Assembly: GCA_020850315.1 (NCBI GenBank)
Contig: JADZEY010000101.1
Span: 1 to 39,755, forward strand
Reading direction: 5' to 3'
Origin: Armatimonadota bacterium
Lineage (GTDB): Bacteria; Bacteroidota; Ignavibacteria; OLB7
Length of the DNA: 39,755 nt
The notes under the pieces were generated by a model. That model ran no database searches and was not told the DNA's origin. It saw only the letters and a program-made list of their open reading frames with translations. The translations under genes and the position numbers were made by a program. Below, in pieces: positions 1-39,755 of this stretch (positions are counted from its first letter, which is position 1; every line of letters begins with the position of its first letter).

Positions 1-204
1 CGGCGACCACGCGATTGCCCAAGCAATGGATACTCAGCTTTCGGTGATGTTGCCGATCCTTCCGGTGGTGAACTACTGCGGGACATGATGGGCCAGCGTT
101 GGCCGATTAAGGTGAGTGAGTAAGCCTTCTTCTCGCCATTGCGAAAAGCAAGAGCAATGAAACACTTCTCTCTTTCTGCTGGGGTGGGAAACTGGCGAAA
201 CTGG

Positions 205-246
205 CGGGTGAGCAAGCTCCCCCGCTCATGCTGAGCCTGTCGAAGC
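205..246. repeat. REP-like palindromic element, copy A
   Basis: Contains GGGTGAGCAAGCTC followed by CCGCTCATGCTGAGCC and TGTCGAAGC. On the opposite strand this reads as the word family GCTTCGACAGGCTCAGCATGAGCGG that recurs at 19523-19557, 22243-22276 and 22474-22502. It lies in a spacer with no gene. Repeats of this kind are common in environmental genomes and often create spurious ORFs. Confidence 0.6.
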
Positions 247-325
247 ATTCACCAACGGTAAACCTTTCGGTGACAGAGGCAATGGTGAAGCTGGTGAGCG
301 CGTGGGTGAGCAAGGAACGGTAAGA

Positions 326-515
326 AAGGGTTGAGTGTGTCGTGGGTTGGTTGCGCCCCTATGTGCTCAGCAACACCGCCGATTCGCAGGCCGAGCAGAC
401 GCTCGGCGATCCCAGGGGAGAAGGGTTGAGTGCGTCGTGGGTTGGTTGCGCCCCTATGCTCTCAGTAACACCGCCGATTCGCAGGCCGAGCAGACGCTCG
501 GCGATCCCAGGGGAG
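326..515. repeat. 95-bp tandem duplication, two copies
   Basis: Copy 1 is 326-420 and copy 2 is 421-515. They are head to tail, differing at only a few bases in the first half and identical through the second half. Each carries a perfect hairpin CCGAGC-AGAC-GCTCGG (391-406 and 486-501). The duplication ends 57 bases before the OmpA start codon, so it lies in that gene's leader or promoter region. It could be a duplicated regulatory hairpin or a repeat element that expanded locally. Confidence 0.85.
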
Positions 516-572
516 AGAGATCACATCGGTATCATCTCTGCGTAGCAGCAAACTCACACATCCAGCTTGTTT

Positions 573-2381
573 ATGCGAACCACAATCGTTGCTGTCCTGC
601 TTTTGCTTCTTGTTGCTGCCACCAATCTGCCGGCGCAAACCGGGGAGAACCGTGTGAGCATTGGGATAAGCCCAACGCTCACCACGCTGTTCTCCGATTA
701 CAGCGAAACGGGGTTTGGGCTTGGTGGCGAAATCGCTCTGCGGTGGAATATCCAACCAGCGTTTTCGCTGCATGGGCTTGCTGGAATTACGGGTCTGACC
801 CTTTCCCCAACGGCTGACGACATCGCAGCATTCCCCGGTTATTTCGGCCCGCTTGGTGGGGGCGTTGGCAGTGGCTTCTACCCAAACACCAGCCCTGCGG
901 TGGCGCGCCAAGCCGATAACTCACTTCCGCTGAATCAGTTCGCGCTGCTTGGCTCCTACAACTTCCAACCCGGCCAACGGTTTGTTCCGTTTGTGGCTGC
1001 GGGGATTGGCCTGGTGGCGTTCAATCCGCAAACGGATGCTTCGGATAAGCTTCCCAACAACCTGAATAACCAGTATCCCCGCACCGCGCTGCAGATACCG
1101 ATTGCCGCCGGTGCCGAGTACTACTTGGACGACAAATGGACGCTGAACGGACGCGCCACCTTCGGCCTTACCTTCAGCGATTATTTGGATGACCTTCCCG
1201 ATGGCGGGAACGATGCGCTTGCTTCGGTATCGGTTGGGGTTAGCTACTACTTTTTTGGCGAGCTTGATTGCGACAAGGATGGATTAATTGACCGCGAGGA
1301 AGAACTGCTCGGCTCCGACAAATGCAACCCCGACACCGACGGCGACAGCCTGAGTGATCCCGACGAAGTTCGCCGCCACGGAACTGACCCGAACCGAGCT
1401 GACACCGACGGCGATGGACTGCGCGACGATGCCGAACTACTGGTTCACCACACCAACCCCACCCGCGCCGACACCGACGGCGACCGATTAAGCGATGGTG
1501 ATGAAATAGGGCGGAAAACTGACCCGACAGTGGTGGATACCGATGGCGACGCGCTGAGCGATGGCGAAGAAGTGCTGGAAACCAAGACCAACCCGCTACA
1601 CCCCGATAGCGATGCCGATAATTTGGAGGATGGCGATGAGCTTCGCGTGCAGAAAACCGACCCGCTGCGCCCCGACACCGACGGCGACCAACTGAACGAC
1701 GGCGAAGAAGTGACAATCCACCGAACCAACCCGCTGCTGGCCGATAGCGATAGCGATGAAATTGCCGACGGGGAGGAGGTGCGGCTGCGAAAAACCGACC
1801 CACGCAAAAAAGACACCGACGGCGACCGCCTGAGCGATGGCGAAGAAATTCTCCGTGCCGGAACCAACCCGCTGAACCCCGACACCGATGCCGACAGCGT
1901 AAGCGATGGCGACGACGAATGCCCGTTGGTCCCTGGTGTGCGCCAGCGGCGTGGTTGCCCCGCGCCGCCAAAAGTTGGGGCCGTCACCAGTTTCCCGAAC
2001 ATCTACTTTCTTGTTGATAGCGACCAATTCGATTTCAGCCGAACGGAGACTGCCGAGAATCTGGCGCAGGTGCTGGCCTACGTCAACCAGTGCCAGGGGC
2101 TGACGATCATCATCGAAGGGCACGCCTCGCGCGAGGGGGGTGAGCAGCACAACCAGGACCTGAGCGACAAGCGGGCGTTGCGGGTGAAAACATGGCTGAT
2201 GGAGCAAGGGACTGACTCCAACAAAATAGACCTAACAATCGGCTACGGAAGCCGCCAAAATGCTGTGCCGGAGCCAACCCCAAACTCACCGGAGGCAAAG
2301 GCGATGGAGCCAGCCGCGTTGGAGGCAATCCGCCGGCAAAACCGCCGCATTGCAATCAAGGTGGCGCGGACGTGTGATTAA
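573..2381 (+). CDS. OmpA-family outer membrane protein with thrombospondin type 3 repeats
   Basis: A 602-residue envelope protein likely to link the outer membrane to peptidoglycan. Residues 1-22 form a Sec signal peptide (MRTTIVAVLLLLLVAATNLP, then AQ). Residues ~25-230 alternate hydrophobic strands and end in aromatic SYYFFG, as in small OmpA-type beta-barrels. Residues ~232-455 hold ten calcium-binding TSP3-type repeats (D-x-D-x-D-x-L-x-D-x-x-E, about 22 residues each). Residues ~470-602 are an OmpA C-terminal peptidoglycan-binding domain, recognisable from IIIEGHASREG and the following LSDKRALRVKTWL. ATG 573 is chosen because the signal peptide starts there; a TTG two codons upstream is in frame. 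The long, highly acidic calcium-repeat linker gives the unusual length for an OmpA protein. A 95-bp tandem duplication sits immediately upstream, and a long imperfect hairpin follows the stop codon. Confidence 0.92.
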   Translation: MRTTIVAVLLLLLVAATNLPAQTGENRVSIGISPTLTTLFSDYSETGFGLGGEIALRWNIQPAFSLHGLAGITGLTLSPTADDIAAFPGYFGPLGGGVGSGFYPNTSPAVARQADNSLPLNQFALLGSYNFQPGQRFVPFVAAGIGLVAFNPQTDASDKLPNNLNNQYPRTALQIPIAAGAEYYLDDKWTLNGRATFGLTFSDYLDDLPDGGNDALASVSVGVSYYFFGELDCDKDGLIDREEELLGSDKCNPDTDGDSLSDPDEVRRHGTDPNRADTDGDGLRDDAELLVHHTNPTRADTDGDRLSDGDEIGRKTDPTVVDTDGDALSDGEEVLETKTNPLHPDSDADNLEDGDELRVQKTDPLRPDTDGDQLNDGEEVTIHRTNPLLADSDSDEIADGEEVRLRKTDPRKKDTDGDRLSDGEEILRAGTNPLNPDTDADSVSDGDDECPLVPGVRQRRGCPAPPKVGAVTSFPNIYFLVDSDQFDFSRTETAENLAQVLAYVNQCQGLTIIIEGHASREGGEQHNQDLSDKRALRVKTWLMEQGTDSNKIDLTIGYGSRQNAVPEPTPNSPEAKAMEPAALEAIRRQNRRIAIKVARTCD

Positions 2382-2449
2382 GAATTGCTTGCCGATGACG
2401 TTCGCGTTGGGTGCAGGCTGAAGACCTGCACCTATCGGGGGCAAGTTCT
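2379..2449 (+). terminator. Long stem-loop after the OmpA gene
   Basis: An inner perfect 8-bp stem (GGTGCAGG 2410-2417, CCTGCACC 2425-2432, 7-base loop) sits inside an imperfect outer stem made of AAGAATTGCTTGCCGAT at the stop codon and ATCGGGGGCAAGTTCTT at the right (about 14 of 17 positions pair). There is no clear T-run, so it may be a processing or repeat structure rather than an intrinsic terminator. A partial REP-like sequence follows at 2458-2482. Confidence 0.5.
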
Positions 2450-2497
2450 TATGCTATCATCCTTCAACAAGCTCAGGCTGACGGCGTGTGGTGTTTT

Positions 2498-3835
2498 TTA
2501 TAAAACATGGATCGGCAAAATCCGACTGCGTTGATTATTAGTGATGCGAATAAAATACAACCCGGAGGGAAGCCCATCCGTTTGCAACTGAAGTTGATGA
2601 AGTCCAGCATCTTGCTCGGCTGCTTGCTGAAGAATAATTTCTCTCCCGGTAACGGAAACAAGGCTTATGCCAATAAACGCAGGTTCCGGAAGTTGATAGG
2701 ATAGAATTGGAACAACGCCAGCAGTAATGGGGTTTGGAGCAAGGTGAAAAGACGAGTGTTCCGCGTGTTGAGCATCAGCACTGCTGGATTGCCCAACGTA
2801 ACGTAACACTCGTCCTCCCGCGCCGACTGCAATTCCTTTGCTATTTGGTTTGTAGGATACCCAAATTCTATAAATCTCAGAGGAATCAACAAATTCTACG
2901 CCCCACGTTTTTCCACCGTCGGAAGTACGATAAATCTTATCACTACCTGTGACTAATCCGTTCAGTGAATCAGCAAAAGAAATATTGCTGAGTCCAAGCC
3001 TTGACCCCAGTATGGTATCTAACGAAGTTTCCCATGTTGCCCCACCATCGGTGGTTCGTGAGATGACATCGCGAGCGCCATAACTATTAGGAACCTTTGG
3101 AAAGGACAACATCCATCCGTTCATACTGTTCGTAAAATAAATTATAGCAGGTTTGGGTGGAAGCTGCGAGTAATACGTCCATGTGGTTCCACCGTTGTCG
3201 GAACGGGCAAGAGTTATGGCTGTATCGTTTTGGAGCAAGCAGTAGAAGACGTTTGGCGCAGGGCAAGACACATCAGCGATGCCCATTGGTAGCGGAATTG
3301 GTGGCACAGGTGCTTTAACCGAATCCCATGTCTGCCCGCTATCGGAGGTGGCAATAATATATTGGGGATAAACATACGTTACCCAAATAATGCCATGCTG
3401 TGGGGTGGGCATTACAATTTTTTCAAGCCTCAATTCTTTGGGAACCACACGCTTCGATTCCCACGATTGCCCGCCATCAGAAGATCGGAGTACAAGCCCA
3501 CTATCGCCGCAAGCAAGCATAAGATTAGAAGAAGGATACGCAACACTATGGTAGCGTGAATACGGGAAATTGGGGTTGCTCTGGTTTGGGATAGGATTCC
3601 ACTGGAGACCACCGTCGGTAGTACGATAGATGGTATCAGAAAACCCGAAGCCATATCTTCTGACAAAAACACAGTTTGCGGAATCCAAACAATCTAGTGC
3701 GGTGATTAAAGTGAGTTTACCAATGGAATAATTGATATGAGTAATCCAATCTGGTTGTTGTGCATTGCTGTTTGGGCTGCAATACAACAATCCAAACAAT
3801 GCAATTATCAGGGAAAAGTATTTGTTGGGTATCAT
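2498..3835 (-). CDS. T9SS cargo protein with BNR/Asp-box (Ycf48-like) repeats
   Basis: A 445-residue secreted protein. A signal peptide covers about residues 1-25, with a probable cleavage site at NAQ. Residues ~30-350 carry several Asp-box motifs of the form S/T-D-x-G-x-T-W (RTTDGGLQW, RSSDGGQSW, ATSDSGQTW, RSDNGGTTW, RTTDGGATW, RTSDGGKTW). These motifs mark the beta-propellers of sialidase- or Ycf48-like proteins. The last ~80 residues (LAPNPITAG to the end, with GLPSGLYFIRI) form a type A T9SS sorting domain, so export and surface attachment or release are expected. No sialidase catalytic residues were identified, so no enzyme function is assigned. The gene lies 90 bases downstream of another T9SS cargo gene on the same strand, separated by a terminator hairpin, so the two are probably transcribed separately. 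Confidence 0.85.
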   Translation of the reverse strand: MIPNKYFSLIIALFGLLYCSPNSNAQQPDWITHINYSIGKLTLITALDCLDSANCVFVRRYGFGFSDTIYRTTDGGLQWNPIPNQSNPNFPYSRYHSVAYPSSNLMLACGDSGLVLRSSDGGQSWESKRVVPKELRLEKIVMPTPQHGIIWVTYVYPQYIIATSDSGQTWDSVKAPVPPIPLPMGIADVSCPAPNVFYCLLQNDTAITLARSDNGGTTWTYYSQLPPKPAIIYFTNSMNGWMLSFPKVPNSYGARDVISRTTDGGATWETSLDTILGSRLGLSNISFADSLNGLVTGSDKIYRTSDGGKTWGVEFVDSSEIYRIWVSYKPNSKGIAVGAGGRVLRYVGQSSSADAQHAEHSSFHLAPNPITAGVVPILSYQLPEPAFIGISLVSVTGREIILQQAAEQDAGLHQLQLQTDGLPSGLYFIRITNNQRSRILPIHVL

Positions 3836-3866
3836 GGTGTAGGTTGGGTTGTTATGGTGAAAGCAA

Positions 3867-3910
3867 AGAAAAATAGTAGAGGAAACGCCCTGTGGCTCCC
3901 CTCTACTATT
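3867..3910 (-). terminator. Intrinsic terminator for the 3926-4807 gene
   Basis: An 11-bp perfect stem, AATAGTAGAGG (3872-3882) with CCTCTACTATT (3900-3910), and a 17-base loop. Read on the minus strand it follows the stop codon of the upstream cargo gene and ends in a short T-run (ATTTTTC). It separates the two T9SS cargo genes. Confidence 0.7.
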
Positions 3911-3925
3911 CTTCGTTCATTACTT

Positions 3926-4807
3926 TTATTTGACAACGTTAAAGGAGCCAGCAGCAACATGCTGTTGCTCAGATGTAATGCGGTATTGATACGACCCTGT
4001 TGTTAAGGCTTTTGCATCAATTTCGAACTCCAGTGTGTGTTCCTTCGTAGTCGTGGCCGATTTTTTTATCACGACATTACCCTGTGCATCTACAACTTCC
4101 GCCGTTGCTTCTGGCACAGTAACTGCCGTACACCGAATAATAGTAATACCGCTGGTAGGATTAGGGATAACTGTGGTTTCGGCAATCTCTGGCGCATCTT
4201 GGGGAAGTGCTCGTTTGCTGCCGATAGGGTCATATTTAGGCTTGTAGCCGCAGTACGAGGCACAAGGGAAAGGGCATTCGAAGGCTATGCTTGTTGCTCC
4301 AATTTCAGTAAAACTTATTACTCCAGTTGGACTTTTACAGATCCTGTATTGAGAATTACAGCAATTTTCAAGACCTCTCCCAATCGGGCAATGTTGATAA
4401 TATGGTGGTCTGGTCTGCGGCATAATTAACTCATAACACCCTCCAAGAATCACACGCCAGTTTGTGACACACTGCCCATTTTCTGGTCTGCATTGTATGG
4501 GGAGGAGATTTAAATTGGATAAAAATAAATCTGCAATTGCTGATTTAAATATCTTACCTCCGTCACATATACAGCTGGCATTGTCAAGTTCAATTTTTTC
4601 TACATAAATATCACAACTCCCTAAGCAGTCGCGTATTTTGATGTATATTTTCCCTGTACACCCGGGACAATCACCATACACATTAAAACTGACAGGAAAC
4701 GAACTAACTGCACTCCATGTTGCTGTTGGGCAAAAGTTGTCAACACACTGAGCCAACACTGGTAGGGTTGTATTCAGCATAAACAGCATTATGCTGAATC
4801 CGAGCAA
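3926..4807 (-). CDS. Cysteine-rich T9SS cargo protein of unknown function
   Basis: A 293-residue exported protein that I do not recognise. Residues 1-19 are a signal peptide ending in VLAQ. The ~185-residue mature middle part holds about 18 cysteines, several in C-x2-C, C-x3-C and CC arrangements (for example DCPGC, DCLGSC, ENCC, CPFPC). This suggests a disulfide-stabilised extracellular domain. From about residue 205 (VIPNPTSG) to the end lies a T9SS type A sorting domain with the usual PNP start and GSYQYRI-like strand. The coding sequence is noticeably more AT-rich than its neighbours, which may indicate recent acquisition. Heptamer repeats lie just upstream, and a terminator lies downstream. 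Confidence 0.75.
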   Translation of the reverse strand: MLGFSIMLFMLNTTLPVLAQCVDNFCPTATWSAVSSFPVSFNVYGDCPGCTGKIYIKIRDCLGSCDIYVEKIELDNASCICDGGKIFKSAIADLFLSNLNLLPIQCRPENGQCVTNWRVILGGCYELIMPQTRPPYYQHCPIGRGLENCCNSQYRICKSPTGVISFTEIGATSIAFECPFPCASYCGYKPKYDPIGSKRALPQDAPEIAETTVIPNPTSGITIIRCTAVTVPEATAEVVDAQGNVVIKKSATTTKEHTLEFEIDAKALTTGSYQYRITSEQQHVAAGSFNVVK

Positions 4808-4851
4808 CAGTAGATTTAATTTCTTTCGTCTCAGGTAAAAATTACGTGTGT

Positions 4852-4893
4852 GCTTGGAGCTTGGAGCTTGGAGCTTGGAGCTTGGAGCTTGGA
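4852..4893. repeat. Heptamer array (GCTTGGA) x6
   Basis: Six perfect head-to-tail copies of GCTTGGA in the spacer between the cysteine-rich cargo gene and the acylase gene. The rest of this spacer (4808-5097) shows no gene. Confidence 0.95.
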
Positions 4894-5097
4894 AAATGAT
4901 GCCTTGTCAACATGGGATACTCCCTATGGAGTTGTATGAATGAAAGTGTGCGATGGCATACGCCAGTCGCTTGAATGTGCGAGGACAGAATTGAAGTTAT
5001 GGAGCAGCGCGGGACAAACTTACCACTGGTTTCGATAAATGTCAAGAAGTGGCAAAATTCTTCTCTTGGAAAAGAGCAAGCTGATCCCCTAACCAAG

Positions 5098-7659
5098 CTA
5101 CCCCGGGTTCAACACCACCACCGATAACGCGCTTCCCCCCTCGGGGGCGCGTTGCTGCAACAGCAGGTAGCCGTTCGAGAGATAGAGGATTGTTTGATTA
5201 CTGTAAAACTCCGACAGCGGCTGGCCGCTTTGCCCGGTTGGCAGAACGCTTCGCAGAAATGCAGTGGTGTCGGCAAAGTCAACAATTTGCCGCATCGAGG
5301 GGCCAAGTGTGACTTCGTAGGGGAGATCAATCCGCCATTCGCCGTTGTTCAACGTGGTGTTGGCCCCGCCAAGCTCGAACGGTCCGATGTCAACAATTCC
5401 GCGCAGCTGCGGGTTCTGGCCGAAGGGGTGATGAAAGGTGAGAGTGTGAAGGCTGCCATACCGCCATGTCCCAACTTCCCAGCTTCCAAAACGCCGGTGC
5501 AGTGTGTCGAGTGCGCGGCCAAGCGCGGCGCGAAGCACTTGGTCGCGGGTTTCGTTCTGGCTGGTGGCAACGTTATCGAACCACTGGCTGTTGCGCAGCA
5601 GGTGATAGCGCAAGGAGCGAATGGGGAGCAGCGCCATCCGCCCGAACTGGCGGTATAGTTGCGGGCCAAGTTCATCGGCATACGTCAGCTCCACAACGCT
5701 TTGGAACCACGCAGCAACGATTGCTGGCTCTGGGGCATCAATCAGCATTCCGCCATTCCAATGCCGAAGCCGGGTAAGCACGCCACGCACCAACGGCGTT
5801 TGGCGAAGGCTGTCGGGGAATGCGCCAAGCAAAAACTCCGTCATCAACTGAAGGTGTGGCGAACGGACATCGTTTTGGATCTGCGCCATATCCTGGGCAT
5901 CGAAATTGACTCCATCGCTCAACAGTTCATTCAGCCGGAATGCCCGCGAAGGATCCTCCCACAGATTCCCAATGTTCACCGTTGTGGTGTTGGATACTTT
6001 GTTGTTTGCGCTGGCGATATAGCCGCTTGTTGGATTTGTGAGAATGGGAAGCTGGTCGCTGGGGATGTAGCCTTTCCAAGCAAACCGGCTTTCGGTGCCG
6101 GGGTTCGGAAGATTCCAGCGGGCATCGCCCCCCCGTTGCGGAAGTTTTGCGGCGGGGATGTAGGCGATATTTCCGGCGGAATCGGCATACACAAACGAGA
6201 GTGCCGGAACCCCACACATCCGCGCACCTTTGGTGAACTCCGCAAGATTTTTTGCGCGATTCATCGCCTGCCACCCTGCAAGCTCGGTGGACGGATCCTG
6301 CCCCACCCACCGAAGGCTAACAGCTTGTGTGTAGAATGGACTGGCGGAATCCATCATTTGCGGGAAGCCGATACGTGGGTCGCGTAAGTACCGCCGGAAC
6401 TCGCGAACATCCGAAATGATCGGCCCGTTGTTCGTTTCCCGAATCGCCATCGGTGTGGCCGCTGAATCCTTGCAGCGGATAGTGTCGCGGATGATGGATA
6501 GCTTTTTCCAGGCACCATCCAGCAAGTAGTTGCGCCGTTTTGCGCTGTCTATCCGTTCAATAAAAAAATCAGTTTGGTCGGCCATCATGCTGGTTAGCCC
6601 CCAGGCAACGGAGGTGTTGCGGCCAATCACCACAAACGGGCATCCGGGGACTGTCACCCCGGCAATGGTGTTCCCTTTCCATTCCACCACTGCTTGGTAC
6701 CATTTCCCGGGCGCGCTGTGGGCAAGATGCGGGTCGTTGGCAAGTATTGGCTTGCCGTTGGCTGCACGGTTTCCGGCAACGGCCCATGCGTTGGATCCAA
6801 CATGGGCGCCTTCAATCCCAAGCAATCGTTTTGTCTCGGCATCCAACTCCATCACTTCAAGCAGATCACTCATTCGGGGCGTTGGTGAGGCTGGCGATCG
6901 CAGGCTGTCGCGGCGGACGCTATCGCGGCGGGCAGTGTCGGGTGGGGGGGGGGGAAGGCGGTATTGCTCCAGCAGCGGTTCCGGCTTCTGTCCGCCGGGG
7001 ATAATCGTGGGCGCGTCGGAAGGATACCAGGGAAGAATCTCCGCAAATCGTGCCGAATCCACCCGCTCCTTGATGTCAGCAAACACCATATCAGTCCAGA
7101 AGGAGGTGTTAAGCTCCCAGGCCAGCAGCTTGGTGATAATCACGGTGTGTTCTGGCTCCCACGGTTCTGGGGTGTAGCCAAGCGCGTCGAACTCGAACGG
7201 ATAACGGCCAGTGTGCGATTGCATCCAAGCGTTTACGCCACGGCAGTAGGCATCAATGGCGGAGCGTGTTTCCTTCGGCAATCCGCGCAGGGTTGCCGCC
7301 GCAGCGCGCTTGAACCCCAAGGTTTTCAGCAGTGCATCTTGGCCAATCATCTGCTTGCCAAAAATTTCCGACAGCCTACCCTGGCCGGCCCGCCGGAACA
7401 GATCCATTTGCCACAAACGATCTTGGGCATGGGCGTATCCCAATGCTGCCCAAGCATCGTTTTCGGTGGCGGCGTTGATGTACGGAACCCCGTAGCGGTT
7501 GCGGGTGATGGAGGCCGTTGAGGATAGCCCCTGGACGGTGTCCTCGGTTTCTCCGTCTGGAGTAAACGAGCGGCCAATTAAGCGAATCCCCAAGAAGACA
7601 AACCCCACCACAAGCCCCAGCAGCACAAGGATGGTTCCAAAGAATGAGAAGCGGCGCAT
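5098..7659 (-). CDS. Penicillin acylase family protein (Ntn hydrolase)
   Basis: An 853-residue member of the penicillin amidase / acyl-homoserine lactone acylase family, which hydrolyse amide bonds after self-cleaving into alpha and beta chains. Residues ~8-30 are a signal or anchor helix. The alpha chain has the family signature ITRNRYGVPYI, then YAHAQDRLWQMDLFRR. The predicted nucleophile is Ser289 in HVGSNAWAVAG, the N-terminus of the beta chain, followed by GKPILANDPHL. The segment before it (about residues 234-262) is proline- and arginine-rich and fits the removed linker peptide. That linker is encoded across an uninterrupted run of 11 C (plus strand G at 6944-6954), a possible slippage site. 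Substrate specificity cannot be told from sequence. The gene is divergent from the SusC/SusD pair, separated by a 646-base spacer. Confidence 0.92.
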   Translation of the reverse strand: MRRFSFFGTILVLLGLVVGFVFLGIRLIGRSFTPDGETEDTVQGLSSTASITRNRYGVPYINAATENDAWAALGYAHAQDRLWQMDLFRRAGQGRLSEIFGKQMIGQDALLKTLGFKRAAAATLRGLPKETRSAIDAYCRGVNAWMQSHTGRYPFEFDALGYTPEPWEPEHTVIITKLLAWELNTSFWTDMVFADIKERVDSARFAEILPWYPSDAPTIIPGGQKPEPLLEQYRLPPPPPDTARRDSVRRDSLRSPASPTPRMSDLLEVMELDAETKRLLGIEGAHVGSNAWAVAGNRAANGKPILANDPHLAHSAPGKWYQAVVEWKGNTIAGVTVPGCPFVVIGRNTSVAWGLTSMMADQTDFFIERIDSAKRRNYLLDGAWKKLSIIRDTIRCKDSAATPMAIRETNNGPIISDVREFRRYLRDPRIGFPQMMDSASPFYTQAVSLRWVGQDPSTELAGWQAMNRAKNLAEFTKGARMCGVPALSFVYADSAGNIAYIPAAKLPQRGGDARWNLPNPGTESRFAWKGYIPSDQLPILTNPTSGYIASANNKVSNTTTVNIGNLWEDPSRAFRLNELLSDGVNFDAQDMAQIQNDVRSPHLQLMTEFLLGAFPDSLRQTPLVRGVLTRLRHWNGGMLIDAPEPAIVAAWFQSVVELTYADELGPQLYRQFGRMALLPIRSLRYHLLRNSQWFDNVATSQNETRDQVLRAALGRALDTLHRRFGSWEVGTWRYGSLHTLTFHHPFGQNPQLRGIVDIGPFELGGANTTLNNGEWRIDLPYEVTLGPSMRQIVDFADTTAFLRSVLPTGQSGQPLSEFYSNQTILYLSNGYLLLQQRAPEGGSALSVVVLNPG

Positions 7660-8305
7660 GGCTGCAAATGTAGAAAACCAGAGCGAAGATCAGGGAAGGA
7701 ATGATGCGGGGAACTCACACCGTTGCAGTTCGGTGCTGACGGGTGAGCTTGCTCACCCGCTCATGGAGAAGCTACTCTTCCCGTCACCTCGCCTCCCTTG
7801 ATGCTACTTGGTGCTTGTGACTTCTCCAAAATTGCTGTTTTTGAACTCTTCCGGCTGAAACAACAGTTTCTGTTAGCACTTCTTGGATCTATCTGCATAG
7901 ATTCACAGCGGCAATATCCAAGTTGCCTTGCTTGATACCCTTTGGGCCACCTGCACCCGGCTCATCATCAGCAATCCTTCCGTGCATCAACGGAAGTTCC
8001 CATTGACTTTGCAGCGTTCTCTCGCCGGCAAACCGCCGGTATCGGTGTTGTGCCACCGATGCCTATGGCAACCTGCTGGGGGTGGCCGCTGCATTGGTGC
8101 GTTAGCCCACGAACAATCATGGTTGAATCATGGTGGATTGAAAAAACGCCATGCACGCAACCGGGCTGGCTTGCCGATACCGCGCACAATACTTGCTGTG
8201 TGGCCGGGTGCATCGTCGTCCCTACTGCCTAAGTCCCATCCGGCTTGGGTGTGGGGAAGCCTGCACAGCCACCACAGCTTTTTCAACTTCCACACTGGAG
8301 TGATT
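7660..8305. other. Long divergent spacer between acylase and susC-like gene
   Basis: No convincing gene. An open frame runs in phase into the SusC gene from 7928, but its predicted peptide has no export signal and the real signal peptide begins at 8306. A perfect 8-bp inverted repeat GGGTGAGC-TT-GCTCACCC lies at 7741-7758, followed by CGCTCATGGAG, and belongs to the REP-like family. A smaller dyad ATCTAT-CTGC-ATAGAT lies near 7890. Promoters for both flanking genes should be here, but I cannot place them. Confidence 0.5.
7741..7758. repeat. Short perfect palindrome, REP-like copy C
   Basis: GGGTGAGC and GCTCACCC separated by TT, followed by CGCTCATG. The same GGGTGAGC...CCGCTCATG words occur in copy A at 205-230. 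Confidence 0.6.
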
Positions 8306-11290
8306 ATGAAACCACAACTACTGCGGCTGCTGTTGATGCTGCTTGCAGCCTCCCCAATGCTTGCACAAACCGGAAGCATCAAGGGGAAAGTATCCGAGGA
8401 AGGAACGGGCAATGCCCTGAGCGGAGCCACCGTTACTGTCAGCAAGAAGGAAACCCCCAGCAACGTGATTGCCGGGGCCATCACACGCTCGACAGGAATG
8501 TATGAGATCAAGGACATCCCCGCTGGGGAGTACCTGCTGAAAACCACCTACGTTGGCTACAAGCCATTCCAGACCGGGGTCACGGTTGCTTCCGGCCAGA
8601 TCACACTACAGGAGGTCATCTTGAACCCCGATGTGGTGAAACTGGAGGAAGTGGTGGTGGTTGGCGCGGCTTCCCGCACGCAGAAATCCAGAGCCGAGGT
8701 GGCGGTCTCGCGGGTGGATGCGGTTGAGCTTCAGAAAGGGTTCACCTACACCGATGTGAACCAGCTGCTGGCCGGAAAAATCCCAGGCGTTTCCATTGCT
8801 CCTTCCAGCGGGAACATCGGCGGCAGCACACGGTTCCGGGTGCGTTCCGGCGGCGGGCTGCGGGGGAATGGCGAGCCGGTGATGTATCTGGATGGAGCAC
8901 GGGTTATCAATGCCGATTTGGGGTTCTTCACCGCTGGCGGCCAAGTCTCATCCTCGTTGTTTGATATCAACCCCGAAAGCATCACCGGCGTGGAGGTGCT
9001 GAAAGGGCCAGCATCGGCAGCGTTGTATGGCACGGGGGGATCCAACGGTGTGATGATGTTCAGCACACGCGGTGGGGTGGGGGCAAGCGGCGGCGAAGCA
9101 ATCGCCGTGCAGTACCGTGGCTCGGTGGGGTACAACGAACCGCAAAGCGAGTACACCCGCGACGAACTGCTGACCTACCAAGATGCCAACAGCATCTTCC
9201 ACAAAGGCTACTTCAACCAGCACTCGCTGACGCTGGCCGGGGCCACCAGCCAATTCAACTACGATGTCAACCTAAGCTCGCGTGTTGATAACGGCATTAT
9301 CAACAACAACCACGCCGAGCGGCAAGGGGTGAAGACTTCGTTCGAGGTTCAGCCAGTGGCGAACATGACGCTGCGCCTTACCGGACGCTACGCCGGTGTG
9401 GAGCTGAACCGCCCCGCCAACGACAACTACCTGCTGGGGTATCTGGGAAACGTTCTGCTGTTTGGACCTTCGGTTGATTCCACCGGGAAGGAGATATCCA
9501 ACTCCTTCTTCTTTGCCAGCAAGGGGGCCATGGACTCTATCCAAAACCGAACCCGCAACCACCGGTTTATCGGCTCGGCAGAAGCAACCTACCAACCGAT
9601 GGATGGCCTTGAGCTTCGTGGCGTGCTCGGATTCGACGCGCTGGATGGAAGCGACGACGAGCTGTTCCCACCAACCAGCAGTTACTCCAGAGTCGGGATT
9701 CGCCAGGGAAAACGCAGCGTGTACAACCGCTCGCGGACGAATATGAACATTGACGCAAGCGCTGGCTACAGCTACTCAGTCACCGATGGACTTGCTGCAA
9801 ACTCTATCGTCGGAATGCAGCTGTTCCGCTCAATGTTGCGGACGTTCTTTATCACCAAAGAAGGGTTGTCCAGCAACCTTATCACGGCGGTGGATGCAGC
9901 AACGGAGTTCAAAGATGGAGCCGAAACACAGGGTGAAGCACGCGAAGCAGGACTCTTCTTCCAACAAGAGTTCTCGCTTGATAATATCTACTCACTCTCC
10001 TTCGGTGTCCGCAACGACTTTGCAAGCTCCTACGGAACCGACGCGCCAAGCATCTTCTACCCGCGTGTTAGTGCTGCGGTGCGGTTGGATAAGCTGGACC
10101 TTCTGCCAAGCCAGTTCAACTTTGCCAAGTTCCGTGTTGGATATGGCCAAAGTGGCCAACTGCCTGAAGGCGATGACGGAGTGCTGCGCCGTTGGGGGAA
10201 AATCGAATCAGGGTTCGGTATCGGTGCCGACATTGCGGCCATTGGGAACACCAAGATCGAGCCGGAACGGGTGCAGGAGTTCGAGGTCGGGTTGGAGTTC
10301 GAGATCAGCGATGCCTACGGTTTGGATTTCACCTACTTCCTGCAATCGGCAACCAGCTCCATCATCGGCTTCCAGAACGCACCTTCCACCGGGCAAACTG
10401 CCAACGCAATCCCAACCAATGTTGGCGCGATTGATGGATGGGGCTTCGAGGCGCAAGCCTACGCAACGCTTCTCCGCACCACCGATTTCGGCCTTCAGGT
10501 GAACCTGAACTGGACCTTTGCCGACAACGAGGTGACGGACTTGGGGGGCGCGCCGCCGCTGTTCGGGAACGCTAACGTGATTGAAGTTGGATTGCCCCGC
10601 AACAGTTTCTACTTGCCAACAATTTTGGGAGCTGAGTTCGATTCGGCAGGGGTGCTGGTCGGGACCCGCTACAAGCTGGATAGCAACGGGCTGCCGATGC
10701 TGGAGTACAAAGGCCGCCCCGACCCAACGCACTCCGGATCGTTCAGCCTAACGTTCGACTTCCTTTCCTACTTCCGCATCTACGGCCTTGCCGAGTGGGG
10801 ATTGGGGAACAGCATTTTCAACCAAACCAACCAGTTTGCCAACACCGCATTGTCCGATGGGCCGAACTCGCTGGAACGTCGCCGGTTGGAGGTCCAGCTT
10901 GGGCAGGTTCCGCCAAATGCTTACGGGGATCTTGGGGTTACGCCACTAACGCCAAACACACCGGAGTACGTTGCCGCAGCCGAGCGGTTTGTCCGGACCG
11001 GAACGCTTGATGACGACCGTGGAAACTGGGTTGAAGAAGCCGACTACTTCCGGGTTCGCGAGATTTCCGTGGCGTTCGATGCCTCCAGCCTTGTGGCCGA
11101 TTTCTCGGATAACAATATCAAGCAAGCAAGCCTTGCCTTCTCGGTTCGGAACGTGGCGTTGTTCACCAAGTACAGCGGAAAGGAGGTGGATCTGAATAAC
11201 TCCGGAACCACTGGGATTGAGCAGGCGACCGACTTCCTAACGCTGCAATCCCCACGGACGCTTACCATGAGCCTGACGCTTGGATTTTAA
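8306..11290 (+). CDS. SusC/RagA-family TonB-linked outer membrane protein
   Basis: A 994-residue outer-membrane transporter. The start at ATG 8306 is preceded by GGAG (8297-8300) and gives a clean signal peptide (residues 1-20, ending MLAQ). Residues ~22-105 are a carboxypeptidase-regulatory-like domain (GSIKGKVSEEGTGNALSGATVTV region). Residues ~115-235 form the TonB plug with the SusC-type signature LLAGKIPGVSI and the motif YLDGARV. The rest is a 22-strand-type barrel ending in aromatic Phe (LTLGF). With the SusD-like lipoprotein 29 bases downstream it should form a lidded complex importing an oligomeric nutrient across the outer membrane using TonB energy. No enzyme or regulator lies beside the pair, so the substrate is unknown. 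Confidence 0.93.
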   Translation: MKPQLLRLLLMLLAASPMLAQTGSIKGKVSEEGTGNALSGATVTVSKKETPSNVIAGAITRSTGMYEIKDIPAGEYLLKTTYVGYKPFQTGVTVASGQITLQEVILNPDVVKLEEVVVVGAASRTQKSRAEVAVSRVDAVELQKGFTYTDVNQLLAGKIPGVSIAPSSGNIGGSTRFRVRSGGGLRGNGEPVMYLDGARVINADLGFFTAGGQVSSSLFDINPESITGVEVLKGPASAALYGTGGSNGVMMFSTRGGVGASGGEAIAVQYRGSVGYNEPQSEYTRDELLTYQDANSIFHKGYFNQHSLTLAGATSQFNYDVNLSSRVDNGIINNNHAERQGVKTSFEVQPVANMTLRLTGRYAGVELNRPANDNYLLGYLGNVLLFGPSVDSTGKEISNSFFFASKGAMDSIQNRTRNHRFIGSAEATYQPMDGLELRGVLGFDALDGSDDELFPPTSSYSRVGIRQGKRSVYNRSRTNMNIDASAGYSYSVTDGLAANSIVGMQLFRSMLRTFFITKEGLSSNLITAVDAATEFKDGAETQGEAREAGLFFQQEFSLDNIYSLSFGVRNDFASSYGTDAPSIFYPRVSAAVRLDKLDLLPSQFNFAKFRVGYGQSGQLPEGDDGVLRRWGKIESGFGIGADIAAIGNTKIEPERVQEFEVGLEFEISDAYGLDFTYFLQSATSSIIGFQNAPSTGQTANAIPTNVGAIDGWGFEAQAYATLLRTTDFGLQVNLNWTFADNEVTDLGGAPPLFGNANVIEVGLPRNSFYLPTILGAEFDSAGVLVGTRYKLDSNGLPMLEYKGRPDPTHSGSFSLTFDFLSYFRIYGLAEWGLGNSIFNQTNQFANTALSDGPNSLERRRLEVQLGQVPPNAYGDLGVTPLTPNTPEYVAAAERFVRTGTLDDDRGNWVEEADYFRVREISVAFDASSLVADFSDNNIKQASLAFSVRNVALFTKYSGKEVDLNNSGTTGIEQATDFLTLQSPRTLTMSLTLGF

Positions 11291-11319
11291 CCCACATCAA
11301 CACAGCAGGAGAGAACAGA

Positions 11320-12579
11320 ATGAAGCACACACGAATAACACTTTCGGCACGCGCCCTTGCTGCGGTGGTTGCTGCGGCCACGCTTGTTGGCGGCTGCGAC
11401 AGCTACGTGGGGAATATTCAGGAGCCGAACAACACGATTGACGATGCGCTGCTCAACAGCAAAACGCAAGTCCAGTTCCAGATTACCGGGGTGCAATCCA
11501 AGTTCGCGATGTCCCACTCGGTGGTCACCACCCTCAGCGGTTTGGTTTCCGATGAACTGGTGTTTGGCGGGCCCGATGCCACCTTCCCGCAGTTTCTGGA
11601 GATTGACCGAAGAATCACCTCCGTTTTGAACGCTGAGGTGGAGGATTTCAACGCCACAATCGGCCAGCTTCGGTTGCTTTCGGATTTGCTGGTGGACCGT
11701 GTCACCACCAAGATTGATTTCACCGACCCCAAAGCCGGCAGGGTCTTACCGGAAGATTCTGCACTGAAAGAAGCGGCGTTGTTCACCGGGTATTTCTACG
11801 GTGGCCTTGCCCGATTCTGGACGGCATCCTACTTGGGATTGGAGCCACAAAAAGGGGGCGGAGCGATTGATGCGGGGCCATTTATCCCGTCGGCTCAGAT
11901 GTACGATCTGGCGATTGAGAAATGGAAATTGGCGTTGCAGCATACCGCCAACGACTACCAGAAACGGGTGTTGAACACGTTGATTGCCCGCGCTTATTTG
12001 TTCAATGCCAACTACGCCATGGCCGGAACCCATGCCGCCGAAGGGCTAACATCTGCCGATCCCGATTTCCAATCGCTGTTTACGAACACCGATAACGGGA
12101 GCAACGGCTACTGGTTCTTCTACGCCGGAATTGGCCGCACGCAGATGATCCCCGCGCAGCGGTTCAGCGATTACGTGACCGAAAACCCAGCCGAGGCCAA
12201 CCGGGTGAAACTGATGCCATCGCCAAAGGACACAGCCGTGAATATACAAGGGCGGTATCCTGAGCAGAACTCACCGATTCCGTTGGTATCCTGGCAGGAG
12301 AACAGCTTGATTCGGGCCGAAGTGGAGTTGCTGGGGAACAGCAATCCGAACGGGGCGCTGGAGTACGTCAATGCCGTGCGTGCCAGCCACAGCCTTGCGT
12401 CGCTGGAATCGTTCAGCAAGGACGCTTTGATTACCGAGCGCGACAAGGAGCTATCGTTCACGGGCAACCGACTGATAGACCAGAACCGTTTTGATAGTTG
12501 GAGTGCCTCGTTGCCAGCGGGATTCTGGCATTACATTCCGTTAAGCAAGACAGAGCGGGACAACAATCCGAATTTCTAA
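11320..12579 (+). CDS. SusD/RagB-like lipoprotein
   Basis: A 419-residue surface lipoprotein expected to act as the substrate-binding lid of the SusC transporter encoded just upstream. The signal peptide ends in a lipobox (LVGGC, Cys near residue 27). The central part has the alpha-helical, TPR-like organisation of SusD proteins (for example YDLAIEKWKLALQ and LNTLIARAYLFNANYAMAGTHA). The C-terminus has the family's typical E-R-x-K-E-L-x-F-x-G-N-R-L-x-D segment and ends YIPLSKTERDNNPNF, like the P-I-P-x-x-E-x-x-x-N-P-N ending of the family. It is shorter than many SusD proteins. An AGGAG lies 8 bases before the ATG (11307-11311). A strong terminator follows, so susC and susD form a two-gene operon. 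Confidence 0.85.
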   Translation: MKHTRITLSARALAAVVAAATLVGGCDSYVGNIQEPNNTIDDALLNSKTQVQFQITGVQSKFAMSHSVVTTLSGLVSDELVFGGPDATFPQFLEIDRRITSVLNAEVEDFNATIGQLRLLSDLLVDRVTTKIDFTDPKAGRVLPEDSALKEAALFTGYFYGGLARFWTASYLGLEPQKGGGAIDAGPFIPSAQMYDLAIEKWKLALQHTANDYQKRVLNTLIARAYLFNANYAMAGTHAAEGLTSADPDFQSLFTNTDNGSNGYWFFYAGIGRTQMIPAQRFSDYVTENPAEANRVKLMPSPKDTAVNIQGRYPEQNSPIPLVSWQENSLIRAEVELLGNSNPNGALEYVNAVRASHSLASLESFSKDALITERDKELSFTGNRLIDQNRFDSWSASLPAGFWHYIPLSKTERDNNPNF

Positions 12580-12603
12580 AACTGGTTGTTCGGAGCTAAT
12601 AGA

Positions 12604-12638
12604 AAACGGGGATGCAGAACAGCATCCCCGTTTGTTTG
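12604..12638 (+). terminator. Intrinsic terminator of the susCD-like operon
   Basis: Perfect 12-bp stem (12604-12615 with 12622-12633, core ACGGGGATGC / GCATCCCCGT), loop AGAACA, then TTTGTTTG. It lies 25 bases after the SusD stop codon. Confidence 0.9.
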
Positions 12639-12687
12639 TGGGTATTGTTGAAATGTTGTGGGGTTCTGCACGTTGCGCCACATCCAC

Positions 12688-13401
12688 CTATGTTCCTGCC
12701 ATCACTTCCGTTGCCATCACCTCGAACAAAAATGCTTCACGGATCAAATCGCTGAACGGGTTTTCGGTGTCTTCCATCCGCTCCGGGTGCCACTGCACAC
12801 CAAGGATGAAGGAGTCGCGGTTGTCCGATTTCGGCTCGATAGCCTCGGCGATTCCGTCGTGAGAAACTGCAGTGATGGTCAGGCCAATCCCCGGGGCATT
12901 CACCGCCTGGTGGTGGGCGCTGTTGACGCTCCCTTCCAGTGTTCGGGTGAACTTTGCGATCATGCTTCCGGGGGTCACCTCAATGGTATGGCGGCGGTCG
13001 TGGTCGCCATCTTTCTGGTGGTCGGGGGTTCCGGTTCGTTCGGGAATGTGGGCGATCAGCGTTCCGCCAAAAAAGACGTTCAGCAGCTGCATCCCCCGGC
13101 AAATTCCCAGCACCGGGATCTTCCGCTCGGTGGCGATTTCTGTCATCGCCAGTTCGGCTGCGTCGCGTGCTTCGTCAATGTCGTGGCACAGGGGAAGGTC
13201 CTGCGGGGCATTGTAGCGTGCGGGGTGAACGTCGCTGCCGCCGGTCAGCACCAGCCCATGCACCCGCGCCATTTCGGCGGCAAGGTCGGTGCTGGCGATT
13301 AGGTCAATAAACTCCAGATCAGGATTGCCCCGGCCGAGCCATTCCGCATATCGCCCCATCTTCACGCTTCCGCTTCCTTTTGAAATTCCAATGATTGGCA
13401 T
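12688..13401 (-). CDS. Gamma-glutamyl-gamma-aminobutyrate hydrolase-like (peptidase C26)
   Basis: A 237-residue cytoplasmic class I glutamine amidotransferase-like hydrolase. The nucleophile elbow is GICRGMQ with Cys101, and the His-Glu pair is in QWHPE (His205, Glu207). The oxyanion-side motif LVLTGGSDVHP near residues 50-60 is typical of the PuuD/peptidase C26 group, which release glutamate from gamma-glutamyl compounds. The region SAHHQAVN near residue 161 is also conserved in this family. The gene stands alone, converging on the SusD terminator, and its upstream spacer is full of heptamer repeats. No polyamine pathway genes are nearby, so the true substrate is open. Confidence 0.85.
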   Translation of the reverse strand: MPIIGISKGSGSVKMGRYAEWLGRGNPDLEFIDLIASTDLAAEMARVHGLVLTGGSDVHPARYNAPQDLPLCHDIDEARDAAELAMTEIATERKIPVLGICRGMQLLNVFFGGTLIAHIPERTGTPDHQKDGDHDRRHTIEVTPGSMIAKFTRTLEGSVNSAHHQAVNAPGIGLTITAVSHDGIAEAIEPKSDNRDSFILGVQWHPERMEDTENPFSDLIREAFLFEVMATEVMAGT

Positions 13402-13422
13402 GGGTAGTGGTTAGTTGTTTGT

Positions 13423-13450
13423 GGTCAGTGGTCAGTGGTCAGTGGTCAGT
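13423..13450. repeat. Heptamer array (GGTCAGT) x4
   Basis: Four perfect copies of GGTCAGT followed by GGCAAAGG. The same heptamer and flanking word occur at 22358-22408 and, inverted, at 33578-33616. Confidence 0.95.
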
Positions 13451-13467
13451 GGCAAAGGAAAGATATT

Positions 13468-13509
13468 TGGTCATTAGTCATTAGTCATTGGTCATTGGTC
13501 ATTAGTCAC
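13468..13509. repeat. Heptamer array (TGGTCAT/TAGTCAT/TAGTCAC) x6
   Basis: Six 7-bp units with R at position 2: TGGTCAT, TAGTCAT, TAGTCAT, TGGTCAT, TGGTCAT, TAGTCAC. The last unit runs into CTCACC, the left end of composite repeat copy 1. Confidence 0.95.
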
Positions 13510-13746
13510 TCACCCACCGTAGGCAGAGTTTGGAGAGTGAAGACTTGCCGGCCCGCTGGCTTGCTTCGATGCTCTTCTTCTGTTCGGCTTTGGCTCCCTC
13601 TCCCACCCGACCAATGGAGTGGAAATAGTAGCATCACCTGTTTGGGAGAGGGCGCGCCGATAGAATCGGCATCTTCGAGGGGTGAGGGCTGGCAGCGAAT
13701 GCGCTTGCCTTCGACCATATCCAGCTTGGCTTTGCGTAAGGTGAGT
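13507..13746. repeat. MITE-like composite repeat, copy 1
   Basis: A non-coding block with a partner at 22427-22660. The left end reads CACTCACCC, slightly diverged. The right end TTTGCGTAAGGTGAGT (13731-13746) is the exact reverse complement of the left end of copy 2. Shared internal blocks include CTGGCTTGCTTCGA, then a ~75-base block from TCGGCTTTGGCTCCCTCTCCC through GGGAGAGGG, then GGGTGAGGGCTGGCAGCGAA. CCCTCTCCC and GGGAGAGGG form a long-loop inverted repeat. Copy 1 has about 24 extra bases, including GCCGAT-AGA-ATCGGC, between the last two blocks. Confidence 0.75.
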
Positions 13747-13910
13747 TAGTCATTGGTCATTAGCAAAGAGTCAGTGCCTTATTCTTCATTCTCCATTCTC
13801 GTGACTCCGCTCAACCCTTCGGCAACGTTCAGGACAGGCTTCGATGCAAGCAGATGCTGGATTCGGTTGCTCACCGAATCCAGCATTTCTCACTCGACAT
13901 TCGCCATTCA

Positions 13911-16667
13911 TCACTTCGCCACTGTGACCATCCCGCTGCTGATGTTACCGTCGGCGTTCAGGCGGTACAGATAGGTTCCATCGGGAAGAGCCGCAAGGTT
14001 GTGGTTGACGATGTGATCGCCAGCAGACAGCGTGCCGTTGTAGAGTGTGGAGATGACTTCGCCGCGAAGGTTCACAACGTCAACCGTGACGTGGGTGGGG
14101 CGTTGCAGTGTGAAGCCAATCTGCCCGCTTCCGGTTGTTGGGTTTGGCCAACTGCGCAACCCGCGAACCGCCGAAGCTGGCGCGTCAGGAGCCGACAGTG
14201 GAGCCTCGTGCCAGATGCCGAAATAGAACGATGCCTTTGCCCCAGCGTTGGTGAATGTTCCGCTGAAATAGATGTCGTTGCCGATAGCGATCATCCCACG
14301 CACGGTTCCGTTCACGCCGCTTCCTAACGGCCGCCACTGGTTGCCATCCCAGCGGGCAACGTTCGACGCGCTATCCCCTCCGGCAAGCGAGAAGTAGCCA
14401 CCAGCGTACAAGTCCGGGCCGCGCCACGCCATTGCATTCACGTAGGGAGCAAAGTGTCCGCCAATGCCGCTGCCCAAGCCGAACCAATGTTTCTGTTCGA
14501 TATTCCAAACAGCGATATGGCGAAGCGATTGCAATCCCGAAGCGGTGAAATCGCCGCCGGCGTGCAGGTAGTTTCCACGGGCAGAAAGGATGAAGACGGT
14601 TTCGTTCAAGCCACTATCAAGCGGGGTCCAGGTGGTTCCATCCCAGCGGGCAACGTTGCTGGCTGGTTGGCCACCGGCGCGCAGAAATCGCCCGCCAGCG
14701 TACAGGGTTCCGGCATCGTCCATCGTCAGCGAAAGCACTACTCCATCAATGCCCGCGCCCAGTTTGGACCATGTTTTGTTGGTCAAATCCCACACGGCAA
14801 CGTTCTGGGCCAGGGTGGTTCCGGCGGTGTCGAACAATCCGCCAACGTACAGCTTATCACCCTTGATAACCATGGAGGAGATGAATGCAATGGTTGGCGC
14901 GTTCACTCCGGTTCCCAGCAGCGACCAATCGTTGGAGGTTTTGTTCCAACGGACGATGTTGTTTGCTGCCAAGCCGTTCCCGGAGCGGAAGGAGCCGGCG
15001 ATATAGAGGTCGTCCCCGTGCCCGATCATGGAATAGACCGGGCCGGTGACAGTGCCGGAAAGATTGGACCAGACGTTGCCATTCAACGCGGCGATGTTCA
15101 CATCCAATGGATTCCCGGTTGCGCCGGCGCGGAATTTCCCGCTTGCATAAATATCCTCGCCAAAACGGGCAATGGTTGTCACCGTTCCGTTGCTGTTGTT
15201 GTTGAAAGGGAACCATCGCCCGGCGGAGTAGCGCGCCACCCGCGCCGATGGCTCGCCACCAGCCGTGGTGAAGCTGCCGGCCACAAACACGTCGTCCCCT
15301 TTTAAGGCGATTGCGTTGACGAATCCATCGGTCCCCGCACGCGAACCGTAGCCAAGCGTTTGCCACCAGATGTTCGATTCGGGAAGCTCATTCCAGACCG
15401 CAACGTAGCCGCAATAGACCCGGTTCAGGGTGTACTGGCCCGGGAAGACCGATTGAAACGTCCCCGACACATAGACCTTGCGCCCGCTGACAACGATGGA
15501 GCGGACAATGCCGTTCACGCCGTCGTCCTCGCGGAACGGGGCGATAGAGTCCCACAGTTGATAGACCCCAGTGACCGGGGTCCAGCGGATGGAGTCTTCT
15601 TCCCAACGGGCAATGTTCTTTGCGCCGCTATCGCCAGCCATCGAGAAACTTCCGCCAACAAACAGGGTGTCCCCCATCACGCCAATGGCGTTGACGAAGC
15701 CGTTGACTCCGTTCCCCAACGATGACCAATTCGCCCCATCCCAGCGGGCAATCCCGCTTGCGGAGACCGAGCCAACCGAGCTGAAGTTCCCACCGATGAA
15801 AATTTTCGACTTTAACGCTGCAATGGTATTCACCGTTCCGTTCACGCCGCTTCCCGGGTCCCCCACTGCCGACCAACGTTTCTGCGAAAGGCTCCAGGCG
15901 GCAATGTTCTTCACTGGCGTTCCGTTGGCATCGTTGAAGCTGCCGCCGGCATAAACCAGCGTATCCTTCACCAGAATGGCCCCAACAAATGCTTGCTCAT
16001 CTCCCCCTAATCCCACTTGGCTTGGGCCAAACGGTCCCATCCCGGCCCACACCCGTTGGGCGATGGAGTACTGGGCGATGTTCTTCACCGGAACCCCGCC
16101 AGCCATGGAAAACTTCCCACCGACGTACAAGATTTCGCTCCGGAGAGCAAGGGAATAGACGAAGCCATTGGTTCCATTCAGCGGGCCGTCGCCAAGCGAT
16201 TGCCATGCCGAGCCATCCCAACGGGCAATGTAGTTCAGTGTTCTGGAGCCAGCCTGGGTGAACGCCCCGCCAACAAACAGCCAGTTGTTGAACACTACTG
16301 CGGCAAACACTTCATCGTTTAGCCCCCCTTGGTCGGCGGCTTGGCCGAATCGGTCGTCCCACTGCTCGTCCCCCGGCTTGCTGGCAGCGGCGGCCACGCC
16401 AAGCGTGCCATCGGCTTGCACAAAACGTGGGCGGCCGTAGTGGTCCACCGTCATCCGCCACCCTTTCGGGTCTAGTGTCCCTTGGATACCCAAAGTGAGG
16501 TTGACGGTTCCATCGGGATTCAGTATTCGCTCCAGCGGGATTCGCTCCTGGCCTTGTTGGATGTCGTCGCCGAACTCAGTCGGCAGCACTTGCGCGAAAA
16601 GCGGGTTGAACAACGCGCCAACTGCCAAAATCAGAAACAATGGTAGAAGTCGTAGCATAGGTTTCAT
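13911..16667 (-). CDS. T9SS cargo, 14-repeat beta-propeller-like protein, paralogue 1
   Basis: A 918-residue exported protein. A signal peptide (about residues 1-25, ending LFAQ) is followed by a module (about 41-108) with the pattern DGTVNL...GTLDPKGW...GRPRF...W-D-D-R-F, shared with paralogue 2. Residues ~120-820 hold 14 repeats of about 50 residues. The pattern is [LIV]-[YF]-[VA]-[GSA]-G-x-F-x-x-A-G, then N-I-A-x-W-x-x-x-x-W-x-x-L-G-x-G-x-N-G-x-V. These resemble delta-60/Rax2-type propeller repeats, and 14 units would suit two seven-bladed propellers. The C-terminus (from ~845, WPNPTTG to VTVAK) is a T9SS type A sorting domain. No catalytic motif is seen, so surface adhesion or binding is a guess. 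It lies 61 bases downstream of paralogue 2 on the same strand. Confidence 0.85.
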   Translation of the reverse strand: MKPMLRLLPLFLILAVGALFNPLFAQVLPTEFGDDIQQGQERIPLERILNPDGTVNLTLGIQGTLDPKGWRMTVDHYGRPRFVQADGTLGVAAAASKPGDEQWDDRFGQAADQGGLNDEVFAAVVFNNWLFVGGAFTQAGSRTLNYIARWDGSAWQSLGDGPLNGTNGFVYSLALRSEILYVGGKFSMAGGVPVKNIAQYSIAQRVWAGMGPFGPSQVGLGGDEQAFVGAILVKDTLVYAGGSFNDANGTPVKNIAAWSLSQKRWSAVGDPGSGVNGTVNTIAALKSKIFIGGNFSSVGSVSASGIARWDGANWSSLGNGVNGFVNAIGVMGDTLFVGGSFSMAGDSGAKNIARWEEDSIRWTPVTGVYQLWDSIAPFREDDGVNGIVRSIVVSGRKVYVSGTFQSVFPGQYTLNRVYCGYVAVWNELPESNIWWQTLGYGSRAGTDGFVNAIALKGDDVFVAGSFTTAGGEPSARVARYSAGRWFPFNNNSNGTVTTIARFGEDIYASGKFRAGATGNPLDVNIAALNGNVWSNLSGTVTGPVYSMIGHGDDLYIAGSFRSGNGLAANNIVRWNKTSNDWSLLGTGVNAPTIAFISSMVIKGDKLYVGGLFDTAGTTLAQNVAVWDLTNKTWSKLGAGIDGVVLSLTMDDAGTLYAGGRFLRAGGQPASNVARWDGTTWTPLDSGLNETVFILSARGNYLHAGGDFTASGLQSLRHIAVWNIEQKHWFGLGSGIGGHFAPYVNAMAWRGPDLYAGGYFSLAGGDSASNVARWDGNQWRPLGSGVNGTVRGMIAIGNDIYFSGTFTNAGAKASFYFGIWHEAPLSAPDAPASAVRGLRSWPNPTTGSGQIGFTLQRPTHVTVDVVNLRGEVISTLYNGTLSAGDHIVNHNLAALPDGTYLYRLNADGNISSGMVTVAK

Positions 16668-16728
16668 GGCTGAAAGGGTTATTGGTTTGCTGTGTTATAG
16701 AGTTCAAATGTTGAGTTGAGGGGTACCG

Positions 16729-19416
16729 TTACTTGGCAATCATCACCGGGATTGATTGCACTTGGCCTTCCATCAGAATGCGGCAGAAATAGAGTCCGGC
16801 TGGAAGCTGGGTTGCATCCCACAGCTGGGTTTGCGATTCTTCCACATGAAGCGTGGCGGCTGCCTGTTCGCCGCGCATATTCAGCAGCTGAAGCATGGCG
16901 GGGCGGGGGAAGAATCCGCGAAGATGAAGTTGCCCGGAGGCACGGTTGAAGTAGATCGTCTGGTTGCTGGTTTCCGTTGCTGGGCTTGGGGCATCGGCAG
17001 CGGAGATCATTCCCGGTAGCCCTTTGAACCAGCGCCCGATGTTGTAGGAAGGGTGGGTTCCGGCAAGGGTGAACTCACCCCCGGCATAGACCTCCGGCCC
17101 GGTGCTTCCAATGGCGCGGACCACAATCTCACCGTTGCCAACCCGGCCAACTCCGCTTCCTAAGCTGCTCCAGGCCGAACCATCCCAGCGTCCAATCCGC
17201 GAAAGGACTTGGTTGCCGCCAAGATTGAAACTGCCGCCAACGTAGATGCCATCGTTGGCGGTGTCAATGGCGTACACTTTCCCGTTGACCCCGCCGCCAA
17301 CATCACGCCAAGCATTGTTCTGCCAAATGGCGATGTTCTTCACGGGGGTTGCGCCGGCAATGGTGAAATCGCCGCCAACCACCACCTGGCCATCGTTGGT
17401 GATTTGAATGGCATAGACGGAGTTGTTCACCCCGTTTTGATTTCCTGTGCCCAAGATATTCCATTTGTTGCCATCCCACCGCGCAATGTTCTTGGCATTG
17501 ACGTTCCCGGCAGTGGGGAACACGCCACCAACATAAACGTTGTCGGCATCGGCAGCAATGGCTTGGGCAAAGGTGTAGAAACTGCTTCCGCCAAGCCCGT
17601 TGCCAAGTGGGGACCAGGTTTGTGCGGCCTGATCCCACCGTGCCACACGGTTGGCGCGATTCCCACCAGCAAGGTCGAACTGGCCGCCAACAAATACCTC
17701 GTTATTGCGGACCGCCACGGCAAACACTTTGGAGGCGGAATCATACGTGCCACCTTGGTAGTTGTAGCCAATCCCTTCCTTCATCGAACGCCAAACGCCG
17801 CCGTTCCAGTGGGCGATGTTGTGCGATTCCACGCTGCCAGCGCGGTCGAATCGCCCGCCAACGTACACGTCGCGCCCGTTCACATCAATGGCATAGACCA
17901 CCGGGGTGGAGCCAGTGGTGGTGTCAACCACACCAACGCCAGTACCCAGCGGAGACCACGCACCAGCAAGCCCATTCCATTTTGCCACGGCGTTGGCGCG
18001 GATGTTTCCGGCAATGCTGAACCGCCCGCCAACATACACATCGCGCCCGTTCACGCCGATTGCGTAAATCGGTCCGTTCACCCCTTCGCCAACGCTGATA
18101 TCGAAGCTCCCCCAGGTGCGTGTGGCAAGGTTCCAGAATGCTGCTCCGTACGCCCCCAGGCTTCCGGCACGGGTGAATTTCCCGACCATGTACACGTTCG
18201 TTCCGCCGATCACAACATCGTAGGCATCGTTGTTCAATCCAATGTCTTCTGATTTCCCCAGCCGCTGCCAGCCCCCAGCTTCCCAGACGGCGATGCGGTT
18301 CACGGCTTGGGTTCCGGCGTTGCGGAAACGTCCCACGGCAAACACACGCCCGCCGGTGACATCAATCCCGGTGACGCTGCCGCTAAGCCCGCTTCCCATC
18401 GGGTGCCAAGTCCCTTCGATAAGGTCTCGCCGGGCGATGTTGGCTGCCGGGATTGCTCCTGCTTGGGTGAAATTCCCGCCAACGTACAGGTCGTTCCCTT
18501 GGACCGCCACCGCCTCCACAATGCCGTTTGCGCCGCCGCCAACATCGCGCCATGAAGCGGTTGTGGCGTTCCAGTGGGCAAGGTTTTTCAGCCCTACTTG
18601 CCCAGCGCGGGCGAACTTCCCGCCAACGAACAAATCTTGTCCATACAGCGCGATATCGGCCACGAAAATGGTATCGCCGCCAAGCCCTGGGCCCATTGCG
18701 CTCCAGCGGCTGTTCCCCAAATCACAGCGTGCAATCGGGCCGGTGGTAAGGCTTCCGCTCACCAGAAATCTGCCGCCGGCAAACAGTGTGTTCCCATCAA
18801 CGGCCAACGTTAGGACGGTGTCGCCAGCGCGGCCCAATCCGGGGCCAAGTGCCACCCAATCCAGCCCAGTCCAGCGGGCCACGTTGGTTGCTTCCTTTGT
18901 TCCGGCGGAGTCGAATGCGCCGCCAACGTACACATCTTCGCCGTTGACCACGATTGCGGTGACGGCTGCATTGCGTGCGTCGGCGCGAACTCCATCGCCA
19001 AGCGTGAACCACTGGCGGCCATCCCAGCGGGCGATGTTGTTGGCAATGATATCGCCAATAAACGTGAACCGCCCGCCGATGTACACATCCTGGCAGCCGC
19101 TGATTGCCACGGTGTAGATTGTGCCGCCGGCCCCACCGATGTTGAATCGTTCATCCCAGTAAACATCATCCGGGTGCGCGGCCAGAAGAGAAGGGGAGGA
19201 GTGAGTTTTTTGGAAACGGGGGGAGCCGTCGGGGGCAAGGGTCAGCTGCCAACCGGTGGGGTCAAGTTGGCCACGGAACTGGGTGGAAAGATTCAGCGAG
19301 CCATCCTCCCGAAGCAGCTCGGCCAACGGGCGGGTGGCAATGGTGCGCGCTGGCTCCTGTGCCAGCAGTGAAACCGCGCCACCAACCAACAGAACGATGG
19401 AGAGAAGAAAACGCAT
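16729..19416 (-). CDS. T9SS cargo, 14-repeat beta-propeller-like protein, paralogue 2
   Basis: An 895-residue paralogue of the gene that follows it. Signal peptide about residues 1-20 (ending LLAQ). The N-terminal module at ~35-91 (REDGSLNL, GQLDPTGW, DGSPRF, YWDERF) matches paralogue 1. Fourteen repeats follow between about residues 95 and 790, several nearly identical (VYVGGRFSIAG, VYVGGRFDRAG, LYVGGNFTQAG). The C-terminal ~75 residues look like a T9SS sorting domain (LPAGLYFCRI, ending PVMIAK), but the usual PNP motif is not obvious at its start. The gene is probably transcribed with paralogue 1, given the 61-base gap without a terminator-like hairpin. Function unknown. Confidence 0.83.
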   Translation of the reverse strand: MRFLLSIVLLVGGAVSLLAQEPARTIATRPLAELLREDGSLNLSTQFRGQLDPTGWQLTLAPDGSPRFQKTHSSPSLLAAHPDDVYWDERFNIGGAGGTIYTVAISGCQDVYIGGRFTFIGDIIANNIARWDGRQWFTLGDGVRADARNAAVTAIVVNGEDVYVGGAFDSAGTKEATNVARWTGLDWVALGPGLGRAGDTVLTLAVDGNTLFAGGRFLVSGSLTTGPIARCDLGNSRWSAMGPGLGGDTIFVADIALYGQDLFVGGKFARAGQVGLKNLAHWNATTASWRDVGGGANGIVEAVAVQGNDLYVGGNFTQAGAIPAANIARRDLIEGTWHPMGSGLSGSVTGIDVTGGRVFAVGRFRNAGTQAVNRIAVWEAGGWQRLGKSEDIGLNNDAYDVVIGGTNVYMVGKFTRAGSLGAYGAAFWNLATRTWGSFDISVGEGVNGPIYAIGVNGRDVYVGGRFSIAGNIRANAVAKWNGLAGAWSPLGTGVGVVDTTTGSTPVVYAIDVNGRDVYVGGRFDRAGSVESHNIAHWNGGVWRSMKEGIGYNYQGGTYDSASKVFAVAVRNNEVFVGGQFDLAGGNRANRVARWDQAAQTWSPLGNGLGGSSFYTFAQAIAADADNVYVGGVFPTAGNVNAKNIARWDGNKWNILGTGNQNGVNNSVYAIQITNDGQVVVGGDFTIAGATPVKNIAIWQNNAWRDVGGGVNGKVYAIDTANDGIYVGGSFNLGGNQVLSRIGRWDGSAWSSLGSGVGRVGNGEIVVRAIGSTGPEVYAGGEFTLAGTHPSYNIGRWFKGLPGMISAADAPSPATETSNQTIYFNRASGQLHLRGFFPRPAMLQLLNMRGEQAAATLHVEESQTQLWDATQLPAGLYFCRILMEGQVQSIPVMIAK

Positions 19417-19522
19417 GGGTATTAACTCAGATGTGAACGTAACAGTTGGGTTATGTTTTTTGGGGGATGCCGAGAACTTCGCCTGAGAGCTACAGTATCC
19501 GGTTGTTCAGCAAATCCAGCCC

Positions 19523-19557
19523 TCCGCTCATGCTTCGACGGGCTCGGCATGAGCGGA
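19523..19557. repeat. REP-like palindrome, copy E
   Basis: Perfect 11-bp inverted repeat TCCGCTCATGC (19523-19533) and GCATGAGCGGA (19547-19557) around TTCGACGGGCTCG. It sits between paralogues 2 and 3 and could act as a transcription-slowing or mRNA-stabilising hairpin. The sequence family recurs at 205-246, 22243-22276 and 22474-22502. Confidence 0.85.
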
Positions 19558-19580
19558 TGCTCTATTCGGTCTAATTTTCC

Positions 19581-22001
19581 TTACTCCCCCACCACAATTT
19601 TCTCCGTCCGAATTTCCCCACCGATGTTGGCCACACAAAGGTAGATGCCAGTGGGAAGAGTGGAAAGGAGGAGGGGGAAGGTGTGAGTTCCGGGGAGGAG
19701 TTCACCAGTGAAAATGGAGTTGGAAATATTTCCTGCGGAGTTCACCAGATGAATGGTTGCGTTACTTGCGGAGGTGGTTTGCAATCGCAAGAACGCTTGG
19801 CCAGACGCTGGGTTTGGGGTGATGCTGAAGGATGTAGCAGATGGTTCGGCGGCGGTTCCGCTGGGGCCGGTTAGCCGTGTCCAGCGGGCAACATGGTTGC
19901 TTGGTTTGAAGCCTGCAATCGAGAAATCCCCGCCGGCATACAATGCGTTGTTGGTTGCCCCAATGGCATAGACGGTTGGAAGCGAACCACTTAGCCCTGT
20001 TCCCAGCGTGGTCCAGGTTTCGCCATCCCAAACCGCGATGTAGTTGGCGGGGCGGCCACCGGCAAGGCTGAACTCACCCCCAACATACAGCCCGCCACGT
20101 GCCGGGGTCAGTGCGCGGACTGAGGTTCCGGCCCCACCTTCAGCAACGCCGCCAGCCATCGGAAGCCACCCGCCCCCGCCAAAGCGGGCAACGCCATTGA
20201 CGATCATCTCACCCGAGCTGCGGAAACTTCCGCCAGCGTACAGGTCGCCAAGAAAAAGGGTGAGGGCATAGACGGCGGAATCGAATCCGGAGCCAACTTG
20301 GTTCCAGCTGTTTCCATCCCAGCCCGCAATGTGTGCTGTCGGGGTTCCGCCAGCGTTGGTGAACTGGCCGCCGGCATAGACTTCGCCCGTGGCCCGAACG
20401 GCAATGGCGTTCACTGCGCTGTTGAAACCGCTTCCCATCGCCGACCAGTTGCCGGTGGCGATATCCCAGCGGGCAATGTTTTCGGCATTCACCCTTCCGG
20501 CACGGCTGAAGTTTCCGCCAACGTACAGGGTGGTTCCATCGGTGGCAAGTGCGCGGACGATTCCGGTTGTTCCGCCGCCAACATCATGCCACGTCTGGGT
20601 TGCGACATCGAACCACGCAACGTTTGGGGAGTAGATATTTCCTGCATACGTAAAATCCCCCCCCACGTAGATTCGGCCACCGTGCACAAGCACAGCATGG
20701 ACGGGGCCATCAAGCCCTGTGGTAAGGGGTTGCCATTCGGTTCCGTTCCACTGGCCGATGTAGCCTATCATTTGGTTTCCGGCCACCGTGAATCGGCCAC
20801 CAGCAACGATGGTGTTCCCCAACGGAGCAATGGCGTAGATATGATCGTTGGTTCCGTTGTTGACCTGGTTGCGGAAGGAACTCCACGTGGTTCCATCCCA
20901 CGCGGCCAAGTAATCAACCGGGGTGGAGTCGGCAAGGGTGAACGCGCCGCCAACACAGATTCGTTCGTCGCAAGGGGCAATGGCATAGACCGTGTCGTTC
21001 ACGCCGTTGCCAACGTGGCTCCATGTTCCGTTGGTTCCTAACTGGGCGATGTAGCGGGCGGGGCGGTTCCCCGCCACTGTGAATCGTCCGCCAGCGTAGA
21101 GTGTGAATCCGTTGTTGGCAAGGGTATAAACCCGATCGTTCACGCCGCCGGAAACTGCACGCCAGCCGGGGTTCCGAAGGTTCCATTGGGCGATGTAGAG
21201 TATCAGTTCATCGTCGGCACGGATGAACAATCCGCCAGCATAGAGGTTGTCGCCAATCACAGCAAGGGCGCGGACTTCTTGATCCATCCCTTTCCCAAAC
21301 CCTGACCATTCCCCGGTGGAGTGCCGCCAGCGCGCCACCATCGAAGCTGGTTGATTGCCAGCTTGGGTGAAGTTCCCGCCAACGAATAGTTCATCGCCGT
21401 TCAGGACAATGGAATAGACAGTTCCATTAACGCCATCGCCCACCGGATGCCATGTTCCGGTGCGGGCATCGTAGCGGGCAATGTTCCGTGCGGCAACGTC
21501 GCCCGCCTTGCTGAAACGCCCGCCAACATACACATCGCTGCCGTTGACAACGATGGAGTTGATGGTGGTGGCCACGCCACCGCTAACGCCACCGGATAGC
21601 GGCAACCATCCCCCACCATCCCAGCGGGCAATGCGCGCTGCGGCAACGCCATCAATCGTTGTGAAGTTCCCGCCAGCATACACCTCGACCCCGTTTGCCG
21701 CAAGCGCAAGGATGGAGCCGTTCGCGCTGCTGTTGGCCCCGCTTCCCAGGATTGACCAGCTTCCGTTGTTCCACGCCGCCACGTAGTTGGTTTGCCCGAT
21801 TTCGCTGGCGAACTGCCCCGCCACGTAGGTGTTGCAGGCGTTGTTGGCAATGGCAAGCACAAGCCCACCCACGCCGTTCCAGCTGAAATTCCCATCCCAA
21901 AATTGATTGTCTTCGCCGGGCTGCGCGGCCGCCGGGCGGTGGAAAGCCAGCAGCACGAAGGCACACAGAATGATGCGGGGAAACGGTACGGTATGGTTCA
22001 T
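19581..22001 (-). CDS. T9SS cargo, 14-repeat beta-propeller-like protein, paralogue 3
   Basis: An 806-residue exported protein of the same repeat family. ATG 22001 is chosen because it opens a signal peptide (about residues 1-27, ending PAAAQ); the frame stays open further upstream without resembling protein. It lacks the N-terminal DGxxNL...LDPxGW module of the other two and begins its first repeat soon after the signal peptide (QFWDGNFSWNGVGG). There are again exactly 14 G-G-x-F-type repeat cores, from TYVAGQF to LYAGGDF. The C-terminus from ITPNPASG to IVVGE is a T9SS type A sorting domain. A palindrome-containing gap of 164 bases separates it from paralogue 2. Upstream, a 15-bp unit is tandemly duplicated at 22016-22045. 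Confidence 0.83.
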   Translation of the reverse strand: MNHTVPFPRIILCAFVLLAFHRPAAAQPGEDNQFWDGNFSWNGVGGLVLAIANNACNTYVAGQFASEIGQTNYVAAWNNGSWSILGSGANSSANGSILALAANGVEVYAGGNFTTIDGVAAARIARWDGGGWLPLSGGVSGGVATTINSIVVNGSDVYVGGRFSKAGDVAARNIARYDARTGTWHPVGDGVNGTVYSIVLNGDELFVGGNFTQAGNQPASMVARWRHSTGEWSGFGKGMDQEVRALAVIGDNLYAGGLFIRADDELILYIAQWNLRNPGWRAVSGGVNDRVYTLANNGFTLYAGGRFTVAGNRPARYIAQLGTNGTWSHVGNGVNDTVYAIAPCDERICVGGAFTLADSTPVDYLAAWDGTTWSSFRNQVNNGTNDHIYAIAPLGNTIVAGGRFTVAGNQMIGYIGQWNGTEWQPLTTGLDGPVHAVLVHGGRIYVGGDFTYAGNIYSPNVAWFDVATQTWHDVGGGTTGIVRALATDGTTLYVGGNFSRAGRVNAENIARWDIATGNWSAMGSGFNSAVNAIAVRATGEVYAGGQFTNAGGTPTAHIAGWDGNSWNQVGSGFDSAVYALTLFLGDLYAGGSFRSSGEMIVNGVARFGGGGWLPMAGGVAEGGAGTSVRALTPARGGLYVGGEFSLAGGRPANYIAVWDGETWTTLGTGLSGSLPTVYAIGATNNALYAGGDFSIAGFKPSNHVARWTRLTGPSGTAAEPSATSFSITPNPASGQAFLRLQTTSASNATIHLVNSAGNISNSIFTGELLPGTHTFPLLLSTLPTGIYLCVANIGGEIRTEKIVVGE

Positions 22002-22015
22002 CAGATGCAAGGCGA

Positions 22016-22045
22016 TTGACACTGGGAAGTTTGACACTGGGAAGT
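22016..22045. repeat. 15-bp tandem duplication
   Basis: TTGACACTGGGAAGT occurs twice head to tail, 15-44 bases upstream of the paralogue 3 start codon, so it lies in the leader or promoter of that gene. Confidence 0.9.
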
Positions 22046-22242
22046 TTGCCGCAGTCTTGAAAGTGTACGGAAGGAATTGGGAAGAAATATAGCACCATTC
22101 GGGCATGGTGAAACTACGCCAACGTAAGGACTTTTTTCCCGCAAAGGAAGACCCTGAAGCTGGTGGAAGGGTTACAGGAATGATGAATGACGAATGCAGG
22201 ATAGCGAAGAGAGGAGAGCGGGGAAGAGCTTGCTCGGTGGCT

Positions 22243-22276
22243 CCGCTCATGCTTCGGCGATACTGGGCATGAGCGG
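22243..22276. repeat. REP-like palindrome, copy F
   Basis: CCGCTCATGC (22243-22252) and GCATGAGCGG (22267-22276) form a perfect 10-bp inverted repeat around a 14-base loop. GAGCTTGCTC just upstream (near 22227) matches words of copies A and C. Confidence 0.85.
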
Positions 22277-22357
22277 GGGCTGGGTTCGGTGGCGAGAGAG
22301 GGAGGGCGCAGGGTGAGGGGCTGCGGCGGATTCCTAACTGACCTTCCGCAACGCCAA

Positions 22358-22428
22358 GGTCAGTGGTCAGTGGTCAGTGGTCAGTGGTCAGTGGTCAGTT
22401 GCAAAGAGGGTCATTGGTCATTAGTCAC
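22358..22428. repeat. Heptamer arrays (GGTCAGT) x6 and (GGTCAT-type) x3
   Basis: Six perfect GGTCAGT units (22358-22399), then TGCAAAGA, then three units GGGTCAT, TGGTCAT, TAGTCAC (22408-22428) running into the left end of composite repeat copy 2. The order is the same as at 13423-13509. Confidence 0.93.
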
Positions 22429-22660
22429 TCACCTTACGCAAAACTTGGATAGTGCACACTTGCTCGTTCACTGGCTTGCTTCGACAAGCTCAGCATGAGC
22501 GGAGGGTGATGTCCGCTGGAACAGCGAAGCATCGAAATCCCTTCTCGGCTTTGGCTCCCTCTCCCGCCCGACCAATGGAGTGGAAATAGTAGCATCACCC
22601 GCTTGGGAGAGGGCCGGGGTGAGGGCTGGCAGCGAACGAGGGCAGAGGTGCGTAAGGTCA
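22427..22660. repeat. MITE-like composite repeat, copy 2
   Basis: The left end is ACTCACCTTACGCAAA (22427-22442). The right end TGCGTAAGGTCA (22649-22660) is its near-perfect inverse. The internal blocks match copy 1 at 13507-13746, including the ~75-base block with CCCTCTCCC...GGGAGAGGG. A REP-like word with GCTTG-CTTCGA-CAAGC (22474-22489) and CAGCATGAGCGG lies inside it. The right end supplies the TGA stop codon (22658-22660, minus strand) of the neighbouring gene. Confidence 0.75.
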
Positions 22661-23275
22661 ATACTTCAGCATTGCCCACCGAACCCGCAGCCCGGCAATC
22701 ACCGAGCCGATGGGGCGGTCGGTGAATTCAATAAACTTGACCTCGGCACCAACCCCTAATCGCTCGGAATACTGCCACGTGTAGCCCGCGCCGAACGTAT
22801 ATCCTATCTCCCAACTTTCACTGTGAATCTGCTCACCGTTCGCTGCCTTCCCGTCCAGCCGTAACAGTATCATCCCGATTCCACCGCTTAGGTCAATCCC
22901 ATATTTCTCCATTGCAATCACCCCCATTACTGGCAACGAAACCAAGGAGATATTTGCCGAACCTTGCCGTAAGGCTTCGTTTTTGGCGCGTATTCCCGAT
23001 ACTGGTAGATAGCTGATATCCAACCCAACATGCATCAGATGCTCCGGGCACCACAATGCCCGAAGCGAGCCGCTACCGCCGCCGCTGGTTTCCTCAAGCT
23101 CTGGAAGTTCAGGCGGCGGGCTGCTGCTGATTCGGAAGCCGTAGCCGCCAGTAACATCAATAGAAAGTCGGTAGTCGGTTGGTTGTGCAAGCAATCCGCT
23201 GGTGCCAAGCACTATTGCAACCACCATGGCAACCAGTACTCCGCAACGGGTGTGCCGAGCTATGAAGTTTTTCAT
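22658..23275 (-). CDS. Putative outer-membrane beta-barrel protein, unknown function
   Basis: A 205-residue exported protein that I do not recognise. The signal peptide spans about residues 1-31 (ending GLLAQ). The mature part alternates polar and hydrophobic residues with glycine-aromatic ends of strands (TGGYGFRI, HVGLDISYLPV, WEIGYTFGAGYTW, VIAGLRVRWAMLKY), as expected of a small 8-strand outer-membrane barrel. It is the last gene of a three-gene operon, starting 5 bases after the glycerophosphodiesterase stop codon. Its stop codon lies inside the end of a composite repeat, so the C-terminus may have been changed by that insertion. Confidence 0.7.
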   Translation of the reverse strand: MKNFIARHTRCGVLVAMVVAIVLGTSGLLAQPTDYRLSIDVTGGYGFRISSSPPPELPELEETSGGGSGSLRALWCPEHLMHVGLDISYLPVSGIRAKNEALRQGSANISLVSLPVMGVIAMEKYGIDLSGGIGMILLRLDGKAANGEQIHSESWEIGYTFGAGYTWQYSERLGVGAEVKFIEFTDRPIGSVIAGLRVRWAMLKY

Positions 23276-23280
23276 ACTGC

Positions 23281-24537
23281 TTACTCCTTCACGTAGTACA
23301 TGTAGGCAACCATTGTTGGGTAATTGGTCAAGATTCCGTCGAAACCCCCTTCACGCAGGAACTGCAGGATGTAGATTGGGTTGTCCAGCGTCCAGACAAA
23401 CGCACGGCGGTTGTTGCTGTGCATTTCGGCTACCGCCGCATCCTGCGTGCCAAGCGTCCAGCGCGGAGCCCAGACCGCAGCGTTGATGGCGTTGGCCTGT
23501 TGGGTGGAAAGCTCACAGAGTGCTGGCGGGCGGTTTGCTTCGGGAAGATTCCGATAGGCGTTGTAGATCGCTTCTTCAGGAAGCCCCATCACGATCTCGA
23601 TATCCCGCCCCAACTGCGCAGCCTTCACCCGAAACGAGTCAACCATTGGGACAATCGCCGGAATGACCTCGGGGGATTTTATATCTAACCAAATAAAATT
23701 CAAGGTGGTTTTTGTCACGGCTGTTTCCAGTGCTTCCTCAAGCGAGGGTATCTGCTCGCCATTGACCAACGTTGTGAACCGCTGCAACTGCCAGAAGGCA
23801 TAGTTGCTGACCGGACCCACCATGTAATCGCCACGAACTAAGCGGGTGTTCAGCTTTTCATCATGGTATAAAATCGGCACTCCATCGCTGGTAAGCCGCA
23901 CGTCAATCTCAACGCCGTTGCATCCCAATCGCTCGGCAAACTGAATCATTTCGCGGCTGTTTTCCGAGACCGGATGAAGGTCGCTGTTCCGCCCGCCGCC
24001 ACGGTGTCCCAGAATCCAGAAATTCTTGATAGTCTGCCTGATTGGGCGGATCCGCTCCATCAATATCTGGTGGTGCAGTGGGCCACTGATCCCCCCCGAT
24101 GCACCGCGAATAGTGATTGCCCCGGGTGGTTGCCCCGCTCCGGTGCTGATCTGGCTCCCACCTTCGTTTGGCGCAATGAACAGCCGTGCCCGCCCGGTCT
24201 CCTGCTGGTAGGCGTATCGCCAGTATCCTTCAAACACAATCGTATCCCCCAAGCTGCGGGCTTCAAGGATGAAAAAGGCTGAGTTTTTTCCGCAGAAAAT
24301 GGAGGGATTATTCCCCCCCCAACGCAACACAACGGTATCGCCAAACTGGTCGCTGCCGTTGCGAACCAAATAGATTCCGTTCATCCATCCAAACGACTGC
24401 TTTGGGATTAGCTTGCCGGCCCCCAGAAGCGATTCAGAATCAGCAAACTGAGGGATGACCGGATTGAGATCGGTGCTGCAAGAACCAACCACAAGCAGCA
24501 ACAACAGCGGCAGAAATCGGAAATGGAAACGGCTCAT
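23281..24537 (-). CDS. Lipoprotein glycerophosphodiester phosphodiesterase family protein
   Basis: A 418-residue envelope lipoprotein (lipobox VVGSC, Cys20). The GDPD TIM-barrel domain starts near residue 174. The catalytic and metal residues match the family: HRG (His178, Arg179), SEN (Glu192), EIDVRLTSDGVPILYHDE (Glu210, Asp212, His225). It should hydrolyse glycerophosphodiesters from phospholipid turnover to glycerol-3-phosphate and an alcohol. Residues ~40-170 form an extra N-terminal domain that I do not recognise, containing repeated beta-like stretches and GNNPSIFCGKNSAFFI. The gene overlaps the upstream outer-membrane gene by four bases (ATGA) and is followed after 5 bases by another barrel gene, so the three are translationally linked. 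Confidence 0.88.
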   Translation of the reverse strand: MSRFHFRFLPLLLLLVVGSCSTDLNPVIPQFADSESLLGAGKLIPKQSFGWMNGIYLVRNGSDQFGDTVVLRWGGNNPSIFCGKNSAFFILEARSLGDTIVFEGYWRYAYQQETGRARLFIAPNEGGSQISTGAGQPPGAITIRGASGGISGPLHHQILMERIRPIRQTIKNFWILGHRGGGRNSDLHPVSENSREMIQFAERLGCNGVEIDVRLTSDGVPILYHDEKLNTRLVRGDYMVGPVSNYAFWQLQRFTTLVNGEQIPSLEEALETAVTKTTLNFIWLDIKSPEVIPAIVPMVDSFRVKAAQLGRDIEIVMGLPEEAIYNAYRNLPEANRPPALCELSTQQANAINAAVWAPRWTLGTQDAAVAEMHSNNRRAFVWTLDNPIYILQFLREGGFDGILTNYPTMVAYMYYVKE

Positions 24538-25304
24538 AGAATCACCCCAAACTGAAATTCTGGATAGAATAAAAACTCGTTGAATGTGCTAAATGCCAAC
24601 CACGATTGATACATCGAACGTGAGTAATAGACCTTCAGCCCAACAATCGCACTGGTGGTACCCCAGAACGGTTGCTCGATTGCGGCAGTGAATGCATATC
24701 CCCCCAACAGGTTCTGATCCGATCCGGTCTCGATCCCTTCGGTGGCGGAACTTCGGGAGGTGACGAACTGGAGTTCGGCGCGCCCGCTTAGGTGGAAGTC
24801 ATCGAAATCGAACCCGGCAGTAAGTGCCGGAAACGTGAGCCAGCTTTGCGCATCAACATCGAACCCCTCGAACGCCGCAAACCCGTACCAGTACGCCACC
24901 GAGTAACCCGCGCTTGCCGAAAATCTTCCCAGCCGCCCGCGCCACTCGGCCCCGACCGAAGCAAGGTTGGTGATAACGTTGCTGCTAACACGCCCGGTTG
25001 CCGCAAAACCCAACCAAAGGCCATACCGAAGCTCAAGGTTTAGCATCGGCACTTGGCGTAATTCCTCTTCGGCCACGACGCGTGGAAGGATAGTGATGGT
25101 GGCCCCAACCGCCGTGCGAAGCTGGCCCGATGGAATCGGATGAGGGGTCAGCAGCGTTGTTCCGGCAGCCGTGCTGTCGGGCGGGGGGGATGGATGGTGA
25201 TCGGGTTGTGCGGTTAGCCGTTGGCCAGCTACCAGCAGTGTTATGCAGCACGCGAAGCAGAAGAAGGTTAGCCTGCGCGGCGCAGGGTTCCGGAGAAGCA
25301 GCAT
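24534..25304 (-). CDS. Putative outer-membrane protein, unknown function
   Basis: A 256-residue exported protein that I do not recognise. A signal peptide occupies about residues 1-32. A short proline/serine-rich segment (DHHPSPPPDSTA) follows. The rest shows barrel-like amphipathic strands (LELRYGLWLGFAATGRVS, GRFSASAGYSVAYWYGF, GGYAFTAAIEQPF) and a C-terminal strand FYPEFQFGVIL. It is first in the operon with the lipoprotein glycerophosphodiesterase (four-base overlap) and a second barrel protein. The three products probably work together in the outer membrane, perhaps in lipid handling; that role is inferred from the enzyme alone. Confidence 0.7.
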   Translation of the reverse strand: MLLLRNPAPRRLTFFCFACCITLLVAGQRLTAQPDHHPSPPPDSTAAGTTLLTPHPIPSGQLRTAVGATITILPRVVAEEELRQVPMLNLELRYGLWLGFAATGRVSSNVITNLASVGAEWRGRLGRFSASAGYSVAYWYGFAAFEGFDVDAQSWLTFPALTAGFDFDDFHLSGRAELQFVTSRSSATEGIETGSDQNLLGGYAFTAAIEQPFWGTTSAIVGLKVYYSRSMYQSWLAFSTFNEFLFYPEFQFGVIL

Positions 25305-25536
25305 TGCGAAAGGCTTGGGAAAGTTGAAAGCGTTGAAAGCGTAGCGTTGTTCCGGCGGCGAAAATATAACAGTGGATATATTCAGCGCACCAAACTCAGC
25401 ACAAACGCGGAGGGAGGGAGAGAGGCTTCCGCAAGCGGATGGTTCCCGTTGAAGTGTGGTTGATTGCTTCGGTCATCGCGTATATTCGCGCAGAAACAGC
25501 AGCGCAATCCAACTCACACAATTAACATAACCGATC

Positions 25537-26508
25537 ATGCAACGGATCAAACCAACACTCTATCTGCTTCTTGCCTTTCTGTTCTGCACCGCCCCGTCCG
25601 CGTTGGCACAGAAAGGAAAAACCAAAACCAAAGCCGCAGCCATTGAGCTGAAACTGCAACTGAAGCCAGGGAAAACCTACCGAATGTGGATGTCCACCGA
25701 CCAGGACATCACCCAAGATATTTCCGGGCAAAAAATCGTCGTCAATCAGCTGATGGGGATGGGCTACCGCTACGAAGTTCAAAGCGTTGATGCCGCCGGA
25801 ACCGCCACCGTCAAGATGACCTACGACTCCGTTGTGATCCGAAGCACCACCCCAATGGGGGGAACGGAGTTCAATTCCGGCAATCCCGACACAGGCACAA
25901 CTGCGCCCGGAACCGAGGCGTACAAGGCGATGTTAGGTGCCCAGTTCACAATGAAACTGACAAAAGCGGGGAAGGTGGAAAGCATCACAGGGGTTGATGA
26001 AATGATGGCGAAAATCATGAACGAACTGGGGGCGAACGACCCCGCACAGAAGGCAATGGTGGAGCAATCGCTGAAAAAGATGATCAGCAACGAAGCAATG
26101 GCTGAAACGATTGAGCGTTCCATGAATATCTATCCAACCACACCGGTAGCGGTGGGGGATTCGTGGAAGCATACAATGGAGGTAGCAATCGGGATGCCGA
26201 TGACGGTGAACACCACCTACACCCTGAAAAGCATCACCAACGGCGTGGCCGAACTTGGCGTGCAATCCACCGTTGCCAACAATGCCAACGCCAAGCCGAT
26301 GGAGATGATGGGGATGGAGATGAACTACAACCTTTCCGGCACACAAAAAGGGACGATGAAAGTGAATGTGGAAGATGGCTGGATAAATACGTCATCGCTA
26401 AAACAGAATCTGTTCGGCACCATGAGCATCTCCGGCGAGAACATCCCCGATATGCTGAAAAATGTTCCGATAGCTGTGCAAAGCACTATCACCATCGGTG
26501 CACGCTAA
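25537..26508 (+). CDS. Exported DUF6263-like protein
   Basis: A 323-residue protein with a signal peptide (residues 1-24, ending SALAQ), then a lysine-rich start to the mature chain. The body is mostly beta-strand, with KLQLKPGKTYRMWMS at the start and a late PTTPVAVGDSWKH segment followed by NTTYTLKSI. This arrangement fits exported proteins annotated as DUF6263, whose function is unknown; the family name is from memory and has not been searched. The mature region is methionine-rich (for example MEMMGMEMNY near residue 265). It is monocistronic, divergent from the operon on its left, and converges with hmgA on a shared terminator. Confidence 0.75.
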   Translation: MQRIKPTLYLLLAFLFCTAPSALAQKGKTKTKAAAIELKLQLKPGKTYRMWMSTDQDITQDISGQKIVVNQLMGMGYRYEVQSVDAAGTATVKMTYDSVVIRSTTPMGGTEFNSGNPDTGTTAPGTEAYKAMLGAQFTMKLTKAGKVESITGVDEMMAKIMNELGANDPAQKAMVEQSLKKMISNEAMAETIERSMNIYPTTPVAVGDSWKHTMEVAIGMPMTVNTTYTLKSITNGVAELGVQSTVANNANAKPMEMMGMEMNYNLSGTQKGTMKVNVEDGWINTSSLKQNLFGTMSISGENIPDMLKNVPIAVQSTITIGAR

Positions 26509-26533
26509 CGCCGACTGCCAGCCGAGTGTTCAC

Positions 26534-26582
26534 AAAAAAATGAGCGGCACAACAACCAACGTTGTGCCGCTCATTTTTTTTT
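26534..26582. terminator. Bidirectional intrinsic terminator
   Basis: A perfect 20-bp stem (26534-26553 with 26561-26580) and a 7-base loop AACCAAC. The core TGAGCGGCACAAC is flanked by A7 on the left and T9 on the right, so it can terminate both the plus-strand DUF6263-like gene and the minus-strand hmgA gene. Confidence 0.95.
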
Positions 26583-26605
26583 ACTCCAACTCTATCTGCC
26601 GCACC

Positions 26606-27961
26606 CTACCGTGCGTTTGGGTTGAAGGTTTTCCCCAAGCCTTGCCAAACCTCGAAGTAATTCCCCTGCCACAGGTCGCTCTCCATCGCAAATTTTGTTG
26701 GCCGGCAGACAAACCGTGTCTCGAACATGAACGCCATGGTGCCATCAATTTTTGCTGGCTTCAGCTCGGCAGTGGTCATTTTTTCATAGGTCGCTGCGTC
26801 GGGGCCGTGGCCCGACATACAGTTGTGCAGACTGCATCCCCCGGGAAGGAAGCCTTCGGCTTTTGCGTCGTACTCGCCATAAATCAGCCCCATAAATTCG
26901 TTCATAAAATTGCGGTGGAACCAGGGTGGGCGGAAGGTGTTTTCGGCCACCATCCAGCGTGGCGGGAAGATTGCAAAATCGCAGTTGGCCGTTCCGGGAA
27001 TTTCCGATGGAGCCGTCAGCACCGTAAAAATCGAGGGATCCGGATGATCGAAGCTAACGGTGTTGATCACGTTAAAACGGCGCAGATCATACTTGTACGG
27101 CGCGTAGTTTCCATGCCACGCAACAACGTCCAACGGCGAGTGGCCAATCTCTGCGGACCACATCCCGCCTTGAAATTTCGCCACCATCTCAAATTCCCCT
27201 TCCCGTTCTTCGTAGGCCGCAATCGGGGTGATAAAATCGCGCGGATAGGCAAGCCCGTTCGCGCCAATCGGCCCCAAATCGGGGATGCGGAACATGGTTC
27301 CGTAGTTCTCGCAGATGTAGCCGCGTGCTTCGCCATCGGGAAGCTCAACAAGGAACTTTATTCCGCGTGGAATCGCCGCAATCTCGCACGGGGCAAGCTC
27401 AATCACTCCACATTCTGTCCGCAGCCGCAGCCGCCCTGCTTGGGGCACAATCAGCATTTCGCCATCGGCATTGTAGAAGAAGCGATCGGCCATTGAACGA
27501 TTGCAAGCATACAGATGGATGCCAACGCCGGAGTGCATTGCTGCATCGCCGTTGCCGGCCATTGTGACGATGCCGTCAACAAAGTCGGTGGGTTCGGTGG
27601 GCATTGGCAATGGGTCCCAACGGAGCTGGCTTGGCGTGATCGGAACCTCGCTGAACGGCGTGCTCCGGATCAGCCGTTGGTCAATTTGGCGGTACGGTTT
27701 ATGCACCACCGAAGGGCGGATGCGGTAAAACCAATTCCGTTTGTTCTGGCCACGCGGCGCGGTGAACGGCGTGCCGCTGATCTGCTCGGCATACAGCCCG
27801 TAGGGGGGGCGTTGGGGTGAGTTCCGGCCAACAGGCAATGCGCCGGGCAATGCTTCGGTAGCGAACTCGTTTCCGAAGCCGGACATGTACGTCAGCCCGT
27901 CGGAGGTCTCCGTTGCATGGCCATTGGCCAGCGCGGTTTCAAGAAGTTCTGGTGAGTTCAT
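26606..27961 (-). CDS. hmgA: Homogentisate 1,2-dioxygenase
   Basis: A 451-residue enzyme matching the usual family length. It opens the ring of homogentisate to maleylacetoacetate in tyrosine/phenylalanine breakdown, using non-haem iron. The N-terminus has YMSGFGNEF and [18 protein letters not shown], diagnostic of the family. The iron ligands are His349 (WFHRN), Glu355 (NEFMG) and His385 (SGHGPD), by comparison with the human enzyme. It is monocistronic here: no fumarylacetoacetase or maleylacetoacetate isomerase gene is in view. The ATG at 27961 gives the full N-terminal domain. It ends at the shared terminator at 26534-26582. Confidence 0.97.
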
Positions 27962-28058
27962 GATGGTTTATGTTGATTGTGTTTGAAACCCCGAGGAAAG
28001 TATTCCAATTGCGTATTTGATAGTAGCGCTTATCCGGCAATCATCATAACTCATGGGG

Positions 28059-29297
28059 CTAATTGCAGGTAATACTGGCATCCAGTGATGCTGCTTTTTT
28101 GCAGTCGGCATCGGCCCCTTTTGCATCCCCTTTTTGCTGTTTTACAACCCCACGATTGTAGTAAGCAATGGCAAGTGTAGGCTTCAGCGAAATAGCTTTA
28201 TCGAAATCAGTCAGTGCATTGTCAAGTTTCCCTTTTCCAGCATATTCGGTGCCACGGTAAAAATAGAGTTCGGGGTTTGCTGGATTAAATGAGATTGCCG
28301 TAGTAAAATCAATAATCGCGCTATCGGAATTTTTCATTTGTGCATACGCGCTTCCGCGAGCAGAAAATGCTTCAAAAAAACGTGGATTAATGGCGATTGC
28401 GCTGCTGAAATCAGCAATCGCTTGGTTGTATTCCTTGTTGTTGATTTTTAAAATCCCACGGTTGTAGTAGGCGGTAGCATCTTTCCCTTTTAGTTCGATT
28501 GCTTTGGTTAAATCGGCAATTGCCCCTTTTTCATCCCCCTTCATTGAGCGTATGGTTGAGCGGTTCAGGTAGGCATTAACGTTGCTTGGATTAAGCTCTA
28601 TTGCCTTTGTGAAATCGGCTAATGCACCCTCCATGTTGCCAGCTTTGTTCCGCAAAACGCCGCGCCCCAGATAGGAATCCGACAATGCAGGTTCGATAGC
28701 GATTGCGCTGTCAAGATCGGCGATTGCTCCCTGAATATCCCCTTTTGCAGCGCGGATATTGCTGCGGTTGTTGTAGGCGTTTGCAAACGATGGTGTGATC
28801 TGAATCGCTTTGGTAGCGTCGGTTTCTGCGCCAGCAATATCGCCGCGTTTCAATCGGGCATAGCTGCGATTGTTGTACGCCGTGGCGTATTCTGGGCTGA
28901 TGGCAATGGCTTTGGTATAATCAGCAATCGCGCTGTCGAATTGTTCGCGATCGAAATAAATTCCGGCGCGCCCAAAAAATGCTTGGGGAATATCTTGTTT
29001 TAGCCGAATGGAGGTTGATAAATCTGAAAAAGCATCTTTTGCATTTTTATTTTGATAATAGAGCAATCCGCGATTGGCGTATGCTTGAGCAAAATTTGGA
29101 TCCTCGGCAATCGCCTTTGTGAATTCTTGAATTGCACCAGTAATATCACGGCTGTTTATTTTTTCAACACCCTTGTTGTAGTGCTGCCGCGACAGCTCTT
29201 CTTTTGTCTGCCCAACCAACATTGCCGATGGTATGGAACAGAGAAGAACAAGAAAGGCAATGAATTTCTGCTGCTTGGTCATGCGCTTGTTTATCAT
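28059..29297 (-). CDS. Exported tetratricopeptide repeat protein
   Basis: A 412-residue protein with a short signal peptide (about residues 1-30, FLVLLCSIPSAMLVGQ) and 11 consecutive TPR units of 34 residues. Typical units begin with A-Y-x-N-R-[GS] and contain A-I-A-D-[YFL]-[TDS]-K-A-I near their end. The repeats fill the whole mature chain with no added domain, so this is a pure protein-protein interaction scaffold in the periplasm or on the envelope. It starts 34 bases after the DUF1501 stop codon on the same strand and may be the last gene of that operon. A second in-frame ATG at 29282 is an equally good start. Confidence 0.88.
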   Translation of the reverse strand: MINKRMTKQQKFIAFLVLLCSIPSAMLVGQTKEELSRQHYNKGVEKINSRDITGAIQEFTKAIAEDPNFAQAYANRGLLYYQNKNAKDAFSDLSTSIRLKQDIPQAFFGRAGIYFDREQFDSAIADYTKAIAISPEYATAYNNRSYARLKRGDIAGAETDATKAIQITPSFANAYNNRSNIRAAKGDIQGAIADLDSAIAIEPALSDSYLGRGVLRNKAGNMEGALADFTKAIELNPSNVNAYLNRSTIRSMKGDEKGAIADLTKAIELKGKDATAYYNRGILKINNKEYNQAIADFSSAIAINPRFFEAFSARGSAYAQMKNSDSAIIDFTTAISFNPANPELYFYRGTEYAGKGKLDNALTDFDKAISLKPTLAIAYYNRGVVKQQKGDAKGADADCKKAASLDASITCN

Positions 29298-29331
29298 GAT
29301 GTAGGTGATAGGCTGTTGTTTCTCTCTGAGT

Positions 29332-30663
29332 TTACTGCAAATTCATCTGTTGCGGAATTGTCCCATCGGGGATTTCCTCAACTCCGGTTGGTTGCTGGTT
29401 GTACAGCGGGATCAGTGTGCTGCACAAGCCAAGCGGAAAAATGGACCCCAGCTTGCTTGGTGGGATATTGAACAGCGGGCCAATCACCGAGGCGTAGTAG
29501 CAGGGGAAATTGATGGCATGTTTCAGATTTGCGCCGCCAGCTAAATCGCTTAGGTTCGGTAGGCCGCCATGGATTGCGCCGCCAGCAACCAATCCACCAA
29601 ACACAAAATGCGCCGATGCTGTGCCGTGGTCTGTCCCACCACCGTTTTGGCGCACGCGGCGGCCAAACTCGCTGTAGGTCATCCCCACCACACGCTCCAG
29701 AATGCCAAGTTGCCCCAAATCTTGCATAAATGCTGCAATCGCTTCGCTGAGTTCTTTCAGCAATTCTGCCTGGCGCGTAAGCTGGTTTGCGTGGGTGTCG
29801 AACCCGCCAAGTTTCACCATGAAGACACGGGTTTGCAATCCGCCAGCAATCAGCCGGGCAATGATTGCCAGCGATGCCGCCAGCGCGCTTTCGGCGGGAT
29901 AGGTTGCCTTGTTGGTCGCTTTTTCGGCTGCCCGCCGGATGGATTCCGAATAATCCAACGCCTGGTTCCCGATGGAGGCAATGTAGTTGAACTCGCGCCC
30001 TGATTTCGTATCGGGCCCTTGCTCATCATCGGCCGCAGGACCGCCATTTACCAGCGCGTAAAATTCTGCCGGATCGGTCAGCGAAATTGCCATCGAGCCG
30101 CTGCTGCTGGAAAAAATGGAGCTAACTGCCGCACTGATCTGCACTGCTGGCGGATCCTTCGGGAGGATGTCTGGATAGTCCGGGAATTCTTCTGCCAAAA
30201 ATCTTCCCACCCAACCAGTTTGCAGCCGCTGGCTGAAGTCGGCGATTGATGCTGTGTTCCAATTTTCAGTCCCTTCAAAATGGCTGAAGGAGTTCCGCTC
30301 GTAGCCAACGTTGTCAAGAATTGCCATTCGGCCATCGTTGAACATCTGCTGCATTCCGGACATGGCCGGGTGGAGCCGCAGCAGCGGGTTCCCATCCAGC
30401 GGAAGCGCGGTTTCCTTGGCAATGCCGATGTTGGGGCGGAAGGCGTAGTAGTTGCTGTCATCCACCGGAATCAGGGTGTTCAGCCCGTCGTTTCCCCCTT
30501 CAAGCTGGATAATCACCAATGCTTTATCGCTTTCGGCGGCGGCACGCAGCAGTCGTTCCACCTGCGGGGTGCGGGCCAGCAGCGTGAAGTTCAGCCCGTT
30601 CAACGCCAACGGAAGCGTGACGGCTGTGCCAGCTGCTGATTTCAGAAAGGAACGGCGTTTCAT
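29332..30663 (-). CDS. DUF1501 family protein
   Basis: A 443-residue protein with an N-terminal Tat-like signal (MKRRSFLKSAAGTAVTLPLAL). The body matches the DUF1501 family, which is related to the alkaline phosphatase/sulfatase fold. Motifs include VIIQLEGGNDGLNTLIP at about residue 48, FMVKLGGFDTHANQ in the middle, and MTYSEFGRRVRQNGGGTDHGTASAHFVFGG near residue 330. GGTDHGTA is the most conserved part of the family. The function is undetermined. It follows the DUF1800 gene by 27 bases, the partner that these proteins commonly accompany. Confidence 0.92.
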   Translation of the reverse strand: MKRRSFLKSAAGTAVTLPLALNGLNFTLLARTPQVERLLRAAAESDKALVIIQLEGGNDGLNTLIPVDDSNYYAFRPNIGIAKETALPLDGNPLLRLHPAMSGMQQMFNDGRMAILDNVGYERNSFSHFEGTENWNTASIADFSQRLQTGWVGRFLAEEFPDYPDILPKDPPAVQISAAVSSIFSSSSGSMAISLTDPAEFYALVNGGPAADDEQGPDTKSGREFNYIASIGNQALDYSESIRRAAEKATNKATYPAESALAASLAIIARLIAGGLQTRVFMVKLGGFDTHANQLTRQAELLKELSEAIAAFMQDLGQLGILERVVGMTYSEFGRRVRQNGGGTDHGTASAHFVFGGLVAGGAIHGGLPNLSDLAGGANLKHAINFPCYYASVIGPLFNIPPSKLGSIFPLGLCSTLIPLYNQQPTGVEEIPDGTIPQQMNLQ

Positions 30664-30690
30664 TCGTGGCCTGCGTTTGGACTGTGTGAG

Positions 30691-32310
30691 TTACATCAGC
30701 TGGTAGTTGGGGGTTCGCATCACGGTTTTTAGAAGCGCGCGAAGCCGTGTTTCTTTCACTTGCTCGGATGCCCCCGCCCACTCGTACGCGGGCTGCCCTT
30801 GCAGCAATGCGTCGCGAAACTTCCCCAACGTTTTTTGGGAGGCGGGATAGGCCAGCAGATGCTGGGCGATATCGGCAGCAAGCTGCTCGGGGTCGTCGGC
30901 AAAGCTGGCGAACTGTTTGGCGTAGGCCAGCACGTTCAGCTTGGCTTGGCCGTTGCGGTATATCGGGCCGGTGAAAATTGGGTTCAGCATATCCACAATG
31001 TTCGCGGCGGTTCCATCAAGCAATGCGTCGGTGTCGGCGCGGCGTTGCGGAAGGGTGCTGGTGCTGATCCAGGGGCGGTAGAACTGCCAGCCTTGCACCC
31101 CCGGCGCAGCAAACAACTCCATCCCCAACTTGGTTGCCCGTATCTGAATTGCCTGCATCAGGTAGTCGAACGGTTCGCCGGTGATGATGGCTGTCCGCAA
31201 TGCACGGGCTGTTCCAACAAGGTGATCCACCGGGCTTTTAATCTGCGCCGCGATAATCTCCGAATCGTAAAAATGCTGGCTGGAAAGAAGCGTCCGCAGC
31301 ACGGTGGAAATTTCCCACCCGCTTTGCCGAAACTGCGTTGCTAACGGTGCAATGATATTCTCCTCAACCTCACTGCTGATTGGCGTAACGGGGGTAAGCG
31401 GGGCCTCGGTATAAACAAAAAAGCGATAGAGTTTCCGGATCACATACCGTGCGGTTTCTTCTTTTTCAAAAATGATGTTCAGCAATTCCGCAAGCTCGGG
31501 CGCGCCTTCAATCCCCCCAGTAATCGTTTTCCCGTACACCGTTTTGTTCTTGATGTCGTGCCCAGTAAGTGCGTTGCAAACCACGCCGGCGTTGTGGTCG
31601 CCAAGCCAGTCCCAGCCGGTTAGGGCGCGGGCGGCTTCCACAACGTCTTGCTGGGTGTAGTTTGGGTTGCCGTTGTTGTCGGCAATGCCGATTGTGAACA
31701 GCTCCTGAAGTTCGCGGGCGTAGTTCTCTTGCAGGCGGTAGTCGCTTTTGTTGTAGCGTCCATCAAGGAAGTCCAGCATGGCTTTGTCAATCGTGACACG
31801 CCGCACCAGCTCCTTAAAATTCCCCAATGAGTATTGCCGAAGCAGTTGGTTGTGCTGATAGATGAATCGCCCATCCTGCACCGCGCCTTCGTTGGTGGCA
31901 AAATGGTTGTGCCAGAACAGGGTCATCCGTTCGGTTAGGCTGATTCCGCCGTTCAGCATCAGCCCGCACCACCAGCGGCGCAGCTCGTTGTAGAATACAC
32001 CAGGATTGATCCCCGTAAAATTCCAGGGGAGGATGCTGGCGTTCAGCCACTCGTTCACAAACCGAGGTGGGCCGGGAAGGTTTTTTGCGGGGGTCAGAAG
32101 CTGATCCACCACCGCGCTCATGCTGCTATCCGCAGCCGATTGCAGTTCCTGCACGGTGGGGGCAAGGATTGTCCGCCGCAGCAGGTGGGCGGCGGTTGTG
32201 CGATCCCAGGTGCCGGAGTACGGAGCCAGAGAAGGAGCCACCGCAAGGCGTTTGCTTCCGGCAGCTTGGGAAGTGTGATTCCCCCCGGTGAGAAATGATC
32301 TGCGATCCAT
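30691..32310 (-). CDS. DUF1800 family protein
   Basis: A 539-residue protein if started at ATG 32310, which gives MDRRSFLTGG, a twin-arginine-like opening; an in-frame ATG 27 bases upstream would add nine residues. Family signatures include AAHLLRRTILAPT near residue 48, MTLFWHNHFAT, LRQYSLGNFKELVRRVTIDKAMLDFLDG, ENYARELQELFTIGI and Y-T-Q-Q-D-V-V-E-A-A-R-A-L-T-G-W. All are typical of DUF1800, a large family of exported proteins of unknown activity that is usually encoded next to DUF1501. It lies 30 bases after a cysteine desulfurase gene, a less usual neighbour. Confidence 0.92.
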   Translation of the reverse strand: MDRRSFLTGGNHTSQAAGSKRLAVAPSLAPYSGTWDRTTAAHLLRRTILAPTVQELQSAADSSMSAVVDQLLTPAKNLPGPPRFVNEWLNASILPWNFTGINPGVFYNELRRWWCGLMLNGGISLTERMTLFWHNHFATNEGAVQDGRFIYQHNQLLRQYSLGNFKELVRRVTIDKAMLDFLDGRYNKSDYRLQENYARELQELFTIGIADNNGNPNYTQQDVVEAARALTGWDWLGDHNAGVVCNALTGHDIKNKTVYGKTITGGIEGAPELAELLNIIFEKEETARYVIRKLYRFFVYTEAPLTPVTPISSEVEENIIAPLATQFRQSGWEISTVLRTLLSSQHFYDSEIIAAQIKSPVDHLVGTARALRTAIITGEPFDYLMQAIQIRATKLGMELFAAPGVQGWQFYRPWISTSTLPQRRADTDALLDGTAANIVDMLNPIFTGPIYRNGQAKLNVLAYAKQFASFADDPEQLAADIAQHLLAYPASQKTLGKFRDALLQGQPAYEWAGASEQVKETRLRALLKTVMRTPNYQLM

Positions 32311-32340
32311 GATGGCGGCAAAATAGGGGAACGGCACTCG

Positions 32341-33498
32341 TTAGGCAATGGGGTGGGGGGGCGTTGCCGCAATCAGAATTCGGGCCGCTTCCACAATCTG
32401 TTGTTCGGTGTTGAACCGCCCAATCCCAAACCGCACCGATGACCGCAGCTTCTGCGCGGTTAGCCCCATTGCTTGCAACACATGGCTTGGCTCCGGTTTC
32501 TCCGAGCTGCACGCCGATCCGGTGGAAAACGCTACGCCACGCGCCGCTCCAATCAACGCAGCGGCTTCGATGGTGGGGAAGGAGAGATTGAGGTTTCCGG
32601 GAAGGCGCAACTCAGGGTGGATGCGTGGGTCGGGTCCGTTCACCCGAAGCCCGGGTATCTGGTTGGAAAGAAGCGATAACAGAATATCCCGCAGCCGTTG
32701 CGTTGCTGCGTGTTCGGTTGCTATCTGGTTTGTAGCAATCCGGACAGCTTCGGCAAAGCCAACAATCCCCGGAACGTTCAGCGTGCCGGAGCGGAACCCG
32801 CGCTCGTGTCCGCCGCCGTGCAATTGCGGGGCAAGGTGAACCCGTGGCTTCCGGCGGCGAACAAACAGCGCGCCGCACCCTTTGGGGCCATACAGTTTGT
32901 GGGCACTGAAGGAGGCAAGGTCAACGTTCAATTCATCAACATTGAACGGAATTTTCCCGAGCGTTTGGGTTGCGTCGGTGTGGAACAGCACGCGGCGTTG
33001 GCGGCAGATCGCACCGATCTGGCGAATCGGTTGCATCGTCCCCGTTTCGTTGTTCCCGTGCATGATGCTGACCAGCACCGTGCGGTCGGTGAAGGCGGAT
33101 TGAAGCTGATCCAAATTGATGAACCCTTCGGCATCAACCGGAAGGTAGGTGATGGCCGCGCCCTGCTGCTCCAAGTAGCGGCAGCTATCCAGCACCGCGT
33201 TGTGTTCGGTGGCGGCGGTGATGATGTGATTTCCAAGGCCCGAATACGCTTGAGCAACCCCTTTGATTGCAAGGTTATCCGACTCGGTCGCCCCGGAAGT
33301 GAACACCACCTCCATCGGTTCGGCACCGATTGCTTGGGCAATCTGCTGGCGGGCTTGGTTCACCGCATCGTTGGCAGCCCAGCCGTAGCGGTGGGTGTGG
33401 CTTGCCGGGTTTCCAAACTGCTCGGTAAACCAGGGGACCATGGCCGCCAGCACTTGCGGATCCACGGGAGTGGTGGCGTGGTTGTCAAGGTAGATCAT
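32341..33498 (-). CDS. Cysteine desulfurase (NifS/IscS class)
   Basis: A 385-residue PLP enzyme that takes sulfur from cysteine for Fe-S clusters and thiolated cofactors. The start is ATG 33498 (MIYLDNHATTPVDP); further upstream the frame runs through heptamer repeats and is not protein. His99 (TEHN) stacks on PLP, HTDATQ holds the Asp, and Lys201 in SFSAHKLYGPKG is the Schiff-base lysine. The persulfide cysteine is Cys330 in STGSACSSEKPEPSHVL, within the longer active loop of group I enzymes. No iscU, iscR or other assembly genes are next to it. It is the first gene of a run with DUF1800, DUF1501 and a TPR protein. Confidence 0.93.
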   Translation of the reverse strand: MIYLDNHATTPVDPQVLAAMVPWFTEQFGNPASHTHRYGWAANDAVNQARQQIAQAIGAEPMEVVFTSGATESDNLAIKGVAQAYSGLGNHIITAATEHNAVLDSCRYLEQQGAAITYLPVDAEGFINLDQLQSAFTDRTVLVSIMHGNNETGTMQPIRQIGAICRQRRVLFHTDATQTLGKIPFNVDELNVDLASFSAHKLYGPKGCGALFVRRRKPRVHLAPQLHGGGHERGFRSGTLNVPGIVGFAEAVRIATNQIATEHAATQRLRDILLSLLSNQIPGLRVNGPDPRIHPELRLPGNLNLSFPTIEAAALIGAARGVAFSTGSACSSEKPEPSHVLQAMGLTAQKLRSSVRFGIGRFNTEQQIVEAARILIAATPPHPIA

Positions 33499-33673
33499 GG
33501 GAATGTCGAGTGTCGAGTGTCGAATAAAAGAGAATGGAGAATGGAGAATGGAGAATGGAGAATGGAGAATGGAGAATACCTCTTTGCTACTGACCACTGA
33601 CCACTGACCACTGACCAACTCCCCCGATTCACTATGTTTGCCGTTGTTCAACGTAGCATAATTATAGAGATAG
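33499..33673. repeat. Composite of three heptamer arrays between two divergent genes
   Basis: Between the cysteine desulfurase and coaE start codons lie GTCGAGT x3 (33505-33525, last unit GTCGAAT) and GGAGAAT x7 (33529-33577, first unit degenerate). These are followed by ACCTCTTTGCT and then ACTGACC x4 (33589-33616). ACTGACC is the reverse complement of GGTCAGT at 13423 and 22358, and CTCTTTGC is the reverse complement of the same GCAAAGAG flank. Promoters of both genes must coexist with these arrays. Confidence 0.95.
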
Positions 33674-34390
33674 ATGCGTCAAGAATTTTCGCAAAACTAC
33701 ACCAAGCCACCGGCAACCGTTCCGTACGTGTTGGTTGGGCTTACTGGCTCGATTGGATCGGGGAAATCGGCGGTGGGGGGGATGATGGAGGCCCAGGGTA
33801 TCCCGGTGCTTCAGGCCGATGCAATCGCTAAGGAGTTGATGAACAATGATCCAGAATTGCGCCAAGCAATCACCCAACTATTTGGCCCGCAAGCCTACCG
33901 CGATGGCCAGCTGAACCGCGCTTGGATTGCACAGCAGATATTCACCAACCCCGATCAGCTTGCGGCCATGAACGCGCTGGTTCACCCGCGAACAATCGCC
34001 GAGCAAGGCTGCCGCGCGGTCGCGCTGGCCAACGCCGGAAAGCGGGTTGTGGCCTGCGAAGCCGCGTTGATTTACGAAAGCGGAGGCCAGGAGCGGTTCG
34101 ACTACATTGTGGTGGTGGATGCCAAGCCGGAACTCCGCTACCAGCGAGCCGCAAGCCGCGATGGAGTTCCCGTTGAAGAGATTCAGCGCCGCGATGCCGC
34201 CCAAATCCCAGCCGCAAAAAAAGTGGAGATGGCAGATTTCGTCATCCGCAACGACGGCACGCCGGATGAGCTTCGCCGCAACGCTGAGTTCATCATCATG
34301 CTTCTGAAGGGTCTTCCGCCACGAACCGAAATGGAGATTGACGAAGAAGATGGGGAGGGGGAAGATGACGCTCAGGAGCTGCCAACTTAG
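33674..34390 (+). CDS. coaE: Dephospho-CoA kinase
   Basis: A 238-residue kinase for the last step of coenzyme A synthesis, phosphorylating the ribose 3'-OH of dephospho-CoA. The P-loop is GLTGSIGSGKS with Lys31. LQADAIAKEL and LVHPRTIAE match the CoA-binding and lid regions, and EAALIYESGGQERFDYIVVVDA matches the core strand. The R-x-x-x-R-D element (YQRAASRDG) is a typical arginine-containing lid. It is longer than most CoaE proteins, with about 18 extra N-terminal residues and an acidic C-terminal tail (EMEIDEEDGEGEDDAQ). Its stop overlaps the convergent DCC-family gene by four bases. Confidence 0.95.
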   Translation: MRQEFSQNYTKPPATVPYVLVGLTGSIGSGKSAVGGMMEAQGIPVLQADAIAKELMNNDPELRQAITQLFGPQAYRDGQLNRAWIAQQIFTNPDQLAAMNALVHPRTIAEQGCRAVALANAGKRVVACEAALIYESGGQERFDYIVVVDAKPELRYQRAASRDGVPVEEIQRRDAAQIPAAKKVEMADFVIRNDGTPDELRRNAEFIIMLLKGLPPRTEMEIDEEDGEGEDDAQELPT

Positions 34391-34785
34391 CGGAGCTTGC
34401 AGGCGGTTAATCCAAACCAACGTGAGATGTGGTGGCGGTTGATTGCCACCAGCTTGTAGGCGATAATTTCCAGCAACAGCAGCGGCGGCAGCACGATAAA
34501 CGGCAATGCCAGCAACGTCCACGGCGGCAGGCTTAGCAGAAACCAGTTCACCCCAAACGCTCCGCCGTAGCTTCTCCCCGATTTGGTGATGACATACAGC
34601 CGCTTGGAACAATCTTCGTAGGTGATGCCGTAGTTCTTCAGCTCCGCTTCACTGTGTTGGAAGTATGGCTCGATTCGGTAGGCTCCGTTGCGGTCAATCT
34701 TGGGGCAAATGTTGGTTGCAAGCCACGTGCAGATTCCGCAATCGCCATCGAACAACAAGTGATGCTTTCCGTCGTGGTGAATCAT
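34387..34785 (-). CDS. DCC family (DUF393) thiol-disulfide oxidoreductase-like protein
   Basis: A 132-residue protein. The N-terminal motif FDGDCGIC (Asp13, Cys16, Cys19) is the D-x-x-C-x-x-C signature for which the DCC family is named. These proteins have a thioredoxin-like fold and are thought to act in redox reactions, though most are uncharacterised. A hydrophobic stretch at about residues 78-110 (FLLSLPPWTLLALPFIVLPP) may form a membrane segment. The start codon overlaps the stop of the DUF2071 gene by four bases (ATGA), so the two are cotranslated. Its 3' end overlaps coaE by four bases, tail to tail. Confidence 0.85.
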   Translation of the reverse strand: MIHHDGKHHLLFDGDCGICTWLATNICPKIDRNGAYRIEPYFQHSEAELKNYGITYEDCSKRLYVITKSGRSYGGAFGVNWFLLSLPPWTLLALPFIVLPPLLLLEIIAYKLVAINRHHISRWFGLTACKLR

Positions 34786-35516
34786 GCGATTCGTACTCCT
34801 GTCCTAACGATAATTTCCGATCCTTCGGCCATGAATGCCGAACATGGAGGGCCGCTTACTGCCTGGGCAAGTTGCGCTCCGTACAGTTGTTCGGCATCGC
34901 ACACAAGCTGCGAACTGGGGCAGGCTCGTACCATCCAGCGGGGGTGTTCCACCTGGTACTCTGCGGTTCCTCCATCCCGTTGGCGTGCATATCCCCAGTA
35001 GTGTTCGGTGATAAATTCTTCTTCGGATCCATCGGCGATTGGCTGGGGCGGGCCGCTGGTTTGCACGGCGATGCTGTTCCAGTGTTCGTTCGGTTTCCAG
35101 CCGTACTCAACGCTTCCGTTGATTGCCACCATCGCGCCATTCATCTGCAACCGGTTCCGCATCGGCATTGCCACGTAACGTTCGTTGTAGAACAGCCGTG
35201 CGGCGGTTGCAATCGCCCAGCGGGGGACAATTTCCTTGATAAACACCACACCCCGCCGGACTTCCCCGCCAACCACACGCCGCACGTAGAACCGCAAGTT
35301 CACCTCCTCAAAATTCCGGTGGAAGGGGATCGGCAGGCCCATCACTTTTGTTTCCAAAAACAGAAAGCCGACCATGCTGATGTAGATTCGCCCGTTCCAG
35401 GCATCCAGCTCGGTTCCTTTTGGGACCAATGGCAGGAGGATTGCGGGATCCACCAAATAATTCAGCATCACCAAATGCCGCCACTGGCCGGTTAGGAAGA
35501 TTGAGGGGTGGGGCAT
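34782..35516 (-). CDS. DUF2071 (YqjF-like) protein
   Basis: A 244-residue soluble protein of the DUF2071/YqjF family, of unknown biochemical role. Family features include the N-terminal W-R-H-L-V-M-L-N-Y, the segment V-P-K-G-T-E-L-D-A-W-N-G, then YISMVGFLF. NFEEVNLRFYVRR and GVVFIKEIVPR follow near residues 70-100. It is cotranslated with the DCC-family gene, a pairing that fits a small redox- or stress-related unit, but this is inference. No signal peptide or membrane segment is visible. Confidence 0.85.
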   Translation of the reverse strand: MPHPSIFLTGQWRHLVMLNYLVDPAILLPLVPKGTELDAWNGRIYISMVGFLFLETKVMGLPIPFHRNFEEVNLRFYVRRVVGGEVRRGVVFIKEIVPRWAIATAARLFYNERYVAMPMRNRLQMNGAMVAINGSVEYGWKPNEHWNSIAVQTSGPPQPIADGSEEEFITEHYWGYARQRDGGTAEYQVEHPRWMVRACPSSQLVCDAEQLYGAQLAQAVSGPPCSAFMAEGSEIIVRTGVRIA

Positions 35517-35593
35517 AGAGTAGAAGTTGGTTTCTGAGAAGAAGTAGCGTGTCTGAATCTAATGAAAAAACGGAGGCATCTATCTTTTGCCTG

Positions 35594-35624
35594 CATCGCA
35601 CCCCCACTGTGACAGTGTGCGATG
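35594..35624. promoter_or_regulatory. Nested dyad upstream of the MerR gene
   Basis: CATCGCAC (35594-35601) and GTGCGATG (35617-35624) enclose a second perfect dyad, ACTGT-G-ACAGT (35606-35616). The inner half-sites are too close for a stable hairpin, so a protein-binding operator is more likely. It lies about 95 bases before the MerR start and about 80 bases before the divergent DUF2071 start, in a 203-base spacer with no gene. Confidence 0.4.
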
Positions 35625-35719
35625 ACCCCCGCTCAATTTTTCGCGAACTCTTGCACCGCCAACGCTCATTCGCTATGTTGCGCCCCGCTTGTTCCGAATC
35701 AGCGGGATAGATATTGCCA

Positions 35720-36199
35720 ATGAAGGACTTCCAGATCAAAAAACTCTACTATTCCATCAGCGAAGTCAGCAAGATGGTGGGATTGGAACAGTACGTCCTT
35801 CGCTATTGGGAGTCGGAGTTCGAGCAGTTGCGCCCCCAGAAAAACCGTGCGGGAAATCGGGTTTACACCAACAAGGAGATCGAGCTGGTAAGGCTCATCA
35901 AAAAGTTGACCCGCGAACACCGCTACACTATCGAAGGGGCGCGCCAGATTCTGGAGACGATGGACTTGGAAGCGATCCTGGCCCCAGCCGCCGATGGTGA
36001 AACTACGGAGTTCACAATTCCAGGGGCCGAACCAGGGATCAATCCCAGAGCTGAGATTCCGGCAACTCCAGCCGAATCCACCAGCCAAGCTCCGCCGCCG
36101 GACGATCTTCGTCGCGACTTGCAGGCAATCCGTGGCGCGTTGGTGCAGATACTGAACGTGCTGGATTCCGCGCCAGACCAGAACATAGCGGCAAACTGA
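35720..36199 (+). CDS. MerR-family transcriptional regulator
   Basis: A 159-residue regulator. The start is ATG 35720 (MKDFQIKKLYYSISEVSKM); a TTG two codons earlier is in frame. The winged HTH spans about residues 9-75: YYSISEVSKMVGLEQYVLRYWESEF, then RAGNRVYTNKEIELV, as in MerR. There are no cysteines, so it is not a metal sensor. The C-terminal half is a proline/alanine-rich linker followed by a helical segment (DLRRDLQAIRGALVQILNVLD) that may pair the dimer. No effector domain is recognisable. This type of short MerR protein is common in Bacteroidota-Chlorobiota. A nested dyad upstream may be its operator. Confidence 0.9.
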   Translation: MKDFQIKKLYYSISEVSKMVGLEQYVLRYWESEFEQLRPQKNRAGNRVYTNKEIELVRLIKKLTREHRYTIEGARQILETMDLEAILAPAADGETTEFTIPGAEPGINPRAEIPATPAESTSQAPPPDDLRRDLQAIRGALVQILNVLDSAPDQNIAAN

Positions 36200-36252
36200 A
36201 GGGTAGCAGCAAAGGGGAAAGTAGAACAGAGGCACTGTCAAACATCATAATT

Positions 36253-36326
36253 CGGCGTGTAGCGCAGCCCGGTAGCGCACCACTTTGGGGTAGTGGGGGT
36301 CGTGGGTTCAAATCCCGCCACGCCGA
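36253..36326 (+). tRNA. tRNA-Pro (anticodon GGG)
   Basis: A full cloverleaf: acceptor stem CGGCGTG / CACGCCG with discriminator A, D-stem GCGC / GCGC, anticodon stem CCACT / AGTGG with loop TTGGGGT (anticodon GGG), five-base variable region, and T-arm GTGGG-TTCAAAT-CCCGC. The 3' CCA is not encoded. It precedes an integrase gene and is the probable attachment site of the element to its right. Confidence 0.95.
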
Positions 36327-36331
36327 CTCCA

Positions 36332-36364
36332 GAAAGCCTGCAACAGCAGGCTTTCGCTGTTTTT
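36332..36364 (+). terminator. Intrinsic terminator after tRNA-Pro
   Basis: Perfect 10-bp stem GAAAGCCTGC (36332-36341) and GCAGGCTTTC (36346-36355), loop AACA, followed by GCTGTTTTT. It starts six bases after the tRNA. Confidence 0.9.
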
Positions 36365-36427
36365 AGGATCAAATCACCGTTTTCTTTTCCAATCTCTTCC
36401 AGTTCGTTCCAAACTTTTTGCGACTGT

Positions 36428-36460
36428 ACCGCGCTAAAACCGCGCTAAAACCGCACTATT
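36428..36460. repeat. Three 11-bp direct repeats beside the integrase
   Basis: ACCGCGCTAAA (36428-36438), ACCGCGCTAAA (36439-36449) and ACCGCACTATT (36450-36460). They lie between the tRNA-Pro end and the integrase stop codon, where integrase arm-type or excisionase sites are commonly found. Binding is not shown. Confidence 0.7.
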
Positions 36461-36485
36461 TTTCAGTGATGCGTATCCCTGTTCG

Positions 36486-37721
36486 CTATTTCGTTCGCTC
36501 GATGATCCGTTCGATCTCCCGTAGTGCATCGGGTGCAGCCTGTGTGGTGCTGTAGTGCGCTGCGTTCACCTTCGCTGAGTGCCCAAGCAATTTTTTGCGA
36601 AGGTCTTCATGCCATCCGTAACCATCGCGCCATAAAACGTTGGCACTGGCACGCCAACACTTGCTGGTTTTGGTGTGGCCAGCCTCGGTACGTAGTAGCC
36701 CCAGAGCGTCCCGACACTCTTTCAACTTCAACCGTATCTTTGTCCCGCTTCGCCACGGAAATAGCCATCCTTCAGCATCGGCATTGCGTACCAGCCGCTC
36801 AATCAAATCGGTCAGCCCTGGGATCAACTCCGGTTGGTTCGGTCGGTGGATCGGGAAGTGACGCAGCCCCAGCTTGTTGATCTTTGTCTTCTTGCTGTGG
36901 ATCACCATCACTGTTGCTCCGCCAGCAACCTTCGCATAGTGGCTCGCTTTCATCCGGAGTGCATCGCCCGATCGCAACCCCATCATAAACGTGATTCGCA
37001 CGTAATCGGCAAGTTCGTAGTACCGAGCCTCTTCCAACCACTTCACCTGCCGCGCAACTTCTTCTGGTGTGTCCACAATGGTATCGCTCTCTGGGTCATT
37101 GTACCCTCGGTCAATGCCGATTACGTCCATGGGATCACGGTCCAGCATCTCTTCTCGGACTAACCAGCGGGTGAAGTTGTGGAGCTTGTACTGCACTTTC
37201 TTCGCATTAGCTTGGGCGAGTGTGCAGACTTCCTTCTTCGCTTTGATCCGATCTTTTAGCCCCTTGTAGGTGACGGGGATGTCATCAAAGGGAACTCCGT
37301 AAACATCTTTCCCACCGGTCAGATAGTTCTTCCATGCTTGGCGGTATCGGCTGCGGATATCCTTCGGGATGGTGTCAATCTTGATCTCCGCTTCAAACTG
37401 CTTAATGGCAGCATGAAGAGTAGTTCGTTTTTGTGGCCGGAAGTCATCATCGGTGGTGGGGTTTATGTACTGTTGCGCCCAAGATTGCAGTAGTTGCATG
37501 GCCGTATCATAGGCCCAGCGTTGATCCTTCGACACCCGCAGGGACCCGATCTTGCTCACCTTTGCACCATCGTCTTCAGGCCATCGAACGCCTGTGGAGC
37601 GGGGCTGCTTGTTTCCGATACGCATGTAGATCCACGAGTTTGTGGATTTCGGTTGATGGCGCACCCACAGCACGCCCAGCCCTAACGGGTTGCGCCAACG
37701 AAGTTTTGGATTGTCAGACAT
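36486..37721 (-). CDS. Tyrosine-family site-specific integrase
   Basis: A 411-residue recombinase, starting at ATG 37721 (MSDNPKLRWRNPLGLGVLWV). Residues ~100-195 form the core-binding SAM-like domain. The catalytic domain carries Arg250 (MMGLRSGDALRMK), a beta-hairpin lysine region (HSKKTK, ~276-280), Lys354-x-x-Arg357 in place of the usual H-x-x-R (a known alternative), His381 (LLGHS) and the nucleophile Tyr390 (HYST). It is placed 160 bases from the 3' end of tRNA-Pro and points toward it, the classic layout for an element integrated in a tRNA gene. The element should extend rightward beyond the window. Confidence 0.92.
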   Translation of the reverse strand: MSDNPKLRWRNPLGLGVLWVRHQPKSTNSWIYMRIGNKQPRSTGVRWPEDDGAKVSKIGSLRVSKDQRWAYDTAMQLLQSWAQQYINPTTDDDFRPQKRTTLHAAIKQFEAEIKIDTIPKDIRSRYRQAWKNYLTGGKDVYGVPFDDIPVTYKGLKDRIKAKKEVCTLAQANAKKVQYKLHNFTRWLVREEMLDRDPMDVIGIDRGYNDPESDTIVDTPEEVARQVKWLEEARYYELADYVRITFMMGLRSGDALRMKASHYAKVAGGATVMVIHSKKTKINKLGLRHFPIHRPNQPELIPGLTDLIERLVRNADAEGWLFPWRSGTKIRLKLKECRDALGLLRTEAGHTKTSKCWRASANVLWRDGYGWHEDLRKKLLGHSAKVNAAHYSTTQAAPDALREIERIIERTK

Positions 37722-37789
37722 GGTAGTGTCAATGATTGATAAAAAAAACACACCATAACAACCTATACTTAGGTGTATCTTTATCTGGT

Positions 37790-38290
37790 ATGAAAAAGCG
37801 ATATCCAAGAATTTACTCCTTGGGCTACCAAGGGATAACCATTGATCAATATGTTGAAGCCTTAATAAGCCACAACATTGAAATTGTGATTGACGTCAGG
37901 GAAACCCCTTGGAGCTATAAAGCTGGCTTTAGCCGTAAGCCATTAAATCAGGCATTAATGGATGCGGGAATTACCTATGTACATCTCCGATCTGCAGGGA
38001 ACCCAAAAGAAAATCGTCGGACAGCGCAAAGCGTAACCGAATGCCTATCACGGTATCAAGAACACCTTGCAAATAACCCTGCTTGCTTGAATGATATAGT
38101 TGATATTATTGAATCCACAAAAGGGGGAGTCTGTCTGACTTGTTATGAATATCATCCAAACGAATGCCATCGCTCCATTATCATCGATGCCTTAAAACAA
38201 GTCAATCCGAAGTTAAAAGAGATACATCTATCATATAGCGGCATTATAGATCAAGTAATAACTGCTTCGGTTGGCTCGGTGGATGCTTAG
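37790..38290 (+). CDS. DUF488 family protein
   Basis: A 166-residue protein started at ATG 37790 (MKKRYPRIYSLGYQG). It has all the DUF488 landmarks: IYSLGYQGITIDQYVEAL, VIDVRETPWSYKAGFSRKPL, YVHLRSAGNP, and the cysteine-containing end GVCLTCYEYHPNECHRSII. The C-x-E...C-H-R arrangement suggests a nucleophilic or metal-binding site, but no activity is established that I can cite. The coding sequence is clearly AT-richer than the chromosome to the left, fitting transfer on the integrated element. Its last 47 bases overlap tail to tail with the 281-residue gene on the other strand. Confidence 0.88.
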   Translation: MKKRYPRIYSLGYQGITIDQYVEALISHNIEIVIDVRETPWSYKAGFSRKPLNQALMDAGITYVHLRSAGNPKENRRTAQSVTECLSRYQEHLANNPACLNDIVDIIESTKGGVCLTCYEYHPNECHRSIIIDALKQVNPKLKEIHLSYSGIIDQVITASVGSVDA

Positions 38291-39089
38291 GATACCATAA
38301 TCCAACGATCATAAATCTATTCGGGTGCTGATGTAGGTTCCCAAGAAAAAAATGTGTGTCATATTTATCTAAGGTAGTTATGTCAATGACTTTCTGTCTT
38401 GCTATTTCATCTCCTCGTTTGCGTTGTAATTCAACCACCTCCCAATCTATTATCTGCATTAAGTGCTTTTTGCAGTGAGGATCATGGCAAAGCCAATGAA
38501 CACGAATGCGGCTTTGTATGTACTGCAAGTTCTTTACTGCACGCTGATCTTCATCAGATAATTTGTTGAACTCATACCAAAGGTCTGTTTGAAGTAGGGA
38601 ACTATTTACCCGTTGTTCTTTATCGAAATATCTATCTCTGTCAGCTTCTGGACGTCGGTAAATTTCAACATTGAGAACTTCCCTAGGCTTTATTACAGCA
38701 ATAGATGTTCTGTGGTTTTTTTGGACGTTATCAAGCCCATTGCAGTACGTTCTAAATTGCCAATTAAGATTCTTGAATATCCATTGCTGTCTACTATGCC
38801 AAAAGTTTTGCGTTGATAATACTTCACCTTCGATTTTAATTGATGCCGGATCAATTTCATAAGATTCAGGACGGGTGTCCTTTGTGCTTTTGCAGACCCG
38901 CGCACGAATCCATTGATATTTGTGGAACTGAATTTCTGGGTTTAGATACCGAAATGGTATCGGATATATTCTTATGAATTGCCCCTCTTCGTCAACTGCA
39001 CCAGTGCAGACGCACTCCAAGTATTTTTTACTTTTTTCTGGATAGGTTTTGCCCCAGATCAATAAGCGTTTCTCTTCATACTTATTCAT
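38244..39089 (-). CDS. Putative dual-OB-domain protein, unknown function
   Basis: A 281-residue, AT-rich gene. The N-terminal stretch (LIWGKTYPEKSKKYLECVCTGAVDEEGQFIRIYPIPFRYL, then FHKYQWIRARVCKSTKDTRPESYEID) resembles, from memory, proteins annotated as dual OB-fold (DuOB). These could bind nucleic acid; the match has not been searched. A cluster VHWLCHDPHCKKHLMQIIDWE near residues 198-218 has the look of a small Cys/His metal site. The gene converges on, and overlaps by 47 bases, the DUF488 gene. The two probably travelled together, and a defence or nucleic-acid-processing role is possible but unproven. It follows a frameshifted HTH gene on the same strand. Confidence 0.7.
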   Translation of the reverse strand: MNKYEEKRLLIWGKTYPEKSKKYLECVCTGAVDEEGQFIRIYPIPFRYLNPEIQFHKYQWIRARVCKSTKDTRPESYEIDPASIKIEGEVLSTQNFWHSRQQWIFKNLNWQFRTYCNGLDNVQKNHRTSIAVIKPREVLNVEIYRRPEADRDRYFDKEQRVNSSLLQTDLWYEFNKLSDEDQRAVKNLQYIQSRIRVHWLCHDPHCKKHLMQIIDWEVVELQRKRGDEIARQKVIDITTLDKYDTHFFLGNLHQHPNRFMIVGLWYPKHPPSQPKQLLLDL

Positions 39090-39112
39090 CAGCTAACTTG
39101 GTTTTATGAGTA

Positions 39113-39420
39113 TTAACCCGCGCATTCCTTACTCCTTTTCCGCGCAATCGCATCATGGATGTCGGCCTCGGTTAGCCCTATCTCTCCATCGCTGATGATG
39201 AGTCCCGGTCGCGTCCCCGGCATCTCCATATCCCCGTCAGCCACCAGTTAGCGTTCAGCCCCAACCGCACCCACCGCTCTACGATGTCAGGGCCGGGGCT
39301 TCTGCGACCAGAGGTGTAGTCGTTGAGTTGCGATGTCCCCATTCCCGACGCTTTCGCGCAGTTGGTTTCACTGCCGAACTTTTTTATTGCCCACTGCTTC
39401 AATCTCACCGATCTATTCAC
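39113..39420 (-). pseudogene. HTH (phage repressor-like) gene, frameshifted
   Basis: The intact start reads MNRSVRLKQWAIKKFG and continues through a helix-turn-helix (ETNCAKASGMGTSQLNDYTSG) to RLGLNANWWLTG, the usual N-terminal domain of phage-type repressors. After the GGGG run near 39237 the frame changes to a non-homologous tail ending at 39178. Adding one G restores L-T-G-D-M-E-M-P-G and an open frame (DGEIGLTEADIHDAIARKRS) to a TAA at 39113-39115. The gene is either broken by a one-base deletion or affected by a sequencing error. If real, the element has lost or altered a repressor. Confidence 0.7.
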
Positions 39421-39437
39421 AGCAATCGCGATTTGTC

Positions 39438-39620
39438 TTAGGTTCGGAACTGCTTCCCCTTCAGCATCTCCACCTCCCCCCGCAACTGCACCAGCTCCTT
39501 CATCAAATCATCCATTACCCGCACATCCTTGCACACGATTATCACTACCCCCAAGACGTTCCACTGGCAGTCGGGAGCCAATTCCGTGAGTATCCCATCG
39601 CTCTCGCCTTGTAATCGCAA
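39438..39620 (-). CDS. Possible small protein with coiled-coil end
   Basis: A 60-residue open frame ending in MDDLMKELVQLRGEVEMLKGKQFRT, a regular heptad-like pattern. It lies 17 bases upstream of the HTH gene on the same strand and just inside the presumed edge of an IS3-family insertion, which may have cut off its original upstream part. The first half is not protein-like. I do not recognise it and it may not be a gene. Confidence 0.3.
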   Translation of the reverse strand: MRLQGESDGILTELAPDCQWNVLGVVIIVCKDVRVMDDLMKELVQLRGEVEMLKGKQFRT

Positions 39621-39629
39621 TCCGGTCCA

Positions 39630-39755
39630 TGATATTCCCCCGAAAAAGTGGATAGGGAGTTAGGAGGGTGAGGCGTGGCGGCGTTCGAACTCGGCTGGTG
39701 TTTCGTAGCCAAGCGTTGAATGCCGCCGCCGTTGGTTGTAAAAGACCTCAATGTA
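39630..39755 (-). mobile_element. Left end of an IS3-family insertion, truncated by the window
   Basis: The fragment contains the end of an OrfB transposase and beyond it TGATATTCCCCCGAAAAAGTGG, which starts with TG as IS3-family ends do and would be the outer inverted repeat. The exact edge (about 39630) and any target duplication cannot be fixed, because the other end is outside the window. Confidence 0.6.
39660..39755 (-). CDS. IS3-family transposase (OrfB), C-terminal fragment
   Basis: The minus strand reads YIEVFYNQRRRHSTLGYETP, then AEFERRH, to a TAA at 39660-39662. This is the highly conserved end of the IS3-family DDE integrase domain (I-E-x-F-Y-N-x-x-R-x-H-S-x-L-G-Y-x-[TS]-P-x-x-F). 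Only the last 31 residues are in the window; the rest lies to the right. The transposase points out of the insertion toward the small ORF and HTH gene. Confidence 0.9.
   Translation of the reverse strand, partial: YIEVFYNQRRRHSTLGYETPAEFERRHASPS

Follow-up and report, generated by a model that had tools for sequence, protein, structure and literature searches.

Both MITEs of insertion sequences (IS) and the ISAba11 group of IS elements are already known. MITEAba12 and similar bacterial MITEs (PMC6382973) are mobilised in trans and, like the repeats analysed here, are short and non-coding, share only their terminal inverted repeats with an IS, and have target site duplications (TSDs). However, MITEAba12 belongs to another IS family and has a 9-bp TSD, and composites carrying arrays are not reported in the text of that source examined here. 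In the ISAba11 group, the Polaromonas H6N copy has a 13-bp end, CTSACCTTACGCA, which is identical to the MITE end of this study, while the Acinetobacter copy and other Polaromonas copies end in CTGATGTTACGCA; the transposase is 50% identical. The direct repeat of ISAba11 was published as 5 bp (PMC7885321), whereas 7 bp was found here and in three plasmid copies of the group. The exact TSDs of the plasmid copies are TTATTTA (Acinetobacter), TTACTAA (the Polaromonas copy with the identical end), and TATTTAA (Polaromonas CJ2). Two of these three fit the pattern T.A.T.A, while TATTTAA departs from it at position 3. When the flanks of the Acinetobacter copy were joined with one heptamer, plasmids matched at 100% over all 486 bp, and thus represent the empty site. 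Unlike these IS elements, the elements of the window have no transposase, are 110–350 bp long with unrelated interiors, and lie in heptamer arrays.

Why bacteria have an excess of heptameric repeats is a puzzle already noted in the literature (PMC4692102). TAACTGA, an intergenic 7-bp direct repeat, was described in Bacteroidetes, Cyanobacteria, and Beggiatoaceae by MacGregor (2015, PMC4679880), who named transposon excision as a possible source of arrays but did not report transposon ends. TAACTGA conforms to T.A.T.A and is the same as the sequence in which target and end meet at ISAba11-type ends (TAA+CTGA), a likeness that is suggestive only. ISAba11-group MITEs, a 7-bp duplication, and array-carrying composites were not found in the open-licence literature searched, and the end sequence, searched in the text of papers, gave unrelated matches only among the matches listed.

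Results

Two related repeats in the window

The window, the whole stretch of 39,755 nucleotides analysed here, is contig C101 of a genome of 4.24 Mb (138 contigs, 99.84% complete). The original prediction placed two copies of a MITE-like repeat with matching inverted ends at 13507–13746 and 22427–22660, and proposed a search for further copies, target duplications, empty sites, and a transposase with the same ends. The MITE reading was borne out: there are 76 BLAST pieces and 125 exact ends in the genome, the copy boundaries fall at the inverted ends (13 conserved positions followed by an abrupt loss), the target duplication is present and is 7 bp long, one empty site exists in a sister genome, and relatives have a transposase with the same ends, of which the window's own genome has a decayed one. 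Judged from sequence comparison, the repeats are very probably MITEs, non-autonomous DNA transposons that belong to the ISAba11 group (IS701 family), moved in trans and accumulating in arrays.

All the sequences quoted in the original prediction are present in the window. TTTGCGTAAGGTGAGT at 13731–13746 is indeed the exact reverse complement of 22427–22442, and it has four matches in the window at three or fewer mismatches, compared with 0.28 expected by chance. 7-bp arrays precede both copies, as had been described. A near-identical block of about 75 bases had been claimed; the block exists, but it is 70 bp long at 96% identity (query 119–188; window 13584–13653). Both repeats are real, but their boundaries had to be corrected to those in Table 1, with an additional outer boundary at 22338. 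The earlier description missed the 7-bp length of the duplication, the likeness of the target to the flanking arrays, and the ability of composites to use the outer ends.

Table 1. Positions of the two MITE copies and their associated parts in the window
Feature	Position	Strand	Remarks
Heptamer arrays (GGTCAGT)n and (GTCATTR)n flanking copy 1	13406..13508	+	
Left flanking heptamer TTAGTCA, target/TSD	13502..13508	+	Last array unit; same as 13746-13752
Copy 1, 237-bp non-coding MITE	13509..13745	+	Left end degenerate, CTCACCCACCGTAGGCA; right end TGCGTAAGGTGAG intact
Right flanking heptamer TTAGTCA of copy 1	13746..13752	+	
Outer left end of copy-2 composite, CTGACCTTCCGCA	22338..22350	+	1 mismatch to family end
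AAGGTCAG, mirror end of collapsed mini-element			After CTGACCTTCCGCA (22338..22350, +)
(GGTCAGT)6 array within copy-2 composite	22358..22399	+	
Heptamers GGTCATT/AGTCA	22409..22427	+	Stop exactly at inner end
Copy 2, 234-bp non-coding MITE	22428..22661	+	Ends CTCACCTTACGCA / TGCGTAAGGTCAA
Whole copy-2 composite (array module + MITE)	22338..22661	+	Flanks TTCCTAA / TACTTCA unmatched

Copy 1 is set within a (TTAGTCA)n array, and its TSD is therefore uninformative. Copy 2 makes up the inner portion of a composite with heptamer arrays and a second end, and its left side has the same architecture as the other composites of the genome. No matching TSD was found for copy 2, with TTAGTCA (inner) or TTCCTAA (outer) on the left and TACTTCA on the right; since the flanks of the composite differ, no TSD is demonstrable and the insertion history is unreadable at copy 2. 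The interior of the window type contains a hairpin, CCCTCTCCC/GGGAGAGGG.

The terminal bases of copy 2 supply the TGA stop codon of a minus-strand gene at 22658–23275 (window 22650–22668), and thus the insertion sets the C-terminus of the gene product. Between the MITE copies, at 13911–22250, three large paralogous genes lie side by side (918, 895, and 889 aa); they have Rax2/Kelch beta-propeller matches, and two of the three have weak matches to Por secretion tails. Near the contig start, a 95-bp tandem duplication at 326–516, almost perfect at 95% identity, overlaps predicted ORFs. The best protein relatives of a penicillin amidase encoded in the window are from Chlorobiota/Bacteroidetes MAGs (56–58% identity), which places the host in that group. 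An RNA family search of the window found only a tRNA.

A multicopy family with 13-bp ends

The 76 BLAST pieces were obtained with copy 2 as the query. The 125 exact genome matches of CTSACCTTACGCA compare with none for the reversed pattern; when up to two mismatches were allowed, there were 376 matches, compared with 106 for the reversed control. The terminal inverted repeat is 13 bp long, with conservation dropping sharply at position 14. Paired ends are mostly 110–350 bp apart, and elements with an exact TSD are 114–351 bp in length; the elements are short, gene-less, and multicopy, as MITEs are. Several unrelated interiors were found between the ends: the type of the window (CTCTCCC...GGGAGAGGG hairpin), a second type with CCCCATTGGCAGCGTG, and a third with GAGCCAAGCTGGAGCTTGG. 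Some copies (on contigs C127, C34, and C24) have tandem inner units inside one end pair. In other genera (L202–L220), the same 13-bp ends surround common interspersed palindromes, such as those with GTCATTCCCGC, CACGAAGACAC, and GGCTTTAGCC. Since the same ends enclose these palindromes, the MITE interior may be a freely exchangeable cargo.

Target duplication and an empty site

Overlapping candidate pairs were merged into 45 independent groups for counting TSDs. An exact 7-bp TSD was found in 18 of the 45 groups, while 2000 permutations gave a mean of 1.5 and a maximum of 6. Flanks alike at six or more of the seven bases were found in 31 groups (permutation mean 6.4, maximum 15, again in 2000 permutations). 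The right flanks were shuffled among elements in these permutations, and thus the common target consensus was controlled for. The TSD does not extend further, as the eighth base is duplicated in only four of the 18 groups with an exact TSD. The target consensus is T-T/G-A-C/G-T-A/C-A, which fits T.A.T.A. At two loci with atypical targets (L088, ATAGTAA; L005, TTACTAC), positions 1 and 7 are duplicated too. Thus, the TSD length is 7, not 5.

The sister genome G001 was examined at eight loci for sites lacking the element, and an alignment across the site was obtained at locus L022 only. There, CTACTAA is present once in G001, compared with TTACTGA-element-TTACTGA in the window's genome. At five loci (L099, L028, L055, L088, and L023), no copy of the element was visible in G001, with the intergenic DNA diverged or occupied by other repeats, and matches were limited to separated flanks at L021 and L048.

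Autonomous elements with the same ends

Exact matches to the target plus the end were found in 31 of the 391 class genomes, in 23 genera, with none for the control. In several of the 31 carrier genomes, the end is found where contigs terminate, a pattern that a longer, collapsed repeat would give. In G172, G103, G110, and G285, many contig ends have a family end only some tens of bases away, which points to an unassembled multicopy IS of the ISAba11 group. An autonomous IS was found in G172 (L257:1438-2623). It is 1186 bp long (1.19 kb) and encodes a 361-aa DDE transposase, P0001, which matches NCBIfam NF049921 IS701_2 (E 4.5e-97) above the cut-off, as do PF01609, PF13546, and PF04693. D77, D174, and E283 of the transposase are invariant in the group alignment, and a Cyanobacterium homologue carries the annotation 'group ISAba11 transposase'. 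The ends are common to the MITEs and the autonomous elements L257 and L307. L257 is the sole complete IS in the class with both ends, and its flanks, TTACTAA and TGATTAA, agree at only five of seven positions. Behind the same end, G365 has a transposase that is 49% identical, G390 has fragments, and the complete genome G179 has a truncated transposase gene.

Contig C9 of the window's own genome carries a decayed transposase fragment, 90–400 bp inward from an end, CTGACCTCACGCA. The relic consists of TATGLSALFDGNISHDTV and a 91-residue stretch with 29% identity. No intact ISAba11-group transposase gene was found in this genome, nor was any PF01609 match; the gene may have been lost or not binned. 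An IS1595 transposase (PF12762) had no match in five carrier genomes. Viral contigs gave five isolated end matches and no intact IS.

Heptamer arrays and composites

A perfect T.A.T.A heptamer flanks 68 of 129 distinct ends, compared with a background of 0.15%. An in-phase heptamer repeat adjoins 45 of the 129 ends (35%), compared with a background of 2.0%, although this excess is partly inflated by copies of one composite. Because of this difference from the background, the arrays look like preferred targets and insertion hot spots. Other period-7 arrays of the window (4852–4893 and 33504–33617) have the unrelated units GCTTGGA (six copies), TGTCGAG (three), GAGAATG (seven), and ACTGACC (four), with a spacer, CCTCTTTGC, between two of the arrays and no family ends there. 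Five genomes of the class (G097, G148, G217, G262, and G338) have dozens of T.A.T.A-type array matches and almost none for the control pattern, that is, T.A.T.A read backwards.

A composite consists of a MITE, heptamers (TGACTAA, TGACCAA, and others), the spacer CCTCTTTGCAA, an array of ACTGACC units, and a collapsed mini-element that ends in TGCGTAAGGTCAG. Exact 7-bp TSDs are present at the outer ends of seven composites (L009, L040, L048, L055, L084, L085, and L100), whereas their inner pairs agree at only three to six of seven positions. Since the outer duplications are exact, it appears that composites can move as units.

Discussion

Are the repeats REP- or BIME-like palindromes, which either recombination or a tyrosine (Y1) transposase of the REP-associated kind would spread without target duplication? 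Their intergenic location, the hairpin, and the tandem internal units at some loci would agree with this. However, exact 7-bp duplications far above the permutation level refute it, and the long matching terminal inverted repeats and an autonomous DDE IS with the same ends also speak against it, so that this explanation is practically untenable. It is also very improbable that some other transposase recognises the ends and that the nearby ISAba11-group genes are coincidental. The lack of an intact ISAba11-group gene in the window's genome might be cited for it, but genes of this group are directly bounded by the same 13-bp ends in Polaromonas as well as in several genera, the TSD length and the target agree too, and the relic in the genome itself lies behind the same end.

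The origin of the arrays and of the composites may be considered in the same way. The arrays might have been made by the element through repeated insertion and excision, each leaving a 7-bp duplication. The array period equals the TSD length, the units TTAGTCA and TGACTAA fit the target, and ACTGACC corresponds to the final base of the target followed by bases 1–6 of the end. The arrays also adjoin the ends in phase, and period 7 dominates among periods 4–12 (22 arrays of at least three copies in 440 kb, compared with 0–2 for each other period). On the other hand, most arrays of the genome have off-target units (TGAAGAA, GAATGGA, and GCTTGGA) with no end nearby. Runs of four T.A.T.A heptamers occur in 109 of 382 genomes of the class, but they are most numerous in genomes without family ends, and in many of the 382 genomes they are no commoner than the control heptamers, which often outnumber them. 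Since the arrays do not track the carriers class-wide, the duplications are probably not their source, and the arrays look like independent targets rather than footprints of the element; production of the arrays by the element is improbable. As for the composites, homologous recombination between heptamer arrays or shared ends, instead of transposition with swapped ends, could set an end beside a MITE, as both arrays and ends are repeats, and the module is in fact joined to different MITE interiors. This route is unlikely, since in the seven composites it is the outer ends alone that have exact TSDs, which is what insertion of the whole composite would produce.

I therefore favour the ISAba11-group MITE explanation, with the following course of events. 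The 13-bp ends would have been bound in trans by a DDE transposase of the ISAba11 group, which has since decayed or is missing from the recovered genome; this enzyme would have moved the MITEs, cutting targets with a 7-bp stagger. The TTAGTCA-like tandem arrays would present rows of near-ideal targets, and for this reason the elements may have built up there. Because one end resembles another, mobilisation could take in a MITE along with the next end on the far side of an array, giving composites that carry target heptamers, of which copy 2 would be one. I infer that the composites form by this choice of ends.

The ISAba11 group would thereby gain a set of MITEs, and the 7-bp duplication replaces the reported 5-bp one. 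With the T.A.T.A target and the 13-bp end defined, copies are easy to find across phyla. The tempting idea of transposon-made arrays was tested and is unsupported class-wide; the heptamer arrays, abundant in bacteria and without explanation (PMC4692102), appear here as insertion hot spots. It is possible, though doubtful, that the MITEs have captured arrays of their own target heptamers beside an end as mobile landing pads, into which siblings insert and from which new combinations leave as composites. If this is true, it would represent a self-assembling modular MITE system across many genera.
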